From contig JANYHB010000012.1 of NCBI GenBank assembly GCA_025359265.1, positions 1 to 64,000 on the forward strand: DNA of 64,000 bases, written 5' to 3'. The notes under the pieces are model-generated. The model ran no database searches. It was not told where the DNA came from and was given only the letters and a program-made list of their open reading frames with translations. The stretch is from Hyphomicrobiales bacterium. Lineage in GTDB: Bacteria; Pseudomonadota; Alphaproteobacteria; Rhizobiales; Aestuariivirgaceae. Below, piece after piece: positions 1 to 64,000 of the stretch (the stretch's first letter is position 1; each line of letters begins with the position of its first letter). Made by a program: the position numbers and the translations under genes.

Positions 1-302
1 AAACCCGCGGCCAAAAGTTTGGCGCGCACGGCATCAAAAACCTTGCGCTCTTCCAATACATTCACAAATGTGATCGAAACCAAAAGGAACAGCAATAACT
101 CACCATAGTCTTTGATGGCATTGCCTGCGGCGGCATCAACTTGCACATGGTCCGCACCGCGAAACGCAATACCGACCAGCAGCCAAATAATGCCAGCTGC
201 CAAGACCACCGGTTTTGATTTTTTAAGCGCAAGTATTTCCTCGCTGATCACCAAAATATACGCACAGATGAAAATGAGAAGGGCAATGAGCGAAAGAGTC
301 AT
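1..302 (-). CDS. NhaD-type Na+/H+ antiporter, N-terminal part (cut by window edge)
   Basis: Inner-membrane cation antiporter of the ArsB/NhaD superfamily, here only its first 100 codons because the gene runs off the left edge. The visible protein starts MTLSLIALLIFICAYILVIS, one membrane helix, followed by SEEILALKKSKP and a second hydrophobic stretch (VVLAAGIIWLLVGIAF), then an acidic/amphipathic segment and a third helix (LLLFLLVSITFVNVLEE). This order and the EE-x-LALKKSKP turn resemble NhaD-type Na+/H+ antiporters. The start ATG (300-302) overlaps the TGA of the upstream ABC-F gene by four bases, so the two are probably co-transcribed. The family call rests on the N-terminus only; a related ion transporter remains possible. 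Confidence 0.7.
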   Translation of the reverse strand, partial: MTLSLIALLIFICAYILVISEEILALKKSKPVVLAAGIIWLLVGIAFRGADHVQVDAAAGNAIKDYGELLLFLLVSITFVNVLEERKVFDAVRAKLLAAG

Positions 303-2125
303 GCGCTTTCAAGCTCCAACCACTCAGTCTCCAGCGCATCCAACTCTTCGGCAAACTTCACGCGTAGCCGTGCATAGTCTGCCGCCTTCTTGGGTTCCTC
401 TTTATAGATTGTGTGATCAGCCAGGGCCGCGTCTAGAACCGCTAGCCTTTCGCGCTGCTTGTCCATTTTGCTGACCAAAGCTGCCGCATGGTTTTTTGAT
501 TTCGGCGTTGCTGCGGGCTTGATCGGCTTCGGCGCTTCCGGTTTTTTTGCCGCAGGCGCCGGTGCGCGGCCCAACACCAAATTGGTATAGTCGTCCATAT
601 CACCTTCAAATGCCTTCACCGTGCCGTCGCGCACCAGCCACAGTGAATCCACGCAAGTTTCAATAATATGCCTATCATGGCTGATCAAAACCACGGCACC
701 TTCATAGTCATTGATGGCGTGGATCAACGCTTCACGGCTATCGATATCCAAATGGTTGGTGGGCTCGTCTAATACCAACACATGTGGCGCATGAAAGGTG
801 GCGAGAAAAAACAACATGCGGGCCTTTTCACCGCCGGATAATGTGTTGCACGGCGAATCTGCCAAATGTGCGCCAAAGCCGAACGCGCCGAGCTTGGCGC
901 GGCGCTGTGAAACCGGCGCATCGGGCATCAAAGTTGAGATATATTCAAAGGGCGTGCGCGTTTCGTCTAATTCATCAAGTTGGTGCTGTGCGAAATAGCC
1001 CACGGTGATTTTGGAATGGTGGCTCATCTCACCCTGCATCGTTTCCAACTGGCCGCAGAGCAGCTTGGCGAAGGTGGATTTGCCGTTGCCGTTAGAGCCA
1101 AGCAGCGCAATGCGGTCTTCGGGGTCCATGCGCAGCGATATGTTGCGCAGTACCAGTTTGTCACCATAGCCCACGCCGGCTTTGTCGAATGAAAAGGCCG
1201 GTGGTGCAAGGGCCCGCGCCGGGTTAGGAAATTTGATCGGGGCCACACGGTCTTCCACCATGTCGGCAATCGGTTCCAGCTTTTCCAGGGCCTTCATGCG
1301 GCTTTGCGCTTGGCGGGCTTTTGAAGCTTTGGCTTTGAAGCGATCGACAAACGCCTGCATATGGGCGCGCTGATCATCCTGTTTCTTTTTCATTTTAGAA
1401 TTCAGCGCCTGCTTCTCCCGGCGCATGCGTTCGAATGTGTCATAGTCGCCCTGATAGAGCGTCAACTTTTGTTGATCGAGATGCAGAATGGCGTTCACCG
1501 CCACGTTCAATAAATCACGGTCATGACTGACCAACAGGATCGTATGCGGGTAATCGCGAATGTAAGATTGCAGCCAGATGGTGCCTTCCAGATCCAGATA
1601 GTTGGTGGGCTCATCGAGAAGTAAAACATCAGGCGCGCCAAACAATGCAGCCGCCAAAGCCACGCGCATGCGCCAACCGCCTGAAAGTGCGGAACAGGGG
1701 CCGCGCATGGTTTCTTCCGAAAAGCCGAGACCGGAAAGAATGACAGCGGCGCGGGACTCAGCCGAATAAGCGTCAATGTCAGCCAGCCGCACTTGAATTT
1801 CAGCAATCCTGTGTGGCTCTTTGGCTGTCTCCGCCTCCGCCAAAAGTTCGCCGCGTTCCTTGTCGCCGGCCATAACCACATCCAGCAATGTCTCGCTGCC
1901 ACCCGGCGCTTCCTGTGCCACAGTGCCAATGCGGGCATTGCGCGGCACAGAGGCCTCGCCACCTTCTGTTGCAATTTCGCCAAGGATTAATTTCAGCAAG
2001 GTGGTTTTGCCCGTGCCGTTGCGGCCTACCAACCCAACTTTATGGCCAGCAGGAATGGCTGCAGAAGCGTCGTCCAGCAAAAGGCGGCCGCCAACACGGT
2101 AAGACAGGTTTGAAATCGTCAACAT
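299..2125 (-). CDS. ABC-F family ATPase (Uup/YheS-like)
   Basis: Soluble duplicated ABC ATPase of the ABC-F family; members bind the ribosome E site and act in translation quality control, and do not transport. I see two full nucleotide-binding domains: Walker A GRNGTGKT (about residues 34-41) with signature LSGGWRMR and Walker B LLLDEPTNYLDLEG, then Walker A GSNGNGKST with LSGGEKAR and LVLDEPTNHLDIDS. Between them lies the Arg/Lys-rich linker typical of ABC-F, and the C-terminus is a Pro/Lys linker and a charged coiled coil ending LETEWLELESA. About 608 residues is normal. An in-frame ATG 12 bases further upstream is possible, but MLTISNL is the usual family N-terminus. It lies divergent to ppc and overlaps the NhaD-like gene downstream. 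Confidence 0.93.
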   Translation of the reverse strand: MLTISNLSYRVGGRLLLDDASAAIPAGHKVGLVGRNGTGKTTLLKLILGEIATEGGEASVPRNARIGTVAQEAPGGSETLLDVVMAGDKERGELLAEAETAKEPHRIAEIQVRLADIDAYSAESRAAVILSGLGFSEETMRGPCSALSGGWRMRVALAAALFGAPDVLLLDEPTNYLDLEGTIWLQSYIRDYPHTILLVSHDRDLLNVAVNAILHLDQQKLTLYQGDYDTFERMRREKQALNSKMKKKQDDQRAHMQAFVDRFKAKASKARQAQSRMKALEKLEPIADMVEDRVAPIKFPNPARALAPPAFSFDKAGVGYGDKLVLRNISLRMDPEDRIALLGSNGNGKSTFAKLLCGQLETMQGEMSHHSKITVGYFAQHQLDELDETRTPFEYISTLMPDAPVSQRRAKLGAFGFGAHLADSPCNTLSGGEKARMLFFLATFHAPHVLVLDEPTNHLDIDSREALIHAINDYEGAVVLISHDRHIIETCVDSLWLVRDGTVKAFEGDMDDYTNLVLGRAPAPAAKKPEAPKPIKPAATPKSKNHAAALVSKMDKQRERLAVLDAALADHTIYKEEPKKAADYARLRVKFAEELDALETEWLELESA

Positions 2126-2220
2126 GGCCGCCCGCATAGCTGGTCAAAGGATTCCCTGCAAACAATCATCACCGGTTGACTCCAGTCATGTTGCGGTGCA
2201 CAAATTACCTCATGAACACG

Positions 2221-4920
2221 ATGAGCGCACCTCTTTTAGAAGATACCTCCTATATCGATGAAATCACGGCCATGCTGCGCGGACTTCTGCGCCAGGTGAT
2301 TAAAACGCGAGAGCCAGATGTTTTGCCCATCCTTGACGACGCCAAGGCCGCCCAGAACATTAAACCCCACCTGGTCGAACATGCCTTGCAAGCGATCAGC
2401 ATTTGGCTGCAGCTGATGAATATCGCTGAAGAAAACGCCACGGTGCGAAACAGGCGCGCTGTCGAAAAACAAACCGGGCCAGATGACGTGTCGGGTTCGC
2501 TGTCACAATCCTTGGCGCAGGCTGCGGCCAATGGTGTGACGGATGAGCAAGTTGCCAAAGTGTTGGAAATCTTGGACGTTGGCCCCACGCTAACAGCCCA
2601 TCCCACCGAGGCCAAACGTATCACCGTTCTGGAAATCCATCGCCGTATTTATTTGAAACTTTTTGAACTCGATAATCCGCGCTGGACACCGCGCGAACGT
2701 GACACTTTGCTGTTTCAACTGCGCAATGAAATTGATCTGGTATGGATGACCGGCGAAGTACGCGCCGAAAAACCCACCGTTGAAGATGAAGTATCCTGGG
2801 GCCTGCATTTTTTCCGCGACGCTTTGTTTGATCGCACGACAGCGGTGTGTGACACTTTGCTGGCGGGCCTGACACGGCATTTCCCGGATGCGACTTCTGC
2901 CTTACGCCCACCCTTAAAATTCTCCAGCTGGATAGGCGGCGATAGAGACGGCAATCCTTTTGTTACAGTGTCCACCACCAAGGCTGCCTTGCGCGCCAAC
3001 GCCTTGGCCGCCGTCACACGCCTTGGTGAAAAGCTGAAGGAACTGGCGGGCCTGCTTTCAATCTCATCTGCTGAAATGCCTATCCCTGAGAATTTTGCGG
3101 CTTTGATCGATGAACAGTTGGCGCTGACCGGGAAGGCCGAAGGCCTTAAAGCGCGCAACTCTGCTGAACCTTATCGCTTATATTTCAGTGCCTTGCGAGA
3201 AAGACTTGAAGCCACGTTTGAGCATGGGCGCGCTGCTAAACCCTTCACCAATGTGGACGAGCTGATTGGTCTTATGGCCAAAGCCGAAGCCGCCTTAAAC
3301 GATATGCGCGCGGCTGGCCTTGCTGTTAATTTGATTCGCCCCGTGCGGTGGGAGGCCGAGATTTTCGGCTTCCGTACAGCCTCGCTCGATTTGCGCCAGA
3401 ATACAACGGTGACAAATCGCGTTTTAGCTGAAATCTGGCGCAAGATGAATCCGCTGGTTAAAGAAGATGCGCCTGCATTGCATTCTGAAGCGTGGAGCGC
3501 ATGGATTAACAGCGAAATTTCCAAACCCATGGGATTTGTGCCGCAGTTTCGCGACCTCTCAGAAGAAGCCACAGAGCTTTTGGGCCTGCTGCATCTCATC
3601 CGCGAAACCTTGGATGGGCCAGACCCGAAAGCCATTGGCACTTTCATACTTTCAATGACGCAAGCTTCTGACGATGTGCTGGGCCTTTATCTCTTGGCGA
3701 AATACTGCGGGCTGTTCTCAGATAGCGCATCCTGCGAAACCTGCCGGATCCGCGTCGTGCCGCTGTTTGAAACCATCGAAGATTTGCGTGCGGGCGCAGC
3801 CATTATGGAAGAACTTTTGGTCAATTCCATTGTTCAAAACTCGGTGCGCGAACTTGGGAATTGCCAGGAAATTATGTTGGGCTATTCCGACTCCAACAAA
3901 GACGGCGGTTTTTTCTGTGCCTCGTTCGAATTGTTTGAAGCGCAGCGCCGCTTGATTCGCGTGGGCGAAAAAGCCAAAGTGGCCATCAGCTTCTTCCACG
4001 GTCGTGGCGGCTCGGTATCGCGCGGTGGCGCACCTGCGGGCCGCGCCATAGCAGCCCAACCCGCAGGCACAGTGGGCGGGCGCATGCGCGTGACTGAGCA
4101 AGGCGAAGTGGTTTCATCCAAATTTGCCAATCGCGGCACCGCGCAAATCAATATGGAAACGCTCACCTCGGCGGTGTTGCTGCACTCACTCAAATCAAAA
4201 GTGGAGGATGTGCAGCGATTGAACCCTGAGCATCAAACGGCGGTGGAGCAGATTGCCCAACTGTCATTCAAGGCCTATCAAAAACTGGCGAATGATCCGG
4301 CGCTGATCACCTATTTTCAGCAGGCCAGCCCCGTTGAAGAATTGGCTTTGTTGAAAATTGGATCGCGGCCCTCACGCCGGTTCGGCGCCAAAGGGTTGAG
4401 CGACTTGCGCGCCATTCCGTGGGTTTTCGCTTGGAGTCAAAATCGCCATTTGCTGACCGGCTGGTATGGGCTGGGTTATGCGCTTGACGATTTCTTGTCT
4501 TCACGCGGCAGCGAAGGCTTAAAGCTGTTACGCGAAATGTTTTTGAAATCACCGGGTTTCCGCCTCGCCATCGATGAAGTGGAAAAATCACTCTATTTGG
4601 CAGACATGAATGTTGCCGAAAAATATGCGTCATTGGTGCAAAACCGCACGGATTCGGAACGGCTTTTTGCGTTGATCAAACATGAGCATATGCGCACCTC
4701 AAAAGTGGTTTTGCAACTTTCGGGTGATGGCATTCTTTGTGAGCGTTTCATCTCGTTCCGCCGCCGATTTGAACGCGTCAGCGAAATGGTGGGCCAAGCC
4801 AATAACTGGCAAGTTGAATTATTGCGCGAAACCCGGGCCGGAAAAACCAGTGACACCCTTAATGGCGCCATGCTGGCCACGATGAACTGTGTGGCAGCCG
4901 GATTGGGTTGGACGGGCTGA
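2221..4920 (+). CDS. ppc: Phosphoenolpyruvate carboxylase
   Basis: Cytosolic anaplerotic enzyme making oxaloacetate from PEP and bicarbonate. Family hallmarks are all present: LTAHPTEAKR with the catalytic His near residue 127, WIGGDRDGNPFV near 238, GYSDSNKDGG, the mobile loop FFHGRGGSVSRGGAP near 593, and RVTEQGEVVSSKFAN. Length of about 899 is normal for bacterial PEPC. Start chosen at MSAPLLEDTSYIDE; ATGs at 2212 and 2176 are alternatives. The C-terminus ends AAGLGWTG where the usual bacterial ending is RNTG, so the Asn that helps bind the inhibitor aspartate in the E. coli enzyme (N881) is replaced by Trp, and the Gly before the loop Arg (E. coli R587) is Ser. Feedback control may therefore differ. 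Confidence 0.97.
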   Translation: MSAPLLEDTSYIDEITAMLRGLLRQVIKTREPDVLPILDDAKAAQNIKPHLVEHALQAISIWLQLMNIAEENATVRNRRAVEKQTGPDDVSGSLSQSLAQAAANGVTDEQVAKVLEILDVGPTLTAHPTEAKRITVLEIHRRIYLKLFELDNPRWTPRERDTLLFQLRNEIDLVWMTGEVRAEKPTVEDEVSWGLHFFRDALFDRTTAVCDTLLAGLTRHFPDATSALRPPLKFSSWIGGDRDGNPFVTVSTTKAALRANALAAVTRLGEKLKELAGLLSISSAEMPIPENFAALIDEQLALTGKAEGLKARNSAEPYRLYFSALRERLEATFEHGRAAKPFTNVDELIGLMAKAEAALNDMRAAGLAVNLIRPVRWEAEIFGFRTASLDLRQNTTVTNRVLAEIWRKMNPLVKEDAPALHSEAWSAWINSEISKPMGFVPQFRDLSEEATELLGLLHLIRETLDGPDPKAIGTFILSMTQASDDVLGLYLLAKYCGLFSDSASCETCRIRVVPLFETIEDLRAGAAIMEELLVNSIVQNSVRELGNCQEIMLGYSDSNKDGGFFCASFELFEAQRRLIRVGEKAKVAISFFHGRGGSVSRGGAPAGRAIAAQPAGTVGGRMRVTEQGEVVSSKFANRGTAQINMETLTSAVLLHSLKSKVEDVQRLNPEHQTAVEQIAQLSFKAYQKLANDPALITYFQQASPVEELALLKIGSRPSRRFGAKGLSDLRAIPWVFAWSQNRHLLTGWYGLGYALDDFLSSRGSEGLKLLREMFLKSPGFRLAIDEVEKSLYLADMNVAEKYASLVQNRTDSERLFALIKHEHMRTSKVVLQLSGDGILCERFISFRRRFERVSEMVGQANNWQVELLRETRAGKTSDTLNGAMLATMNCVAAGLGWTG

Positions 4921-4931
4921 TCAGCCGCGCA

Positions 4932-5327
4932 TCACGGGGGCGTTTCACAAACGGCGGATAATTTATTGCCATCGGGATCGCGCAAATAGGCAGCATAGAA
5001 ATGCGCATGATAGGGGCGGAGCCCCGGCGCGCCTTCGTCAATTCCGCCATGGGCCAAGCCAGCCACATGAAATTCATCAACAGCTTTTCGGGTGACGGCA
5101 GAAAGTGCAATCATCGTGCCATTGCCCCAAGTGGCCGGCAACTTCATGAATGGCCTTTCAACCCACAACGTGCATTCGCGGCTGGGGCGAGGTGCCACCA
5201 GCGAGTCATATCCCAGGCCATTTTCATCGGTGAGTTTGCAGGTCATACCCAAGGGCTTGAGGGCTGCATCATAGAACCGGCGAGACCGCGCAATATCGTT
5301 TGAACCTAATGTGACATAGAGCAACAT
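4932..5327 (-). CDS. VOC-superfamily (glyoxalase-fold) protein
   Basis: A 131-residue single-domain protein of the vicinal oxygen chelate fold. It opens MLLYVTLGSNDIARSRRFYD, the classic first beta strand and helix of a glyoxalase/bleomycin-resistance half, and closes with YAAYLRDPDGNKLSAVCE, the typical DPDGN turn carrying the last metal ligand position. Such proteins dimerise to form a metal site and include lactoylglutathione lyase-like and resistance proteins; the substrate cannot be read from the sequence. A good ribosome site (AAGGATA) sits just upstream of the ATG. It is convergent with ppc, with 11 bases between the stops, and appears to be a single-gene unit. Confidence 0.88.
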   Translation of the reverse strand: MLLYVTLGSNDIARSRRFYDAALKPLGMTCKLTDENGLGYDSLVAPRPSRECTLWVERPFMKLPATWGNGTMIALSAVTRKAVDEFHVAGLAHGGIDEGAPGLRPYHAHFYAAYLRDPDGNKLSAVCETPP

Positions 5328-5426
5328 TGCCTATCCTTTCTTGTTCCCACTTCTATTTTCGCCATTGATCAATTCTGTAAACTATTCTTCGTGGTTTAGT
5401 CGCGCCGTATGATTAGGGCAGGGCGC

Positions 5427-6338
5427 TCACGTGGAAAACAAATGTTTCTCGCCGCGCGCCGCAGCCAATTTAATTTGCTTTTGACGCTCGCGGTTCGAGG
5501 CCACTTGCGCTGCGCTCAACGTGTCGGCACATGCGGGGCAGCACACACCTTCTTCATATTTTGAATGCTGGCGATCTTCCGCCGAAACCGGGTCCATGCA
5601 GCCATGGCACAGTGAAAAGTCCATCACCTTCAATTCATGGCCCACAGCCACGCGTTCATCGAACACAAAGCAACCACCATGCCAAAGACTTTTGTTTGCT
5701 GGCACATCCTCCAGATATTTGAGAATGCCGCCCTTCAAATGAAACACTTGCTCGAAGCCTTCATGCTTCATGAAGCTTGAGGCTTTCTCACAGCGTATGC
5801 CGCCAGTGCAGAACATTGCAACTTTTTTGGATTTATCTTTGAGGTTTTCACGCACCCAAGCCGGAAATTCACTAAAACTCTCGGTTTGCGGCTCGATCGC
5901 GCGCGCAAATGTGCCAACGCCGAACTCATAGGAATTGCGCGTGTCGATAACCACAACATCAGGATCGCTGATCAGCGCGTTCCAATCTTGCGGCTCAACG
6001 TAAGTGCCAACTTTTTCGTTGGGGTTGGCGTGCACCTTGCCGATGGTAACAATTTCCTTTTTCAATCGCACCTTCATGCGCCGGAAGGGCTTTTGCGCCC
6101 CAAAAGAAAATTTGGGCTCTAAATGATCGAGGCCAATAACGCGCGAAATCTCATCCAATGCCTCGTCCAGTCTTTCGGGCAAAGCAGCAATGGTGCCATT
6201 GATACCCTCTTCAGCCAACAAAATGGACCCGCAAACGCGCCGAGCCTGCATCGCTTCAAGTAAAGGGGCCTGAAACGCTGTATAGTTGGCAAGCGGCGCA
6301 AATTGATAGAAGGCGGCAATTTTATAGGTCTCGGTCAT
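5427..6338 (-). CDS. trhO: tRNA uridine(34) hydroxylase TrhO (rhodanese-like)
   Basis: Oxygen-dependent hydroxylation of U34 in certain tRNAs, the first step to 5-oxyacetyl or methoxyuridine wobble bases. The 303-residue layout matches TrhO/YceA: an N-terminal ferredoxin-like domain (KIAAFYQFAPLANYTAFQ, EEGINGTIAA), a rhodanese domain with VVIDTRNSYEFGVGTF and the active-site loop CTGGIRCEKAS (Cys near residue 175), and a C-terminal Cys-rich tail with paired Cys (LCHGCMD, CCPAC) likely to bind zinc. Start at MTETYKIAAFYQF. It is transcribed away from the downstream ABC importer genes and appears monocistronic. Confidence 0.95.
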   Translation of the reverse strand: MTETYKIAAFYQFAPLANYTAFQAPLLEAMQARRVCGSILLAEEGINGTIAALPERLDEALDEISRVIGLDHLEPKFSFGAQKPFRRMKVRLKKEIVTIGKVHANPNEKVGTYVEPQDWNALISDPDVVVIDTRNSYEFGVGTFARAIEPQTESFSEFPAWVRENLKDKSKKVAMFCTGGIRCEKASSFMKHEGFEQVFHLKGGILKYLEDVPANKSLWHGGCFVFDERVAVGHELKVMDFSLCHGCMDPVSAEDRQHSKYEEGVCCPACADTLSAAQVASNRERQKQIKLAAARGEKHLFST

Positions 6339-6387
6339 ACCCGCCTCTTAAATCTATTTCACTTCACACTCAAATGTCACAATTCGC

Positions 6388-6416
6388 TTGTCAGCGGTGC
6401 CAAGTTACGATTTAAA
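6388..6416 (+). promoter_or_regulatory. Candidate sigma70-type promoter for amino-acid ABC operon
   Basis: TTGTCA (6388-6393) and TTTAAA (6411-6416) are separated by 17 bases, and a purine-rich ribosome site (AAAGGGAG, about 6432-6439) precedes the ATG at 6449. Judged by eye only. Confidence 0.4.
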
Positions 6417-6448
6417 TCAGTGGCGGTAATAAAGGGAGTGCTTAAACA

Positions 6449-7291
6449 ATGAAATTCACCAAAATTGCCTTGCTGGCTGCAGCAGGCTTGATGGCCATGG
6501 CCATGTCGGCCAGTGCGGCTGACATGATCGGCAAATGCGAAGTGACGGGCAAGAAGGGCTCGATGCCGATTGCCAAACCTGCAAAGGCCGGCCAGTTCAC
6601 CGTTGAAACCAATTTGCCGGGCCCCGTGTGGTGGAATGGCGATACGCCAGAAACCATCGCTGACGGCATGGAATATTGCATGTCCGCCCAGATTGCCTGG
6701 CTGGCCGGCTTCGACAAACTGGCGGTTGTGAACACAGACTGGGATCCGCTGATTGCCGGCCAAACCCATGATTTCGATGTTGCGTTCAGCCAAATCTCGA
6801 TCACCGATGAGCGCAAGAAGGTGCATGATTTTTCTGTGCCTTACTTTAACTCAGACATCGGCGTTTTGATCCGCAAAGACACGCCGGTTGATGAAAAGTC
6901 GATTAAAAAGGTTAAAGTTGGCGTTCAACAATCCACCACCGGCATGGCTTTCGCCACCGACAAGCTTGGCCTCACCAACACGCAGGTTTATCCTGATCAG
7001 GGCTCGATGTTTGCCGCACTCAATGCCAAGCAGATTGATGCAGCAATCACTGACACGTCAATTGTTTTGGCTCAAACCTTGGAAAGCAAGGGTTCCAACA
7101 TCGTTGCTGGCCAATATCAGACGGGTGAAACCTATGGTGGCATTTATCAAAAGGGCAATGCCAACAATGCTACTATCGATAAGATCATTACGGCGATGGT
7201 AGCTGATGGCACGATTAAGAAGCTTAGCGAAAAATATCTCGCCGCGTCTTGGGGTAAAGACCCAGCCACAGTTCCGGTTTGGAAACCTTGA
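6449..7291 (+). CDS. Polar amino-acid ABC transporter, periplasmic binding protein
   Basis: Periplasmic solute receptor feeding the permease and ATPase that follow. A clear signal peptide (KFTKIALLAAAGLMAMAM then SASA, residues 1-23) precedes a SBP_bac_3 domain. Visible family motifs are FDVAFSQISITDERKKVHDFSVPYF (positions about 110-134, given here as one stretch of the ligand-binding core) and the hinge region VGVQQSTTGMAFA with QIDAAITDTS. Two Cys residues (CEV near the N-terminus and EYCMS) could form a disulfide. Length 280 is normal. Ligand is probably a polar or acidic amino acid, but specificity cannot be read by eye. First gene of a three-gene operon. Confidence 0.9.
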   Translation: MKFTKIALLAAAGLMAMAMSASAADMIGKCEVTGKKGSMPIAKPAKAGQFTVETNLPGPVWWNGDTPETIADGMEYCMSAQIAWLAGFDKLAVVNTDWDPLIAGQTHDFDVAFSQISITDERKKVHDFSVPYFNSDIGVLIRKDTPVDEKSIKKVKVGVQQSTTGMAFATDKLGLTNTQVYPDQGSMFAALNAKQIDAAITDTSIVLAQTLESKGSNIVAGQYQTGETYGGIYQKGNANNATIDKIITAMVADGTIKKLSEKYLAASWGKDPATVPVWKP

Positions 7292-7300
7292 TAGGTTCGT

Positions 7301-8482
7301 GTGACGAACACTGAAACACATAACGGTGCGTCAAAATCTGGCGCACCGTTTTTGCACCAGCGGGCTGATCGTGTATCCATTGCCGCCGTGGGTTTTGCCG
7401 GCCTATGCGTTGCCGCTGCTATCGCAACCGCTTTCGTTGTCTCCGGTGCGTTAGACTATCTTAAAGTCACGTTCGGCCTTTTCTGGCCTATCGCAGGCTT
7501 ATCAGTTTTAGGTATCGCCAGTCTTTTTATACCGGCATTTGATGCGTTGTTGGGTGCCGCGCGCGCCCGCCGCGCACTGTCTTCAGGTGACGTGGTTCAA
7601 GCCCGCATTGAAACAGCTTCTGCCAGAGAGCAAGCCCAGGTGACATTGGGTTGGGGCGTTTTTGTGTTAATCGCGCTGGCTTTCATCTGCTTTGTTTTGA
7701 TGAACCATGTGGCGGTGGGCGATACATTCTTCCGGTTGCCACTTATCCAGGCCAAATGGTGGCTGATCACGGTGAAATTTTTCACCGTCAATCTGTTCAT
7801 TTTTGTTGTTGCTGAAATTCTGGTTTTGGTTTGGGGATTGATTGTTGCATTGGCCCGTCTTGCCCCAGGCAGGGCGGGCAAGCCCATTCGCGCACTTGCC
7901 ATTTTTTATTGCGACTTGTTTCGTGGCCTTCCCGCCATTGTTACGCTTTATCTGATCGGCTTCGGTATTCCCACCTCCGGCATTTCAGAGCGGATCATGG
8001 AACCGATCATGAGCGTGTTCATCAATCTCAGCGCCCTGGATCCGGCCGAGCGTTCTGCCGCACTTCGCATTGACGTGGTGTGGTGGTGCATCATCGCGCT
8101 GACAATGACCTATGGTGCTTATGTGGCCGAAGTTTACCGCGCTGGCATTGAAAGCATTCACCACAGTCAGTTCATGGCCTCACGTTCACTTGGTTTATCC
8201 TATATGCAAACCATGCGCCACGTGATTGTTCCGCAAGCCATTCGCCGCATCATCGCGCCCTTGCTGAATGATTTTATTGGTCTGCAAAAAGATACGGCTC
8301 TTGTCCAGGTTCTAGGAGTTACCGATGCTTTCAATCAGTCAAAAATCATTGCTGCGAATGCGTTCAATTTATCCGCGGTGACGGTTGTGGCCCTATTGTT
8401 CGTGTTGGTCACCATCCCGCAGGCGCGGCTGGTTGATAAATTAGTGGAAGCCGATAATGCCCGCATGAAAGCCGGGGGCTGA
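7301..8482 (+). CDS. Amino-acid ABC transporter permease with extended N-terminus
   Basis: Membrane subunit of the importer (HisM/GlnP family). The C-terminal two thirds carry the binding-protein-dependent transport domain, including the EAA-type loop YRAGIESIHHSQFMASRSLG followed by MRHVIVPQAIRR and LNDFIGLQKDTALV. At 393 residues it is far longer than the usual roughly 220 to 250: the first 150 residues add about three more hydrophobic segments (near 28-48, 55-78 and 118-136) around a charged loop of Arg/Ala/Glu (AARARRALSSGDVVQARIE). It starts at GTG nine bases after the receptor stop. Long permeases of this kind occur in the HisM-like family; this copy presumably homodimerises because no second permease is present. 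Confidence 0.9.
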   Translation: MTNTETHNGASKSGAPFLHQRADRVSIAAVGFAGLCVAAAIATAFVVSGALDYLKVTFGLFWPIAGLSVLGIASLFIPAFDALLGAARARRALSSGDVVQARIETASAREQAQVTLGWGVFVLIALAFICFVLMNHVAVGDTFFRLPLIQAKWWLITVKFFTVNLFIFVVAEILVLVWGLIVALARLAPGRAGKPIRALAIFYCDLFRGLPAIVTLYLIGFGIPTSGISERIMEPIMSVFINLSALDPAERSAALRIDVVWWCIIALTMTYGAYVAEVYRAGIESIHHSQFMASRSLGLSYMQTMRHVIVPQAIRRIIAPLLNDFIGLQKDTALVQVLGVTDAFNQSKIIAANAFNLSAVTVVALLFVLVTIPQARLVDKLVEADNARMKAGG

Positions 8483-8485
8483 GCC

Positions 8486-9229
8486 ATGGCATTCTTGGAA
8501 ATGGCCAAGGTTGAAAAGGCTTATGGGCCCGTTCAAATTCTGCGCGGGCTTGATATGTCTGTCACTGAGCATCAAGTGGTTTGCCTCATCGGCCCATCCG
8601 GCTGCGGCAAATCTACGCTTTTGCGTTGCATCAACCAGCTCGAGCAAATTCAAGGCGGAGAAATCCGCTTGCTGGGCGACCGTGTGTCTGGCCCTGGGGT
8701 TGACGTAAACCGCCTGCGCCAACAAGTCGGCATTGTATTTCAAAGTTTCAACTTGTTCCCCCACATGAGCGTGCTGGAAAACGTTACCCTGGCACCCATC
8801 AAAGTGTTGGGCGTGCGTAAAGATGAAGCCGATGCGAAAGCCATGGTGCTTTTGAAACGCATCGGCCTTGAAGCCAAAGCTCGCGATTTTCCTGATCGGT
8901 TGTCAGGCGGCCAGCAACAGCGGGTGGCCATTGTGCGCGCGCTTGCAATGGAACCGAAACTGATGTTGCTGGATGAAATTACATCGGCACTTGACCCTGA
9001 ACTGGTGTCAGAAGTTTTGAATATCGTTCGAGACTTGGCCCAACAAGGCATGACGATGTTGTTGGCAACGCATGAAATGGGATTTGCCAAAGAGGTGGCG
9101 TCAAAAGTGTGCTTTCTGTATGAGGGCCAAGTGCACGAAGAGGGCCCACCCGAACAAATCTTCGGCGAACCGAAAATGGAACGCACAAAAGGTTTCCTCA
9201 AAAGAATCATCGAAGCCGGCAGGCTTTAA
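8486..9229 (+). CDS. Amino-acid ABC transporter ATP-binding protein
   Basis: Cytoplasmic ATPase that drives the importer (GlnQ/HisP/AapP type, 247 residues). Walker A GPSGCGKST near residue 37, Q loop VFQSFNLFPHMSVLENV, signature LSGGQQQRVAIVRALAM, Walker B LMLLDEITSALDPELV and H-loop LATHEMGFAKEV are all intact. The Walker B continuation is DEITSALD where DEPTSALD is usual; Ile for Pro is seen in part of this family. It starts three bases after the permease stop and closes the operon. Confidence 0.95.
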   Translation: MAFLEMAKVEKAYGPVQILRGLDMSVTEHQVVCLIGPSGCGKSTLLRCINQLEQIQGGEIRLLGDRVSGPGVDVNRLRQQVGIVFQSFNLFPHMSVLENVTLAPIKVLGVRKDEADAKAMVLLKRIGLEAKARDFPDRLSGGQQQRVAIVRALAMEPKLMLLDEITSALDPELVSEVLNIVRDLAQQGMTMLLATHEMGFAKEVASKVCFLYEGQVHEEGPPEQIFGEPKMERTKGFLKRIIEAGRL

Positions 9230-9262
9230 GAGTTTAAGCTTGCCCGAATTCTGCCCTAGTCA

Positions 9263-9277
9263 TGCCAAAGTTTGGCA
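9263..9277. promoter_or_regulatory. 15-bp perfect palindrome upstream of OmpA-domain gene
   Basis: TGCCAAA-G-TTTGGCA, perfectly symmetrical around one base, lies between the ABC operon stop and the start of the OmpA-domain gene 55 bases downstream. The one-base centre is poor for a terminator hairpin and no T-run follows, so a protein-binding operator is the better guess. No regulator is known for it here. Confidence 0.3.
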
Positions 9278-9331
9278 ATAGCGGCTGAACCCCAATGCAA
9301 ACGCGATTCCTCCAACGGTGAAGGACACCCC

Positions 9332-11581
9332 ATGAAATTGAAGCTTGTAGTGAGTGTTCTAGGTTTTGCACTCTTTCTTCCTCCAGTCGTAAACTATGTG
9401 CCGCCTGCACAAGCCCAGGTTTCCAAAGATACCGCTGTCTTGCCGCCGGAGCTGACTTTGATCCTCGGCGAAAAGCGCAAACTCGCTGAATTAAGCCCTG
9501 AGGAATTGAAAGTGCGTTTCCGCCTTTTGCGCCAAGCCGCCGCCTCGCCTGATCTTCCACCCGCTTTACATGAACAGATTGTAGTGTTGGAGCAAGCCAC
9601 CAAGACCGAGCTTGAGGCGCGCGCACAAGCCGCACAAGGTGCCGGTGAGCCTCCCAAAGTTGCAGCACCGGAACCCAAAAAATCCACCGAGCTTGCGCCA
9701 GATCCAGCTGCAGTGGCGAAATCCAAGGCAGATTTAAAGGCCGCAGCTGATGCCCAGGCCGCAGCTGCCCAAGCCGCAGCCGAAGCGAAAGCAGCGGCTG
9801 CCCAAGCCGCGGCGAAAGCAGCGGCTGACTCCAGTACAAAAATGGCCGCTGATGCAAAGGCCAAAGCCGATGCGCAAGCCGCAGCCGATGCAAAGGCGGT
9901 TGCTGAGGCAAAATCCAAAATGGCGGCAGAGGCAAAAACGCAAGCTGATGCCCAAGCTGCCGCTGGTGCCAAAGCCGCGGCCAAAGCGGCTGCTGATGTC
10001 AGCGCGGCCAACGATGCCAAAGCCAAGATGGCTGCCGCCGCAAAGGCCCAAGCCGATGCGCAGGCCGCCGCAAAAGCTGCTGCAGCTGCCGGCGTAGCCA
10101 AAGATTCCAATGCAAAAATAACCGCCGATGCACAAGCCGCTGCTGATGCGCAAGCCGCTGCCGATGCGCAAGCTGCTGCCGACTTGCAGGCCGCAAATGC
10201 CAAAACTGCTGGCGATGCCAAAGCTAAATTATCGGCAGACGCAAAGGCTGCGGCAGATGCCAAGGCGAAAATCGCAGCTCTCGCAGCTGCCGCCGCAGCC
10301 CAACAGGCGGCAACCGCAGCGCAGCCGCCGCTTGCAGCCCCCGCCGATAAAGCCACATCATTGGCTCCGGCGCCCGCCCCGCCAGCAACCCAGGCGCCTG
10401 TGCCAGCGAAAGTTCAGGAACTGGACGCCAACGTTGGAGATCCGGGCGCTGAAAAGCAGGCGCAAGCCTATATTACCAGCGGGGCCAATCTGGCCAGCCT
10501 GAGCAATGATGATTTGCGCAAGCGCCTTGATGATGTCCGCGAACTTTTGGCGGCCAATCAGCTTTCACAAGATACTGAGCGTGCCGTCCGCGCCAAACTT
10601 CTGAAGGAGCGTGAAGCTCTGCGTCTGCGCTTGGCCGCGGCCGACGCAACCAAGCAGCAACAGGTGGCGGCACAAACGCCGCCTCCACCGCCACCGCCTT
10701 TGGTCCAAGGCAAACCCTTGCCGCCGCCGCCACCAGCCCAACCCACCAATGGCTCTGGGTTAAACTTCAACTTGTCGGTCGGCATCATAACGGCAGTGAC
10801 CCCACCGCGGCGGGTTTTGGAAGACACGCGACCTGCTGAACAGTTGCAGATTTCTGAATTGCAGCGCCGCCTGCAGGTTTATGATGAAGCACAAGCCGAC
10901 GCGCGTTATGACGCGGCTAACCGCGACTATTGGCGCCAATCTTTGGGTTATGACCGCGAAGTGCTGCGCCGCCGCTTGCTGGCCGAGCGTCGGCAAAGAG
11001 CGGTCGATTTGATGACGCAAGCTGCCGACGACCAGTTGGATGTGGAGATTAGCCCGACATTCACGCCCGGCCGGCCTCGGCGTTCAGTGTTTGCCGCTGA
11101 AGTTGATCAGCGCCAGCTGCAAGACGTTCTTACTGCGGCACCGTCACAAGAGTATCAACCGCGCTATAAAGTGAAAGACATTGCCAATGATCCGGATTTG
11201 CGCGGCGCATTGCCCCGAATTGAAGTGGACACGGTGCATTTTGGTTATAACGAAGGTTTCGTGCGTGAAGAGGAACTGGCCCATCTCGACAACATCGCAT
11301 CGCTGATTGAGCGCATTGTGAAGAAATATCCGAATGAAGTTTTTCTGATTGAAGGCCACACCGATGCCGTGGGTTCTGATCTGTCCAATCTCAAGCTATC
11401 TAAATTGCGCGCCGAAAGCGTGAAGAAAATGATGATTACCTATTACGTCATTCCAGCCAATAATCTGCGCACTGTAGGCTTGGGTGAGCGCTTCCTCAAA
11501 ATTCCAACTGCCGATCCCGAAGCCGAGAACCGCCGCGTTTCTCTTGCACGTATCACGCCACTGTTGGCGAGGGGGCAGTAG
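9332..11581 (+). CDS. Large Ala-rich exported protein with C-terminal OmpA peptidoglycan-binding domain
   Basis: Predicted envelope protein of about 749 residues. Order of parts: signal peptide (KLKLVVSVLGFALFLPPVV, cut near AQAQV); a charged helical segment with ELSPEELKVRFRLLRQAAA; an extremely Ala-rich tract (about residues 100-345) built from repeated AAADAQAAA / AKAKADAQ units; a second LSNDDLRKRLDDVRELL module echoing the first; a Pro-rich linker (PPPPPPPL); an Arg/Tyr-rich helix; and a C-terminal OmpA domain with EGHTDAVGSDLSNLKLS..RAESVK and ENRRVSLARI, the Asp/Arg pair that grips diaminopimelate. The start has a GAAGGA site upstream; an in-frame start at 9272 would extend it without a signal peptide at the end. 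Role probably a tether between wall and outer membrane; exact function unknown. Confidence 0.85.
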   Translation: MKLKLVVSVLGFALFLPPVVNYVPPAQAQVSKDTAVLPPELTLILGEKRKLAELSPEELKVRFRLLRQAAASPDLPPALHEQIVVLEQATKTELEARAQAAQGAGEPPKVAAPEPKKSTELAPDPAAVAKSKADLKAAADAQAAAAQAAAEAKAAAAQAAAKAAADSSTKMAADAKAKADAQAAADAKAVAEAKSKMAAEAKTQADAQAAAGAKAAAKAAADVSAANDAKAKMAAAAKAQADAQAAAKAAAAAGVAKDSNAKITADAQAAADAQAAADAQAAADLQAANAKTAGDAKAKLSADAKAAADAKAKIAALAAAAAAQQAATAAQPPLAAPADKATSLAPAPAPPATQAPVPAKVQELDANVGDPGAEKQAQAYITSGANLASLSNDDLRKRLDDVRELLAANQLSQDTERAVRAKLLKEREALRLRLAAADATKQQQVAAQTPPPPPPPLVQGKPLPPPPPAQPTNGSGLNFNLSVGIITAVTPPRRVLEDTRPAEQLQISELQRRLQVYDEAQADARYDAANRDYWRQSLGYDREVLRRRLLAERRQRAVDLMTQAADDQLDVEISPTFTPGRPRRSVFAAEVDQRQLQDVLTAAPSQEYQPRYKVKDIANDPDLRGALPRIEVDTVHFGYNEGFVREEELAHLDNIASLIERIVKKYPNEVFLIEGHTDAVGSDLSNLKLSKLRAESVKKMMITYYVIPANNLRTVGLGERFLKIPTADPEAENRRVSLARITPLLARGQ
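9720..10320 (+). repeat. Degenerate Ala/Lys/Asp-coding tandem repeat tract
   Basis: Within the OmpA-domain gene, short units such as GCCGATGCGCAAGCCGC recur in irregular copies, giving runs of ADAQAAA, AKAAADA and AKAKMAA. The six-frame result is long spurious open frames on both strands. The period is irregular (about 7 to 11 codons) and copies differ at third positions, so the tract looks old rather than freshly expanded. Confidence 0.75.
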
Positions 11582-11626
11582 AAAGTTTTTCAAACGAACC
11601 GATTTCCATGATTGATAAGTCCTCCG

Positions 11627-11676
11627 CGAAAGCCGAGAACTTATCTCTGGCGAATCTTGCGAAGTTTTTTTGCGGT
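11627..11676 (+). terminator. Possible rho-independent terminator after OmpA-domain gene
   Basis: A GC-containing stem with one bulged base (GCCGAGA / TCTCtGGC) is flanked by a CGC/GCG pair and followed at once by an uninterrupted T-run after GCGAAG. It lies about 50 bases after the stop codon. The bulge and internal loops make it less certain than the other terminators in the window. Confidence 0.4.
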
Positions 11677-11748
11677 GGTTTGTGGCATTCGGGGAGAACG
11701 ACAAGGACGCGGCAATGCCGGACGAATTGTCTGGCAACGACACTTTCA

Positions 11749-11764
11749 TTAACCCGTCATTAAC
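11749..11764 (+). promoter_or_regulatory. Candidate CtrA box (TTAA-N7-TTAAC)
   Basis: TTAACCCGTCATTAAC fits the alphaproteobacterial CtrA full-site consensus TTAA-N7-TTAAC exactly. It lies 72 bases ahead of a 37-codon ORF, suggesting cell-cycle control of that small gene. Consensus match only; AT-rich sites of this length do occur by chance. Confidence 0.45.
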
Positions 11765-11835
11765 TGCACGGAGTCCTCTGAAGCCTTTGAAAAGAATCAT
11801 TTTCTTAAGCAGAGAATCGGCACAGAATTCTTTTT

Positions 11836-11949
11836 ATGAGCAATGAAGCAAAGCTTGAAAGCCGCATCAACACATTCCGCCTGTTGTTTTTCGTGGCCTT
11901 GTGTTTGAGCTTGGCCATCCTGGCCCCGGTGGCAGTTTTGGCTGCATAA
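11836..11949 (+). CDS. Small single-helix membrane peptide (37 aa), unknown
   Basis: I do not recognise this protein. It reads MSNEAKLESRINTFR followed by a hydrophobic helix LLFFVALCLSLAILAPVAVL and ends AA. The charged N-terminus and single helix fit a small inner-membrane peptide or a short signal-like peptide. Nothing else codes here, and a candidate CtrA box lies upstream. The ribosome site is weak (AATTC TTTTT before ATG), which lowers confidence. Small single-helix proteins of this type are common and rarely characterised. Confidence 0.45.
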   Translation: MSNEAKLESRINTFRLLFFVALCLSLAILAPVAVLAA

Positions 11950-12225
11950 ACTACTATTTATAATGTAATCCTAGTATGAGAAAATAAGCCTTGACAGCGT
12001 GCGCTTGTGTCGCTATTGACGTTTACACTCCACAAATCGGTTCAAATCTTCAACAAGTCTCGCAGGCTGAATGAAGACGACGTTGCTGATGTGAGACGCA
12101 TTTGTGAAGGGAAGCGGCGCCGAAATTCCCGTTGTTTTAGTCATAAGAGCTCGCGGCGCAGTACGATGGATAAATGAAGCATAAGTTGCTGCTCCATTTG
12201 TCCAAACCTATCCCGATGATCACAT
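11950..12225. other. Intergenic stretch with no recognised feature
   Basis: About 275 bases between two very small ORFs. I see no convincing coding frame, tRNA or terminator. A GGTTCAAATC string at about 12040 resembles a T-loop but has no matching stem. Confidence 0.5.
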
Positions 12226-12315
12226 CTACTTATGCATAGCATCCATGGCGTGGGCGGGCGCAATCCATAGCAAACCTAAAACCACTGAACTCAAAATCAA
12301 CATCTTCATGATCAT
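12226..12315 (-). CDS. Tiny exported-peptide ORF (29 aa), unknown
   Basis: A 29-codon frame with a strong ribosome site (GAGGAG, about 4 bases before ATG). The product is almost entirely a signal peptide: MIMKMLILSSVVLGLLWIAP then AHA, a textbook signal peptidase site, leaving only six residues (MDAMHK) after cleavage. It could be a leader peptide, a secreted micro-peptide, the remnant of a longer exported protein, or a small membrane peptide. The frame downstream of the stop gives no continuation. I cannot assign a function. Confidence 0.4.
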   Translation of the reverse strand: MIMKMLILSSVVLGLLWIAPAHAMDAMHK

Positions 12316-12563
12316 ACTCCTCAAGATTCGAGACACAATTGTCTCGGACACTCAACCTTTGTTTAGTTTTATTGTTCCCGGCCTTTGATTGAAAACGAAA
12401 ATGTGCGAACAATTTAAACGCCAAATTCTTGCTAGCGGCCACCAACCCCGATGGTGTGTAGATAATGATGGCAGACCCATGCGTCCTCCTCATAGCAAGG
12501 TGACGGAACGATTTCCCTTAAGCGCCGTTGATATGTCAATTCGATTTTTAACAGGAGACTTTT
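12316..12563. other. Divergent intergenic region
   Basis: About 250 bases between the tiny leftward ORF and the rightward His/Tyr-rich gene; it should hold both promoters. The final bases (AACAGGAGAC) are the ribosome site of the rightward gene. No repeat or hairpin stands out. Confidence 0.4.
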
Positions 12564-12929
12564 ATGAAATACGCATTGGCAAGCATCAGTTTGGCCGGAC
12601 TATTATTGGCAGCTTCGGCTGCAACGATACCAGCGGCGGCAGCAACGGGCGACAAACATATCCGCCATCATGCGGTAAGGCATGGCCAACACTTGACCTA
12701 TCACCACTACAGACACCATTATTACCCACGTGTTGGCTATGGTTATCAGCAATATCCATTTTATGGCAGTAACGACCCCTATTCGAGCTACTATGATGAT
12801 GGATTTGGCGAAGGTGATGCAGGCGGGCTGCTGTTCGGCAGCGGGTTTGGTGGCGGTTATGGTTATAACCATCGTTTTGGAGCCAGCCCGTTCTATTTGC
12901 CTTATGGCCGACATCACTGGAATCACTAA
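12564..12929 (+). CDS. Small His/Tyr/Gly-rich exported protein, unknown
   Basis: A 121-residue protein with a clear signal peptide (KYALASISLAGLLLAASA, cut near AAA). The mature part has a His-rich front (HIRHHAVRHGQH, YHHYRHHYY), a Tyr/Gly-rich middle (VGYGYQQYPFYG, FGGGYGYNH) and ends GRHHWNH. The His clusters could bind metal ions, but the composition is of low complexity and I would not assign a role. It has a strong ribosome site (AGGAG) and its own terminator. The overlapping frame starting at 12389 is not coding. A second protein of similar composition lies at about 39.5 kb. Confidence 0.7.
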   Translation: MKYALASISLAGLLLAASAATIPAAAATGDKHIRHHAVRHGQHLTYHHYRHHYYPRVGYGYQQYPFYGSNDPYSSYYDDGFGEGDAGGLLFGSGFGGGYGYNHRFGASPFYLPYGRHHWNH

Positions 12930-12941
12930 TAGGAGCACGGG

Positions 12942-12970
12942 AAGGTTTTGGGTTCAGCCCAAAACCTTTT
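12942..12970 (+). terminator. Rho-independent terminator shared with the end of ald
   Basis: Perfect 11-bp inverted repeat AAGGTTTTGGG-TTCAG-CCCAAAACCTT followed by TT. It serves the rightward His/Tyr-rich gene, but its right arm also encodes the last codons of the leftward ald gene, whose stop TGA lies in the loop. Confidence 0.75.
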
Positions 12971-14069
12971 CAGCGCTTATGTAATTGTAGCCTAAATCCT
13001 TGGCCACAGCCGCATAAGTAATTTTGCCTTCCGCCACGTTGAGGCCATTGCGCAGGTGAACATCATCTTTTAGTGCTTGCTTCCAGCCTTTGTTGGCGAT
13101 GGCAAGCCCAAATGGTAGCGTTGCATTGTTGAGAGCGAAGGTAGACGTGCGGGCCACACCACCTGGCATATTGGCAACACAGTAATGCACCACGTTTTCC
13201 ACCACGTAAGTGGGATCAGCATGTGTGGTGGCATGTGAGGTTTCGGCACAACCGCCTTGATCAATTGCGACATCAACGAAAACCGCGCCCATTCGCCAGT
13301 CTTTTAACATTGCTTTGGTTATCAGCTTGGGCGCGGCTGCACCGGGGATCAGAACTCCGCCGATAACCAGATCAGCAGTGGCGCATTCATCTTCAATAAC
13401 GGATTGAGTGGAATAATGCGTTTTGAGGCCGAGGCCGAAACGGGCCGTGAGTTCCTCCATCCGGTCGACCGAACGTTCAATCACGGTGACATCTGCACCC
13501 ATGCCGATGGCGATTGCCGCGGCATTGGTGCCAACCACGCCGCCGCCCAAAATGACTACTTTTGCCGGCTCAACACCAGGTACTCCACCCAACAACATGC
13601 CACGACCGCCTTGGCGTTTTTCCAAACAGTGGGCGCCAGACTGCACCGACATGCGGCCCGCAACTTGGCTCATGGGGGCAAGCAGGGGCAGGCCGCCACG
13701 GGCGTTTGTAACCGTTTCATAGGCGATGCAGATTGCACCGGAATTCACCAAATCTTTGGTTTGCTCTGGATCAGGAGCGAGGTGGAGATAGGTGTAAAGG
13801 ATTTGCCCATCACGCAGCATGGCGCGTTCAGCCGCCTGGGGCTCTTTCACTTTCACGATCATTTCAGCCGCCGCAAAAATTTCTTTCGGCGTGTCGATGA
13901 TTGCAGCTCCGGCCAATTTATAATCGCCATCTGTTGATCCAATATCAACACCGGCATTTTTCTCAACCAGCACCGTGTGGCCATGGCGCACATATTCGCG
14001 CACTGACAATGGCGTTAGGCCAACGCGAAATTCGTTGTTTTTAATTTCTTTTGGTAAGCCGATCAGCAT
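12954..14069 (-). CDS. ald: Alanine dehydrogenase
   Basis: NAD-dependent interconversion of L-alanine with pyruvate and ammonium. The 371-residue protein opens [20 protein letters not shown], with the Arg of EFRVG that binds the substrate carboxylate, carries KVKEPQ in the N-terminal half, and has the NAD-binding Rossmann motif [20 protein letters not shown] at about residues 170-190, followed by [15 protein letters not shown] and [14 protein letters not shown] are the conserved C-terminal blocks. The ATG at 14069 follows TTGGAG with good spacing, better than the TTG at 14081. It stands alone, with the terminator hairpin for the opposite strand overlapping its last codons. Confidence 0.96.
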
Positions 14070-14127
14070 CGAAATCTCCAAGTGTTGGTTGGCAACTTAA
14101 CACCTATTACCATTGCTGTTACAGCTA

Positions 14128-15066
14128 TCAAAGTGCAGGGCCAGCCGCGCGGCCTTTGCGGTCCATCGCCACCATGAATAATCCGGCGGCAATGACAATG
14201 CCGGCACCCAGCAGAGTGTAATAATCGGGATAATCATTGAACCACGTGATGCCGTAAAACACGGCAAAGATCATGGCGGAATACTCAAGAGGGGCCACAA
14301 AACTTGCTGGTGCCGCCTGATAGGCCCGTACAAAAAACACGGATGACAAGCAAGAGAACAACCCCATGAGCGCCATTACCGCAAAATCTTTCAGCGGCGG
14401 CCAGATAAAAGGCTTGGTGAGCGCCGCAAAACCAGGGGCCGCACTGGCATCAATGCGGAACAGATAAACGCAGAGCCCGATCAAAGCCGAACCGCCAAAA
14501 TAGAATACGCTTTGCATATTCGCAATGATCAAGGGGTCAGTGGCTTGCGAAATTTTACGGCTGAGAACTTGGCCAATGGCATAGCCGAGTGCGGCGTAGA
14601 GCGCCAAAACCGCACCCGCCGAGAAAGTCTCACTGCCGGGGCGCACACTCACCAGCACACCGCTAAAGCCTATGGCAATGGCCATCCAGCGATAAGGCGG
14701 TACATTTTCGTGCAAAGCCCAACTGGAAAGTGCGCCAACAAAAAACGGCATGGTGAAATAGATCGCCACCGCGTTTGCCAATGGCATTGTAGCTGTGGCC
14801 AAGGCGAAAGCCATATATGCACTGAACAAGATGATTGAGCGCAAGAGAATCAGCCTCCAGGCGGATGGCAGCCAAAAAAAATTGAGTCGTGCGAAATAAC
14901 CCCAAAGCAAAAATGGTGGTAAAGCGGTGGCACCGCGAAAGGCCACAACTTCCCAAGTGGAGTAACCCCCTTGCAGGCCTTTGACGATGGCATCTTGCGA
15001 GGTCGCAAAGGCAATGGCCATAAGCAGATAGGCGCTGGCCCTCATTTTATTGTTGGGGCCGTTCAT
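14128..15066 (-). CDS. EamA/DMT-family transporter
   Basis: Inner-membrane exporter of the drug/metabolite transporter superfamily, 312 residues with about ten hydrophobic segments arranged as two EamA halves. The first half opens KMRASAYLLMAIAFATSQDA and contains the PLANAVAIYFTMPFFVGALS block; the second half has GLFSCLSSVFFVRAYQAAP and PLEYSAMIFAVFYGITWFND. Both are typical. Its start overlaps the stop of the MocR-type regulator by four bases, so the regulator probably governs this exporter; an amino-acid or amine substrate would fit that pairing but is inferred. Confidence 0.88.
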   Translation of the reverse strand: MNGPNNKMRASAYLLMAIAFATSQDAIVKGLQGGYSTWEVVAFRGATALPPFLLWGYFARLNFFWLPSAWRLILLRSIILFSAYMAFALATATMPLANAVAIYFTMPFFVGALSSWALHENVPPYRWMAIAIGFSGVLVSVRPGSETFSAGAVLALYAALGYAIGQVLSRKISQATDPLIIANMQSVFYFGGSALIGLCVYLFRIDASAAPGFAALTKPFIWPPLKDFAVMALMGLFSCLSSVFFVRAYQAAPASFVAPLEYSAMIFAVFYGITWFNDYPDYYTLLGAGIVIAAGLFMVAMDRKGRAAGPAL

Positions 15067-16538
15067 TTTGCGGCGTGGATCATATCAGCCAGCAATTTAA
15101 TGCCCGGTTCGATTTTCTTTTCATCAATGGAGGAAAAAGCCAAACGAAAATAATTCTTGGGCGCGGCGGCTGTGCCAAAGCAGATTCGCCCGGGATTGAT
15201 CAGCACACCTTTCGATTGGGCCAGTGCGCCCAGTTCATCAGCATTTAGTTTCGGCGGGCCTTTTACCCAGAAACTGGTGCCGCCAAATGGCGGGTTGCGG
15301 GTGGAGGAGGGCAGATGCTTTGCAAGTGCGTAGCCCATAGTCTCCCAGCGCGTGCGGTAAGCCTTGTGCAATTTGCGGATCAACGCATCATGGTGGCCGA
15401 GCGATAGAAACAAGGCTGCTGTTCGTTGATTATTGGATGGCGTGTGCCGCACCATCAATCTGCGCAGGGCGCGTGCTTCGGCAATAAGGGCTTTCGGCGC
15501 CACCATGAAGCCCAAGCGCAAACCCGGAAACAAAGTTTTAGACAGGGATCCCACATAAATAACCCGGCCATCATCATCAAGAGACTTAAGCGCAGGGCAG
15601 GGTTCATTGACATAATTTGTTTCAAACTCATAGTCATCTTCGATGATGATAAAGTTATTGTCGGTTGCCTTTTTAAGAAGTGCCATGCGCCGTTCCAGCG
15701 GCATGGTGACAGTGGTAGGGAACTGATGGCTGGGTGTTGTGTAAACGATATTGGCAGTGTCTAGTGCCTCCCCCAGCATTAAACCTGCCTGATCAACAGG
15801 AGCCAGCGCGACGTGAGGGGTGTGCAGCTGGAAAATATTACGCATATCAGGATAACCCGGCTCTTCCATCGCAACGTGGGTGTCTTTCGAAACCAGAAGC
15901 TCTGTGATGAGATAGATGGCGTTTTGCGCGCCCAGCGTGACCAATATCTCGTCATCGCTCGCCATAATTCCGCGGCGCGGTAAAATGCGGCGACGTATTT
16001 GTTCAACGAGGAGCGGATCATCGGCGGCCGTGGCATCATTTGTCCAATCGCCAAGCCACTTCTTGCCCAATGCTTGACGTGTACAATCGCGCCATTCAGC
16101 CAGGGGAAAGAGGGTATGATCGACTTGCCCGTAGATGAACGGAAAAACGAAATCCTGCCAATTTTGCGGCTTCACCACGTTGTTCTGCTGTGAAGGATGG
16201 CTCTTTACGAGGTTGTGCCAATCAAGACCAATATTTTTCGATTTTTCGAGCGAAGGCTTTTTGCGCGCGCGTGGAATATGATCTTCCAGCGCCTTGTCGG
16301 CAACAAAATAACCCGAGCGCTGCCTGGAGAGCAGATAACCATCATCCAGCAGGCCCTGATAGGCCAACACCACAGTGTTGCGCGAAACGCCGAGCGACTT
16401 GGCCATCTTGCGCGTGGAGGGCACCGACTCTTGCTGATCCAGCTGCCGATCTAAAATGGCCGAGACCAAGGCCTCACGGATTTGCGTTTGCAGCGAGGCA
16501 TATTCGCCGCGTTTAATATGAATGAGCCAATCGCGCAT
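15063..16538 (-). CDS. MocR-family regulator (GntR HTH fused to aminotransferase fold)
   Basis: Transcriptional regulator of 491 residues: an N-terminal GntR winged helix (YASLQTQIREALVSAI, QESVPSTRKMAKSLGVSRNT, about residues 10-80) joined to a class I aminotransferase-like domain that binds PLP. The PLP-lysine region is VGSLSKTLFPGLRLGFMV, and NAIYLITEL, PGYPDMRN and EDDYEFE mark the fold. The ATG at 16538 follows GAGGA at good spacing and is preferred to the TTG at 16553. Such regulators respond to PLP or an amino-acid adduct. Here it is the first gene of a pair with a DMT exporter and faces the homocysteine methyltransferase gene. Confidence 0.92.
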   Translation of the reverse strand: MRDWLIHIKRGEYASLQTQIREALVSAILDRQLDQQESVPSTRKMAKSLGVSRNTVVLAYQGLLDDGYLLSRQRSGYFVADKALEDHIPRARKKPSLEKSKNIGLDWHNLVKSHPSQQNNVVKPQNWQDFVFPFIYGQVDHTLFPLAEWRDCTRQALGKKWLGDWTNDATAADDPLLVEQIRRRILPRRGIMASDDEILVTLGAQNAIYLITELLVSKDTHVAMEEPGYPDMRNIFQLHTPHVALAPVDQAGLMLGEALDTANIVYTTPSHQFPTTVTMPLERRMALLKKATDNNFIIIEDDYEFETNYVNEPCPALKSLDDDGRVIYVGSLSKTLFPGLRLGFMVAPKALIAEARALRRLMVRHTPSNNQRTAALFLSLGHHDALIRKLHKAYRTRWETMGYALAKHLPSSTRNPPFGGTSFWVKGPPKLNADELGALAQSKGVLINPGRICFGTAAAPKNYFRLAFSSIDEKKIEPGIKLLADMIHAAK

Positions 16539-16685
16539 GGAATTCCTCGACAACTGGTTCTATCATGAGTCCAAACTGCCAAATGGGAAATGCGCGACGC
16601 GAATTGGCTTAGATTCGCCGCGCGGGGCTAGGGGGTGCGAGGCGATATCTCCTATGTTGTAGCTTGCAGCCCATCGGGAAATCAC

Positions 16686-16701
16686 ATAAAGAAATCTTTA
16701 T
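16686..16701. promoter_or_regulatory. Candidate SahR-type operator upstream of homocysteine methyltransferase
   Basis: Perfect inverted repeat ATAAAG-AAAT-CTTTAT ending 20 bases before the ATG at 16722, followed by ATAG. The same core with one mismatch sits before the ArsR-methyltransferase/metF pair at 37549-37572. The shared sequence and the shared methionine theme support a common regulator. Confidence 0.6.
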
Positions 16702-16721
16702 ATAGTTTTGAAAGGTTATTC

Positions 16722-17738
16722 ATGCCGCGCCCCTCTTTCACGGAAGCTTTGAACAGCCGCCCCTGGCTTTTGGCCGATGGGGCGACAGGAACCAATTATT
16801 TTCAGATGGGATTGGAATCTGGCGATGCGCCCGAAATGTGGAACTTTGAACACCCCGACCGCGTGCGCAGCTTGCATAAACGCTTTATTGAGGCTGGCGC
16901 GGATATTGTTCTAACCAACACCTTTGGTGGAAATCGCCACCGTTTGAAGCTGCACAATGCCCAAGACCAGGTGCGTGAACTTAACATGGCCGCCGCCAAG
17001 CATGCCCGCACCGAGGCTGATGCTTTCAAAGATCGCCATATATTTGTGGGCGGTTCCATTGGCCCCACGGGCGAAATTTTCATGCCGGTTGGAACATTCC
17101 CCTATCAAGACGGCGTGGATGCATTTGAAGAACAGGCCAAAGCCCTGAAAGAGGGCGATGTTGATGTGTTGTGGATTGAGACGATGTCTTCAGAAGAAGA
17201 ACTTCGCGCCGCTGTGGAAGGTGCGTCGAAAGTGGGCTTGCCAATCGTCACCACCATGAGCTTTGACACCAACGGCCGGACGATGATGGGCATAACCCCA
17301 TCAGCTTTTGGCGCATTGGCCAAAGACCTCACGGTGATGCCAGTGGCCATCGGGGCCAACTGCGGCGTGGGCGCATCAGAATTAGTGGCCACGGTGATGG
17401 GCATCACTGCAGCCCGGCCCGACGCGTTTGTGGTGGCGAAAGGCAACTGCGGCATTCCACAATATCATGATGGCCATATTCACTACACGGGCACCCCAGA
17501 GTTAATGGCAGATTATGCCCGCATCGCACTGGATGCCGGAGCCAAGATCATTGGCGGTTGTTGTGGCACCAGCCCGCAACATTTAGCTGCCATGCGCAAA
17601 GCCTTGGAAGGCCATACCAAGCGCGCCAGGCCAACCATTGAACAGGTTGAGGCCATGCTGGGTGAAGTTTCGGCATTGGCCAAAGGCATTGATCAAGCGG
17701 CAGAAGGTGCTGCCAAGCGCGAACGGCGCAGAAGTTAG
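16722..17738 (+). CDS. Homocysteine S-methyltransferase (BHMT-family, stand-alone)
   Basis: Zinc enzyme moving a methyl group to homocysteine to form methionine. The 338-residue protein starts MPRPSFTEALNSRPWLLADG, has the family entry DGATGTNYFQMG and VLTNTFGGNRHRL, and carries the zinc-binding pair in GGCCGTSPQHLAAM plus an upstream Cys (IGANCGVGASE). It is one domain only: no folate- or B12-binding part follows. It could use betaine, S-methylmethionine or methyl-cobalamin on a partner protein; the nearby stand-alone B12 protein and DUF1638 favour the last. The in-frame upstream start at 16635 would read through the operator and is rejected. Its stop overlaps that of the convergent DUF2127 gene. 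Confidence 0.88.
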   Translation: MPRPSFTEALNSRPWLLADGATGTNYFQMGLESGDAPEMWNFEHPDRVRSLHKRFIEAGADIVLTNTFGGNRHRLKLHNAQDQVRELNMAAAKHARTEADAFKDRHIFVGGSIGPTGEIFMPVGTFPYQDGVDAFEEQAKALKEGDVDVLWIETMSSEEELRAAVEGASKVGLPIVTTMSFDTNGRTMMGITPSAFGALAKDLTVMPVAIGANCGVGASELVATVMGITAARPDAFVVAKGNCGIPQYHDGHIHYTGTPELMADYARIALDAGAKIIGGCCGTSPQHLAAMRKALEGHTKRARPTIEQVEAMLGEVSALAKGIDQAAEGAAKRERRRS

Positions 17739-18199
17739 ACGCCGGCTTGAACGCGCCATTCGCGGTAAATCATCAGCATTACAAACCCGTCGAAACCCGA
17801 AATAATCACCAATCCGATGGCATGGGTAATGGCAAATCGGGTGAGCTGATAAATTACAAATAGCCCCAAGGCGGATAGGCCCATGGGGAAAGCCCAGCGT
17901 TTTTCACTGAGCAAGCCCAACACAATCAAAATCTTCACAAAGCCATGGGCGAAAAGATAGAATCCGGCAAAGCGTTTGCCGCCCATGGCCGTGCCATGCA
18001 CAAAGTGGTGAACTTGATTGGCAATGAAATCTTGCGGATCAGCCACCAATTCATTCTGCACCAAATAATCGCCCCACTTTTGAAACTGTTCGGTGCTGAC
18101 AAAGAACAGCGTGGCCCCCGTGAGGCATTCCAGCAGAGCGAAAAACCCCTTGAGAAAAATGCTGACCAGAAACACGCTGTGTTGCGAAAGCATTGTCAT
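17735..18199 (-). CDS. DUF2127 membrane protein
   Basis: A 154-residue integral membrane protein of unknown function. Family features are the opening VSIFLKGFFALLECLTGATL, the central FYLFAHGFVKILIVLGLL followed by RWAFPMGLSALGLFVIYQL, and the C-terminal helix ending MIYREWRV. About four helices are visible. I place the start at MTMLSQHSVFL because the longer frame to 18517 would run antisense through the PAP2 gene; the start then leaves a 40-base divergent spacer to that gene. No strong ribosome site is seen. Confidence 0.8.
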   Translation of the reverse strand: MTMLSQHSVFLVSIFLKGFFALLECLTGATLFFVSTEQFQKWGDYLVQNELVADPQDFIANQVHHFVHGTAMGGKRFAGFYLFAHGFVKILIVLGLLSEKRWAFPMGLSALGLFVIYQLTRFAITHAIGLVIISGFDGFVMLMIYREWRVQAGV

Positions 18200-18239
18200 A
18201 TATTGCAGTATGCTACGAAACGCGAGGCAAGTCATCTGA

Positions 18240-18782
18240 ATGGATAGCGCTTTTACAACGTGGATCAATTCCTGGGCTGGAATAGATGCATCGCTTGATA
18301 ACTTTATGGTTGATGTGAGCAAATTTGGCGTGCCGTTGATGGTGCTGTTAGTCATCTCACAATGGTGGTCTGGCATTCCGCGTCCACAAGCCCGCCATGC
18401 CTGTATTGCGGCGGGGGCGAGTTTGGCGCTGGGCTTGGGGCTGGCGCAACTCATGCTGTTGTTTATCCATCGGGAGCGGCCATACGAGGTTGGCGTCAGC
18501 CATTTGATTATCGCCAAAACCGCGGATTGGTCTTTCCCCTCCGATCATGCCATTGCATGGAGCAGCATCGTGTTTGCGTGGGCCATGAACGCAATGCGCC
18601 GCTGGCTGTGGGTGTTTATCGGGCTGGCCGCGCTGATCGGTTTGTCGCGCGTCTATGTGGGGATGCATTACGCCAGCGATATTATAGGCGGAATGGCCGT
18701 GGCACTGATTGCGGTGTGGGTGGTGAGGATCGTCTATAAGCCGGACACGAAATTGGATCGCTGGCTGACTGGGTGGTTTTGA
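18240..18782 (+). CDS. PAP2-family membrane phosphatase (BcrC-like)
   Basis: Membrane phosphatase of 180 residues with the three PAP2 signature blocks: RERPYEVG (here KxxxxxxRP reduced to its RP part), SFPSDHAIAWSS with the catalytic His, and SRVYVGMHYASDIIGG with the nucleophilic His. Five or six helices are visible. Proteins of this shape and size in bacteria often recycle undecaprenyl diphosphate (BcrC/YbjG type) or dephosphorylate phosphatidylglycerol phosphate; the wall-building genes elsewhere in the window do not settle which. It is divergent from the DUF2127 gene. Confidence 0.9.
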   Translation: MDSAFTTWINSWAGIDASLDNFMVDVSKFGVPLMVLLVISQWWSGIPRPQARHACIAAGASLALGLGLAQLMLLFIHRERPYEVGVSHLIIAKTADWSFPSDHAIAWSSIVFAWAMNAMRRWLWVFIGLAALIGLSRVYVGMHYASDIIGGMAVALIAVWVVRIVYKPDTKLDRWLTGWF

Positions 18783-18861
18783 ACACGCTGCGCGCGGCTA
18801 AATTTCATCCAAATGAGGAGCAACCTTGGCCATGGCGCATGGCGTTAGGAATTGCGGTTTC

Positions 18862-19791
18862 TCACTCAAACTTCTCCACCAATGTTGGCTTGCCCAGCAT
18901 GAAACAATCACACACCAATTGCAGCGGGGCTGCGTCCACGTCTGACTTGCCCGCCTTCAACAATTTGGCGAAGTGTTTGTAGATCAGTTCATATTCTTCC
19001 ATCGGTGCTTCAAGGACCACTTTGCCGTTGATCTCCAAAACAGTGCCGCCTTTGAGCAGGTTCAGCTTCATGCCATCGCTTGTTGTCATTTCAATTTGCC
19101 ACGTTTGCGTGCCGGTTTGACGCCAATCGAAATCAGCCGACAAATCTGCCGCTTGGCCATCGCCGTGTTTGAATTTAATCTGCGCCGCAATCGGCGTGGC
19201 TTTATTGGCGGGCACTTCGATGGTGGCTTGATCCACAAAAATCTCACGCGGCATGATATGGGTGAGGATGGACAGTGCGTTGATGCCAGGATCAAACACG
19301 CCGAAGCCACCTGGCTCCCATATCCATTCCTGCCCCGGATGCCAATGACGCACATCTTCTCGCCATGTGATCTTGAGCAGAGTGACGTGTTTGCCCTTCA
19401 AGCGGCGCTTGGCTTCTTCCACCGCTTCATTCATGCGGCTGTGCCATGTGGCATAAAGCACGCGCTTCTTTTTCTTGGCGTAAGCCTGCATGGCGAAGAG
19501 TTCGCCGATGGTGGGTGTGGGCGGCTTTTCAATCAATACATGAAAGCCCGCATCCAGTGCCTGCAGTGCCATTTGCAAACGCACCGATGGCGGCGTGCAC
19601 AAAGCAACCGCGTCTACCGGCGTTTTGCTTTGGATCAACTCAGCCAGCGAAGTGAAATGCGACACATCGGGATGCGTGGCATTGCGGCTGACGGTGGCCA
19701 CCAGTTTGAATTTCCGGTTCTTGGCGATGCAGGGCAGATGCTGATCAGTGGCGATCTTGCCGAGGCCTACGATTGCGATACGGTATGCCAT
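18862..19791 (-). CDS. Gfo/Idh/MocA oxidoreductase, aldose 1-dehydrogenase type
   Basis: NAD(P)-dependent sugar dehydrogenase of 309 residues. The Rossmann motif is IAIVGLGKIATDQHLPCIA, followed by VALCTPPSVR and the catalytic region LIEKPPTPTIGEL with the conserved EKP Lys. The block HWHPGQEWIWEPGGFGVFD then PGINALSI is typical of D-galactose and L-arabinose 1-dehydrogenases, which start oxidative pentose/hexose pathways, so that is the best guess for substrate. It begins seven bases after the upstream aminotransferase-like gene and has a good GAGGA site, so the two form an operon. Confidence 0.88.
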   Translation of the reverse strand: MAYRIAIVGLGKIATDQHLPCIAKNRKFKLVATVSRNATHPDVSHFTSLAELIQSKTPVDAVALCTPPSVRLQMALQALDAGFHVLIEKPPTPTIGELFAMQAYAKKKKRVLYATWHSRMNEAVEEAKRRLKGKHVTLLKITWREDVRHWHPGQEWIWEPGGFGVFDPGINALSILTHIMPREIFVDQATIEVPANKATPIAAQIKFKHGDGQAADLSADFDWRQTGTQTWQIEMTTSDGMKLNLLKGGTVLEINGKVVLEAPMEEYELIYKHFAKLLKAGKSDVDAAPLQLVCDCFMLGKPTLVEKFE

Positions 19792-19797
19792 AATTCC

Positions 19798-21036
19798 TCA
19801 CGTTAAAAATTTATGCAATGAAGAGTGCAGGGCATCCACTTCATCGGATGTGTTGTAATGCGCCAGCCCCACGCGTGTGACGCCGCCTTTGTCCATCAAC
19901 CCCATGCGGTTGATGGGTTCCAACGCGTAATTATGCCCAGACCAAACAAAGATATTATCGCCCGCCAGGTGCCGTGCAATTTTATCAGGTTGAACCCCTT
20001 CGACGGTAAAAGACACCGTGGGCACGCGGCGGTGCATCGCATTGGCAGAGGTTATGCCGCGAATGGTGAGGCCCTTGAATTTCTTCAACCCTTCGATGAG
20101 TTGCAGCGCGATGCCATGTTCATAAGCGGAGAGATTGGCCCAAGCCGATCTTAATTTTTCTGCTCGCGTGGCCCCCTCGCCAAAATGCGCCAGATAATCC
20201 ACCGCCGCCGCACAGCCTGCCATGCCTTCGTGGCTTTGGGTGCCGGTTTCAAATTTATGGCCAAAATCGGAATCGGCCACGGCGCGCACTTTATAGGCGA
20301 AGGTTTCTTGCAGCAGCGTTTTGCGCGCCCAAAGAATGCCCTGATGCGGGCCAAACCATTTATAGGCGGAGGACACCACAAAGTCTGCGTGCAGCGCCTG
20401 CACATCAATGGAATAATGCGGGGCCATTTGCACTGCGTCGAGATAGACCAGCGCACCAGCGGCTTTAGCCTGTTTGGCAAAGGCGGCGGTATCATTAACG
20501 GTGCCCGTGCAATTTGAAGCCATGCCCATGGCCAGCAATTTTGTTTTGTTGCCGAGCACTTTTTCCAGAGCGTCTTCGGCGAACTCATAAGTGTCTGGAT
20601 CAAAGTCCAGCCACTTCACCACCATGCCAACATCTGCTGCCATTTGCAGCCAAGGGCCCACATTGGCATCGTGATCCATGCGGCTGAGAATGATTTCATC
20701 GCCCGCTTTAAATTGCTTGGAGAGGCAGCGCGAGAAATGCAGCGTAAGGCTTGTCATATTTTGGCCAAATATTATTTCCTGCGGGTCGGCAGCGTTGTAA
20801 AAATCCGCCATGGCTTGATGCGCATTGTCCACCACCGTCACAGCGTCGCGCGTGGTTTGGAAATATCCCCCCAGATTGGCGTTCTTGGATTTCAGCACGT
20901 CTACCATTGCGTCAATCACCATCTGCGGCACTTGCGTTCCGGCGGGGTTATCGAGATAGATGCGCGACTTTCCTTCGTCTTGGAGGGCCAACGCCGGAAA
21001 TTGCTGGCGGGCAGCGGCTACGTCAAACTTAAGCAT
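19798..21036 (-). CDS. Cysteine desulfurase-like PLP enzyme
   Basis: Class V aminotransferase-fold enzyme of 412 residues, in the cysteine desulfurase-like group (TIGR01976 type) that is distinct from IscS and SufS. Seen are IYLDNPAGTQVPQMV at the N-terminus, FGQNMTSLTLHFSR, the PLP lysine in VVSSAYKWFGPHQG, and TVSFTVEGVQPDKIARHL near the end. The true reaction of this group is not established; no Fe-S assembly genes are nearby. The ATG at 21036 follows GGAGAG at 8 bases, while the longer frame to 21120 lacks such a site. It is the first gene of an operon with the sugar dehydrogenase. Confidence 0.85.
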   Translation of the reverse strand: MLKFDVAAARQQFPALALQDEGKSRIYLDNPAGTQVPQMVIDAMVDVLKSKNANLGGYFQTTRDAVTVVDNAHQAMADFYNAADPQEIIFGQNMTSLTLHFSRCLSKQFKAGDEIILSRMDHDANVGPWLQMAADVGMVVKWLDFDPDTYEFAEDALEKVLGNKTKLLAMGMASNCTGTVNDTAAFAKQAKAAGALVYLDAVQMAPHYSIDVQALHADFVVSSAYKWFGPHQGILWARKTLLQETFAYKVRAVADSDFGHKFETGTQSHEGMAGCAAAVDYLAHFGEGATRAEKLRSAWANLSAYEHGIALQLIEGLKKFKGLTIRGITSANAMHRRVPTVSFTVEGVQPDKIARHLAGDNIFVWSGHNYALEPINRMGLMDKGGVTRVGLAHYNTSDEVDALHSSLHKFLT

Positions 21037-21176
21037 CAATGCAACTCTCCTGATTTGCCGTTCGGTAGTGGCTGTGGAGACTTGCCTCAATCGTCGCATT
21101 CGGGCAAGTGCATGTCGCAAGGTAGGTTGGCCTTGCTAAGAGCAGGTCTAAACTGAGTTTTCTTTGGAGTTCTGAA

Positions 21177-21878
21177 ATGAGCGATGCCGGTGATTTGGAT
21201 CTGAATTCTCTGAACGACGAGGAACTGACCCAGCAGATCCATGATGATCTCTATGACGGCCTGAAAGAAGAAGTGGTGGAGGGCGTTAACATCCTCTTGG
21301 GGCGTGGCTGGTCACCATACAAAACTCTCACCGAAGGCTTGGTTGAGGGCATGCGCATTGTGGGCATCGATTTCCGCGATGGCATTTTGTTTGTACCCGA
21401 AGTGCTGTTGGCCGCCAACGCCATGAAATCCGGCATGGCCATCTTGCGGCCGTTGCTGATTGCAACGGGCGCGCCGCGCTTGGGCAAAATGATTATCGGC
21501 ACCGTAAAAGGCGACATTCACGACATCGGCAAGAACCTCGTTGCCATGATGATGGAAGGTGCTGGTTTTGATGTGATTAACCTTGGCATCAATAATCCCG
21601 TTGAGAATTACCTGAAGGCAGCCGAAGAACACAAGCCGGATATCATCGGCATGTCTGCCCTTCTCACGACCACGATGCCTTATATGAAAGTGGTGATCGA
21701 CACACTCAAGGAAAAAGGCATGCGCGATGATTATATCGTGTTGGTTGGCGGAGCACCCTTAAACGAGGAATTTGCCAAGGCGGTGGGTGCTGATGCCTAC
21801 TGCCGCGACGCCGCCGTGGCCGTTGAAACCGCCAAAGCCCTGCTTGCCCGCAGACATAATCTGCTGGCCAAAGGTTAA
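21177..21878 (+). CDS. Stand-alone corrinoid (B12-binding) protein
   Basis: A 233-residue corrinoid protein like MtbC, MttC and the cobalamin module of MetH. The N-terminal half is the four-helix cap (GLKEEVVEGVNILLGRGWSP; GILFVPEVLLAANAMKSGM), and the C-terminal half is the B12 Rossmann domain with GDIHDIGKNLVAMMM, whose His is the lower cobalt ligand, then VINLGINNPVE, IGMSALLTTTMPYMK and VLVGGAPLNEEFA. It carries methyl groups between partner enzymes. No methylamine methyltransferase is in the window; the homocysteine methyltransferase 3.4 kb upstream is a plausible partner. Its own terminator follows. Confidence 0.93.
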   Translation: MSDAGDLDLNSLNDEELTQQIHDDLYDGLKEEVVEGVNILLGRGWSPYKTLTEGLVEGMRIVGIDFRDGILFVPEVLLAANAMKSGMAILRPLLIATGAPRLGKMIIGTVKGDIHDIGKNLVAMMMEGAGFDVINLGINNPVENYLKAAEEHKPDIIGMSALLTTTMPYMKVVIDTLKEKGMRDDYIVLVGGAPLNEEFAKAVGADAYCRDAAVAVETAKALLARRHNLLAKG

Positions 21879-21897
21879 ATTACAGCTTGTAAACAAT

Positions 21898-21928
21898 CAA
21901 GGCACCGGATCGCTCCGGCACCTTGTTT
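21898..21928 (+). terminator. Terminator after the corrinoid protein gene
   Basis: CAAGG-CA-CCGGA-TCGC-TCCGG-CA-CCTTG followed by TTT: two stem blocks around a CA/CA internal loop, 20 bases after the stop codon. Confidence 0.6.
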
Positions 21929-21968
21929 AACTTCAACGGCGCAAGCCCGAAGGCCGATGCGCCAGCTA

Positions 21969-22130
21969 TTACTGACCCGAAAGAATGTGGCCAGCCAAGT
22001 TCTGGAATACAGTCTTGGTGTTGTTAGCGATCAAAGGCATAACGATGATCAGCATCAAGCCCATAGCGGCAGCGATCAGGCCGTATTCGATTGCAGTTGC
22101 ACCAGATTCGTCTTTAAGAAACTTTTTCAT
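21969..22130 (-). CDS. Flp family type IVb pilin (53 aa)
   Basis: Short pilin subunit of the tight-adherence type. It reads MKKFLKDESGATAIEYGLIA and continues with a hydrophobic helix (AAMGLMLIIVMPLIA) to a Gly/Gln end (HILSGQ). The processing site G-x-T/AIEYG, with the Glu five residues after the Gly, is the Flp hallmark for prepilin peptidase cleavage. Length is normal for Flp. No tad or cpa genes are in the window, so the secretion machinery must be encoded elsewhere. The ribosome site is GGAGAG, and a long hairpin lies in the presumed 5' leader. Confidence 0.92.
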   Translation of the reverse strand: MKKFLKDESGATAIEYGLIAAAMGLMLIIVMPLIANNTKTVFQNLAGHILSGQ

Positions 22131-22163
22131 TTTGAAACTCTCCATTTAAAATTTTACAGCACC

Positions 22164-22188
22164 GTTCAGCAACACCGTGTTGTTGAAC
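22164..22188 (-). promoter_or_regulatory. Long palindrome in the leader of the Flp pilin gene
   Basis: GTTCAGCAACAC-C-GTGTTGTTGAAC: two 12-base arms with one G-T mismatch around a single centre base, 34 bases upstream of the pilin start. It could be an operator or a leader hairpin stabilising the mRNA. TTAAC half-sites (22204-22219) lie just beyond it. Confidence 0.4.
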
Positions 22189-22415
22189 TTGCAATCAAAC
22201 TACCCTTAACTTCTTAACGCGTGCTGAAATGCAAACTCACAATTAGACACAGTGTGATTGTTTCAGGCCCGATTATGGCGCATGGTTGAGGGCCGGTTAA
22301 TAGTCTGAATTCTCTCATGTTTTTGTGGGGTTACCAGATTTAACGAAGATGAACAATCGGCCCATGCCACGGGCGATTGGTTAGTGATATATGAAAGCGA
22401 GAGGAAACGCCGGCC

Positions 22416-23063
22416 ATGACGAAGCTTGATTTACAGCCATCTGACAGCTTCATGCGCAAAGCCCTCAAGGCTGAAACCTTGCTCTTGGCCTGCGGAGCTT
22501 TGGCGCGCGAAATTGTTGATTTAATAGAAATTAACAACTGGCAAGCCTTCGACATTCAGTGTTTGCCCGCGAAATGGCACAACACGCCGCAGTTTATCGT
22601 TCCAGCCTTGCGCGAAAAGATCCGCGAGGCACGGGATGAATACACCAAGATATATGTGGTCTATGGCGATTGTGGCACGGGCGGGCTGTTGGATGCGATG
22701 TTGCAGGAGGAGGGTGTTGAACGGATTGCCGGGCCGCATTGTTACGCCTTTTATTCTGGTAACGCGCGCTTTGCGGCCCGCGCGGAAGAAGACATGACAT
22801 CATTCTTTCTGACCGATTATATTGTGCGCCAGTTTGACAAGTTGATCTGGCAGGGGTTGGGCCTGGATAAACACCCGGAACTGCGGGCCGACTATTTTGG
22901 CAACTACACAAAAGTAATTTATCTGGCCCAAATCGACGATGAGGGCTTACGCGACGCAGCAGAAGCCGCGGCCCGCAAACTTGGTTTGGAATACGAATAT
23001 CGCTTCACTGGCTATGGTGAGTTAGATAGCGAGTTGAAGGCGCTTAGCTCAACACATCCCTGA
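22416..23063 (+). CDS. DUF1638 protein
   Basis: A 215-residue cytosolic protein of the DUF1638 family, without a firmly assigned activity. Visible family blocks are LLLACGALAREI at the N-terminus, IQCLPAKWHNTPQ, IYVVYGDCGTGGLLD with a conserved Cys, and ERIAGPHCYAFYSG with a second Cys. In other genomes this family is often found beside corrinoid methyltransferase genes, and here it lies just after the corrinoid protein, separated by the pilin. A role helping corrinoid methyl transfer is an inference. Its end overlaps the convergent FAD oxidase gene by 20 bases. Confidence 0.82.
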   Translation: MTKLDLQPSDSFMRKALKAETLLLACGALAREIVDLIEINNWQAFDIQCLPAKWHNTPQFIVPALREKIREARDEYTKIYVVYGDCGTGGLLDAMLQEEGVERIAGPHCYAFYSGNARFAARAEEDMTSFFLTDYIVRQFDKLIWQGLGLDKHPELRADYFGNYTKVIYLAQIDDEGLRDAAEAAARKLGLEYEYRFTGYGELDSELKALSSTHP

Positions 23064-24321
23064 TGCGGTAATAGGTCATCGCGGCCACCAACAAGGGCGT
23101 TCGCAACGCGCCGCCAGGGAAAGGAAAGTGTTTGATTTTTGCAAACAAGTCAAAGCGCTCGGCTTGCCCGCGAATGGCTTCGGCCAGCAATTTTCCATAA
23201 AGGCCAGAGAGTGCGACGCCTTGGCCGGAATATCCATGTGCGTAATACACTGTGGGGGAAAGGCGGCCACAATCCGGTAAGCGGTTTGATGTGATGGCGA
23301 TGAACCCGCCCCACGCAAAATCCACTTTTACATCTTTCAGCTGGGGAAATACCGCAGTCATTCGCGGTTGCATATATTCAGCCAGATTGGCGGGCTCCAT
23401 CGTGGAATAGCTGGCGCGTCCACCAAACAGCAGGCGGTGATCGGCTGATCTGCGAAAATAATCGACGATGAAGTTGGTGTTGGCCACGGCCTCATTGTTG
23501 GCAATGAGTGACTTGGCGCGATTTTCGCCCAATGGTTCGGTCGCCACAATATAACTGCCGACCGGCATAATACGGCCATACAGCGGCTTCACCAACCGTC
23601 CCAGATAGGCGTTGCCGGCAATTACCATGAACTTGGCTGAAACGGTCCCATTGGCCGTGCGAGCTTTTGGGGACGGGCCAGTATCCACATCAATGACCGC
23701 AGAATGCTCGAAAATTTCCACGCCTGCCTGCAGCGCTGCCGCCGCAAGGCCCAAACAATAATTCAAGGGATGCAAATGCCCGGCGTGCGATTCCCGCAAG
23801 GCGCCGTGGTAAATCGCGGTGCCCAATTTGCCTTCAAGTTCGGCCTTGGTGAGGAGTGTGTTGCCGCCATAGCCCAGCGCCTCATATTCCGCTGCCCATT
23901 TTTGCAGATCGGAAAATTGGTGAGGCTTGGGGATGCAATGCAAATAACCCCACGTGAGGTCACAGTCGATTTCATGCTCAGCAATGCGGGTTTCAATAAG
24001 CCGCTTGGACTCCTCAGCCATATCAAAGCAGCGCTTCGCATCGGCTTTGGAAAGCTGCGCTTCCAACCGCGATTGGCCGGGCGAAAAACCCGTACAAATC
24101 TGGCCACCATTGCGACCAGACGCGCCAAAGCCCACAGTTTGAGCCTCTAACACAACGACTTTAAAACCTGCTTTCGCAAGCTCCAACGCAGCAGAAAGAC
24201 CGGTGTAACCTGCACCGATGACAACAACGTCGGCCGCGACATCACCGCCCAGTGCCTGCGTTGAGATATTGCGATTGGCAGTTGCCTGATAATACGAAGA
24301 AGCTTGAGTTTCATTGGCCAT
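23044..24321 (-). CDS. FAD-dependent amine oxidase-like protein (PuuB/DadA family)
   Basis: Flavoprotein of 425 residues in the DAO superfamily. The FAD-binding motif VVVIGAGYTGLSAALELAKA lies near residue 31, followed by VVVLEAQTVGFGASGRNGGQ, characteristic of gamma-glutamylputrescine oxidase and related enzymes, and the C-terminal block YAHGYSGQGVALSGLYGKLL closes the FAD site. It is divergent from a glutamine synthetase-like gene, the arrangement expected for polyamine catabolism through gamma-glutamyl intermediates (PuuA then PuuB). No aldehyde dehydrogenase or PuuD hydrolase is nearby, so the pathway is partial in this window. Confidence 0.85.
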   Translation of the reverse strand: MANETQASSYYQATANRNISTQALGGDVAADVVVIGAGYTGLSAALELAKAGFKVVVLEAQTVGFGASGRNGGQICTGFSPGQSRLEAQLSKADAKRCFDMAEESKRLIETRIAEHEIDCDLTWGYLHCIPKPHQFSDLQKWAAEYEALGYGGNTLLTKAELEGKLGTAIYHGALRESHAGHLHPLNYCLGLAAAALQAGVEIFEHSAVIDVDTGPSPKARTANGTVSAKFMVIAGNAYLGRLVKPLYGRIMPVGSYIVATEPLGENRAKSLIANNEAVANTNFIVDYFRRSADHRLLFGGRASYSTMEPANLAEYMQPRMTAVFPQLKDVKVDFAWGGFIAITSNRLPDCGRLSPTVYYAHGYSGQGVALSGLYGKLLAEAIRGQAERFDLFAKIKHFPFPGGALRTPLLVAAMTYYRIRDVLS

Positions 24322-24402
24322 CGGAGAAGGATAGCGGCGTTAATTTGCCCTCGTCAATGAGGCAGGCTAGTGTGCGATACCCTTAACAACGCATGATGTG
24401 TC

Positions 24403-25752
24403 ATGAGCCAAGCAAAATTTGAAGACTTTATTGCCGCCAACAAGATCAGTGAGGTGGAATGCCTTGTCGCAGATATGAACGGCACGGCGCGGGGAAAAAT
24501 TCTCCCGCCCAAAAAGTTTCTAACCGGCCATAAATCAAAGGGTTTACGGGTTCCCGAAGAAGTTTTCACGCTCACGATCAATGGGCGCTTTGTTTCAGAC
24601 ACCGAAGCGGTGAGTGACAGCGCCATCGATATTTACATGCAGCCAGATGTGGATACGATCCGACTTGTGCCTTGGTATACCGAACCTACGGCGCAGGTGA
24701 TTTGCGATGCCTATCACTTGAATGACGAACCCGTTACCATTTCGCCGCGCCATATATTGCGCAATGTTTTGCAACTCTACAAAGACAAAGGCTGGAAACC
24801 CATTATTGCGCCGGAGTTAGAGTTCTATTTGGTCAAAAAGAACCTTGATCCTGATTATCCATTGGATCCGGCGGTTGGCCGCTCTGGCCGCAAGGAGGCC
24901 GGAGGCCAAGCGTATGGCATAGATGCAGCCAATGATTTCGACCCGATCGTTGAAGATATCTATGATTGGTGTGAAGCCCAGGAGCTGGATGTGGATACGC
25001 TTTCCCATGAAAGCGGGCCAGCACAGCTGGAAATAAACTTCAATCATGGCGATCCTTTGGAATTGGCTGATCAGGTCTTCTTGTTCAAGCGCACCGTCAG
25101 ACAAGCGGCACTGAAGCACGACATTTATGCCACGTTCATGGCCAAGCCTCATGCCAATGAACCAGGTTCATCGATGCACATTCACCAATCTGTGCTGGAT
25201 GCCAAAACCGGGAAAAGCGTTTTTGCCGGCCGTGACGGCAAGCCTTCCAAGCTTTTCCTCAACCACATTGGCGGCATGCAGCGCTATATGGCGGCGGCCT
25301 TGCCGCTGTTTGCCCCCAATGTAAATTCTTACCGCAGGTTGGTGCCGGATTCTGATGCACCAACAAATGTGCATTGGGCCATCGACAACCGCACAGTTTC
25401 ATTGCGTGTACCGGCTTCCGATTCGGCGAACCTGCGCGTTGAGAATCGTGTGCCCGGCGCCGATTCGAATCCCTATCTCGCCTTTGCTGCATCTTTGGCC
25501 GCCGGCTATTTAGGGATGGTTGAAAAAATCAAGCCCTCTGAGCCGGTCACTGGTTCGGCCTATCGATATGCTCATACCTTGCCGATCAGCCTGGATGAAG
25601 CGCTTGATAAGTTAAGCTACACCAAAACCTTGCGCCAAACGTTGGGCGAGAAATTTTGCGAGGCCTATATCGACGTCAAATTCTCTGAGATGCAACATTT
25701 TCGCCGCACCATTTCGTCATGGGAACGAGAGTATCTCTTGTTGAATGTGTGA
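24403..25752 (+). CDS. Glutamine synthetase family protein (PuuA-like)
   Basis: ATP-dependent ligase of 449 residues in the glutamine synthetase superfamily. Motifs: VECLVADMNGTARGKILPP in the N-terminal beta-grasp part; PELEFYLV with the metal Glu; SHESGPAQLEINFNHGD; MAKPHANEPGSSMHIHQS; NSYRRLVPDSDAPTNVHWA; and NLRVENRVPGADSNPYLAFA. The LVADMNGTARGK opening and the divergent FAD oxidase favour gamma-glutamylpolyamine synthetase over true glutamine synthetase (GlnA), but amine specificity is inferred. The adenylylation-site region of GlnA-I is not present. Confidence 0.87.
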   Translation: MSQAKFEDFIAANKISEVECLVADMNGTARGKILPPKKFLTGHKSKGLRVPEEVFTLTINGRFVSDTEAVSDSAIDIYMQPDVDTIRLVPWYTEPTAQVICDAYHLNDEPVTISPRHILRNVLQLYKDKGWKPIIAPELEFYLVKKNLDPDYPLDPAVGRSGRKEAGGQAYGIDAANDFDPIVEDIYDWCEAQELDVDTLSHESGPAQLEINFNHGDPLELADQVFLFKRTVRQAALKHDIYATFMAKPHANEPGSSMHIHQSVLDAKTGKSVFAGRDGKPSKLFLNHIGGMQRYMAAALPLFAPNVNSYRRLVPDSDAPTNVHWAIDNRTVSLRVPASDSANLRVENRVPGADSNPYLAFAASLAAGYLGMVEKIKPSEPVTGSAYRYAHTLPISLDEALDKLSYTKTLRQTLGEKFCEAYIDVKFSEMQHFRRTISSWEREYLLLNV

Positions 25753-25796
25753 TAGGCTTGCGGTCTTGTCGCTGGTCGAATCAAAAGGCGTTACTC

Positions 25797-27389
25797 ATGA
25801 TGATTGTTGGGCGTGTTTTCATCTTTGTCTGTCTGCTGTTCAGCTGTGGCGCGGCTGGCGCGCTTGATGCAGCTTCAGTTTCATCGGCAGTCAACCTGGT
25901 GCTCAGCAGCGGCCAGCGTTTGGAATTGCCGATAGAGAGGAACCGCGCGGCCTTGAGTGCCTATTATATTTCCAACCATGCCTCACCTTATTGGGTGGGA
26001 ACACCGCACATGGACCAATTCATCACAAGATTGAACATGGCCGTCTATGATGGGTTGAATAAAGCTGACTATCCAATAGATGCACTGACGCAGATGCGCG
26101 ATGCGGCCAACGCTGGAGACGCAGAAGCAACGGCGCGAGCCGAACTTTATTTTTCATCCTTCATGATCACCTATGCATCGGATTTGAAAATTGGCCGTGT
26201 TACACCGCAAAAGGTGGATCCGAATTTATTTCGCAATGCCAAAACCATTGACGTATTGCGCCTGTTGTCGGACATGGGGCGCGCCCGCGACCCAAATCAA
26301 TTTCTTGCGGGCTTTGAGCCTCGCAATCCGCATTATCAAGCTTTGAAGCGGGTGTTGAAGGTCTATACGGATGCAATGGTCAAGGGCCTGGATTGGCCGG
26401 TCATCGGCGCAGGCCCCGCGACGGCGCCGGGCGGCACCGATGTGCGCCTTCCCAAAATCCGCCAGCTGCTTTCATTGACGGGCGATTATTCTGGCGCAGA
26501 TACCAGCTCCTCCGCCTATGACCGCGAATTGGCTGCATCTGTCATCCGCTTTCAAACACGCCATGGCTTGGAAGCCAAGGGCTTGCTTGGCAAACAGACC
26601 TTGGTGGCGATGAATGTTCCGCCGCAAGATCGCCAAAAGCAAATCATGCTGAATATGGAACGCTGGCGCTGGATGCCCGACGATCTGGGAAATGAACACT
26701 TTCTCATCAACATCGCCGGATTTGAACTTGAGCATGTGTTGAAAGGAACGACCGTCGACCGTATGAATGTTGTTGTGGGGGCTGTTGCCACGCAAACACC
26801 AGAATTCAGCGGCGCGATGCAATATATTGAAATGAATCCCTATTGGACCGTACCCTATAATATCGCCTCGGGTGAGATGTTGCCGAAACTGAAAGCCAAC
26901 CCCTTGGCCTATGCCGACGATTTTGAACTCTATGTAGGCGGCAAGCTTGCGGATTGGGGAAGTGTGAACTGGCAGCAATATGGTGCAGGCACTTTTCCCT
27001 TTACCTTCCGACAAAGGCCAGGACCGAAAAACGCACTGGGCAAAGTGAAATTCATGCTGCCCAATCGCTTCAATATTTATTTGCACGACACACCTGCGAA
27101 AGATAAATTTTTCAATTCAACGCGCGCTTTCAGCCATGGTTGCATTCGCCTGTCGAAACCTGCTGAACTGGCCTATTCAATGCTGGCCCGCAAAGGCTTA
27201 GACAAAGCGGCTATCGACAGCATCTGGGCTGGCGGCCAAAACACCCGCATCGATCTGCCGCAAGCGGTGCCCGTGCACATTGTCTATGCCACGGCCTATT
27301 CGGACGAAAATGGTATTGAATTCCGCACCGACGTTTATGGGCGAGATCGCAAACTTTATGCCGCCTTGTTCGGTAGGGCAGGCAGTTAA
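25797..27389 (+). CDS. L,D-transpeptidase (YcbB-like, with peptidoglycan-binding domain)
   Basis: Periplasmic enzyme making 3-3 cross-links in peptidoglycan or attaching proteins to it, 530 residues. It starts with a signal peptide (MIVGRVFIFVCLLFSCGAAG), then an N-terminal helical region, a peptidoglycan-binding module (DRELAASVIRFQTRHGLEAK, LLGKQTLVAMNVP) and the YkuD catalytic domain, where FNSTRAFSHGCIRLSKPAEL carries the SHGCIR active Cys and HDTPAK precedes it. The ATG at 25797 opens the signal peptide; the frame to 25719 would overlap the glutamine synthetase-like gene. Its stop is shared with the convergent aminopeptidase gene. Confidence 0.94.
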   Translation: MMIVGRVFIFVCLLFSCGAAGALDAASVSSAVNLVLSSGQRLELPIERNRAALSAYYISNHASPYWVGTPHMDQFITRLNMAVYDGLNKADYPIDALTQMRDAANAGDAEATARAELYFSSFMITYASDLKIGRVTPQKVDPNLFRNAKTIDVLRLLSDMGRARDPNQFLAGFEPRNPHYQALKRVLKVYTDAMVKGLDWPVIGAGPATAPGGTDVRLPKIRQLLSLTGDYSGADTSSSAYDRELAASVIRFQTRHGLEAKGLLGKQTLVAMNVPPQDRQKQIMLNMERWRWMPDDLGNEHFLINIAGFELEHVLKGTTVDRMNVVVGAVATQTPEFSGAMQYIEMNPYWTVPYNIASGEMLPKLKANPLAYADDFELYVGGKLADWGSVNWQQYGAGTFPFTFRQRPGPKNALGKVKFMLPNRFNIYLHDTPAKDKFFNSTRAFSHGCIRLSKPAELAYSMLARKGLDKAAIDSIWAGGQNTRIDLPQAVPVHIVYATAYSDENGIEFRTDVYGRDRKLYAALFGRAGS

Positions 27390-29170
27390 CCCAAACTGGA
27401 GCAAGCTTGTTGCATCCAAATTTTGGCTGCGCCCGTCATTTGCGAACCCACTTCTTCCTGAACCCGCAGGTGATAGGCATCGAGCCATTGCAGTTCCTCC
27501 GGGGTGAGGAGAGAAGTATCGATCAGTTGTCGATCAATCGGTGCCAGGGTCAGCGTTTCGAAACTCATCATCTTACGATCTCCGCCTCCCACCGCCGCCA
27601 GTTCCTTCACGAGCAAAAGGTTTTCAATGCGAATGCCATAATGCCCGGGCTTGTAATAGCCGGGTTCATTGGAAAGGATCATGCCGGGACGCAATGGCAC
27701 TTGGCTGGCTGCAGAAATGCGCGCTGGCCCTTCATGCACTGAAAGATAGCTGCCCACACCATGGCCCGTGCCGTGATCAAAATCCAGCCCGGCGGCCCAT
27801 AAGTTGGCCCGGGCCAAGGCATCAATATGCCCGCCCGTGGTGCCTTCCGGAAAATGCAAACGTGACAAAGCAATCATGCCTTTCAGCACTCGCGTGAAAC
27901 GGTCTTTCATTTCTGCGCTGGCTTCACGAACAATCATCGTACGCGTCACATCGGTGGTGCCGTCACGATATTGACCACCAGAATCAATGAGAAAAATTTC
28001 ATTCAACTTAATGGCGCGGCCTTGCGCGTTGGGTTTATGATAGTGGGGTATGGCGGCGTTCGGCCCGGCTGCCGGAATGGTCTCAAAAGACAAATCCTGC
28101 AATAGCCCCGTATCTTTGCGAAAAGCGAAAAGTTTTGCGGCGGCATGGCCCTCTGTCAGTTCTCCATGGGGCGCTTCAACTGAAAACCAATGTAAGAAAT
28201 TTGAAAGCGCCAGTCCATCGCGGCGCTGTGCATCACGGGCTCCCTGTTGCTCAACAGAATTCTTTTGCGCTTTCGGCAATGTGCATGGATCGCGCCCGAT
28301 TAACACCTCAGCCTTTGCAGATTTCAGTGTTTGGTAAATAAAATCAGGCGTGGAATTCGCATCAACAAGAACGCGCTTGTTTGAAAGCTTTTTTAGAGAC
28401 TTGGCCAAATCAACGGGGTTTCTCACAACCGCCAACCCCAGCAGCGCTTTACGAACTTCGGCAGGAACCGCATCATTCATTGCGAATAACTCCGCCTTGC
28501 CTTTGCTGTGCAGAATAGCGAAAGCCAACACCACAGGCGTGAAGGCCACATCGCGCCCCCGCAGATTAAACACCCAAGCAACCGAAGAGGGCTCGGCCAA
28601 CACCGCATGATCAGAACCCTGCGCGGTCATCGCCTTGGCCATATCGGCAAGCTTCGCTTTGGCAGAACGGCCAGCGAATTTATCCGGCTGGACAAAAAGG
28701 GGCAGCGAAGAGCGCTTGGGCTGATCTGCCCAAACCTGGTCAATCAAGTTATTTTTCTGCGATACCAGCGTTGCCCCAACTGCTTCGCAGGCTTCGCGGT
28801 AACGCGCGGCGTCTGATATCGTAAGCAGCATCGGATCATAACCCAACCTATGCCCACGTTTTACATTGGCCTTGATCCATTCCGCCGGAGGCGACTTTAC
28901 CAGGTGGTGAAATTGGTAATCTTTGCCCGTCACCTGCTTTTTAACCTGGGTTGTATAGCGACCATCAACAAAAATGGCGGCTTTGATTTGGAGGATAACG
29001 GCGGTGCCCCAGGATCCGGAAAAGCCCGTCAGCCACCGCAACCGCTCGGCGTAGGGCGCTACATATTCGCCTTGAAACTCATCTTGGCGCGGTACGATCC
29101 AACCATTGAGCTTTTCTTTGCGCATGAGGCCACGAAGGGCAGCCAGTTTTTGGTTGTGCAACAGAATCAT
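27386..29170 (-). CDS. Xaa-Pro aminopeptidase (M24B, long form)
   Basis: Metallo-aminopeptidase of the creatinase/aminopeptidase P family, about 594 residues, the long three-domain form. The first two creatinase-like domains are LRGLMRKEKLNGWIVPRQDE and the following half; the C-terminal catalytic domain has the metal ligands in FLIDSGGQYRDGTTDVTRT, GTGHGVGSYLSVHEGPARIS, and MILSNEPGYYKPGHYGIRIE. It removes N-terminal residues before proline. The start at MILLHNQKLAALRG is chosen over the ATG at 29218 because it matches the usual family N-terminus. It is followed by the convergent L,D-transpeptidase with a 4-base stop overlap. Confidence 0.93.
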   Translation of the reverse strand: MILLHNQKLAALRGLMRKEKLNGWIVPRQDEFQGEYVAPYAERLRWLTGFSGSWGTAVILQIKAAIFVDGRYTTQVKKQVTGKDYQFHHLVKSPPAEWIKANVKRGHRLGYDPMLLTISDAARYREACEAVGATLVSQKNNLIDQVWADQPKRSSLPLFVQPDKFAGRSAKAKLADMAKAMTAQGSDHAVLAEPSSVAWVFNLRGRDVAFTPVVLAFAILHSKGKAELFAMNDAVPAEVRKALLGLAVVRNPVDLAKSLKKLSNKRVLVDANSTPDFIYQTLKSAKAEVLIGRDPCTLPKAQKNSVEQQGARDAQRRDGLALSNFLHWFSVEAPHGELTEGHAAAKLFAFRKDTGLLQDLSFETIPAAGPNAAIPHYHKPNAQGRAIKLNEIFLIDSGGQYRDGTTDVTRTMIVREASAEMKDRFTRVLKGMIALSRLHFPEGTTGGHIDALARANLWAAGLDFDHGTGHGVGSYLSVHEGPARISAASQVPLRPGMILSNEPGYYKPGHYGIRIENLLLVKELAAVGGGDRKMMSFETLTLAPIDRQLIDTSLLTPEELQWLDAYHLRVQEEVGSQMTGAAKIWMQQACSSLG

Positions 29171-29434
29171 AAGGGGCCTTTGCGGATATTGCGATCCACC
29201 AATTCTAGGCCACATCATGATCTTTGACTATCGCCGAACGCCTATGCATGGTTTGCATGACAGATGAGAATTTAACGAACTATTTACGTATTTATTAGCA
29301 TTGAGCATTCACACATTGACCATGCCCTGTCACGAAACTGCTGTAATAAAAGTATATCCTCAGGTTTATGGTGTTACGCGGTCAAATGCATAAAATGCAT
29401 GGCGGCGAGCTGGTTTGGTGTTTTGGAGACTGAA

Positions 29435-29632
29435 ATGACTTTGTTGGGTTTAAACCTAGAAACAGTGCGCAATTCTAAAACTGGCGCCTCTGCCGGGCTC
29501 ATGGTGCGGATGAAGAATGTGGTAGTGGGCACGCGTGCCGTGCGCCAGTTGCACCAGCTGGATGATCGTTTGTTGGCTGATATTGGTCTGAAGCGCCACG
29601 ACATTGATGCCCGCGTTTGGGGCCGCAAATAA
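29435..29632 (+). CDS. DUF1127 small protein (65 aa)
   Basis: A 65-residue basic protein ending in the DUF1127 (YjiS-like) motif: RAVRQLHQLDDRLLADIGLK then RHDIDARVW. In alphaproteobacteria small DUF1127 proteins act as RNA-binding or phosphate/carbon-stress regulators; which one applies is unknown. The start ATG follows GGAGAC. A TTAA-N7-TTTAC sequence (29272-29287) near CtrA consensus and the long 200-base leader suggest its own promoter. Confidence 0.85.
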   Translation: MTLLGLNLETVRNSKTGASAGLMVRMKNVVVGTRAVRQLHQLDDRLLADIGLKRHDIDARVWGRK

Positions 29633-29666
29633 TTTACGGTTGAAACCCAGATAAAAAGCCGCGTAA

Positions 29667-30548
29667 TTATCGGCGAGACTTTTTTGTCATTACTAAAGCA
29701 ACCCAGTTGCCGCTGTGTATTGAGCGCTGCACGCATAGTCCGCACCCACGGTAAGCTGCCCTGATCCAGCGTTCCTGATCACATGTGAGCCCGGACAAGA
29801 TGATTGTACCACGCGGTGCCAGCAAGCGGCTGAGGCCGGTTGCCAGTTGGGCCAAGGGCCGTGCCAAAATGTTGGCAAAGATCAAATCATAAGGGGCGTG
29901 TGTAGTGATTTTGCGGTGGTGCAACCCCGTGGCCACCACTGCCTCCAACCATGGACCGAGATGGTTGCGTTTAGCATTCAGTTTCGTCACTCTGATGGCT
30001 TCAGCATCAATATCCGTTGCAAGCACTTTTTTGCGTAGACTAATAGCCCCAGACAATGCCAACACGCCAGTGCCCGTGCCCAAATCCAAAATGCGCTGGG
30101 GGCAGGACTTTTTAAGGATTGCATCAAACGCCAGAAGGCAGCCTGATGTGGTGCCGTGGTGGCCAGTGCCGAAAGCAGTGCCAGCGTCAATCTCCAAACT
30201 CACACCACCGACGCGGCGAGAAGGCCGATCATGTGAACCGTGCAGAAAAAAACGGCCCGCGGTGACGGGCGCCAAACCTGCAAGGGACTCGCGAACCCAG
30301 TCGCGGTCAGGAACCGCAATAATTTGTGCGTGCGGGGCGTGCCACCTTAACAGCTCCAATGCTGCATCAGCCTCAAATTCGGTTTCAAACCAGGCGATGG
30401 TTTCCCAGTGGCCCTGGGATTCGTCGGTTTCATTGATGGTGACAACAACAGGATCGAGCAACATATGCCCCTCAATTCTGTCCATCAAAGCCAACGCAGC
30501 CCCATGGCTGAGGCCGCCTAGAACGACAGTGAAACGTGTAAATTCCAC
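29667..30548 (-). CDS. prmA: Ribosomal protein L11 methyltransferase
   Basis: SAM-dependent trimethylation of ribosomal protein L11. The 293-residue protein has a poorly conserved N-terminal substrate domain (ETIAWFETEFEADAALELL) and a C-terminal Rossmann methyltransferase domain: ILDLGTGTGVLALSGAISLR binds SAM, ATDIDAEAIRVTKLNAKRN follows, and DLIFANILARPLAQLATGL is the NILA-type signature of PrmA. It starts at GTG four bases after the stop of the OmpA lipoprotein gene, so the two are co-transcribed; no other start is well placed. Confidence 0.93.
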   Translation of the reverse strand: MEFTRFTVVLGGLSHGAALALMDRIEGHMLLDPVVVTINETDESQGHWETIAWFETEFEADAALELLRWHAPHAQIIAVPDRDWVRESLAGLAPVTAGRFFLHGSHDRPSRRVGGVSLEIDAGTAFGTGHHGTTSGCLLAFDAILKKSCPQRILDLGTGTGVLALSGAISLRKKVLATDIDAEAIRVTKLNAKRNHLGPWLEAVVATGLHHRKITTHAPYDLIFANILARPLAQLATGLSRLLAPRGTIILSGLTCDQERWIRAAYRGCGLCVQRSIHSGNWVALVMTKKSRR

Positions 30549-30552
30549 AACT

Positions 30553-31212
30553 CTATGTTAAAGGCAGAATGGTAATTTCAACACGGCGATTTTGCGCCTT
30601 GCCAGAGGCTGTGGCATTTGAAGCAACAGGGTCGCTGGCTCCGTGCCCTTCCACCGAGAAACGGTTGGAGTCTAACTGTTGTGCTGAAAGATATTGTGCA
30701 ACGGAAGCGGCGCGGCGGCGCGATAGATCAAAATTGTAATTGGCATCACCCGAACTATCTGTGTGGCCCGTGACATTGATCAGGGTTTGCTTGAACTCTT
30801 TAAATACCAATGAAACGGAATTCAGCGTATTGTAAAACTGCGGTTTCACATCGGCCTTGTTGGTATCAAACGTGATGTTGGACGGCATGTTCAACACAAT
30901 CGAGTCTCCCACACGGGTGACTGAAACCCCCGTGCCTTCCAAGCGCTGGCGCAGTTTGGCTTCCTGGTTATCCATGTAAAGGCCAATACCACCGCCCGTA
31001 AGGGCACCAATGCCCGCCCCGATCAAAGCCGCTTTGCGCGCATCTGCGCTGACGGCAGACCCTATAATTGCACCAGCAATCGCACCCACGCCGGCACCAG
31101 CGCCCACACCCACGGCAGTATTTGAAACTTTCTGTTCACCCGTAAACGGATCGGTCGAACAGCCAGCGAGCAAGACTGTCAATCCAACGGCGGCATGCAT
31201 TATTTTATTCAT
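30553..31212 (-). CDS. OmpA-domain lipoprotein with glycine-zipper (YiaD-like)
   Basis: Outer-membrane lipoprotein of 219 residues. The N-terminus has a lipobox LLAGC (Cys at residue 18). The next segment is a Gly/Ala-rich glycine zipper (GVGAGAGVGAIAGAIIGSAV and a second GAGIGALTGGGIGLYMD), likely to insert in or span the outer membrane. The C-terminal OmpA domain has NVTGHTDSSGDANYNFDLS, RRRAASVAQYLSAQQ and QNRRVEITILP, which bind peptidoglycan. YiaD-like proteins are outer-membrane stress factors. It is co-transcribed with prmA. Confidence 0.92.
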   Translation of the reverse strand: MNKIMHAAVGLTVLLAGCSTDPFTGEQKVSNTAVGVGAGAGVGAIAGAIIGSAVSADARKAALIGAGIGALTGGGIGLYMDNQEAKLRQRLEGTGVSVTRVGDSIVLNMPSNITFDTNKADVKPQFYNTLNSVSLVFKEFKQTLINVTGHTDSSGDANYNFDLSRRRAASVAQYLSAQQLDSNRFSVEGHGASDPVASNATASGKAQNRRVEITILPLT

Positions 31213-31282
31213 AGACCCTCCAAACTGAGTTCAGCCCATGTCGCCTGCTTATGGCGGAAATATGGTTTGCTCGAATCAATCA

Positions 31283-31807
31283 CTATCCCTCGAGATAGCG
31301 GATCAAAGCTTTCACATCACCGCCATTATTGGAAATAATACCCACAAACTTTTCACGCATCGCGTGTGCGATTGAAACGCCCGAAACGGTAACATCGGTA
31401 ATGCGGCTGCCGGCCAGTTTGAATGAAATGCTGTTTCCACCCATGCGCGCGTTAATAAATTGCGGGCTGCAGGAAACAATAGTTAGGGCGGAGTTTCCAA
31501 CGCGTCCAGCATTCTGCGCCATAAATCGGCCCATGAAAATTTTTGCCAAGCTTACATATTTGCCTTCCATTCCAGCGGGCAGCTGCGAACGGTAAGGGCC
31601 CAACGCAAACAAGGCCAAAGCGCGCATATCGGTAAAACGGGCTGCGGAGGTGGCAAACGCGTTCGCAGAATGCGCCCGTGAAGCTTTTGCGAAGGCATCA
31701 GCAGCGTCTTGTACCAAACCTTGCGCCGGGCAATCGTCTGATAAAGCTGGCCTTGCAAAACCAAAAGTGGCCATTATCAGCAACACAGCCAACTTTGCTT
31801 TTACCAT
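31283..31807 (-). CDS. MlaC/Ttg2D-like periplasmic phospholipid-binding protein (copy 1)
   Basis: Secreted protein of 174 residues with the MlaC/Tgt2-like helix-plus-sheet fold that carries phospholipids between membranes in the Mla system. A signal peptide (KAKLAVLLIMATFGFARPAL) precedes FTDMRALALFALGPYRSQLP, FINARMGGNSISFKLAGSR and VTDVTVSGVSIAHAMREKF. The best start is 31807, with GAAGGA six bases before the ATG. It lies next to an acyltransferase gene, which would fit a lipid-handling role. MlaD, MlaE and MlaF are not in the window. Two related proteins lie 5 kb further on. Confidence 0.8.
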   Translation of the reverse strand: MVKAKLAVLLIMATFGFARPALSDDCPAQGLVQDAADAFAKASRAHSANAFATSAARFTDMRALALFALGPYRSQLPAGMEGKYVSLAKIFMGRFMAQNAGRVGNSALTIVSCSPQFINARMGGNSISFKLAGSRITDVTVSGVSIAHAMREKFVGIISNNGGDVKALIRYLEG

Positions 31808-31863
31808 GCCCATTCCTTCTTCAAATTCAGTTTGTGAGACTTCGCCCATGCCTGCAAGTGCGC

Positions 31864-32769
31864 CTAATTCTCAACAGTTGCCTTCCAACCCTTTACACGG
31901 CCGTAGCGCAAGTGTGGGTTTGCTGTCTCGCCTTTCATATCTTGCGGGCGAGCCAGCGCATAGGTGCGTTTGCGCAGTTCGCGGATAAGGGCATCGCGCT
32001 CGGTTAAGTGCGCGATTTCAGAAAATGGAATGGGGTCTCCCACGCGTACCTTCAAATCCGTACCAATGCGACGGGCCGTTTCACGGAAGACCAGTGACAA
32101 GCGCAAGGTAAGGCTGAGGTGGCTGGCGATTTGAAACAAGCGAGAATTTTGTCCAGTAAAGAAAATCGGCACCACAGTCGCCTCTGACATGCGGATGAGC
32201 TTTGCCGTGAAGGGCGCCCACGGCAGATCAACGGCCATGCCGCGGTGCGCCTGTTCAGAGGTGGAAACGCCACCCCCGGGAAAAATCCCCACTGCTCCAC
32301 CCGCCCGCAAAACGGCTTGGGCCTCTTGGCGTGATTTTACATTGGTCTCACGTGCCTCACGCGTGGGCGCAAAGGCAACGGGCAGCAAATGTTTGGAGGC
32401 ATTCATGTCTTGGCATAGCACATCATTGGCCAACACTTTTGTATCTGGCCGAACTTTAAGGGCCAGCCAAGTTAAGGTTATTCCGTCGAGAACACCGTAA
32501 GGATGATTGGAAATAAACACCACCGGGCCGGTTTGCGGAACTTTGGACAATGCAGGCAAATCAAAATCCACGTTGATGCGCAACAGATTGATGGCGGAAT
32601 CAAAAAAACTGACGCCACGCAGTATATTTTCTTGGTGCCGCAGATAAAGCTTCTTAAGTGTTCTCTGGCCACCCAGTTTTTCAATCACCTGGATAACGGC
32701 ACGTTGGATGAACGGCTGATCAGCTGTTGAATAGCTGAAGCGAACTTTTCTGGCGATAGCCTGTTCCAT
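31864..32769 (-). CDS. Lysophospholipid acyltransferase family protein
   Basis: A 301-residue acyltransferase of the PlsC/1-acylglycerol-phosphate type, long version without membrane helices at the start. The N-terminal half is unassigned (VRFSYSTADQPFIQRAVI); the catalytic block is ISNHPYGVLDGITLTWLAL with the NH(x4)D motif, followed by GGAVGIFPGGGVSTSEQAHR. Proteins of this length in Rhizobiales are related to hemolysin-like and ornithine-lipid acyltransferases (OlsA-like), but the substrate cannot be assigned. The start follows AGGAAAACC. The gene lies next to an MlaC-like gene, both leftward. Confidence 0.8.
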   Translation of the reverse strand: MEQAIARKVRFSYSTADQPFIQRAVIQVIEKLGGQRTLKKLYLRHQENILRGVSFFDSAINLLRINVDFDLPALSKVPQTGPVVFISNHPYGVLDGITLTWLALKVRPDTKVLANDVLCQDMNASKHLLPVAFAPTREARETNVKSRQEAQAVLRAGGAVGIFPGGGVSTSEQAHRGMAVDLPWAPFTAKLIRMSEATVVPIFFTGQNSRLFQIASHLSLTLRLSLVFRETARRIGTDLKVRVGDPIPFSEIAHLTERDALIRELRKRTYALARPQDMKGETANPHLRYGRVKGWKATVEN

Positions 32770-32844
32770 GGTTTTCCTGAGTCTGGAATGAAGTATGATG
32801 GTTATAGCTGGTAATTGTGACAATCAAAAGGATATGAAATAATT

Positions 32845-33711
32845 GTGACAGATGAAGAAAAAGGCTTGGGCTTGGGCTTTGTTGGCGTTGCCATATTTGC
32901 CCTCACGCTGCCGCTCACACGCTATGCGCTACGTGATTTTGACCCATTGTTTTTGGCCATCGGGCGAACCGTGGTTGCAGCCTTCATTGCGGCCCCGCTA
33001 TTGATTGCAACACGTCAGCCACGTCCAACTTTTGCCGATTTACGCCTATTGGTTTTTGTAATTGCTGGTGTTGTATTCGGCTTTCCCATTCTATCAGCCC
33101 TTGCCAGCCAATCGGTTCCAGCTTCTCATGGCGGCGTAGTTCTGGGGGCTTTGCCCTTGGCAACAGCGTTGATGAGCACTTATTTTTCTGGCGAGCGACC
33201 ATCACCCACATTTTGGGCCTTTGGAATCTTGGGTTCAATCTTGGTCATGGCTTATGCTTTGGGCGAACATAATGTAGAATTACATGCCGGAGATGCACTC
33301 TTGGTGTTATCTGTGATTGCCGCCAGCATGGGCTATGCAGCAGGCGGGCAACTGGCCAAAAGGCTGGGCGGATGGCAGGTGATTTGTTGGGCTTTGGTTA
33401 TCGCTTTGCCATTGTCTTTGCCACTTGCAGTTTGGCAGGCGCGCCAGTTGACTGGCCATGAGGCGCTGCCAAGCTGGCTGTGCTTTCTTTATCTTGGTTT
33501 GATGAGCCAACTGGCGGGATTTTTCTTCTGGAACCGTGGCCTGGCCATTGGTGGCATTGCGCGGGTGGGCCAAGTGCAACTGCTTCAAAGCTCCATGACC
33601 CTGGTGGCAGCATCACTAATTTTGGGCGAGACGATTACGCCACGCGCCGTGGTTTTCGCAGTTTTGATTGCCGCCTGCGTCTGGCTAGGACGCAGGGCCG
33701 CAATAAGTTAG
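32845..33711 (+). CDS. EamA/DMT-family transporter
   Basis: Inner-membrane DMT exporter of 288 residues, about ten helices in two EamA halves. It starts at GTG (VTDEEKGLGLGFVGVAIFAL then TLPLTRYALRDFDPLFLAIG) and the second half has GFFFWNRGLAIGGIARVGQV followed by LLQSSMTLVAASLILGE. This halves-with-NRG pattern is common to RhaT/YdcZ-like exporters of amino acids or amines. Unlike the DMT gene at 14.1 kb it has no adjacent regulator. It is divergent to the acyltransferase, with about 75 bases between the starts. Confidence 0.87.
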   Translation: MTDEEKGLGLGFVGVAIFALTLPLTRYALRDFDPLFLAIGRTVVAAFIAAPLLIATRQPRPTFADLRLLVFVIAGVVFGFPILSALASQSVPASHGGVVLGALPLATALMSTYFSGERPSPTFWAFGILGSILVMAYALGEHNVELHAGDALLVLSVIAASMGYAAGGQLAKRLGGWQVICWALVIALPLSLPLAVWQARQLTGHEALPSWLCFLYLGLMSQLAGFFFWNRGLAIGGIARVGQVQLLQSSMTLVAASLILGETITPRAVVFAVLIAACVWLGRRAAIS

Positions 33712-33721
33712 CTTCGGTTCA

Positions 33722-35281
33722 CTAAGCCGTTGCATCCAAATAATCAGCGGAAGTAGTCTCGTCCCGGCCCGTATTCGGCATGACCATGCTGAGTACGAAT
33801 GAGACAAGTGCATTGACTGCAACTGTAACAGTACCGATATAAATGCCGATACCCAGCGGTGATGGCCATATCGGCACAAAGGCACCGGTTGCCGGGTTTT
33901 TCGAAATCCAGATCAACACAATCGACAAAAGCGTACCAACCACCCAACCAATCAGTAGCGGCTGGCCATGCACTTTGCGTGTGAACAGGCCAAAGCATAG
34001 GGCAGGGAAAATCTGCAGCATGATCACACCGCCTAAAGTTTGGAAATCCAACGCGAACTGCGTTTGTACGCTGAAGATGATGAGCAACGCCCCAACTTTT
34101 ACCAGCAACGAAACTAACTTGGCCATGCGGGCTTCTTGAGGATCACTCATTTGCGGATTCACAAAAGGACGCCAAATGTTGCGCGTGAAGGTGTTTGCTG
34201 CCCCAATCGACATCATGGCCGCAGGCACCAGGGCTGCGATGGCAATGGCGGCAAAGCCAAAACCCACGAACCAATCTGGGAAGTATTTCAAAAACAGCAG
34301 CGGCACAATATCTTGCGCTGTCTGCGGCGCCTTGATCTCAATTCCCGCCGCACGTCCCATCAAGCCAAGAAGAGCGATCAGACCCAGCACCAGCGAATAA
34401 AGCGGCAGCGCCATGGTGTTGAAGCGGATTGCTCTTGGGCCGTTTGCGGCCAGAACCCCGGTTAGCGAATGTGGATAGATGAACAACGCCAAAGCCGAAC
34501 CGAGGGCCAGAGTCATAAACGGCCAAACTTGCGCCGCCTTCAATGTCAAACCAACATTCACAACTTTTGGCGGCGTGGCGGCGGCACCCGCTGCAACCAT
34601 GCCGTCATAAACTTTTCCGGCACTGTCGAAGATCGCACCAAAGCCACCAAGTTGATAAGGAATGTAAATAATCGCCGCGATCACAAACACATAAATCATG
34701 ATGTCTTTGACGAATGCAATCACCGCGGGGGCGCGAAGGCCAGCTGAGTAAGTGTAAAGTGCCAAGATCAAAAACGCGACTGTCAGAGGCAAGTGGCCCA
34801 TCAAGCCCTCACCATGAAAACCCAAGGCCTGAATTACTTTTTCCATACCTACAAGTTGCAAGGCGATGTACGGCATGGTGGCCACGATGCCCGTTACCGC
34901 AACCGCAAGTTCTAACCATTTGGAACCGAAGCGCCCCACAACAAAATCGCCCGCCGTTACATAGCCGCGCCGTGCGCACACATTCCAAAATCGTGGCATG
35001 AGGAGGAAAGCGAGCGGATAAATCAAAACTGTGTAAGGCACTGCAAAGAAGCCATAAGCACCCAAGCCATAAACCAAGGCGGGCACCGCGATTACGGTAT
35101 AGGCAGTATAGAGATCACCACCGATCAGGAACCATGTGACCCATGGGCCAAACTGCCGCCCGCCCAGGCCCCATTCATCCAGCGTGCCCAAATCGCCTGC
35201 CTTCCAACGGGAAGCCCAAAAGCCCAGCACAGTGACCAACAGGAAGAAGAAAATAAAAACCGACGTGGCGACCACATTCAT
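33722..35281 (-). CDS. Sodium:solute symporter (SSS family), possibly monocarboxylate
   Basis: Inner-membrane Na+/solute symporter of 519 residues with about 13 helices. The SSS core is plain: DEWGLGGRQFGPWVTWFLIG near residue 36, DLYTAYTVIAVPALVYGLGA, RGYVTAGDFVVGRFGS, and MSIGAANTFTRNIWRPF with the second sodium-site region. The GGRQFG N-terminal block and the paired small DUF3311 protein upstream resemble MctP-type monocarboxylate permeases of Rhizobium, so lactate, pyruvate or similar is a reasonable guess. Its start overlaps the DUF3311 stop by four bases. Confidence 0.9.
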   Translation of the reverse strand: MNVVATSVFIFFFLLVTVLGFWASRWKAGDLGTLDEWGLGGRQFGPWVTWFLIGGDLYTAYTVIAVPALVYGLGAYGFFAVPYTVLIYPLAFLLMPRFWNVCARRGYVTAGDFVVGRFGSKWLELAVAVTGIVATMPYIALQLVGMEKVIQALGFHGEGLMGHLPLTVAFLILALYTYSAGLRAPAVIAFVKDIMIYVFVIAAIIYIPYQLGGFGAIFDSAGKVYDGMVAAGAAATPPKVVNVGLTLKAAQVWPFMTLALGSALALFIYPHSLTGVLAANGPRAIRFNTMALPLYSLVLGLIALLGLMGRAAGIEIKAPQTAQDIVPLLFLKYFPDWFVGFGFAAIAIAALVPAAMMSIGAANTFTRNIWRPFVNPQMSDPQEARMAKLVSLLVKVGALLIIFSVQTQFALDFQTLGGVIMLQIFPALCFGLFTRKVHGQPLLIGWVVGTLLSIVLIWISKNPATGAFVPIWPSPLGIGIYIGTVTVAVNALVSFVLSMVMPNTGRDETTSADYLDATA

Positions 35282-35451
35282 GATGCGTCTCCCACCTTGC
35301 TGGCCGCATAGATAAACAGCATGGAAACGGGAATCATCAGCAAATTAAACCAATAAAAAAACGGAAATCCAAAAAGCTGGGGCTCAACACTATTATAAAA
35401 CGGCACAGCCAGCGCGGCCAAGCACGGAATCAACAGCAGAATGTATTTCAT
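35278..35451 (-). CDS. DUF3311 small membrane protein, symporter partner
   Basis: A 57-residue protein with two hydrophobic helices (YILLLIPCLAALAVPFY; FYWFNLLMIPVSMLFIYA), matching DUF3311. These proteins almost always precede SSS symporters and are thought to be accessory subunits, which agrees with the 4-base overlap here. The ATG follows GGAGGGAAT, giving a strong ribosome site; the longer frame to 35511 has no comparable site. Confidence 0.85.
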   Translation of the reverse strand: MKYILLLIPCLAALAVPFYNSVEPQLFGFPFFYWFNLLMIPVSMLFIYAASKVGDAS

Positions 35452-35552
35452 ATTCCCTCCGAAACTTGCTTGGCATGTTTCTGCCAATTCAAGATGTGAG
35501 AGATTAGCCATAGCATGTTAGTATTGGCAAGTGCGAGATCAACAACAATCAA

Positions 35553-36203
35553 TCAATGGCAATAAACCCCGCCCCTGCGGCGAAGGGTTTGCATATCCAG
35601 ATGGATATGGTCACGATGATACGAGTCGGATCCCGGCCCAAGCACCGTGTGAAAAATACCGCAGGCTTGCGCGCGAATGGTACGCAAGAAACGTTGATCC
35701 TGTGCGTTGCCATAGTAACCCGTCAACACCACAATCTCGCGGCCGTCTGCCAAGGTAAAACTCGCAATATCAATGGCGTTGCCATGGCCATGTTCTGAAA
35801 GCTTGGCACCACGCACATTATTGCGAGCACGGCAGGCATAGGATGCCGCAACTTTAAGCCCTACAACCGGTTGCCCATAAATCTCATGGGCTGCTTTTTG
35901 TACTGAACTTTGCACCCAAACGTTCAGACTATTTGCCTCCGCACAAGTGATCTGAGCTGGTTCGCTGAAAGCGATGCTGTCGAGAGCCATCACGCGGTAA
36001 CCGTGGGTTATCCCACAACCATTCCCCTCCTGAAAATCCGGAATGGGCACGGCGTCTGCAAACGTTCGCGGATCAGCGGGGCACACCAATGGAGAGGGCT
36101 GCACACCTTCAAGCGTAAATTCCGCGCTGCGACGACCAGTCGAGCAACTTGCCAAAAAAAACATGAAAATTATAACGCCTGCGAGCTTGAAACTAGATTT
36201 CAT
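35553..36203 (-). CDS. Extensin-family lipoprotein
   Basis: Predicted lipoprotein of 216 residues with an extensin-like C-terminal domain. The N-terminus is a lipobox (FMFFLASC, Cys near residue 20). Conserved blocks are GCGITHGYRVMALDS, ITCAEANSLNVWVQSSVQKA, the likely Zn-peptidase-like part KLSEHGHGNAIDIASFTLAD, and SDSYHRDHIHLDMQ with the HxH pair. Despite its name the family resembles metal-dependent D,D/D,L-peptidases (the EHGHGNAID and HRDHIHLD motifs), so a wall-linked hydrolase role is likely. Its start overlaps the upstream MlaC-like stop by one base (TGATG). Confidence 0.88.
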   Translation of the reverse strand: MKSSFKLAGVIIFMFFLASCSTGRRSAEFTLEGVQPSPLVCPADPRTFADAVPIPDFQEGNGCGITHGYRVMALDSIAFSEPAQITCAEANSLNVWVQSSVQKAAHEIYGQPVVGLKVAASYACRARNNVRGAKLSEHGHGNAIDIASFTLADGREIVVLTGYYGNAQDQRFLRTIRAQACGIFHTVLGPGSDSYHRDHIHLDMQTLRRRGGVYCH

Positions 36204-36757
36204 CAGCCGTTAAGACGGTCAATCAAAAGCTTCACATCGCCATTGTGCTTAGCAACAAAAGACGTAAATAAACTGCGCTCTTGATTGGTCATAGAGAAGC
36301 CCAGGAACCTGGCATCCTCAACTTTGTAACTTCCGCCCGTCCAATTCAGTTTCCAACTTACCGAGTAAACCTGGCCGCCCATCATATAGATTTTGGAATC
36401 AACCATAACATTTTTTTCTCTATCGACTGTTGCTTCGCCAATCTCAAATTTAGCGACAGGATAGGTGCGGCTTTGGTCTGCCATGTATCGCGCAATGAAA
36501 GCGGCAACACCGCGGTGATAGCGGCTGGTTTCACCGCTCGGAATTTCGTAATCACCAATGGATAATTCAGCGATGGCCGGAACATCAGCATAACGCTGTA
36601 TGACGCGCATGAATGCCGAAACTGTGCCTTGGCGGTGGGCATGCAACATTTCTTCGCCCATGCGACCCATGAACGAAACAGACGGATGGGTTTCCGCAAA
36701 AGCGGCAGGTGCAAATAAAGCGGGCAAAAGCCCAATGAGTGCGCGGCGTGAAATCAT
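36203..36757 (-). CDS. MlaC-like periplasmic protein (copy 2), Tat-like signal
   Basis: A 184-residue secreted protein of the MlaC/Ttg2D group. It opens ISRRALIGLLPALFAPAAFA, a signal peptide with a twin Arg that resembles a Tat motif. Then EMLHAHRQGTVSAFMRVIQR, FIARYMADQSRTYPVAKFEI and VYSVSWKLNWTGGSYKVED follow the family order, ending with FTSFVAKHNGDVKLLIDRLN, close to the end of copy 3 (HGDFQPLFAKL) and copy 1 (GGDVKALIRYLEG). It is translationally coupled to the extensin-like gene. Mla-type lipid shuttling is the best guess; no partner subunits are close. Confidence 0.78.
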   Translation of the reverse strand: MISRRALIGLLPALFAPAAFAETHPSVSFMGRMGEEMLHAHRQGTVSAFMRVIQRYADVPAIAELSIGDYEIPSGETSRYHRGVAAFIARYMADQSRTYPVAKFEIGEATVDREKNVMVDSKIYMMGGQVYSVSWKLNWTGGSYKVEDARFLGFSMTNQERSLFTSFVAKHNGDVKLLIDRLNG

Positions 36758-36808
36758 GATTCGATTGCTCCGGACGATTTCAGCTTGCTTTAGTTAAGAC
36801 CGGGTAAA

Positions 36809-37396
36809 TTACCAAGTCTCCGCCTCACGTAATTTTGCAAAAAGCGGCTGAAAATCACCATGCGACGAATTGAGAGTATCCTCAAACATTTTTTTCATCG
36901 CAATCGAAAGCCAAACACCCTTAACATTCAAATCTGCAACTCGAAATGCGCCCGGAGAGCCAGTGACACGCCAGCGCAACTGTTCGCCTTTGCCAGCAAC
37001 AGCACTATCGACTGTAATGAATTTGCCTTGCTCAGAAGAGCCAGTTACCTTCAAGTCCGTGCCTTGAAAATCTGCGACGTACCAAACGAACAAAGCCGCC
37101 GCATAATTGCCAACCAGTTCATAAAACTGGCTTTTTTGACTGTCTGGCAGGCTGGATTTCGCCATGCCAAGCGCAAAATTCGCCACACTGGGAATATTGA
37201 TATAACGATTAAGCAGGCCGGCAAACTTGCGTTGCAAAGCGCGATCGCCCTTATGGCCACCCGCAGCTAAATGTAACACTTCTATACCCAGCTGATGCAC
37301 GTAATCTTCAGCTGGCGTAGATGCCAATGCGGGAACGCCGCCAATCATTGGCAAGCTTAAGGCTGTGATAAAAAAAGTGCGGCGCGAAAGCAGCAT
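36809..37396 (-). CDS. MlaC-like periplasmic protein (copy 3), Tat-like signal
   Basis: A 195-residue paralogue of the gene just downstream. The N-terminus MLLSRRTFFITALSLPMIGG is a good Tat-type signal (SRRTFF). The mature part has FAGLLNRYINIPSVANFALG, the family helix, then FYELVGNYAAALFVWYVADF and LRWRVTGSPGAFRVADLNVK, ending FEDTLNSSHGDFQPLFAKLR. Two Tat-like signals in one family are unusual and would suit a protein folded with a cofactor or at speed, but this is not proven. It is the first gene of a probable three-gene unit with copy 2 and the extensin-like gene. Confidence 0.78.
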   Translation of the reverse strand: MLLSRRTFFITALSLPMIGGVPALASTPAEDYVHQLGIEVLHLAAGGHKGDRALQRKFAGLLNRYINIPSVANFALGMAKSSLPDSQKSQFYELVGNYAAALFVWYVADFQGTDLKVTGSSEQGKFITVDSAVAGKGEQLRWRVTGSPGAFRVADLNVKGVWLSIAMKKMFEDTLNSSHGDFQPLFAKLREAETW

Positions 37397-37498
37397 GTTT
37401 AAAATTCCTTGTCTTCGCAGTCAATGTTTTGACAGTCAATTTGGTTTCACACTATGGCAATGTGAAGGTGAATTTAAATAAATCAAGTTGCCGATCGT

Positions 37499-37525
37499 AA
37501 AAAGCTGGTTTGAACCAGCTTTTGC
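37499..37525. repeat. Perfect inverted repeat between divergent promoters
   Basis: AAAAGCTGGTT-TG-AACCAGCTTTT, two 11-base arms, lies in the 190-base gap between the leftward MlaC-like gene and the rightward regulator gene. It has terminator shape in both directions (A-run before, T-run after), which is odd between two start sites. It may be a transcriptional insulator or an operator. Confidence 0.5.
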
Positions 37526-37548
37526 AACATATCGCTTTCCATTGCAAA

Positions 37549-37572
37549 CTATATAAAGATATGTTTATATAG
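37549..37572. promoter_or_regulatory. Candidate operator for the ArsR-methyltransferase regulator
   Basis: CTATATAAA-GATATG-TTTATATAG: two 9-base arms of perfect symmetry, 14 bases before the ATG of the regulator gene. Its core ATAAAG-ATAT-GTTTAT matches the perfect site ATAAAG-AAAT-CTTTAT in front of the homocysteine methyltransferase gene at 16.7 kb. Auto-regulation of the regulator-metF operon is the simplest reading. Confidence 0.65.
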
Positions 37573-37586
37573 GTTAGAGGTGCCGG

Positions 37587-38576
37587 ATGGAAGAATTGCT
37601 TGCAGGCTTAAAGGCCACTGCCGAAATAACGCGGCTGCGCATACTTTTTGCCTTGTCGCACGGCGAAATGAATGTGACCGAACTCACCCATGTTTTGCAG
37701 CAAAGCCAGCCCCGGGTTTCACGTCATCTGAAGCTGATGGCTGATTCAGGTTTGATCGCGCGACATAAAGAGGGCAACTGGGTTTTGTTCCGTCTGCGTG
37801 AGGAGGGCAAAGGCGGGGCGCTGGCCAGGGCACTCGTCGATATGTTGACGGGCCGGGACAAACTTTTAAGCGATGATTTGGGCCGCCTTGAAACAATTCA
37901 GGCTCAGCGCCAAAAGCAAGCTTCAACTTATTTCGCAGCCAATGCCGCGCATTGGCAAAAGTTGCGCTCGTTACATGTGCAAGAACAAGCAGTCGAAGAA
38001 AGTTTGCTTTCGATGCTTGGGCCTGCAACTTATGATCTGGTGATCGATCTCGGCACAGGAACGGGGCGCATTTTGGAGCTTCTCGCCGGCAGCAGTGCGG
38101 TTGCGTGGGGCATAGACCAAAGCCGGGACATGCTGAATGTCGCGCGGGCCAATCTCGAAAAAGTGGGCTTGAAGAACGCGCAAGTCCGGCAGGCCGACAT
38201 TTATGCTTTACCATTTGCTGATGCATCAGCCGATCTGATTTCTATTCACCAAGTGCTCCATTACCTCGATGATCCGCAGCGCGCGCTGTTGGAAGCGCGG
38301 CGCATCTTGAAAGCCGGGGGCAAAATGATCATTGTTGATTTCGCACCGCATGAACTTGAAGAACTGCGCAGCGAGCATGCCCATCGCAGACTTGGGATAT
38401 CAGCTGAGCAAATGGCCGGTTTCCTGGCGCGGGCCGGGTTGGGTTTGAAAGAACACCGCGTATTGCCGCCACCATGGTTGAAAACTGGAACGGGCCTCAC
38501 AGTATCCCTGTGGTTGGCCGAACTGCCAATCTACCAAACCCAATCCAACGCTTTGCCAAAGGCCCTGATCCAATGA
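37587..38576 (+). CDS. ArsR-family regulator fused to SAM-dependent methyltransferase (SahR-like)
   Basis: A 329-residue fusion. Residues 1-95 form an ArsR winged helix (LKATAEITRLRILFALSHGE, LTHVLQQSQPRVSRHLKLMA, ARHKEGNWVLFRL) but without the metal-binding Cys of ArsR. Residues about 120-300 form a class I methyltransferase: DLVIDLGTGTGRILELLAG, WGIDQSRDMLNVARANLE and ISIHQVLHYLDDPQRALLEA. Comparable fusions next to metF in alphaproteobacteria are described as SahR-type regulators of the SAM cycle that sense S-adenosylhomocysteine. It overlaps metF by four bases (ATGA), so both are in one operon behind the palindrome at 37549-37572. Confidence 0.88.
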   Translation: MEELLAGLKATAEITRLRILFALSHGEMNVTELTHVLQQSQPRVSRHLKLMADSGLIARHKEGNWVLFRLREEGKGGALARALVDMLTGRDKLLSDDLGRLETIQAQRQKQASTYFAANAAHWQKLRSLHVQEQAVEESLLSMLGPATYDLVIDLGTGTGRILELLAGSSAVAWGIDQSRDMLNVARANLEKVGLKNAQVRQADIYALPFADASADLISIHQVLHYLDDPQRALLEARRILKAGGKMIIVDFAPHELEELRSEHAHRRLGISAEQMAGFLARAGLGLKEHRVLPPPWLKTGTGLTVSLWLAELPIYQTQSNALPKALIQ

Positions 38577-39442
38577 GTAAGCTTTCCGTATCTTTTGAAT
38601 TTTTCCCCCCTAAGTCCGATGAGGCAGAGGCGGGCTTGTGGCGCACGCTTCGCAAACTTGAACCCATTGCACCTCGGTTTGTATCGGTTACATATGGCGC
38701 AGGCGGCACCACACGCGATCGCACACTGGCAACGGTAAAGCGCATTGTTGATGAAACGAACCTGAAGCCGGCCGCGCACTTGACGTGTGTGGGTGCCAGC
38801 AAAGAAGAAGTTAATGCAGTGGTTCGCGATATGAGCAAAGCTGGCGTTCGCCATATTCTCGCCTTGCGCGGCGATCCACCCCAAGGGGTGGGTGCTAGAT
38901 TTACACCTCATCCGGATGGTTATCGCAACGCGGCCGATCTGGTGCGCGGCATTCGCGAAATTGCTGATTTTGAAGTTTCCGTTTCCGCTTATCCTGAAAA
39001 GCACCCAGAATCTGTCTCCATCGAGGAAGACTTGGCGTTTCTGGCCGATAAAGCTGATCATGGTGCAACCCAAGCCATCACTCAATTTTTCTTTCACAAT
39101 GCTTTTTTCTTGCGACTGCGAGACCGCATCGCCGCGCGGGGCATCAATATAAAATTGCTGCCGGGCATTTTGCCGATCACGAATTTTGGCAAGGCCCAAG
39201 AATTTGCCGCAAAATGTGGCGCCCATATTCCACCGGAAATGGTTCGGCGCTTCGCAGGCTTGGACGCTGAGCCTGAAACCCGCAATTTGGTGGCGGCCAT
39301 GGTGGCTGCCGAGCAGGCCCAGGCTTTACAGCGCGAAGGGGTTGAAGACTTTCACTTTTATACATTAAACCGCGCTGATCTGGTTTATCCCATTTGCCGC
39401 ATGTTGGGTTTTGACGCTGGCGTGCAAGACGCTGCGGCCTGA
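38573..39442 (+). CDS. metF: Methylenetetrahydrofolate reductase
   Basis: Flavoenzyme supplying 5-methyl-THF, the methyl donor for methionine synthesis. The 289-residue protein begins SKLSVSFEFFPPKSDEAEAG, with the catalytic Glu in SFEFFPPKS, and carries FVSVTYGAGGTTRDRTLATV, AHLTCVGASKEEVNAV, ILALRGDPPQG and TQFFFHNAFFLRLRDR. All fit MetF. The start ATG overlaps the regulator stop. In-frame upstream ATG at 38474 lies inside the regulator gene and is rejected. With the SahR-like regulator it links to the homocysteine methyltransferase and corrinoid genes at 16.7-21.9 kb. Confidence 0.96.
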   Translation: MSKLSVSFEFFPPKSDEAEAGLWRTLRKLEPIAPRFVSVTYGAGGTTRDRTLATVKRIVDETNLKPAAHLTCVGASKEEVNAVVRDMSKAGVRHILALRGDPPQGVGARFTPHPDGYRNAADLVRGIREIADFEVSVSAYPEKHPESVSIEEDLAFLADKADHGATQAITQFFFHNAFFLRLRDRIAARGINIKLLPGILPITNFGKAQEFAAKCGAHIPPEMVRRFAGLDAEPETRNLVAAMVAAEQAQALQREGVEDFHFYTLNRADLVYPICRMLGFDAGVQDAAA

Positions 39443-39485
39443 GGCGAAAAGCTCTCAATTTTGCTTTTTGGTTGTCAAAGTTTAT

Positions 39486-39506
39486 GGTTAACTGGCGTTA
39501 ACGAAT
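39486..39506 (+). promoter_or_regulatory. Motif with GTTAACGAAT ahead of the Gly/Tyr-rich gene
   Basis: GGTTAAC-N4-GTTAACGAAT, 14 bases before the start at 39521; matches the motif upstream of ftsZ in 16 of 21 or more positions by eye. TTAA-N6-TTAAC is close to CtrA spacing. Confidence 0.35.
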
Positions 39507-39520
39507 AAAGGATGATGATC

Positions 39521-39910
39521 ATGAACAACTTTTTTTCACTCTGCTTTGCCGCCCTTTTATTGGGGGTCTCCACTCAAGCGTTTGCTGGCCAGCGAGGGGG
39601 CCAGCATGGAATGTACGGGATGGGGAAGTTTGGCCACCATGGAGCAATGCATGGCGGCAGATATATGGGGCAGCGGTTCAGCGGCGGCTATCGTGGTGAG
39701 GGGTTCCGATATGCTGGTGGTTATGGCGGAGGTTTTAGTTATGGCGGAGGTGGTTATGGCGCAGGGTATAACGATGGCGGGAGCTATGATTATAACGACA
39801 TTATTGTTACCGGCGGCGGAGATCTGCCAGAGCACATCTACGTTTACCCGCAAGCACAATACATGGCGTATTCCTATCGGCATCAACGCAACTGTTGCCA
39901 TTGCCAATAG
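39521..39910 (+). CDS. Small Gly/Tyr-rich exported protein, unknown
   Basis: I do not recognise this family. The 129-residue product has a signal peptide (NNFFSLCFAALLLGVSTQ then AFA) and a mature part of very low complexity: GGQHGMYGMGKFGHHGAMHG, YAGGYGGGFSYGGGGYGAGY, and an end with DLPEHIYVYPQAQYMAYSYR then HQRNCCHCQ. Two closely spaced Cys pairs at the tail could bind metal or form disulfides. The ribosome site is AAAGGATGATG. A motif shared with the ftsZ upstream region precedes it. Composition recalls the protein at 12.6 kb. Confidence 0.65.
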   Translation: MNNFFSLCFAALLLGVSTQAFAGQRGGQHGMYGMGKFGHHGAMHGGRYMGQRFSGGYRGEGFRYAGGYGGGFSYGGGGYGAGYNDGGSYDYNDIIVTGGGDLPEHIYVYPQAQYMAYSYRHQRNCCHCQ

Positions 39911-39961
39911 CAGTAATGCCAGCGCCTTGATTAGTTCGCTTTAATTTGGCATACAAAGGTG

Positions 39962-40297
39962 ATGCAGCAAGAAGTTATCAAGCCTGATAGAACTCCAAAA
40001 AGCGGCCAACAAGCCTTCAGCCCGTTGGGCTGTTTTCTGGCCGCCGCGGGTGCAACGTTGCTGACATTTTGTCTTGTGGGTGTAGCTGCTGTTGCATCGG
40101 TTTGGGCATTTTCAAAATTGCTGGGGTTGCCCGATATTTTTATCTGGGTTTTGCTAGCGGCTGTTGCCATTCCGGTTTTGTGGATCACCTTCTGGACGGC
40201 AGGCCGTGCTTGGCATGTGGAACAGCGTCTGGCGCAAGGACTGGATATTGATAGCCCCATATTCAAAACCACTTATTACTGGCGCGCTCGCGCGTGA
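39962..40297 (+). CDS. Small two-helix membrane protein, unknown
   Basis: A 111-residue protein with two membrane helices (FLAAAGATLLTFCLVGVAAV and IFIWVLLAAVAIPVLWITFW) and a charged C-terminus ending IFKTTYYWRARA. I recognise no family. The ATG at 39962 follows AAAGGTG; a GTG three bases upstream in the same frame is possible. It may be co-transcribed with the Gly/Tyr-rich gene upstream and the TerB-DnaJ gene downstream, as all point right with short gaps. Confidence 0.6.
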   Translation: MQQEVIKPDRTPKSGQQAFSPLGCFLAAAGATLLTFCLVGVAAVASVWAFSKLLGLPDIFIWVLLAAVAIPVLWITFWTAGRAWHVEQRLAQGLDIDSPIFKTTYYWRARA

Positions 40298-40335
40298 GGC
40301 TTTTCAATTCACGCTTATTTGCTTGAGTTTGCCAT

Positions 40336-41019
40336 ATGACGGTTTGGACAGCGATCACAGAATTTGCGCAAACCATTAGTGGCGGAATTTCGTCGAGTCT
40401 CGAAACCCTGATTGGCGCCACCAAGCCGCCAGAAAAATCGATTGCCTTTACCATAGGAATGATTGCACTTGGTGCAAAAATGGCAAAAGCCGATGGAGCA
40501 GTAACCGACGATGAAGTTTTAGCCTTCTCACAAGTGTTTCACGTACCCGAAAAAGATCAAGCAGCGGTGACGCGTGTGTTCAACATGGCGAAACAAGACG
40601 TGGCGGGTTATGAAATTTATGCTGCCCAAGTGGCAAAACTATTTGGTGTAGGTTCGCATGTATTGGAAACCGTGCTGGACGGCTTGTTCCATATTGCCAA
40701 GGCCGACGGCGTGATTCATTCTGGTGAACTTGAATTTCTTGAACGCGTGAGTGATATTTTTGGCTTTAAACAGCGCGAATGGCTTCGCGTGCGCGCCCGG
40801 CACGTGGCCGTGAAGGATGATCCTTATGAAGTGTTGGGAGTTAGCCCAGATGCCACTTTGGCAGCCGCGAAGAAGCGTTACAAATCACTTGTCAAAGAAT
40901 TGCACCCAGATAAGCAAATTGCCGCTGGCGTGCCGCCTGAAATGGTGCGTCTTGCAACCCAGCGCCTCATCCGCATCAATGCAGCATTTGCCGCAATAGA
41001 AGCGGCCCGCAAGTCTTGA
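40336..41019 (+). CDS. TerB-DnaJ domain protein (DjlA-like)
   Basis: Co-chaperone-like protein of 227 residues. The N-terminal half is a TerB-like all-helical domain (IALGAKMAKADGAVTDDEVL, FHIAKADGVIHSGELEFLER, each with the acidic D-G motif). The C-terminal half is a J domain, DDPYEVLGVSPDATLAAAKK, with the HPD tripeptide in VKELHPDKQI. The same order occurs in DjlA, though without the N-terminal membrane anchor of the E. coli protein. Its stop overlaps the TTG start of the amidase gene, a pairing seen in other Rhizobiales. Confidence 0.88.
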   Translation: MTVWTAITEFAQTISGGISSSLETLIGATKPPEKSIAFTIGMIALGAKMAKADGAVTDDEVLAFSQVFHVPEKDQAAVTRVFNMAKQDVAGYEIYAAQVAKLFGVGSHVLETVLDGLFHIAKADGVIHSGELEFLERVSDIFGFKQREWLRVRARHVAVKDDPYEVLGVSPDATLAAAKKRYKSLVKELHPDKQIAAGVPPEMVRLATQRLIRINAAFAAIEAARKS

Positions 41020-41756
41020 TCGGCACGGATTTGCCTAAGCGCATTCAGCTTTCGCCCAATGTAAATGAGCGGCAAGGCGGCAAGCCCGTTTCCATATTGC
41101 TGCTTCACTATACGGGCATGGAAAGTGCAGAAAAAGCCTGTGACTGGCTGTGCCGCGAAGAAAGCCAGGTGTCGTGTCACTATCTTGTGAGTGAACAGGG
41201 TGACATCACGCAGATGGTTGATGAAACCAAGCGAGCATGGCACGCAGGTATATCGAGTTGGTTGGGCGCTGAAGATATCAATTCAGCCTCCATCGGCATT
41301 GAGCTGCAGAATAAAGGCCATACCCTGGGCTATCACGAGTTTTCTGATAAGCAGATGCAGGCTGTGGCAGAGCTCGGAAAAGACATTGCGCAGAGAAACC
41401 ATATCGAACCACGAAATGTTTTGGCACATTCTGATGCGGCACCAGGGCGCAAAATTGACCCGGGCGAAAAATTTAATTGGCAGTATCTGCATGCCCACGG
41501 ACTAGGCCATTGGGTTGCGCCAGAACCGATTTCAGGCGGCAGCTTTTTGCAGGAGGGTGATTCTGGCGATCCGGTTTTGGCCTTGCAAACTTTATGCAAA
41601 TTCTATGGCTACGGCATTGATACCGACGGCACTTTCGACAGGCGAACCCGCAATGTAATAGAAGCTTTTCAACGACATTTTCGCCAACAACGTGTTGATG
41701 GAATTGCTGATGCTTCTACCGTGGCCACTTTGCACAAACTGCTGAAAAATCTTTAG
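41016..41756 (+). CDS. N-acetylmuramoyl-L-alanine amidase (AmpD-like)
   Basis: Zn-dependent amidase (Amidase_2) of 246 residues. The zinc and catalytic blocks are SILLLHYTGMESAEKA with the first His, SCHYLVSEQGDITQMVDET, AWHAGISSWLGAEDINSASI, and VLAHSDAAPGRKIDPGEKF with the last His/Asp. The C-terminal 80 residues form a peptidoglycan-binding module (GDPVLALQTLCKFYGYGI, DGTFDRRTRNVIEAFQRHFR). No signal peptide is visible, so it probably acts on cytoplasmic muropeptides as in wall recycling. It starts at TTG overlapping the previous stop. Confidence 0.92.
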   Translation: MIGTDLPKRIQLSPNVNERQGGKPVSILLLHYTGMESAEKACDWLCREESQVSCHYLVSEQGDITQMVDETKRAWHAGISSWLGAEDINSASIGIELQNKGHTLGYHEFSDKQMQAVAELGKDIAQRNHIEPRNVLAHSDAAPGRKIDPGEKFNWQYLHAHGLGHWVAPEPISGGSFLQEGDSGDPVLALQTLCKFYGYGIDTDGTFDRRTRNVIEAFQRHFRQQRVDGIADASTVATLHKLLKNL

Positions 41757-42226
41757 CCCAAAGGCTCAATCCCTTTACATGCGCCTACAAACCCATCGAA
41801 GTCTGCATCTGCCAAGGGAAAATGCGATTCATGCCCATTGACATTGATCCCGAGCGACTGCCCCGCACGCAGCGCTTTCATCAAAGAACCTTGCAGGCCG
41901 AAGGTTGTTTCAACTGTCAATTTTTGGTTGCCGTCGTCGCCCGCCACTAACGCTAAAATTTTTTCTGAATAGCCATCAATCTTGACGCTTATTTTGATTT
42001 GTTGCCCACGACGGATGGCTGCAACGCCCTCAGGCAAAAACGCCTGCACCTTTGCCTTGCCGATATCGCACCAAAAACTCAGGCCGACGTCGTCGCTTTC
42101 CGGCACCCCGAATACCAGAAAAACCTGGTTGTTAACGGTATCAAGGCTCCACTGCCGTTCTTGGGCTTGGGCCTGAACCGTGGCTGATAAAGCAAAAACG
42201 CACAAAGCCATAAAAGTTAAACGCAT
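41753..42226 (-). CDS. Exported protein of unknown function
   Basis: A 157-residue protein with a signal peptide (MRLTFMALCVFALSATVQAQ). The mature part RQWSLDTVNNQVFLVFGVPE, SFWCDIGKAKVQAFLPEGVA, KISVKIDGYSEKILALVAGD and SHFPLADADFDGFVGACKGI looks like a small beta-rich domain with a two-Cys pair (WCD and GACKG). I recognise no named family. It is convergent with the amidase gene with shared stop codons, and lies upstream of the DUF4112 gene order, both leftward; the start 42226 is chosen for the signal peptide over the in-frame 42277. Confidence 0.65.
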   Translation of the reverse strand: MRLTFMALCVFALSATVQAQAQERQWSLDTVNNQVFLVFGVPESDDVGLSFWCDIGKAKVQAFLPEGVAAIRRGQQIKISVKIDGYSEKILALVAGDDGNQKLTVETTFGLQGSLMKALRAGQSLGINVNGHESHFPLADADFDGFVGACKGIEPLG

Positions 42227-42283
42227 GGCTAAAGCATAATGAAATTGCCTCACTTGTCCACTGCGGCAAGCTCGCACGGAAGA

Positions 42284-42643
42284 CTAAATTTGAATGCCTT
42301 TTTGACGCAAAAATTCGATCAACAGGTCCAGATTTTTGATATTTGACATGAATAGAGTGTCGAAAATGTCTCCGACCACCGGGATAGACCCAAGAACCGT
42401 ATCCAGCGCGACATTGCCTAGCATCTTAAAAATTAGATGTCGCGGAGCACCCATTTCATGCGCTTTTAACACGATGAAAAGCCCGGCCAGCGCTGATAAC
42501 AAATCCCCAGCACCAGGCAAAAGCCCGATAAGCGCATCCGCGCCAAAACGGAACCGGGTGAAAGGTATGCCCCAGCCATTATCCATGAAGCGGGCCAGCC
42601 AACGCAAGAATCGCATCGTTTTAAAAATTTCAACGTCGGTCAT
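42284..42643 (-). CDS. DUF4112 protein
   Basis: A 119-residue membrane-associated protein of the DUF4112 family. It carries the characteristic IPFTRFRFGADALIGLLPGA then GDLLSALAGLFIVLKAHEMG, and a second hydrophobic block around NVALDTVLGSIPVVGDIFDT. The repeated GxGD / VVGDIFD pattern is the family signature. Its function is unknown. The ATG at 42643 is preferred to the in-frame 42694, which lies further into the rnpB-facing promoter space. Confidence 0.8.
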   Translation of the reverse strand: MTDVEIFKTMRFLRWLARFMDNGWGIPFTRFRFGADALIGLLPGAGDLLSALAGLFIVLKAHEMGAPRHLIFKMLGNVALDTVLGSIPVVGDIFDTLFMSNIKNLDLLIEFLRQKGIQI

Positions 42644-42737
42644 TTCTTGGCCCCAACCAATGCATTTAGATGGTGCATGAACTGGACGGTTCAAGAGCCA
42701 GTTGACCCGAACGCGCTCTCAGCCTATCTCGGGCCCT

Positions 42738-43126
42738 GCCAGTTGGCCGGATGGCCGCCTCTGCCAATGTCGAAAGATGGGCAGGGGAGGAAAGTCCGGG
42801 CTCCACGGAATAAAAGTGCCGGATAACGTCCGGCGGGGGCAACCCCAGGGATAGTGCCACAGAAACAAACCGCCGCGTGCTATGCGCGGTAAGGGTGAAA
42901 AGGTGCGGTAAGAGCGCACCGCGCCGCTGGTAACAGTGGTAGGCCAGGTAAACCCCACTTGGAGCAAAACCGAATAGGGGTGGCATGATGGTTCGCCATC
43001 GGGGCTTTCCGGCTCGCCACCCGGGTAGGTTGCACGAAGCGCATGGCAACATGGGCTCCAGATGAATGGTCATCCAGTATGGTGTAATGCCATGTGGACA
43101 GAACCCGGCTTACAGGCCAACTGGCA
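42738..43126 (+). ncRNA. rnpB: RNase P RNA (bacterial class A)
   Basis: Catalytic RNA that trims tRNA 5' leaders. The ends pair: GCCAGTTGGCC near 42739 with GGCCAACTGGC at 43115-43125. Universal core blocks are GAGGAAAGTCCGGGCTCC (42787-42804), ACAGAAAC at about 42859, the GGTAAGGGTGAAAAGGTGCG region, and GACAGAACCCGGCTTACAGG (43097-43116) near the 3' end. About 390 bases is normal. It lies just ahead of rsmH; in related genomes mraZ usually sits between rnpB and rsmH. Confidence 0.95.
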
Positions 43127-43241
43127 TTTCACACTATTGCGCCCTGCCAAATGCTTGAAATGAATCGCAATTGAAACGATTTGTTAAGACTGCCCAAGGC
43201 ATGTTGAGGTGGTTAACAAGTTGTGACTGCGCCGCCGTTTC

Positions 43242-44273
43242 ATGCCTCAAATTCCAACCACACCCGAAGCCCCGGGCAGCCGCCACCTGCCGGTGATGTT
43301 GCCGGAAGTTTTGGCTGCGTTGCAGCCAGAGCGCGGTGGTGTTTTTGTTGACGGAACTTTTGGGGGCGGGGGATATACGGCTGCTATTCTGGCGCATTCT
43401 AATGCCGGTGTTATCGCTATTGATCGTGATCCGAATGCGATTAGGGCTGGGCAGGCGATGGTTGCCAATTTTGGCAGCCGCTTGCGATTGATGCAGGGGG
43501 CGTTTTCACATCTGCAAGAACTTGTGATGGAAAGTGGCCACACAAAAGTAGACGGCGTGGTTTTAGATATCGGCGTATCTTCGATGCAAATTGATGAGGC
43601 GGCCCGTGGCTTTTCGTTCAAAAGCGATGGCCCATTGGATATGCGCATGAGCCAACAGGGCCTTTCGGCTGCTGATTATCTCAATGAGCTGGCTGTTGAC
43701 GATTTGGCAAATATCATCTTCATTTATGGCGAAGAACCGCGCTCACGCTCAATCGCGCGCGCTATCGTGAAGGTTCGCACAGAAGCGAAGCTGCAGACAA
43801 CTTTCGATCTGGTAAAAGCTGTAGAGCGTGCGACCGGTCCGCAACGTGCCAGAGACCGCACTCATCCAGCCACGCGCACATTCCAGGCCTTGCGCATTTT
43901 TGCGAATGCCGAGCTTGATGAATTGGCAGCTGCGCTGTGTGGAGCCGAGGAAATTCTGGCTGAAGGGGGCCGCTTGGTTGTAGTCACGTTCCATTCGCTT
44001 GAAGATCGTATTGTGAAGCGCTTTTTTGCGCAACGTTCTGGCGTGCGCCCTGCCGCCTCGCGCCATGCACCAGCGCTCAGCGATGGACCCAGCCCCAGCT
44101 TTACCACACCGCAGCGTGGTTCGGCCGGGGTGAGTGATGAGGAGGGAAATCGTAATCCCCGCTCGCGCTCGGCCAAGCTGCGCTTTGGCATCCGCTCGGC
44201 AGCTTCCGCAATATCTTTTGACGCACAAAGTTTAGGGCTGCCGCAGTTTCTTTTGAATGACAGGGGCCACTGA
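43242..44273 (+). CDS. rsmH: 16S rRNA (cytosine(1402)-N4)-methyltransferase
   Basis: Methylates N4 of C1402 in 16S rRNA. The 343-residue protein opens with RHLPVMLPEVLAALQPERGG, SAM-binding DGTFGGGGYTAAIL near residue 38, VDGVVLDIGVSSMQIDEAAR, and GRLVVVTFHSLEDRIVKRFF, and ends with the usual Arg/Ser-rich RNPRSRSAKLRF. All are RsmH blocks. It opens the dcw cluster here and overlaps ftsL by one base. Confidence 0.96.
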   Translation: MPQIPTTPEAPGSRHLPVMLPEVLAALQPERGGVFVDGTFGGGGYTAAILAHSNAGVIAIDRDPNAIRAGQAMVANFGSRLRLMQGAFSHLQELVMESGHTKVDGVVLDIGVSSMQIDEAARGFSFKSDGPLDMRMSQQGLSAADYLNELAVDDLANIIFIYGEEPRSRSIARAIVKVRTEAKLQTTFDLVKAVERATGPQRARDRTHPATRTFQALRIFANAELDELAAALCGAEEILAEGGRLVVVTFHSLEDRIVKRFFAQRSGVRPAASRHAPALSDGPSPSFTTPQRGSAGVSDEEGNRNPRSRSAKLRFGIRSAASAISFDAQSLGLPQFLLNDRGH

Positions 44274-44623
44274 TGTTCAAGGTATTTAATGCAATTCTGG
44301 TTTGCAGCGTTCTTGCCGCGGCCTTTGTTCTTTATTCGCTGGAACATTCAACCCGCGGGCTTGAACGCAGCATTGCCAAAACGGAAAAGCAAATCATCAA
44401 CGAGCAGGAGCGCATTAAACTGTTAAATGCTGAATGGGCCAGCCTTACTAAGCCTGATCGTATTCAGAAAATTGCCGGCGAACAGCTGCATCTGCAAAAC
44501 TTGAAGGCTCAGCAGTTTATTCAACTCACCGACATCGACAGCAGAGTGCCAATATCGCCACCGATTAAACTCGAAGCGCAGGCCGCCGATGCCATTGGTG
44601 ACATGTTGGAAAAACTGCAATGA
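44273..44623 (+). CDS. ftsL: Cell division protein FtsL
   Basis: Bitopic divisome protein of 116 residues, part of the FtsQLB complex that activates FtsWI. A short cytoplasmic end and one helix (FNAILVCSVLAAAFVLYSLE) are followed by a periplasmic coiled coil (TRGLERSIAKTEKQIINEQE; RIKLLNAEWASLTKPDRIQK). The AEWASLTKPDRIQKIAGEQL block is the typical alphaproteobacterial FtsL signature. Position between rsmH and ftsI is conserved, and it overlaps ftsI by four bases. Confidence 0.93.
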   Translation: MFKVFNAILVCSVLAAAFVLYSLEHSTRGLERSIAKTEKQIINEQERIKLLNAEWASLTKPDRIQKIAGEQLHLQNLKAQQFIQLTDIDSRVPISPPIKLEAQAADAIGDMLEKLQ

Positions 44624-46329
44624 GGCGCGGTTCAAAAGTGGCAGATAGGCGTCAGGGTGGCAGTGTCCTGAAGGGTCAAAACCGCATCCGTCTGCTCGGA
44701 ATTTGTTTTTCAACCGCTTTCGCAGTGATTGCCCTGCAAGTTGGACAGCTGACGTTGCGCCACCACCAGGCATTCGCGAACCCCGAAATTGCGCAACACG
44801 AACCACGCCAGCCAAGGCCAGATATTGTTGATCGCAATGGCCGCATATTGGCCACAGATATTTCCGTCTCTTCGCTTTTTTCCGATCCGCGCAAAGTAAT
44901 TGACGTCGACGAAGCAGTGGAGCTTCTTACTGCAAATCTGCCTGATCTCGACGCCAAAACTTTGCGTCAAAAAATGCGGCAGCCGGGGCGCGCTTTCGTC
45001 TGGTTGAAGCGGCAAGTGGGCCCGGATGAGCGTGACGCCATTTATAATCTGGGTATTCCAGGTGTTGGCTTTGTCGAAGAACGCAAACGCATTTACCCGC
45101 AAGGCCGATTGGCTGCGCACACGGTGGGATATGTCGACGTGGACACCAAGGGCATCGCAGGTATTGAAAAATATCTTGATGATCAAGGCGCAATATACAC
45201 CGCCTCCCTCAGCCAGCCAGAATCAAACACATCAGCTCCAGCACAATTATCAATTGATTTAGGCGTCGAACAGGTTCTCACCGACGAAGTGTCCAAGGCG
45301 GTTGAAAAATTCCATGCACTTTCTGGTGGTGGAATTATTATGGATGTTGAAACAGGCGAGATAATTGCACTGGCCTCACTGCCAGATTACAACCCCAACA
45401 CCGAAGATAAGCGTCTAACTTCTGATCAACAAAATAAGCTGACCAGCGGCGTTTATGAACTGGGTTCAGTAATCAAAGCTGTTACTTTTGCTATGGCTTT
45501 TGATTATGGCACGGCAAATTTTAAATCCACATACGACACGCGCCAACCGCTTCAAATCGGCAAATTCCGCATTCACGATTTTCATGCTGAGCATAAGGTG
45601 CAGTCTGTCGAAGAAGTATTCACCAATTCATCTAACATTGGCACTGCCAAAATGGCATTGCAGGTGGGCCTTGACAACCACATGGAATTTCTCAAGCGCG
45701 TTGGCTTGCTTGATCGGCTGATCACTGAGGTGCCCGAAAGTGCAAAGCCTCTGTTACCTCATAACTGGAGCAAACTGGCCTCAGCCACCGCTGCTTTTGG
45801 CCATGGTTTTGCCGTACAGCCGTTGCAAGGCCTGTCTGTGATTGCAGACCTGATCAACGGCGGAATGGCCGTGCCGCCCACCTTTATGAAGCGCTCAAAG
45901 GAAGAGGCGCAAGCTTTGGCGCACCGCATTGTAAAACCAGAGACTTCCGAAAAAATGCGTTATCTGTTTCGCCGCAATGTTGAGATTGGCACCGGTGGGA
46001 AAGCAGATGTTCTGGGGTACCGTGTGGGCGGCAAAACGGGCACTGCAGAAAAGGTTATTCACGGGCATTATTCAAAAGATAAAAGCTTGGCCAGCTTCAT
46101 CGGAGCCTTCCCGATGGATCATCCGAAATACGCCATTCTGGTGATGCTGGATGAACCGAAAGCGATTCCGGAAACCCACGGCTTTGCTACGGCAGGTTGG
46201 AACGCAGTTCCCACGGCCTCAAAAATCATCGAACGCGTTGCGCCATTGCTGGGCATTGAGCCAAAATTCTCTGAAGACGATTTGGCCAAATTGGCCAAGC
46301 AGAATAAAATTTTGAAGAGGGAAGGTTGA
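44620..46329 (+). CDS. ftsI: Peptidoglycan D,D-transpeptidase FtsI (PBP3)
   Basis: Septal transpeptidase of 569 residues. One N-terminal helix (LLGICFSTAFAVIALQVGQL) follows a basic cytoplasmic end; PDIVDRNGRILATDISVSSL begins the dimerisation/pedestal domain. Active-site motifs are SVIK (the SxxK Ser near residue 283, in YELGSVIKAVTFAM), SSN (near 336, in NSSNIGTAKMAL) and KTGT (near 472, in VGGKTGTAEKV). All are intact. It overlaps ftsL and is followed by murE after three bases. Septum synthesis requires FtsW, present further on. Confidence 0.96.
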   Translation: MRRGSKVADRRQGGSVLKGQNRIRLLGICFSTAFAVIALQVGQLTLRHHQAFANPEIAQHEPRQPRPDIVDRNGRILATDISVSSLFSDPRKVIDVDEAVELLTANLPDLDAKTLRQKMRQPGRAFVWLKRQVGPDERDAIYNLGIPGVGFVEERKRIYPQGRLAAHTVGYVDVDTKGIAGIEKYLDDQGAIYTASLSQPESNTSAPAQLSIDLGVEQVLTDEVSKAVEKFHALSGGGIIMDVETGEIIALASLPDYNPNTEDKRLTSDQQNKLTSGVYELGSVIKAVTFAMAFDYGTANFKSTYDTRQPLQIGKFRIHDFHAEHKVQSVEEVFTNSSNIGTAKMALQVGLDNHMEFLKRVGLLDRLITEVPESAKPLLPHNWSKLASATAAFGHGFAVQPLQGLSVIADLINGGMAVPPTFMKRSKEEAQALAHRIVKPETSEKMRYLFRRNVEIGTGGKADVLGYRVGGKTGTAEKVIHGHYSKDKSLASFIGAFPMDHPKYAILVMLDEPKAIPETHGFATAGWNAVPTASKIIERVAPLLGIEPKFSEDDLAKLAKQNKILKREG

Positions 46330-46332
46330 ACA

Positions 46333-47793
46333 GTGACGGTTGCGCTCAGCCACCTGCTAAAATCTGACGTGCCTTTAAGTCCAGCTGAGGATGTTTCAAT
46401 TCTTGGTATCACGGAAGATAGTCGCGCGGTGCAACCTGGCTATTTATTTGTGGCCTTGCCAGGCAGCAAAGCTAACGGCGCGCAGTATATTGACCAAGCC
46501 ATAGCCAATGGTGCCGCGGCGGTGGTTGTGGCCAAAGGTGCTTATGCAGGTTTGCACAGGGTGTTCGCCGTAGGCAATCCGCGCCATATTTTGGCTCTTG
46601 CCGCCGCGCGTTTTTATGACCGCCAACCTGAAACTATTGTCGCGGTGACGGGCACCAATGGCAAAACCTCAGTTTCAGTTTTCGTGCGGCAAATTTGGGA
46701 AGCCATGGGTTTTCGCGCCGCCAGCCTCGGCACAATTGGCATTGTCGGCCCGCAAGGTGCGAAATATCTGCAACATACCACGCCAGGCCCAGTGCAACTT
46801 GCACAAGTATTGGCAGATTTGCGTGACGATGGTGTGAAGCACTTGGCCATTGAAGCTTCTAGTCATGGGCTTGAACAAAGCCGAATTGATGGTTTGCATC
46901 TTGCTGCGGGTGGCTTTTCTAATTTGACGCGCGATCATTTGGATTATCATCATACTTTCGAAGCCTATTTCAATGCCAAGAAGCGGCTTTTTTCTGAATT
47001 ACTTCCCCAAGGTGCAGCTGCGGTGATCAATATGGATAGCCCGCAAGGCGCAGATATTTTAGCCGTGGCGCGCGCCCGCGACCTTGTGCCGTTTCGCGTC
47101 GGCCGCAACGGCGTAGAGTTAAAGTTGCTTCAGCAAAGGTCGGAAGGCCTTGAACAGTTGTTAACCGTTGAGACCGCAGAAGACACATTCGAAATTGCCT
47201 TGCCTTTGGTGGGGAGCTTTCAGGTTTCAAATGCGTTGTTGGCCGCCGGCTTGGTGATTGCGTCTGGCGGTGATGCTTCGCAAACTTTTCGCGCTCTGGA
47301 AAATTTGAAGGGGGCCAAAGGCCGCCTTGAGCTGGTGGGCCGCAAACCAACCGGCGGCAGCGTGTTTGTGGATTATGCCCACACGCCCGATGCTTTGGAA
47401 AATGTGCTGAATTCATTGCGACCATCAGCTACCGGAAGGTTGATTGCCGTATTCGGTTGCGGTGGAGACCGTGACAAAGGCAAGAGGCCGATCATGGGTG
47501 AGATCGCTTCACGCATCGCTGATCACGTGATCATAACAGACGATAATCCACGCAGCGAAGTTCCTGCCACCATCCGCGGGCAAGTGCTCAACGGTGCACA
47601 ACATGCCACAGAGATAGGAGACCGTGCCAAAGCCATCCGCACAGGTGTGGAGCTTTTGCAAGCAGGCGACATTCTTCTGGTGGCAGGCAAGGGCCACGAA
47701 GAGGGCCAGATTTTTGCCAATCAAACTTTGCCATTTGTTGATCATGATGCGGTGGCAGCAGCGTTACGCGGCGAGGACTATCATGCGCGCTAG
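46333..47793 (+). CDS. murE: UDP-MurNAc-Ala-Glu:meso-diaminopimelate ligase
   Basis: ATP-dependent ligase of 486 residues adding the third stem residue. It starts at GTG. VAVTGTNGKTSVSVFVRQIW is the ATP loop near residue 107; LAIEASSHGLEQSRIDGL and RDHLDYHHTFEAYFNAKKRL with the carbamylated-Lys region follow; VFVDYAHTPDALENVLNSLR and ITDDNPRSEVPATIRGQVL are the C-terminal blocks. DNPR is the meso-DAP-specific motif, so the wall is of the DAP type. It overlaps murF by 11 bases. Confidence 0.96.
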   Translation: MTVALSHLLKSDVPLSPAEDVSILGITEDSRAVQPGYLFVALPGSKANGAQYIDQAIANGAAAVVVAKGAYAGLHRVFAVGNPRHILALAAARFYDRQPETIVAVTGTNGKTSVSVFVRQIWEAMGFRAASLGTIGIVGPQGAKYLQHTTPGPVQLAQVLADLRDDGVKHLAIEASSHGLEQSRIDGLHLAAGGFSNLTRDHLDYHHTFEAYFNAKKRLFSELLPQGAAAVINMDSPQGADILAVARARDLVPFRVGRNGVELKLLQQRSEGLEQLLTVETAEDTFEIALPLVGSFQVSNALLAAGLVIASGGDASQTFRALENLKGAKGRLELVGRKPTGGSVFVDYAHTPDALENVLNSLRPSATGRLIAVFGCGGDRDKGKRPIMGEIASRIADHVIITDDNPRSEVPATIRGQVLNGAQHATEIGDRAKAIRTGVELLQAGDILLVAGKGHEEGQIFANQTLPFVDHDAVAAALRGEDYHAR

Positions 47794-49210
47794 GCCCTTA
47801 TGGACGAGCCAAGAACTTGTAGCGGCAACAGGCGGTGAATTGCGTGGTGAAGTTACAGTGCCGATGAATGGTGTTTCTATTGATTCTAGAGGCCTGGTTG
47901 CCGGCGACATTTTCGTAGCCATCAAAGGCGATGCCCATGATGGCCACGCCTTTGCCGCACAAGCATTGAGGGCCGGTGCGGCCGTCGCGGTTGTTTCGCA
48001 TATTGACGATGAGATGTTGGCTTCTGGCCCCGTCTTGCACGTGGTAGATCCCCTGCAGAGCCTGGAAAAGATGGGCCGCGCTGCGCGGCAATGGAATAAC
48101 GGTCAGTTTATTGCTGTCACTGGCAGTGTCGGCAAAACCTCCACCAAAGAAATGTTGCGCGTCGCACTTTCAGCTTCTGGTAACACCCACGCGTCGGCTG
48201 CGTCTTTCAACAACCACTGGGGCGTGCCACTCACTTTGGCAAGGCTTCCGCGCAATGCGGCATTTGGCGTTTTTGAGATAGGCATGAACCATGCGGGCGA
48301 AATTACCCCTCTTGTCGCACTGGTTCAGCCCAACGTTGCGATTATAACAACGATAGCCGCCAGCCATATTGGGCACTTCAACTCTCTGGATGAAATTGCT
48401 GAAGCCAAGGCCGAAATTTTTAGCGGTGTTGCTGAAGGCGCCGCCGCGGTTATCAATCGTGATACACCCTATTTTGATGTGCTGGCAAAACGTGCCAGGC
48501 AAAACGGGATCAAAAAAATCATTTCATTCGGTAAGCACGTTGCCTCAGATGTTCGGCTTAAGCAGGTTGCCTTACATCCCACGTGCAGCTGCATCTCTGC
48601 TGATGTGATGGGAGAGGCGGTGACGTTTAAATTGGGCACCCCTGGCCAGCATATGGCCGTGAACAGCTTGGGCGTTCTTGCTGCCGTAAAATTAGTTGGC
48701 GCAGATTTAGCTCGCGCCAGTCTGGCACTTTCGGAGGCCAAGCCAGCGCAAGGCCGTGGTGGCCAGGAACTGCTTCAATTACCCAGCGGTGATGTTTTGC
48801 TGTTAGATGAAAGTTATAATGCCAATCCGCAATCAATGGCCGCTGCCTTCGAACTTCTCGCTGTGGCGGCAAAATCGCGCAAGGGTCGACGCATAGCCGT
48901 ATTAGGTGATATGCTGGAGTTGGGTGAATTTGGCATTGAAATGCACCGTGGGTTGGCCAGCGAGTTGAACAAGGCAAAGATTAACTCTCTCTATGCTGCG
49001 GGTCCGATGATGAAGCATTTGTGGAACAGCGTGGCTGCCTCACAGCAGGCCGCTTATGCCAACGCTTCAACTGCATTGATTGATCAACTGGCGGAAAATT
49101 TGCGCGGCGGCGATAGCGTGGTAATCAAAGGATCTCTCGGCAGCAAAATGGGCCTCATCGGCGACGCACTGCGCCAGCGATTTGCAGTGATTCAGAAAGA
49201 AGGCATTTGA
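47783..49210 (+). CDS. murF: UDP-MurNAc-tripeptide:D-Ala-D-Ala ligase
   Basis: Last stem-peptide ligase in the cytoplasm, 475 residues. The opening is [20 protein letters not shown] and [23 protein letters not shown]-binding [20 protein letters not shown] near residue 113, [20 protein letters not shown], and [20 protein letters not shown] near the C-terminus. All are MurF blocks. The start at MRARPLW (47783) is 11 bases inside murE; the longer frame to 47624 lies in murE and is not used. It overlaps mraY (TGATG). Confidence 0.95.
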
Positions 49211-50298
49211 TGCTTTATTATCTGCTACTCCGATTAACCACAGAAATTTCGGCTTTCAACGTATTTCGCTATCTGACAACGCGCACAGGCATGGCGGTTC
49301 TCACCGCTCTGTTTGTGATTTTTGTCGCAGGCCCTAAAATCATCGCTCTGCTGAAAATTAAACAGGGCAGGGGCCAACCCATTCGAGCTGATGGTCCACA
49401 ACGGCATATCATAGAAAAGCAGGGCACGCCGACAATGGGTGGCCTGATGATCTTGTTTGGTGTTTTTGTAGCCACACTTTTGTGGGCAGATTTGTCAAAC
49501 CTCTATGTCTGGGCAGTATTGTTTGTGACGCTTGGTTATGGTGCCATCGGCTTCTACGATGACTACTTGAAAGTGACACGAGCATCGGTGCGCGGATTTT
49601 CCGGCCGCTTCAGATTGCTGGCCGAATTTGCCATTGCAGGCGTTGCAGTTTTTATTTGTATGAAGATTGGCGCTAAGCCCTTGTCGAGCTCTCTGGCAGT
49701 ACCATTCACCAAAGATTTGCTCATTCCGTTTGGCAGTTTTTTTCTGATCATCGGCATGCTGGTGATTGTGGGTGCTGGCAATGCCGTGAACATCACCGAT
49801 GGTTTAGACGGCCTCGCCATTATGCCCGTGATGATTGCGGCTGCCAGCTATGGCCTTATTGCTTATCTGGTAGGCAACTTTGAATTTGCTCGTTATCTGC
49901 AACTGCCATTCGTGAAAGGCACGGGCGAGCTGGCTATCATTTGCGGCGCTTTGGTCGGCGCAGGCTTGGGCTTTCTCTGGTTTAATGCACCACCTGCCAT
50001 GATCTTCATGGGAGACACGGGTTCACTGGCGTTGGGTGGGTGCCTCGGCAGCATCGCGGTGGCGGTGAAGCACGAAGTTGTACTTATTGTGATTGGCGGG
50101 CTGTTTGTTTTGGAAACGGTGTCGGTGATCGTGCAAGTGGCTTCCTTCAAAATGACGGGCAAACGCGTCTTTGCCATGGCGCCGCTGCATCATCATTTTG
50201 AGCAAAAAGGCTGGAAAGAAGCAACGATCGTTATCCGCTTTTGGATAATCGCATTGGTTCTTGCTCTCATCGGCCTTTCAACCTTGAAGCTGCGCTAA
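49210..50298 (+). CDS. mraY: Phospho-N-acetylmuramoyl-pentapeptide transferase
   Basis: Integral membrane enzyme forming lipid I from UDP-MurNAc-pentapeptide and undecaprenyl phosphate; about ten helices in 362 residues. Family motifs: [40 protein letters not shown] with the catalytic Asp pair, [20 protein letters not shown] with the NxTDGxDG, and [32 protein letters not shown] near the end is also diagnostic. The start is set at the ATG (49210) which overlaps the murF stop; the preceding TTG is in the same frame. Confidence 0.97.
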
Positions 50299-50299
50299 A

Positions 50300-51703
50300 A
50301 TGTTTCCAGCACATACATACAACAAAAAGCGTGTTGCAGTTTTCGGTCTTGCAAGGTCCGGGATTTCCTGCGCTACGGCTTTGCGACTTGGCGGCGCTGA
50401 AATTTTTGCGTGGGACGATAGTACACCTGCAATTGACAAGGCCAAATCCAACGGCGTGAACATCACTGATTTGCATAATTTAGACTTTACGTCACTTGAC
50501 GCTTTGGTCCTAAGCCCCGGGGTTCCTCTCACCCACCCACAGCCGCATTGGACGGTGGTGAAGGCCAAGCAAGCAGGTGTTGAAATTATCGGTGATACAG
50601 AAATATTCACCCGAGAAATCGCGCAGTCTGGCGCTAAATTGGTGGCAATCACTGGCACCAATGGCAAATCCACAACCACTGCCTTGGTTGGGCATGTGTT
50701 GAAAAGTGCTGGCCTCGATGTAGATGTTGGCGGCAATATCGGCCTGCCTGTTTTCAATTTACGCCAACCGCTGCCCGGGCGCATTTATGTTTTGGAACTT
50801 TCGTCATTTCAACTTGATCTTATGCCCAATGCAAAACCTGATGTTGGCATTCTCACCAATATCACACCCGATCACTTAGATCGTCATGGCACACTCGAAC
50901 ATTATGCAGAAGTAAAAGGCAGTTTATTTTCGCGCATGACGCACGGATGTTCGGCCCTGATCGGCGTTGATGACGAGCAATCCAGAATGATAGCGTCCCA
51001 GGTTAACCCTCCGGTTTGTGTTCAGCGAGTATCTGTTCAGCACACACTTGACGATGGCATCACCGCACCAGATGGCATTTTGGAGATGATGCAAAGGGGT
51101 AAGGCCACCCAAAGCCTGGACTTGCGAAATTTTGGTTCCTTGCGCGGCAAACATAACTGGCAAAACGCTTGTATGGCCTTTGGCGCTGCTTTCCATTTTG
51201 GGGTGTCCGTCAATCAAATTGCTAAAGCCATGCAAAGTTTTGCGGGGCTGGCTCACCGGATGCAAAAAATTGCACAGTTGGGCGCTGTTTCTTTTGTAAA
51301 TGACTCGAAAGCCACCAATGCCGATGCCGCCGAGAAAGCCCTGTCGTCATATGAAAATATTCATTGGATCGCGGGCGGCATTGCCAAGGCCGGCGGTATC
51401 GCTTTGTTGCAACCCTATTTTCCGCGTGTTCGCCGTGCCTATTTGATCGGTGCGGCGGCTTCTGAATTTGCTGAAGAATTGCGTGGCAAAGTTGAATTTG
51501 CCATCTGTGGCTCGCTGGAGCAAGCCGTGGCCGAAGCCACCAAAGACGCAAGCTCCAATTCTGCTCCAGGTCCAATAGTTCTGCTTTCCCCAGCCTGTGC
51601 CTCTTTTGATCAATATAAAAATTTTGAAACGCGCGGCGAAGCCTTTGTTGATCTTGTTGGTAGAATCCCAAAAATCGTGATGCAAAAAGGATCCCTTCAA
51701 TGA
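50300..51703 (+). CDS. murD: UDP-MurNAc-L-Ala:D-glutamate ligase
   Basis: Cytoplasmic ligase adding D-Glu, 467 residues. KRVAVFGLARSGISCATALR opens the N-terminal Rossmann part; AITGTNGKSTTTALVGHVLK near residue 115 binds ATP; VLELSSFQLDLMPNAKPDVG, NITPDHLDRHGTLEHYAEVK and the C-terminal SKATNADAAEKALSSYENIH complete the Mur ligase pattern. ILLSPACASFDQYKNFETRG is the MurD-type ending. It starts two bases after the mraY stop and overlaps ftsW by four. Confidence 0.96.
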   Translation: MFPAHTYNKKRVAVFGLARSGISCATALRLGGAEIFAWDDSTPAIDKAKSNGVNITDLHNLDFTSLDALVLSPGVPLTHPQPHWTVVKAKQAGVEIIGDTEIFTREIAQSGAKLVAITGTNGKSTTTALVGHVLKSAGLDVDVGGNIGLPVFNLRQPLPGRIYVLELSSFQLDLMPNAKPDVGILTNITPDHLDRHGTLEHYAEVKGSLFSRMTHGCSALIGVDDEQSRMIASQVNPPVCVQRVSVQHTLDDGITAPDGILEMMQRGKATQSLDLRNFGSLRGKHNWQNACMAFGAAFHFGVSVNQIAKAMQSFAGLAHRMQKIAQLGAVSFVNDSKATNADAAEKALSSYENIHWIAGGIAKAGGIALLQPYFPRVRRAYLIGAAASEFAEELRGKVEFAICGSLEQAVAEATKDASSNSAPGPIVLLSPACASFDQYKNFETRGEAFVDLVGRIPKIVMQKGSLQ

Positions 51704-52848
51704 ATTTGATTTCGCGCAGTGATCGCGGTGCCGTGGCCCGCTGGTGGTATACCATCGATCGTGCCTTGATGTGCTCCGTGATGCTGCTGATGGCTGTTGG
51801 TGTGCTTGTTTCCATGGCTGCAAGTCCACCGGTTGCTGAGCGTATTGGTCTCGATTCCTTTCACTTCTTCAAAGGCCAGCTGGTATTTTTGGCGCTGGGG
51901 TTAGTTGTACTTACCGCTGGATCGTTTTTAAGTGTCACGTTGGTGCGAAGGTCTGGCTTTTTAGCCTTTGCCGCAGGCCTTTTTTTAATGATTGTAGCAT
52001 TAAAATTTGGCCCAGAAATCAAAGGTGCTCATCGCTGGATTTTTCTTGGACCTTTAAACCTGCAACCCTCTGAATTGGCCAAACCGGGGTTTGTGATGGT
52101 GGCCGCTTGGTTGCTCTCAGAACATGCTAAGCGGCCTGACATGCCCGGGCGCATTCTGGCATTTTTGAGCGCTGCAGTTTTTATTGGGCTGTTGGTTTTG
52201 CAACCGGACTTCGGCCAAACGGCCCTCGTTACCCTAACATTTGGCGCAATGCTTTTGGTCTTTGGCATTTCGTGGGCGGTGATCGGTGGCCTTGTTGGGT
52301 CGGTTGGCCTGGGCGCGGGATTTTCATACCTTCTGGTGCCCCACGTCGCTTCGCGAATTAACCGGTTTCTATACCCTGACAAAGGCGACACCTTTCAAAC
52401 TGACACAGCCGTTTCAGCTTTTAACAATGGCGGATTGATGGGCACCGGCCCGGGCGGCGGCACGGCAAAAATGATTTTGCCAGATGCGCACACTGATTTT
52501 GCTTTCGCCGTTGTCGGCGAGGAATTTGGGCTAATCGCCTGCCTTGGCCTTATGGCGCTGTTCTTTTTCATCATCATGCGCGTATTGCGACGGGCTAATG
52601 ATGAATCGGATGCCTTTGCCGCCCTTGCAATGACTGGCTTGGTTTCCATGTTCGGTTTTCAGGCCTGCATCAACATGGGTGTAAATGCTGGTTTGCTGCC
52701 AGCAAAGGGCATGACCTTGCCTTTCATATCTTATGGCGGATCATCTTTGATCGGCACTGCCTTGGCCATGGGTTTTGTATTAGCTTTGTCGCGGCGATCG
52801 GCGCGCACTGGGGTGATCGGCTTTGATGCTCAGAGGTCGGCGGCATGA
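51700..52848 (+). CDS. ftsW: Septal SEDS glycosyltransferase FtsW
   Basis: Polytopic inner-membrane protein of 382 residues, ten helices, that polymerises lipid II at the septum with FtsI. SEDS blocks: GAHRWIFLGPLNLQPSELAK with the QPSE and Lys, GDTFQTDTAVSAFNNGG, MILPDAHTDFAFAVVGEEFG with the catalytic Asp, and NMGVNAGLLPAKGMTLPFIS then YGGSSLIGTALAMG. These match FtsW rather than RodA by position in the dcw cluster. It overlaps murG by four bases. Confidence 0.96.
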   Translation: MNLISRSDRGAVARWWYTIDRALMCSVMLLMAVGVLVSMAASPPVAERIGLDSFHFFKGQLVFLALGLVVLTAGSFLSVTLVRRSGFLAFAAGLFLMIVALKFGPEIKGAHRWIFLGPLNLQPSELAKPGFVMVAAWLLSEHAKRPDMPGRILAFLSAAVFIGLLVLQPDFGQTALVTLTFGAMLLVFGISWAVIGGLVGSVGLGAGFSYLLVPHVASRINRFLYPDKGDTFQTDTAVSAFNNGGLMGTGPGGGTAKMILPDAHTDFAFAVVGEEFGLIACLGLMALFFFIIMRVLRRANDESDAFAALAMTGLVSMFGFQACINMGVNAGLLPAKGMTLPFISYGGSSLIGTALAMGFVLALSRRSARTGVIGFDAQRSAA

Positions 52849-53957
52849 GCAGCAATAACCTCATCGTTGTAGCTGCGGGTGGGACAGGCGGCCATTTATT
52901 TCCAGCGCAGGCGCTATCGGAGGTTCTTGTTTCGCGCGGTTATAGAGTTCATTTAATGACCGACGAACGCGTGAGAGATTACGGTAAAAGTTTTCCAGCC
53001 GAGAAAATTCATATCATTCCCGCTGCAAGTCCGTCACCGACGCTATCAAAATTGCATCTTCTGCCTGGCCGCTTGCTGCGTCTTTATTCTGGCTACAGAA
53101 AAGCCAAAACGCTGCTGAAAGAACTATCGCCTATTGCCGTGGTTGGTTTTGGCGGATATCCGTCATTTCCACCGGTTTTTGCAGCGAAGTCACTCGGTAT
53201 TCCCACTGCAGTTCATGAACAAAACGCCGTCTTAGGTCGCGCCAATACGGTATTGGCCGGCAAGGCAGATTTTGTGGCAACATCATTTCGCGATACCATT
53301 GGCATTCCAGCACATTCCGTCAACAAGGTTGCATTTACTGGCAACCCTGTGCGCGCGATTGCTTTGGCGCGGGCGAGAACGCCTTATCCCAGCGTCGTCA
53401 ACAGTGCCAATATCTCCCTGGTGGTTTTTGGTGGGAGCCAAGGGGCCAACTTCTTCTCTGATTTCATGCCGCGAGTATTTGACGCAATGCCGCCTGAATT
53501 GCGTTTGCGCATAAAGCTAGTCCAGCAATGTCGCGCCGAAGATATCGAAACGTCGCGTAATAACTATAAAATTGCAGGCGTTTCGGCAGAACTCGAAACA
53601 TTTTTTGCCGATATGCCAAGCCGTTTGGCTGGTGCGCATCTTGTCGTGTGTCGCGCCGGAGCGTCATCAATTGCAGAACTGGGAGTCATCGGCCGACCTG
53701 CAGCATTGGTGCCCTTGCCGCACGCCATTGATAATGATCAATTGCGCAATGCGCAGAGCTTTGCGTCGGCGGGTGCAGGTTGGGTTTTCCCTCAGAATGA
53801 GCTGAATGCCGAAGAATTTGCCAAATTTTTGTCAGGTTTGATGGAAGATGGACAAGTATTGAAGAGAGCCGCCGCAGCTGCGCTTAATCATGGAATACCA
53901 GACGCTGCCGCAAGGCTGGCGGATTTGACTATAAATCTTGGGCATGCGCATAAATGA
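52845..53957 (+). CDS. murG: UDP-GlcNAc:undecaprenyl-PP-MurNAc-pentapeptide GlcNAc transferase
   Basis: Peripheral membrane glycosyltransferase converting lipid I to lipid II, 370 residues, GT28. The Gly-rich loop [20 protein letters not shown] is at residue 10, [20 protein letters not shown] near 100, [40 protein letters not shown] near 190, and [20 protein letters not shown] then [20 protein letters not shown] near the end. All catalytic blocks of MurG are present. It overlaps ftsW; murC starts 16 bases after its stop. Confidence 0.97.
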
Positions 53958-53973
53958 ACGGGGAATTGGAAAT

Positions 53974-55383
53974 ATGAAACTGCCACGCGACGTTGGCCCC
54001 ATTCATTTCATCGGAGTTGGCGGCATTGGCATGAGTGGCATTGCCGAAGTGATGGTTACGCTTGGGTACAAAGTGCAGGGCAGCGATATTTCAGACAACT
54101 ACAATGTGGCCCGCTTGCGCAAACTTGGCATCGAGGTTTCCATCGGCCACAAGGCCGAAAATATAAAAGAGGCTGCGGTGATTGTTGTGTCATCAGCGGT
54201 GAAGCCAGATAACGCAGAGCTGATTGAGGCGCGAGCCCGCTATTTGCCCGTTGTGCGCCGCGCCGAGATGTTGGCGGAATTGATGCGCTTCAAGTCTTGC
54301 ATCGCAGTGGGTGGGACACATGGAAAAACCACCACCACTTCAATTGTAGCCTCGCTTCTGGATGCGGGCAAATTTGACCCTACCGTCATCAATGGTGGAA
54401 TCATCAATGCTTACGGCACCAACGCCCGGCTTGGCAAAGGCGAATGGATGGTGGTTGAAAGCGATGAATCTGATGGCACCTTTGTTAAGTTGCCCGCCGA
54501 TGTTGTGATTGTAACTAACATCGACCCTGAGCATTTGGATCATTACGGTACATTTGCAAAAGCTAAAGAAGCATTCTTGCGCTTTGTCGAAAATATTCCC
54601 TTTTATGGTTTTGCGGTAATGTGTATCGACCACCCGGTGGTGCAAGAGTTGATCGGTCAAATCAATGACCGCCGCGTCGTGACCTATGGTCGAAGTCCTC
54701 AGGCAGACTACTGCCTTGTTGGAGGAAATTTTGAAGATGGCGCCACTCATTTTGCGGTTCGCGTTAAAAACCGCCGCGATGGATCGAGCCATGAAATTGC
54801 CGACTTGGCCCTCAATATGCCGGGTGATCACAATGCCCTCAACTCAACGGCCGCATTGGCGGTGGCGCGTGAGCTGGGCATAGGTGATACTGCCATTCGC
54901 GCTGGCCTTGCCGCTTTTGAAGGTGTGAAGCGCCGTTTCACGAAAACCGGAGAGAATAATGGCGTAACTGTTTACGATGACTATGGCCATCATCCAGTTG
55001 AAATCGCCGCTGTGCTAGCGGCCGCGAGACGCGTAACCCAAAGCCAGGTCATTGCGGTGATGCAACCCCACCGGTTCACCAGATTACACAGTCTCTTCAA
55101 TGATTTTTGCACGTGTTTTAATAATGCAGATCAAGTGATTGTTGCACCTGTCTACGCTGCTGGCGAAGGGCCCATAGAAGGCGCGTCGCATGAAAACCTT
55201 GTGGATGGTTTGCGCGCCCGCGGGCACCGCGCTGTTTCTAAAATTGATTTGCCAGAGGAACTGGCGCCTTTAGTGCACGCCATGGTGAAACCGGGTGATA
55301 TTGTAGTTTGCTTGGGCGCAGGCACGATAACGCAATGGGCTTACGCGCTGCCCGGCCAACTGGCCGCCATAGACAAGTCTTAG
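53974..55383 (+). CDS. murC: UDP-MurNAc:L-alanine ligase
   Basis: First Mur ligase, 469 residues. The start [20 protein letters not shown] is the standard MurC opening (here ATG at 53974 with GGGAATTGGA upstream; an ATG at 53938 would overlap murG). [20 protein letters not shown] near residue 113 binds ATP, followed by [60 protein letters not shown] and [20 protein letters not shown]. Everything is typical. It is followed by murB after three bases. Confidence 0.96.
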
Positions 55384-55386
55384 TTC

Positions 55387-56316
55387 ATGCAGTGGTTCGA
55401 CGGTGAAAAACTGCTGGCGAAATTGCCGAAGGTGCGCGGGCGCATGGAAGCCAATTGCCCCTTGGCGGATCTCACCTGGTTTCGTGTTGGCGGACCCGCC
55501 GAAGTTTTGTTTTCACCCGCAGACGAAGCCGATCTCGTTAATTTTTTAAAACACGCATCAGAGAATATTCCGGTTAATGTTATCGGCGTAGGTTCAAACG
55601 TGCTCGTTCGCGATGGTGGTGTGCGTGGTGTTGTTATTCGCCTTGGCCGCGCGTTTATGAATGTTGAAGTTGAGCCAGAATACCGCGTTCGTGCCGGCGC
55701 AGCCGCATTGGACGTTCGCGTGGCGCGTGTGGCAGCAGAGCATAGTATTGATGCATTAACGTTTCTGAGAGGTATACCCGGCAGCATTGGCGGGGCGCTT
55801 CGTATGAATGGTGGTGCCTATGGCGGCGAAACCAAAGATATTTTGATTGAGGCGCGCGCTGTTTCACGAAAGGGCAACGTGGAAGTGTTGTCGAATGGGC
55901 GAATGAATTACACTTATCGCCATTGCGGCGCACCGGAGGATCTGATTTTCACTTCAGCATTGTTTCAGGGTCGCCCCGGCAACCGCAATGAAATCTTGGC
56001 AGCGATGGATCAAATCACGGCCAGTCGTGAAGCAACTCAGCCGATAAAAACCAAAACCGGAGGTTCAACATTTAAAAATCCAATAGGGCATAAATCTTGG
56101 CAATTGATTGATGCAGCAGGCTTGCGCGGCTTTGCTGTGGGGGATGCAAAAGTATCTGAACAGCATTGTAACTTCTTGATCAATGAAGGCGGTGCCACGG
56201 CAGCCCAAATCGAAGAGCTGGGTGAAACAATTCGCCGCCGCGTAACAGAAAATTCAGGCGTGGAACTTGAGTGGGAAATCAAGCGCATCGGCATTGGCCA
56301 AGCAGGCGAGCCATGA
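55387..56316 (+). CDS. murB: UDP-N-acetylenolpyruvoylglucosamine reductase
   Basis: FAD enzyme reducing UDP-GlcNAc-enolpyruvate, 309 residues. Motifs: [60 protein letters not shown] with the catalytic-region Gly-rich loop, and [20 protein letters not shown] with the catalytic Ser. The protein is of the type I class (no long C-terminal Tyr-loop insert visible). Its stop overlaps the start of ddl by four bases. Confidence 0.96.
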
Positions 56317-57260
56317 ATATAAAAAAGCGTAACCCGGGCGATACTCACGTAGCAGTCTTGATGGGTGGCTGGTCGGTCGAACGCCCCGTGTCCTTGGCTT
56401 CTGGTGAGGCTTGCACCAAGGCCCTGCGCAACGCCGGATATTACGCCACCAAAGTTGATGTCAACCAAGTGACAATTGCTGAGGTCTTGGCTGATTTGAA
56501 GCCGAATGTTATTTTCAACGCACTTCATGGCAAATGGGGTGAAGATGGTAAAGCCGCTGCATTGTTTGAAACGATGGCCATTCCTTACACACATTCCGGT
56601 GTTTTGGCTTCTGCATTGGCGATGGATAAACAGCGATCCAAGGCCATTTTCAAAGATGCTGCAATTGCTCTGGCAGAAAGTATCGTTTTGCCGCTTGAAG
56701 AAGTGGCGCGGCGCCATGTTATGCCGCTGCCTTACGTGGTAAAACCAGTAGCTGAAGGTTCCAGTTTTGGCGTCCATATCATAGATTATAAAAGCAACGG
56801 GCCAGCCGCGAGCATTTTGGATGAGCGCCATATTTTCGGCGACGTAGCAATGGTTGAGCGTTTTATTCCTGGGCGCGAGCTGACCTGCGCGGTGATGGGA
56901 GATGTCGCCCTTGGCGTGATTGATATTGTTTCGAAAGGCGGATTTTATGATTATGATTCAAAGTATGCCGAAGGCGGGTCGGAGCATATTCTTCCAGCAC
57001 AAATTCCCAACGAAGTTTATCGTAAGTGCCAGAAATTCGCACTGCAAGCCCACAAGGCCCTGGGTTGCCGCGGAGTTTCGCGCGCAGACTTCCGCTATGA
57101 TGATACTAACTCCGAAAGAGGTGAATTGATTTTACTTGAAGTAAACACCCAGCCGGGCATGACGGGAACATCACTCGTACCTGAACTTGCTCAATATGCG
57201 GGCCACTCATTTGAAGATTTGGTAACGTGGATGATCGAAGACGCATCGTTGGATAGGTAA
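56313..57260 (+). CDS. ddl: D-alanine--D-alanine ligase
   Basis: ATP-grasp ligase of 315 residues making D-Ala-D-Ala. [20 protein letters not shown] is the N-terminal substrate motif, [20 protein letters not shown] follows, then [18 protein letters not shown] with the ATP-binding Lys, [20 protein letters not shown], and [20 protein letters not shown] where Glu and Asn bind Mg. The start at 56313 overlaps the murB stop; the in-frame 56271 lies in murB. Dcw position matches DdlB. Confidence 0.95.
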
Positions 57261-57264
57261 CCAT

Positions 57265-58089
57265 ATGGCAAATTTTAAAAATTCGTCTTTCGCTCTCTTG
57301 GAGTCATGGCAACTTAGAAATGCCGTTCGAATTTGTGCTTTTTTTGCTTTGGCTGCAACAATTCTGCACGGGGCCGCGCGCAGTGGTGTTTTTGAAAATG
57401 ATGCAAGTTTCTTGAATAAAATGCCTGGCCGATTGGCAAGCTTTTTTGGCATGGCCGCAGATGATATCCAAATCGCCGGTCTGGCACAGCATGATCCCGC
57501 CGAGATCATGGAAGCCCTTCATTTAAAGGCTGGAGATTCACTGGTTGGGTTTGATGCAGGCAATGCGCGCCTTGCCCTGGAACAGGTGGTGTGGATCAAA
57601 TCCGCATCAGTGGCGCGTGAATATCCTAACGCGCTGCGCATTGCCGTATCTGAACGCAAGGCAATTGCACTGTGGCAACACGGCAGCGAAATAGAGCTGG
57701 TGGACGACACGGGCAAGGCAATGGGTCAGCCCAAATTTGTAGTCAGTGGTCAACTTCCGCTGGTTACAGGGCAGGGCGCTGATATCGCCGCCCCTGAGCT
57801 TATTAACCAGATATCAGCCATTGAGGGATTATTACAACGTGTGACGGCTGCTGCTCGCGTGGGTGGCAGGCGTTGGACCCTCTACATGGACAGCGGCGTG
57901 AAAGTTGCTTTGCCGGAAGAAAAGGTTGCTGAGGCGCTGCAAACCGTTTGGCGGGCCGATCAATCTCAAGCCCTGCTCGCCAAAGGCATAAATTTGGTGG
58001 ACATGCGGATTAAAGGTCGAATGGCTCTACAGGTGATCGAACAAGAATTCGCGGATAGCCCAAACGGCACAGCACCCGCGAAGAACTAG
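57265..58089 (+). CDS. ftsQ: Cell division protein FtsQ
   Basis: Bitopic divisome protein of 274 residues. A short cytoplasmic end and helix (AVRICAFFALAATILHGAAR) precede the POTRA domain (DDIQIAGLAQHDPAEIMEAL, LHLKAGDSLVGFDAGNARLA, SASVAREYPNALRIAVSERK), then the FtsQ beta domain with GGRRWTLYMDSGVKVALPEE. The variable C-terminus is rich in Asp/Ala. A good ribosome site (GGATAGGTAACC) is upstream, and it lies four bases after ddl. It recruits FtsL and FtsB. Confidence 0.93.
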   Translation: MANFKNSSFALLESWQLRNAVRICAFFALAATILHGAARSGVFENDASFLNKMPGRLASFFGMAADDIQIAGLAQHDPAEIMEALHLKAGDSLVGFDAGNARLALEQVVWIKSASVAREYPNALRIAVSERKAIALWQHGSEIELVDDTGKAMGQPKFVVSGQLPLVTGQGADIAAPELINQISAIEGLLQRVTAAARVGGRRWTLYMDSGVKVALPEEKVAEALQTVWRADQSQALLAKGINLVDMRIKGRMALQVIEQEFADSPNGTAPAKN

Positions 58090-58133
58090 GTTAGCCGGAC
58101 TAAATTGTGTGAATTGCGTGAGGTAGAGTTTAG

Positions 58134-59456
58134 ATGAATGTAGTGCAGTTGGCCGGTCGCCAAAATAAAAATGCCAGCGCTCATACCCGGCCCACTATTG
58201 TAGCGGCTGTTGACATAGGCTCATCAAAAATAAGTTGCGCAATCGCCGAGGCGGCGAGGACGCGTACCAAATTGGCGTCTGAAACGCGTCAATCGCTGCG
58301 CGTTTTAGGCTTCGGCCAAACTGCCACTCGCGGTGTTAAGGCGGGCGCCATAACAGATGTCAATCAAGCCGAATGCGCCATTCGCCTGGCTGTCGATGCA
58401 GCTGAGCGCATGGCCCAGACCTCAATTTCCGAAGTTGTGGTGGTATTATCAGGGGGCAGGCCCACTTCAAATTCCGTCAAGGGAAAAACCAAAACTCAAA
58501 CTGGTATTGTTGGGCCAATAGATCTTGAGGCAGCAATCGCTGCAGCATTATCAGACGTTTCAATGGAGCGGCGCACTTTAGTGCATTTGCATCCCATCAA
58601 TCACACGCTTGATAGCTTTAGTGAAATTGACATGCCGCTTGGCATGCATGCCGATGAGTTGCAAGTTGATGTTGGCGTGACCAGTTTGGATACAACTTAT
58701 CTGCGCAACATTTCTCAAGCGGTTGCACGCTCTCACCTTGACGTATCTGATTACATCATTGCACCCTATGCTGCTGCAAAGGCTGCACTTAGCGCTGATG
58801 AGCAAGTCGCGGGCACGCTGCTAATCGACATGGGCGGAGCGGTCACATCCTTGTGCTTTGTTAAAAATGGTAAACTCGTTTCCGCCGCCAGCGTTATGCT
58901 TGGCGGGCAACATGTAACATATGACATCGCGCAAGGACTATCCACGTCCGTTTCACACGCTGAGCGGATGAAAACATTATTTGGTTCTGCCATTCAAGGC
59001 GGCCATGCAGATCGTGAAATGTTGGCTGTTCCACTTCTGGGAGAGCGCGGAACCGAAGCGGTGCACCACATTCCGCGCGCCCAATTGGCCACCATTATGC
59101 GCGCAAGGTTGGAAGAGATTTTTGAACATTGCAATGCCATCCTTGCAACTGATGCTTTTGCACGAGCGAAGTCGGCGCGCGTGGTAATAACGGGTGGTGC
59201 CAGCCAATCCACAGGCTTGCGTGATCTTGCTGGCTATGTGTTGCAACGTCAGGTTCGACTGGGCGTTGCTGCAGCACTAAGCAATTTGCCGGAATCGCAG
59301 CGCGGTGGCAGTTTTGCTGCAGTCACGGGCGCGCTTCTCCATGCTGCAAATCCCGATGTGAAATATGCCTTGCCTCAACAATCATCGGCTAATTTTGAAC
59401 GGGCTCAAATGGGTTATGCCAAGCGTCTTGGGCGCTGGTTGGTAGAGGCGCTATAG
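58134..59456 (+). CDS. ftsA: Cell division protein FtsA
   Basis: Actin-like ATPase that anchors FtsZ to the membrane, 440 residues. VAAVDIGSSKISCAIAEAAR is the phosphate-1 block, VVVVLSGGRPTSNSVKGKT the start of the 1C domain, GTLLIDMGGAVTSLCFVKNG the phosphate-2 block, and RVVITGGASQSTGLRDLAGY the adenosine block. The C-terminal amphipathic helix is YAKRLGRWLVEAL, the membrane-targeting sequence. It lies 44 bases after ftsQ and 149 bases ahead of the ftsZ start, where a separate ftsZ promoter is likely. Confidence 0.95.
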   Translation: MNVVQLAGRQNKNASAHTRPTIVAAVDIGSSKISCAIAEAARTRTKLASETRQSLRVLGFGQTATRGVKAGAITDVNQAECAIRLAVDAAERMAQTSISEVVVVLSGGRPTSNSVKGKTKTQTGIVGPIDLEAAIAAALSDVSMERRTLVHLHPINHTLDSFSEIDMPLGMHADELQVDVGVTSLDTTYLRNISQAVARSHLDVSDYIIAPYAAAKAALSADEQVAGTLLIDMGGAVTSLCFVKNGKLVSAASVMLGGQHVTYDIAQGLSTSVSHAERMKTLFGSAIQGGHADREMLAVPLLGERGTEAVHHIPRAQLATIMRARLEEIFEHCNAILATDAFARAKSARVVITGGASQSTGLRDLAGYVLQRQVRLGVAAALSNLPESQRGGSFAAVTGALLHAANPDVKYALPQQSSANFERAQMGYAKRLGRWLVEAL

Positions 59457-59534
59457 CCTGGCAACGATAAGTGTTGCAGCCTTCCTTCCCGCTGTGCCGA
59501 ATTGAGGCAATTTTCTTTAATTCAAACGGGGTTT

Positions 59535-59555
59535 GGTTAGCAGTTGTTAACGAAT
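59535..59555 (+). promoter_or_regulatory. Motif with GTTAACGAAT shared with the 39.5-kb gene
   Basis: GGTTAGC-N4-GTTAACGAAT upstream of ftsZ. The sequence at 39486-39506 is nearly the same (GGTTAAC-N4-GTTAACGAAT). It is one base short of CtrA spacing (TTA-x-N6-TTAAC), so either a variant CtrA site or another factor is possible. Confidence 0.35.
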
Positions 59556-59605
59556 TTGAAAGGTTTCGGTAACAAACATTGGTTTATCGCAAACTCGAGT
59601 TCGGA

Positions 59606-61132
59606 ATGTCCATGTCGATCAAGCTCACAGTCCCAAATCTTTCAGAATTAAAACCCCGCATCACCGTTTTTGGCGTAGGTGGGGCTGGCGGAAACGCTGT
59701 TAATAACATGATTGAAAGCAGGTTGGATGGTGTCGAGTTCGTCGTTGCCAACACGGATGCGCAGGCTTTGCTTCAAAACGCAGCTCAGCGCCGCGTACAA
59801 ATGGGCACGGCCTTAACTCAAGGTTTGGGTGCGGGTTCGCAGCCGCAAATTGGGGCAGCTGCAGCCGAAGAGGCGCTGCAAGAAATCGTTGATCACCTTG
59901 CCGGCTCGCATATGGCCTTTATCTGCGCCGGCATGGGCGGTGGCACGGGCACTGGTGCTGCGCCGGTGATCGCACGCGCTGCCAAGGAGCAGGGCATTCT
60001 CACCGTTGGTGTGGTCACCAAGCCGTTTCATTTTGAAGGCATCCGCCGCATGCAGACGGCAGAGCAAGGCATCGAAGAATTGGCCCGCTATGTCGATACA
60101 TTGATTGTCATTCCGAACCAAAATCTCTTCCGCGTGGCCAATGAGAAAACAACATTCGCGGCCGCATTTGCCATGGCTGACCAAGTTTTATATTCCGGCG
60201 TTGCCTCGATCACTGAATTGATGACCAAGGAAGGCCTGATTAACTTGGACTTTGCCGACGTTCGCGCCATTATGAGCGAGATGGGTAAGGCCATGATGGG
60301 AACCGGCGAAGCCTCTGGCGAAAAACGCGCCATTCAAGCTGCCGAGGCCGCCATCTCGAACCCCTTGCTGGATGATGTATCCATGCGCGGCGCACGCGGA
60401 TTGCTGATTTCAATTTGCGGTGGCCCGGATCTCACCCTATATGAGGTGGACGAAGCCGCCACCCGTATCCGCGAAGAAGTGGATCCCAATGCGAATATCA
60501 TTCTGGGGGCCACCTTCGATGACGCCTTGGAAGGAACGATGCGGGTATCTGTTGTGGCGACGGGCCTGACACCTGAGGCCATGGGCGAAATGCCGACCAT
60601 TGATGAAGAATTACCGTCTGTCATCCCGCACCAGGCGGCGCGCAAACAATATGCTATTCCACAGCCCTCAGTTCAGGCCAGTGCCAAAATCGCCAAGCCA
60701 GCCACACCGGCACCTCAACCCGCGGCCTATGAATCTGCAGAACCTACCCATGCTGAAGAGCCTGCGGAATCTGTGACCCAACAGTATATTCCACCCAAAC
60801 CCATCGCGCGCATCCCTTCCATCGATCAATTCCCGCGTATTGCCCAGCAGCAAGTTGCAGCACAGCAGAATCGCATCGCCATTATTGCGGAACAGGCCCA
60901 GAAAAAACGCAAGGGCATTTTCGAACGCTTGGCCGATGTTGGCCTTGGTCGCCGCGCGGAAGCTGTTTCCGTCCATACCCCCTCTATCCCGGCGCCGCGC
61001 CGCGCCGAACCTAAAATGCAGCCGCAAGTTGAACCCGTTGAAACAGAGCAACCTGCACCGCACGTGGATGCCACTTACGATGACGATCAGCTGGCCATCC
61101 CAGCTTTCCTACGCCGGCAGGCCCACGGCTAA
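59606..61132 (+). CDS. ftsZ: Cell division protein FtsZ
   Basis: Tubulin-like GTPase that forms the division ring, 508 residues. [20 protein letters not shown] is the N-terminal nucleotide block, and the tubulin signature [10 protein letters not shown] lies near residues 111-120, then [20 protein letters not shown] and the T7 loop [21 protein letters not shown] long Pro/Ala/Glu linker (about residues 340-490) leads to the C-terminal conserved peptide [14 protein letters not shown], which is alphaproteobacterial in form. The start at 59606 or 59612 is uncertain; the track-like frame to 59579 lacks family similarity. A strong terminator follows, so this is the end of the dcw unit. Confidence 0.97.
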
Positions 61133-61156
61133 CCAAATTTACAGCAATCTAAGATG

Positions 61157-61190
61157 AACCCGGCAGCCACAGTTCTGCCGGGTTTGTGTT
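61157..61190 (+). terminator. Rho-independent terminator after ftsZ
   Basis: AACCCGGCAG-CCACAGTT-CTGCCGGGTT, a perfect 10-bp stem with an 8-base loop, followed by TGTGTTT. It lies 25 bases after the ftsZ stop codon and closes the dcw cluster. Confidence 0.9.
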
Positions 61191-61255
61191 TGAATTGAAC
61201 TTTTAGAGCGTCGCCTTTGCTGCTATGGCGGCTTCGTGATTTGAAGGTGATTTCA

Positions 61256-62131
61256 TTGCATCGTCCAACGAAACAATTTTTTTATTTTCTCGCCTTGGTT
61301 TGGTTTATGGCGGTGCCGCCTGCCAATGCAGGCTTTCTGAATGATTTGCTAGGCTATAATTCCGGCGGGGGCGACAAGCCAAAAGCTCTTTCCCCTGGCT
61401 TGGAGCAATCCGACGATCAGGAAGTGGCTACCCTTTACAATGGTGGTCTGCAGGCTTTGGGCAATGGCAGTTACAGCACCGCAGCCAAACGCTTTGGTGA
61501 AGTTGAACGCTTGCACCCTTATTCCAAATGGGCAACCAAAGCCTTGCTGATGCAGGGCTTTGCGAATTATCAAGCCAATAAATATGCTGATGCGATTGAC
61601 AGTTGCCAGCGTTTCATTTCATTGCACCCTGGCCATCAAGATATTTCTTATGCTTATTACCTCACGGCACTTTCGCAATATGAGCAGATAAATGACGTAA
61701 CGCGGGATCAATCGCAAACACAAACCGCTTTAGACGCCCTGGAAGAAGTGGCACGTCGGTTCCCAGATTCTAAATATGCTGCTGACGCAAAACAAAAAGC
61801 CATTTTGGCGCGCGACCATTTGGCCGGCAAAGACATGGAGATTGGCCGCTATTATTTTAAAAAAGGCGATTGGATGGCCGGCATCAACCGCTTCAAAAAT
61901 GTCGTCACAACTTATCAGCAAACCTCACAAGCCCCGGAAGCTCTTTACCGATTGACAGAGGGTTACACCGCACTTGGCATTCGTTCTGAAGCGCAAACTG
62001 CTGCCGCGGTGCTTGGCCATAATTTTCCGCAGTCAAACTGGTACCGCGATGCTTATGCTTTGGTCAGCAGCAACGGCACAGCACCCGCAGCCAATAACTC
62101 AAGTTGGATATCGCGGGCTTTCGGGCTTTAG
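61256..62131 (+). CDS. bamD: BamD-like outer-membrane assembly lipoprotein homologue, lipobox not visible
   Basis: TPR-type protein of about 291 residues, the essential BamD (YfiO/ComL) partner of BamA. TPR blocks are LYNGGLQALGNGSYSTAAKR, FGEVERLHPYSKWATKALLM, YANYQ-type repeats (FANYQANKYADAIDSCQRFI, SLHPGHQDISYAYYLTALSQ) and RYYFKKGDWMAGINRFKNVV, then LYRLTEGYTALG. TTG at 61256 follows GAAGG at good spacing; GTG at 61247 is also possible. The signal peptide (FYFLALVWFMAVPPANA then GF) has no Cys at the cleavage site, whereas BamD is normally a lipoprotein. lpxC, usually between ftsZ and bamD in Rhizobiales, is absent. Confidence 0.85.
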   Translation: MHRPTKQFFYFLALVWFMAVPPANAGFLNDLLGYNSGGGDKPKALSPGLEQSDDQEVATLYNGGLQALGNGSYSTAAKRFGEVERLHPYSKWATKALLMQGFANYQANKYADAIDSCQRFISLHPGHQDISYAYYLTALSQYEQINDVTRDQSQTQTALDALEEVARRFPDSKYAADAKQKAILARDHLAGKDMEIGRYYFKKGDWMAGINRFKNVVTTYQQTSQAPEALYRLTEGYTALGIRSEAQTAAAVLGHNFPQSNWYRDAYALVSSNGTAPAANNSSWISRAFGL

Positions 62132-62302
62132 ATTTTTCACGCCCGAACTGCATATTTTAATTCTCGTAAAGGCCCTTCGGTTTGCCGCTGATGTGAGAAG
62201 TTGCCGACAGCCGGATGAAGGTTCCATACGCGCGCAAGTATTGACCTGAATGGCGCAACCTTGCACTATGTGCTGATCAACCAAAATCGGTGAGCAAACG
62301 AA

Positions 62303-62617
62303 TTGAAAATCTCCATCAGTCTATTTCTGTGCGCCTTCACTTTCATGGCAGCTGCTTCTGCGCCATCAGAAGCGCGCGTCAAAACTTCACACCGATGCGG
62401 CACAGATTGTAGTTATTCCAAAAAAGATGCCCTGCACCATGCTTTCGCCGTAACAGGCGGACGCTCACCTTATTCGCATGGCCCGCGTTTCTCTTGCGGT
62501 CGCGCTTGGGCATACGGAAGTAAAGCTCAAGCCGCCAAAGAAGCTATCCGCCAATGCAACGTCGACAAACGGCGTACCAAGAGTTCCGGTGTTTGTAAGA
62601 TCATCACCGCAAAGTGA
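62303..62617 (+). CDS. Small exported Cys-containing protein, unknown
   Basis: A 104-residue secreted protein with a signal peptide (KISISLFLCAFTFMAAASAP then SEA). The mature part has HRCGTDCSYSKKDALHHAFA, RFSCGRAWAYGSKAQAAKEA and IRQCNVDKRRTKSSGVCKII, giving five Cys, probably in disulfides. The second half resembles the short DUF4189-like pattern (C-x-AWAYGS, then A-x-A-x-x-C), but I am not sure. It starts at TTG, with GCAAACGAA before it, a weak ribosome site. It follows bamD and is followed by a hairpin. Confidence 0.6.
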   Translation: MKISISLFLCAFTFMAAASAPSEARVKTSHRCGTDCSYSKKDALHHAFAVTGGRSPYSHGPRFSCGRAWAYGSKAQAAKEAIRQCNVDKRRTKSSGVCKIITAK

Positions 62618-62626
62618 ATGACGTGT

Positions 62627-62654
62627 TCTGCCTCTCTCTCGAAAGGGAGGCAGA
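62627..62654 (+). terminator. Hairpin after the small exported protein gene
   Basis: TCTGCCTC and GAGGCAGA form an 8-bp stem around a 12-base loop, 10 bases after the stop codon. No clear T-run follows, so it may be a weak terminator or mRNA-stabilising hairpin. Confidence 0.4.
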
Positions 62655-62971
62655 CAGTATTGTTGCCAAAGTGCCGCATCGCAGTGGCAATAGCGCCCCA
62701 GTTTTCTCGGGCAGTCGACCAGTTCTTTCAATCCGCGTCCTCAGCGTTGCGAATGGAGTCTTGCCAGCGATGGTTTGATTAGCTTCGTAGTCGGGGACAT
62801 GCAGCTGCGGAACACGGTCTCATGAACACTTGCCCGTCTTTCGGTAAGAGAATAATACGCGGCAATCCCTGAAGACTATATTGAATTTTCGTCATTGTGG
62901 TCGACCCCAAATTTATCTTGGGCAAGGAAAACATCACACGCAAATCGTTACTTTCAATGCCATGTATGAGC
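62655..62971. other. Intergenic stretch with no recognised gene
   Basis: About 315 bases between the exported protein and the terminator of the leftward binding-protein gene. A 64-codon leftward frame (62779-62973, MLIHGIESNDLRVMFSLPKI) is present but has no ribosome site or family likeness that I can see. No tRNA or repeat is visible. Confidence 0.45.
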
Positions 62972-63004
62972 AAAAACCCCCGCGAAGATTTCTCTTCCCG
63001 GGGG
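62972..63004 (-). terminator. Rho-independent terminator for the branched-chain amino-acid binding protein gene
   Basis: On the minus strand CCCCCG-G-GAAGA, loop GAAA, TCTTC-G-CGGGGG (one mismatched base in the stem) followed by TTTTT. It lies 27 bases after the stop codon of the leftward gene. Confidence 0.9.
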
Positions 63005-63030
63005 CCAACTAGCGAAGGTCTGAGCCGTTC

Positions 63031-64000
63031 TTATTGGATTGAATCGTCTTCGGCATAGTCTCCCTTGTGGAAGACATACCAAACGTACTTGGCACCGACG
63101 AGGTCGCCCTTTTTATCGAGCTTAATTGGGCCAAGAACCGTCTTCATCTCATTGCCAGCACGAAGCCAGGTTGAGAGCGTCTTCGGGTCGGTTGACTTCG
63201 TTGCCGCAGCAGCTTGCGCATACATCTGGAAAGCAACGTAAGTGTTGAGCGTGTAGCCTTCTGGATCATAACCAGCGGCCTTGAACTTGGCGACAAGCTC
63301 CTTGGCTTCCGGCGCATTGCGTGGCTCTGGCGCAAAGGTGAAGATCATGCCATCGGCAGCATCACCAGCGATTGTCCAGAATTCCTTGTTGTTCATCGAG
63401 TCGCCGGAAAGCATTTGGGCTTTGGAACCCTGCTCACGCAGCTGCTTCAGGATCAATGCGCCTTCTGGGTGATAGCCGCCCATGTAAACAGCATCGATGC
63501 CGCCGTCTTTCAACTTGGATACGAGAGCTGAATAGTCTTTTTCACCAGCGTTGATCGATTCAACAATGGCAGGTTTCAGACCAGCAGCAACCATGGCTGC
63601 GTTGGTGGCATCAGCCAGACCTTTGCCGTAAGCCGACTTATCATCAATGATGGCAACTTTCTTGCCTGCGAAGTGCTTGGCAAGGAAGTTACCGGCAACG
63701 AGGCCTTGCGCATCGTCGCGGCCGCAAACGCGCGCTACGTTCCAATCACCTTCATCAGTGAACTTGGGGTTGGTGGAAGCCGGAGTGATCTGCAGGATGC
63801 CAGCTTCAGCATAAACCTTTGAAGCCGGGATCGACGAGCCCGAACACAAGTGACCAGCCACGAACGTAACACCCTTTTGGGCGAACTGTTGCGCAACCGC
63901 AGTAGCCTGCTTCGGATCGCAAGCATCGTCACCGATTTCAAGCTTCAACATCTGGCCGTTCACACCGCCAGCTTTGTTGATGTCGTTCACTGCCATGGTG
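63031..64000 (-). CDS. Branched-chain amino-acid ABC transporter binding protein (LivK-type), cut by edge
   Basis: Periplasmic receptor of the leucine/isoleucine/valine-binding family; the gene continues past the right edge, so the signal peptide and first residues are missing. Visible blocks include MAVNDINKAGGVNGQMLKLE, GVTFVAGHLCSGSSIPASKV, YAEAGILQITPASTNPKFTD, VARVCGRDDAQGLVAGNFLA, VAIIDDKSAYGKGLADATNA and IDAVYMGGYHPEGALILKQL. A Cys pair (DDACDPKQ and HLCSGS) is typical of LivJ/LivK. Length visible is about 322 residues of an expected 360-375. Its terminator follows, so any permease genes would lie upstream, outside the window. Confidence 0.93.
   Translation of the reverse strand, partial: TMAVNDINKAGGVNGQMLKLEIGDDACDPKQATAVAQQFAQKGVTFVAGHLCSGSSIPASKVYAEAGILQITPASTNPKFTDEGDWNVARVCGRDDAQGLVAGNFLAKHFAGKKVAIIDDKSAYGKGLADATNAAMVAAGLKPAIVESINAGEKDYSALVSKLKDGGIDAVYMGGYHPEGALILKQLREQGSKAQMLSGDSMNNKEFWTIAGDAADGMIFTFAPEPRNAPEAKELVAKFKAAGYDPEGYTLNTYVAFQMYAQAAAATKSTDPKTLSTWLRAGNEMKTVLGPIKLDKKGDLVGAKYVWYVFHKGDYAEDDSIQ

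Follow-up and report, generated by a model that had tools for sequence, protein, structure and literature searches.

A modular OmpA-domain protein of Hyphomicrobiales with a repeated helical module and spacers of variable length

Introduction

Several well-described envelope proteins end in an OmpA-like domain, among them OprF (C-terminal domain, PDB 5u1h), Pal, YiaD and A. baumannii OmpA (PDB 3td3 and 3td5). Here we analyse a protein encoded in the first 64 000 nucleotides of contig JANYHB010000012.1 of a Hyphomicrobiales bacterium (the window) that has the same C-terminal fold and signature. Unlike those proteins, it has neither a barrel nor a lipid anchor, and its N-terminal part is built from copies of a helical module and from spacers of low complexity.

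TolA, which spans the periplasm, is a second point of comparison. According to PMC12204202, TolA domain II is helical or Pro-rich depending on the clade and measures 110–335 residues across Proteobacteria; the authors raise a possible link between TolA and TonB spacer lengths and the width of the periplasm, for which few measurements are said to exist. Like the spacer of the window protein, domain II of TolA and TonB is a long segment in the envelope whose form drifts from helical to Pro-rich, and TolA domain II is the best precedent for a chemically drifting spacer. The C-terminus of the window protein is nevertheless an OmpA rather than a TolA domain, the gene is not part of a tol operon, and no motor-binding helix was recognised.

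Within the order, OmpA family proteins of Bosea, Nitrobacter, Sinorhizobium and Ochrobactrum/Brucella resemble the window protein in having a signal peptide and an extended region of low complexity; their C-terminal part is related too, with 35–43% identity in the more distant matches. What sets the window protein apart from this order-wide family is a helical module found in only 10 of 64 scanned ORFs. None of the papers listed in the literature searches concerned the 749-residue protein or its module, and OmpA is not mentioned in the main text of PMC7327166. The protein is most likely a variant of OmpA-domain wall anchors that has not been seen before.

Domain organization and C-terminal fold

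The 749-residue ORF proposed in the initial annotation was confirmed (table 1); gaaggacacccc stands 5′ of its ATG. The N-terminal sequence has the look of a cleavable signal peptide, with a putative cleavage site AQA↓Q at residues 26–29. The called starts of the relatives open a similar hydrophobic stretch, a likeness that is partly by construction, since these starts were assigned with a hydrophobicity rule. As there is no Cys anywhere in the window protein, it is not a lipoprotein, and the lipobox cysteine of Pal and YiaD is absent; Cys is likewise missing from 27 of the 28 proteins counted, the window protein included. The signal-peptide-like N-terminus, the Pro-rich linkers and the C-terminal OmpA domain are all present as first described, the last of these through a match to PF00691.

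Table 1. Features of the OmpA-domain gene in the window.
Feature	Coordinates	Strand	Remarks
Whole ORF, modular OmpA-domain protein, 749 aa	9332..11581	+	
Signal peptide, residues 1–28, Sec/SPase I type	9332..9415	+	read from sequence; putative cleavage site
Module copy 1, residues 44–104	9461..9643	+	short helix and helical hairpin
Ala-rich tract, residues 132–328	9725..10315	+	predicted long helices 132–256 and 261–328
Pro/Ala linker and LDAN...DPxAE lead-in, residues 329–379	10316..10468	+	
Module copy 2, residues 380–441	10469..10654	+	
Pro-rich linker ending in GLNFNLSVGIITAV segment, residues 442–494	10655..10813	+	
Module copy 3, residues 495–556	10814..10999	+	missed in the initial annotation
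OmpA-like peptidoglycan-binding domain, residues 644–733	11261..11530	+	PF00691; Asp678 and Arg693 invariant in aligned relatives

The OmpA match (3.4e-11; 43.8 bits against a gathering score of 27.2) was the only one in a Pfam scan of the whole protein. All 21 NCBIfam models listed stayed below their cut-offs, the best, YiaD, scoring 49.6 bits against 175. Asp678 and Arg693 are invariant in each of three alignments (23/23, 38/38 and 9/9 sequences), the structure alignments drawing on 37 and 8 of the 64 related ORFs, and these are the positions at which Asp and Arg bind diaminopimelate in A. baumannii OmpA. The stretch EGHTDxxGxDxxNxxLSxxRAxxV of the window protein aligns with OprF.

The C-terminal part (residues 475–749) was modelled with a mean pLDDT of 89 and a pTM of 0.84, and the best PDB match of this model was the peptidoglycan-binding domain of OprF (5u1h, E 2.5e-08). 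By computation, then, the modelled C-terminus shows a canonical wall-binding fold. The AlphaFold2 model of the full-length protein was weak (pLDDT 65, pTM 0.29). In both models, strands of at least three residues are confined to the OmpA fold; in the full-length model, of low confidence overall, none occurs before residue 631. The N-terminal 8-strand barrel of OmpA porins is not seen, with no such strands upstream in this low-confidence model and scores below the porin cut-offs. Foldseek searches with the two models yielded 364 and 227 matches; the titles of the 50 listed name only OmpA-, Pal- and MotB-type domains and Dot/Icm cap chains, so they are uninformative on the helical module. The last module and the OmpA part together span 254–260 residues (CV 0.01, n = 26 of 28, leaving out L028, at a contig end, and L032, whose C-terminal stretch reads as if shifted).

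A helical module in two to six copies

The initial annotation had noted two related modules flanking the Ala-rich tract. The repeat, of approximately 60 residues, is real, but it is present in three copies, the third directly before the OmpA part; and while the tract does lie between the first two, there is nothing special in this flanking, as the tract is one of several inter-module spacers. Iterated profile searches seeded with each window copy arrived at the same total, 104 copies spread over 28 proteins, the window protein among them, with two copies in two proteins, three in eight, four in 15, five in two and six in one.

Pairwise comparison of the window copies shows hardly any likeness: scores at least as high arise in 28, 111 and 153 of 2000 shuffles for pairs 1–2, 1–3 and 2–3, respectively. 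A profile of 75 copies from which the window and its Ala-rich clade had been left out nevertheless found all three (3.4e-10, 1.8e-13 and 4.6e-17), with one match below 1e-3 in 400 locally shuffled proteins. The echo between modules is therefore genuine, though proven only via relatives. To avoid circularity, the other copies were searched with a model trained solely on the last ones. Of 76 earlier copies it recovered 53 at iE < 1e-3, and a shuffled set of 560 (28 × 20) gave no match. The 23 that it missed, which include window copies 1 and 2 (0.029 and 0.0011), indicate that divergence is high. Mean pairwise identity is 0.50 and 0.51 for the last two copies (n = 28) versus 0.35 for the first copies (n = 26). 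Given that the last two are conserved while the first drift, the functional core is probably formed by modules n−1 and n together with the OmpA part.

In the C-terminal model the module comprises three helices, one short, one of 15 residues and one long, and the full-length model predicts the same short helix and hairpin for each of the three copies, where block pLDDT is mostly 79–91. Pfam gave no match to the module in the window protein. A PDB sequence search with the module yielded nothing convincing: engineered proteins scored best (E 0.05), and a weak similarity with a phosphatase and actin regulator chain (6zee, 0.19), presumably via an RPxxEL-like string, was taken as chance. One ortholog (L017) has six modules separated by spacers of 32–40 residues, the later ones Gly-rich, the opposite of the window protein with its three copies and one 275-residue spacer.

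Length and composition of the spacers

The Ala-rich tract is present as described, between the first two modules, where 275 residues contain 47% Ala; in its densest part, the 197 residues listed in table 1, 108 are Ala (55%). The long helices predicted there by AlphaFold2 have moderate confidence (block pLDDT 48–84). No amphipathic or coiled-coil periodicity at 3.5–3.67 residues was found in the tract; for Ala itself a period of 2.0 stands out, its power of 3.58 exceeding the 95% level of shuffles (1.94). Each of the four Ala codons is in use (GCC 41, GCA 25, GCT 25 and GCG 17). Tandem repeats in the DNA of the tract are short, with at most 3.3 copies of 18 bp, and recent slippage as its sole origin was not convincing given such short arrays.

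Counting lengths in relatives bears on the earlier suggestion that the tract is a spacer or a molecular ruler. At the tract position the spacer ranges from 32 to 275 residues (CV 0.70, n = 26 of 28, two proteins having no such spacer); taking the longest spacer instead gives 40–275 residues (CV 0.61), and the linker before the last module measures 27–84 residues (CV 0.35, n = 28). The spacer part of the suggestion holds, with long helices predicted upstream of the wall-binding fold, while the ruler part does not, as length varies freely. Ala-dominated spacers belong to one 8-genome clade (total 184–343 residues, Ala 0.29–0.41); in the other 18 genomes the total is 80–217 residues and the Ala fraction 0.08–0.27, and relatives outside the clade have mostly Pro-, Gln/Glu- or Gly-rich spacers. 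Pro content falls as spacers lengthen (raw rho −0.61). Length compensation, with Pro-rich spacers shorter because they are more extended, was considered and rejected: a rough contour estimate from a crude model (0.15 or 0.31 nm per residue) runs from 26 to 90 nm, still a 3.4-fold range (CV 0.30).

As a proxy for periplasm width we used TolA-like ORFs, recognised by position and pattern rather than by profile; in the window's genome this ORF adjoins tolB, upstream of it, on contig C43. The comparison covered 26 of the 28 genomes, leaving out G011 (no upstream part) and G028 (TolA not recognised). TolA length is nearly fixed within the genus, at 300–340 residues (CV 0.037), whereas the total spacer of the window protein and its orthologs varies from 80 to 343 residues (CV 0.41). 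Raw rank correlations between spacer and TolA domain II were weakly positive for length (rho 0.40, p 0.045), and for composition they were 0.48 for Pro-Pro (p 0.013), 0.31 for Ala-Ala (p 0.13) and −0.38 for Ala-Pro (p 0.053). As phylogenetic independent contrasts (the tree being a midpoint-rooted FastTree) the values were −0.16 (p 0.52), 0.08 (p 0.64), 0.05 and −0.27, respectively, all four with p > 0.2; the shared tree can explain the weak raw correlation in length. A ruler should behave like TolA, and since spacer length does not, being neither conserved nor, with TolA as proxy for periplasm width, tracking distance, the term is unsupported. One genus thus offers a clean comparative test of ruler against slack spacer, in which TolA length is near-invariant and the spacer of a wall-bound protein is fourfold variable.

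In five orthologs (L009, L010, L023, L025 and L031) an Asn/Thr-rich segment (NNTTINNT-like) precedes the last module, where the window protein has GLNFNLSVGIITAV; NNTTVNNTT-like strings also occur in the Sinorhizobium and Ochrobactrum relatives.

Proposed role and alternatives

We favour, with a probability of roughly 0.6, a non-lipidated periplasmic protein bound to peptidoglycan via its OmpA-like domain and carrying partner-docking helical modules on an interchangeable string. The protein would be exported to the periplasm, presumably by the route that its signal peptide suggests, and the C-terminal domain would anchor it there non-covalently to peptidoglycan, in vivo binding being the expectation from its fold. 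Two to six helical-hairpin modules would sit on the low-complexity string and, chiefly the last two, probably serve to dock another component of the envelope. Any string that is long, soluble and either extended or flexible would do, leaving its chemistry free to drift from Ala-rich helix to Pro/Gln/Glu- or Gly-rich coil and back; the Ala-rich tract would then be an interchangeable reach-extender rather than a ruler of fixed length. The architecture, module repeat, wall-binding fold and spacer variability were established by computation. Because no membrane anchor was identified, ‘tether’ is a weaker description than ‘wall-bound protein with arms’.

The freely varying length, the restriction of the Ala-dominated form to one clade and the short tandem repeats in the tract DNA would also suit a neutral low-complexity expansion of no mechanical role, with modules and OmpA domain doing all the work. 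We consider this unlikely, as a total spacer of at least 80 residues is kept in 28 of 28 proteins, and the use of four Ala codons alongside short DNA repeats suggests that the amino acids, not a DNA repeat, have been kept. Very unlikely, in our judgement, is a molecular ruler in which an Ala-rich rod fixes the membrane-to-wall or the inner-to-outer membrane distance. The predicted helices of 125 and 68 residues would reach approximately 29 nm if straight (1.5 Å per residue), and the raw length correlation with TolA domain II points the same way, but a CV of 0.70 at the tract position, against 0.037 for TolA in the same genomes, argues against it, as do the length contrasts, the differences in spacer composition between clades and the lack of a 3.5–3.67-residue periodicity such as would speak for a stiff coiled coil.

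A TolA/TonB-like force transducer, whose uncleaved N-terminal helix would engage a proton motor and pull on the wall through the OmpA domain, is less probable again. It would account for the TolA-like order of parts (hydrophobic N-terminus, long helical/Pro-rich spacer, C-terminal domain) and for a spacer that drifts as TolA domain II does in the account of PMC12204202 cited above. The N-terminus, however, reads as cleavable; it has no His in its first 29 residues, which makes the SHLS motif given for TolA and TonB helices in PMC12204202 impossible; a scan of nine window proteins revealed no motor subunit; and the genome has its separate TolA-like ORF next to tolB. As for an ordinary OmpA porin or Pal homologue, the Pfam match is to OmpA and ‘OmpA family protein’ is the name that would be given, but the idea is refuted as to family membership and otherwise scarcely credible, with all 21 NCBIfam models below cut-off, no Cys for Pal-type lipidation and no strands of three or more residues outside the OmpA fold.

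A bolder extension of the wall-bound reading, which we regard as quite unlikely, is that the approximately 60-residue module is an undescribed docking domain confined to this gene in a few Hyphomicrobiales genera and that, with the N-terminal motif described below, the family is an undescribed envelope tether joining a membrane component to the wall via a slack string that evolves freely. The analysis in any case adds an uncurated helical repeat.

Distribution and an N-terminal motif in relatives

A match at 1e-5 is present in 32 of the 37 genomes of the genus, counting the window's own; in G019 and G025 it is weak and limited to the OmpA stretch. Ortholog loci, whole or partial, occur in 30 of 37. 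The 28 proteins compared above are these 30 minus L024 and L030, which have no called start; the A1 set excludes L011, L014, L021, L024, L028, L030 and L032. The gene is dispensable in some genomes, since the near-complete G012 and G025 gave no match to the C-terminal profile at 1e-30. Order-wide, that profile matches 161 of 297 genomes at the same threshold. Named records among its best 80 matches include Bosea, Nitrobacter, Sinorhizobium, Ochrobactrum/Brucella and others, the nearest being an alphaproteobacterial MAG (L034). The best 80 also contain gammaproteobacterial OmpA proteins of Halomonas/Billgrantia (L064 and L103), the former with an Ala/Glu/Asp-rich part upstream of OmpA.

The module is rarer. 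Its profile (A2) was built from 47 of the 104 copies, less redundant and with the window copies included, so that the three matches of the window protein itself are by construction; at E ≤ 1 nothing else in the window's genome matches. The module occurs in 10 of 121 order genomes, always in an ORF that also matches the C-terminal profile. The 64 ORFs scanned order-wide represent 64 of 80 loci retrieved; the ten with the module (L034–L043) come from MAGs, Anderseniella and IMCC20636, and the other 54, some truncated by contig ends, gave no module match. In the class (289 genomes) two genomes match: that of the window and a second, at E 1.6e-5, in an ORF that looks like SecA by reading rather than by profile; we attribute that match to chance.

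Shortly past the signal peptide, many relatives carry a hydrophobic-x-hydrophobic-Ala-Gln motif, usually followed by Ala or Glu, that is absent from the window protein; carriers include the OmpA family ORFs of L035, L037, L045, L050, L052, L059, L075, L079, L091 and others. Outside the genus 40 of 43 relatives have it, as against 10 of 28 within and 9 of 502 control windows in spacers; these counts are descriptive, as the motif was spotted by eye and the pattern loosened before they were made. With a strict pattern the figures were 27 of 49 for family starts, 7 of 28 for the genus and 3 of 586 for control windows; with a third they were 39 of 43, 11 of 28 and 16 of 502. Of the quoted matches, that in L042 coincides with the cleavage site and that in L018 falls inside module 1, and there may be others of either kind. 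Among other secreted-like ORFs at the same loci, setting aside family members at L044, L062, L070, L078, L086 and L090, 5 of 103 have the motif, and most of these five matches read as falling on the signal-peptide cleavage site. At the level of the family, the motif offers a lead to whatever ties the Hyphomicrobiales envelope together.

Genomic context

The three genes upstream encode an amino-acid ABC transporter and are conserved neighbours in the genus and at L034, L035, L037, L039 and L040 (5 of 12 loci compared). Nothing ties them to a wall-protein function, and no conserved operon at these loci points to a partner. A 121-residue His/Tyr/Gly-rich protein that looks secreted is encoded at 12564–12929 (+) and has no Pfam match at 0.001. 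The window also holds a second OmpA-domain gene, at 30556–31212 (−), between an MlaC-like gene and a PrmA-like methyltransferase gene; its 219-residue product has a glycine zipper (PF13488) and is YiaD-like by reading.
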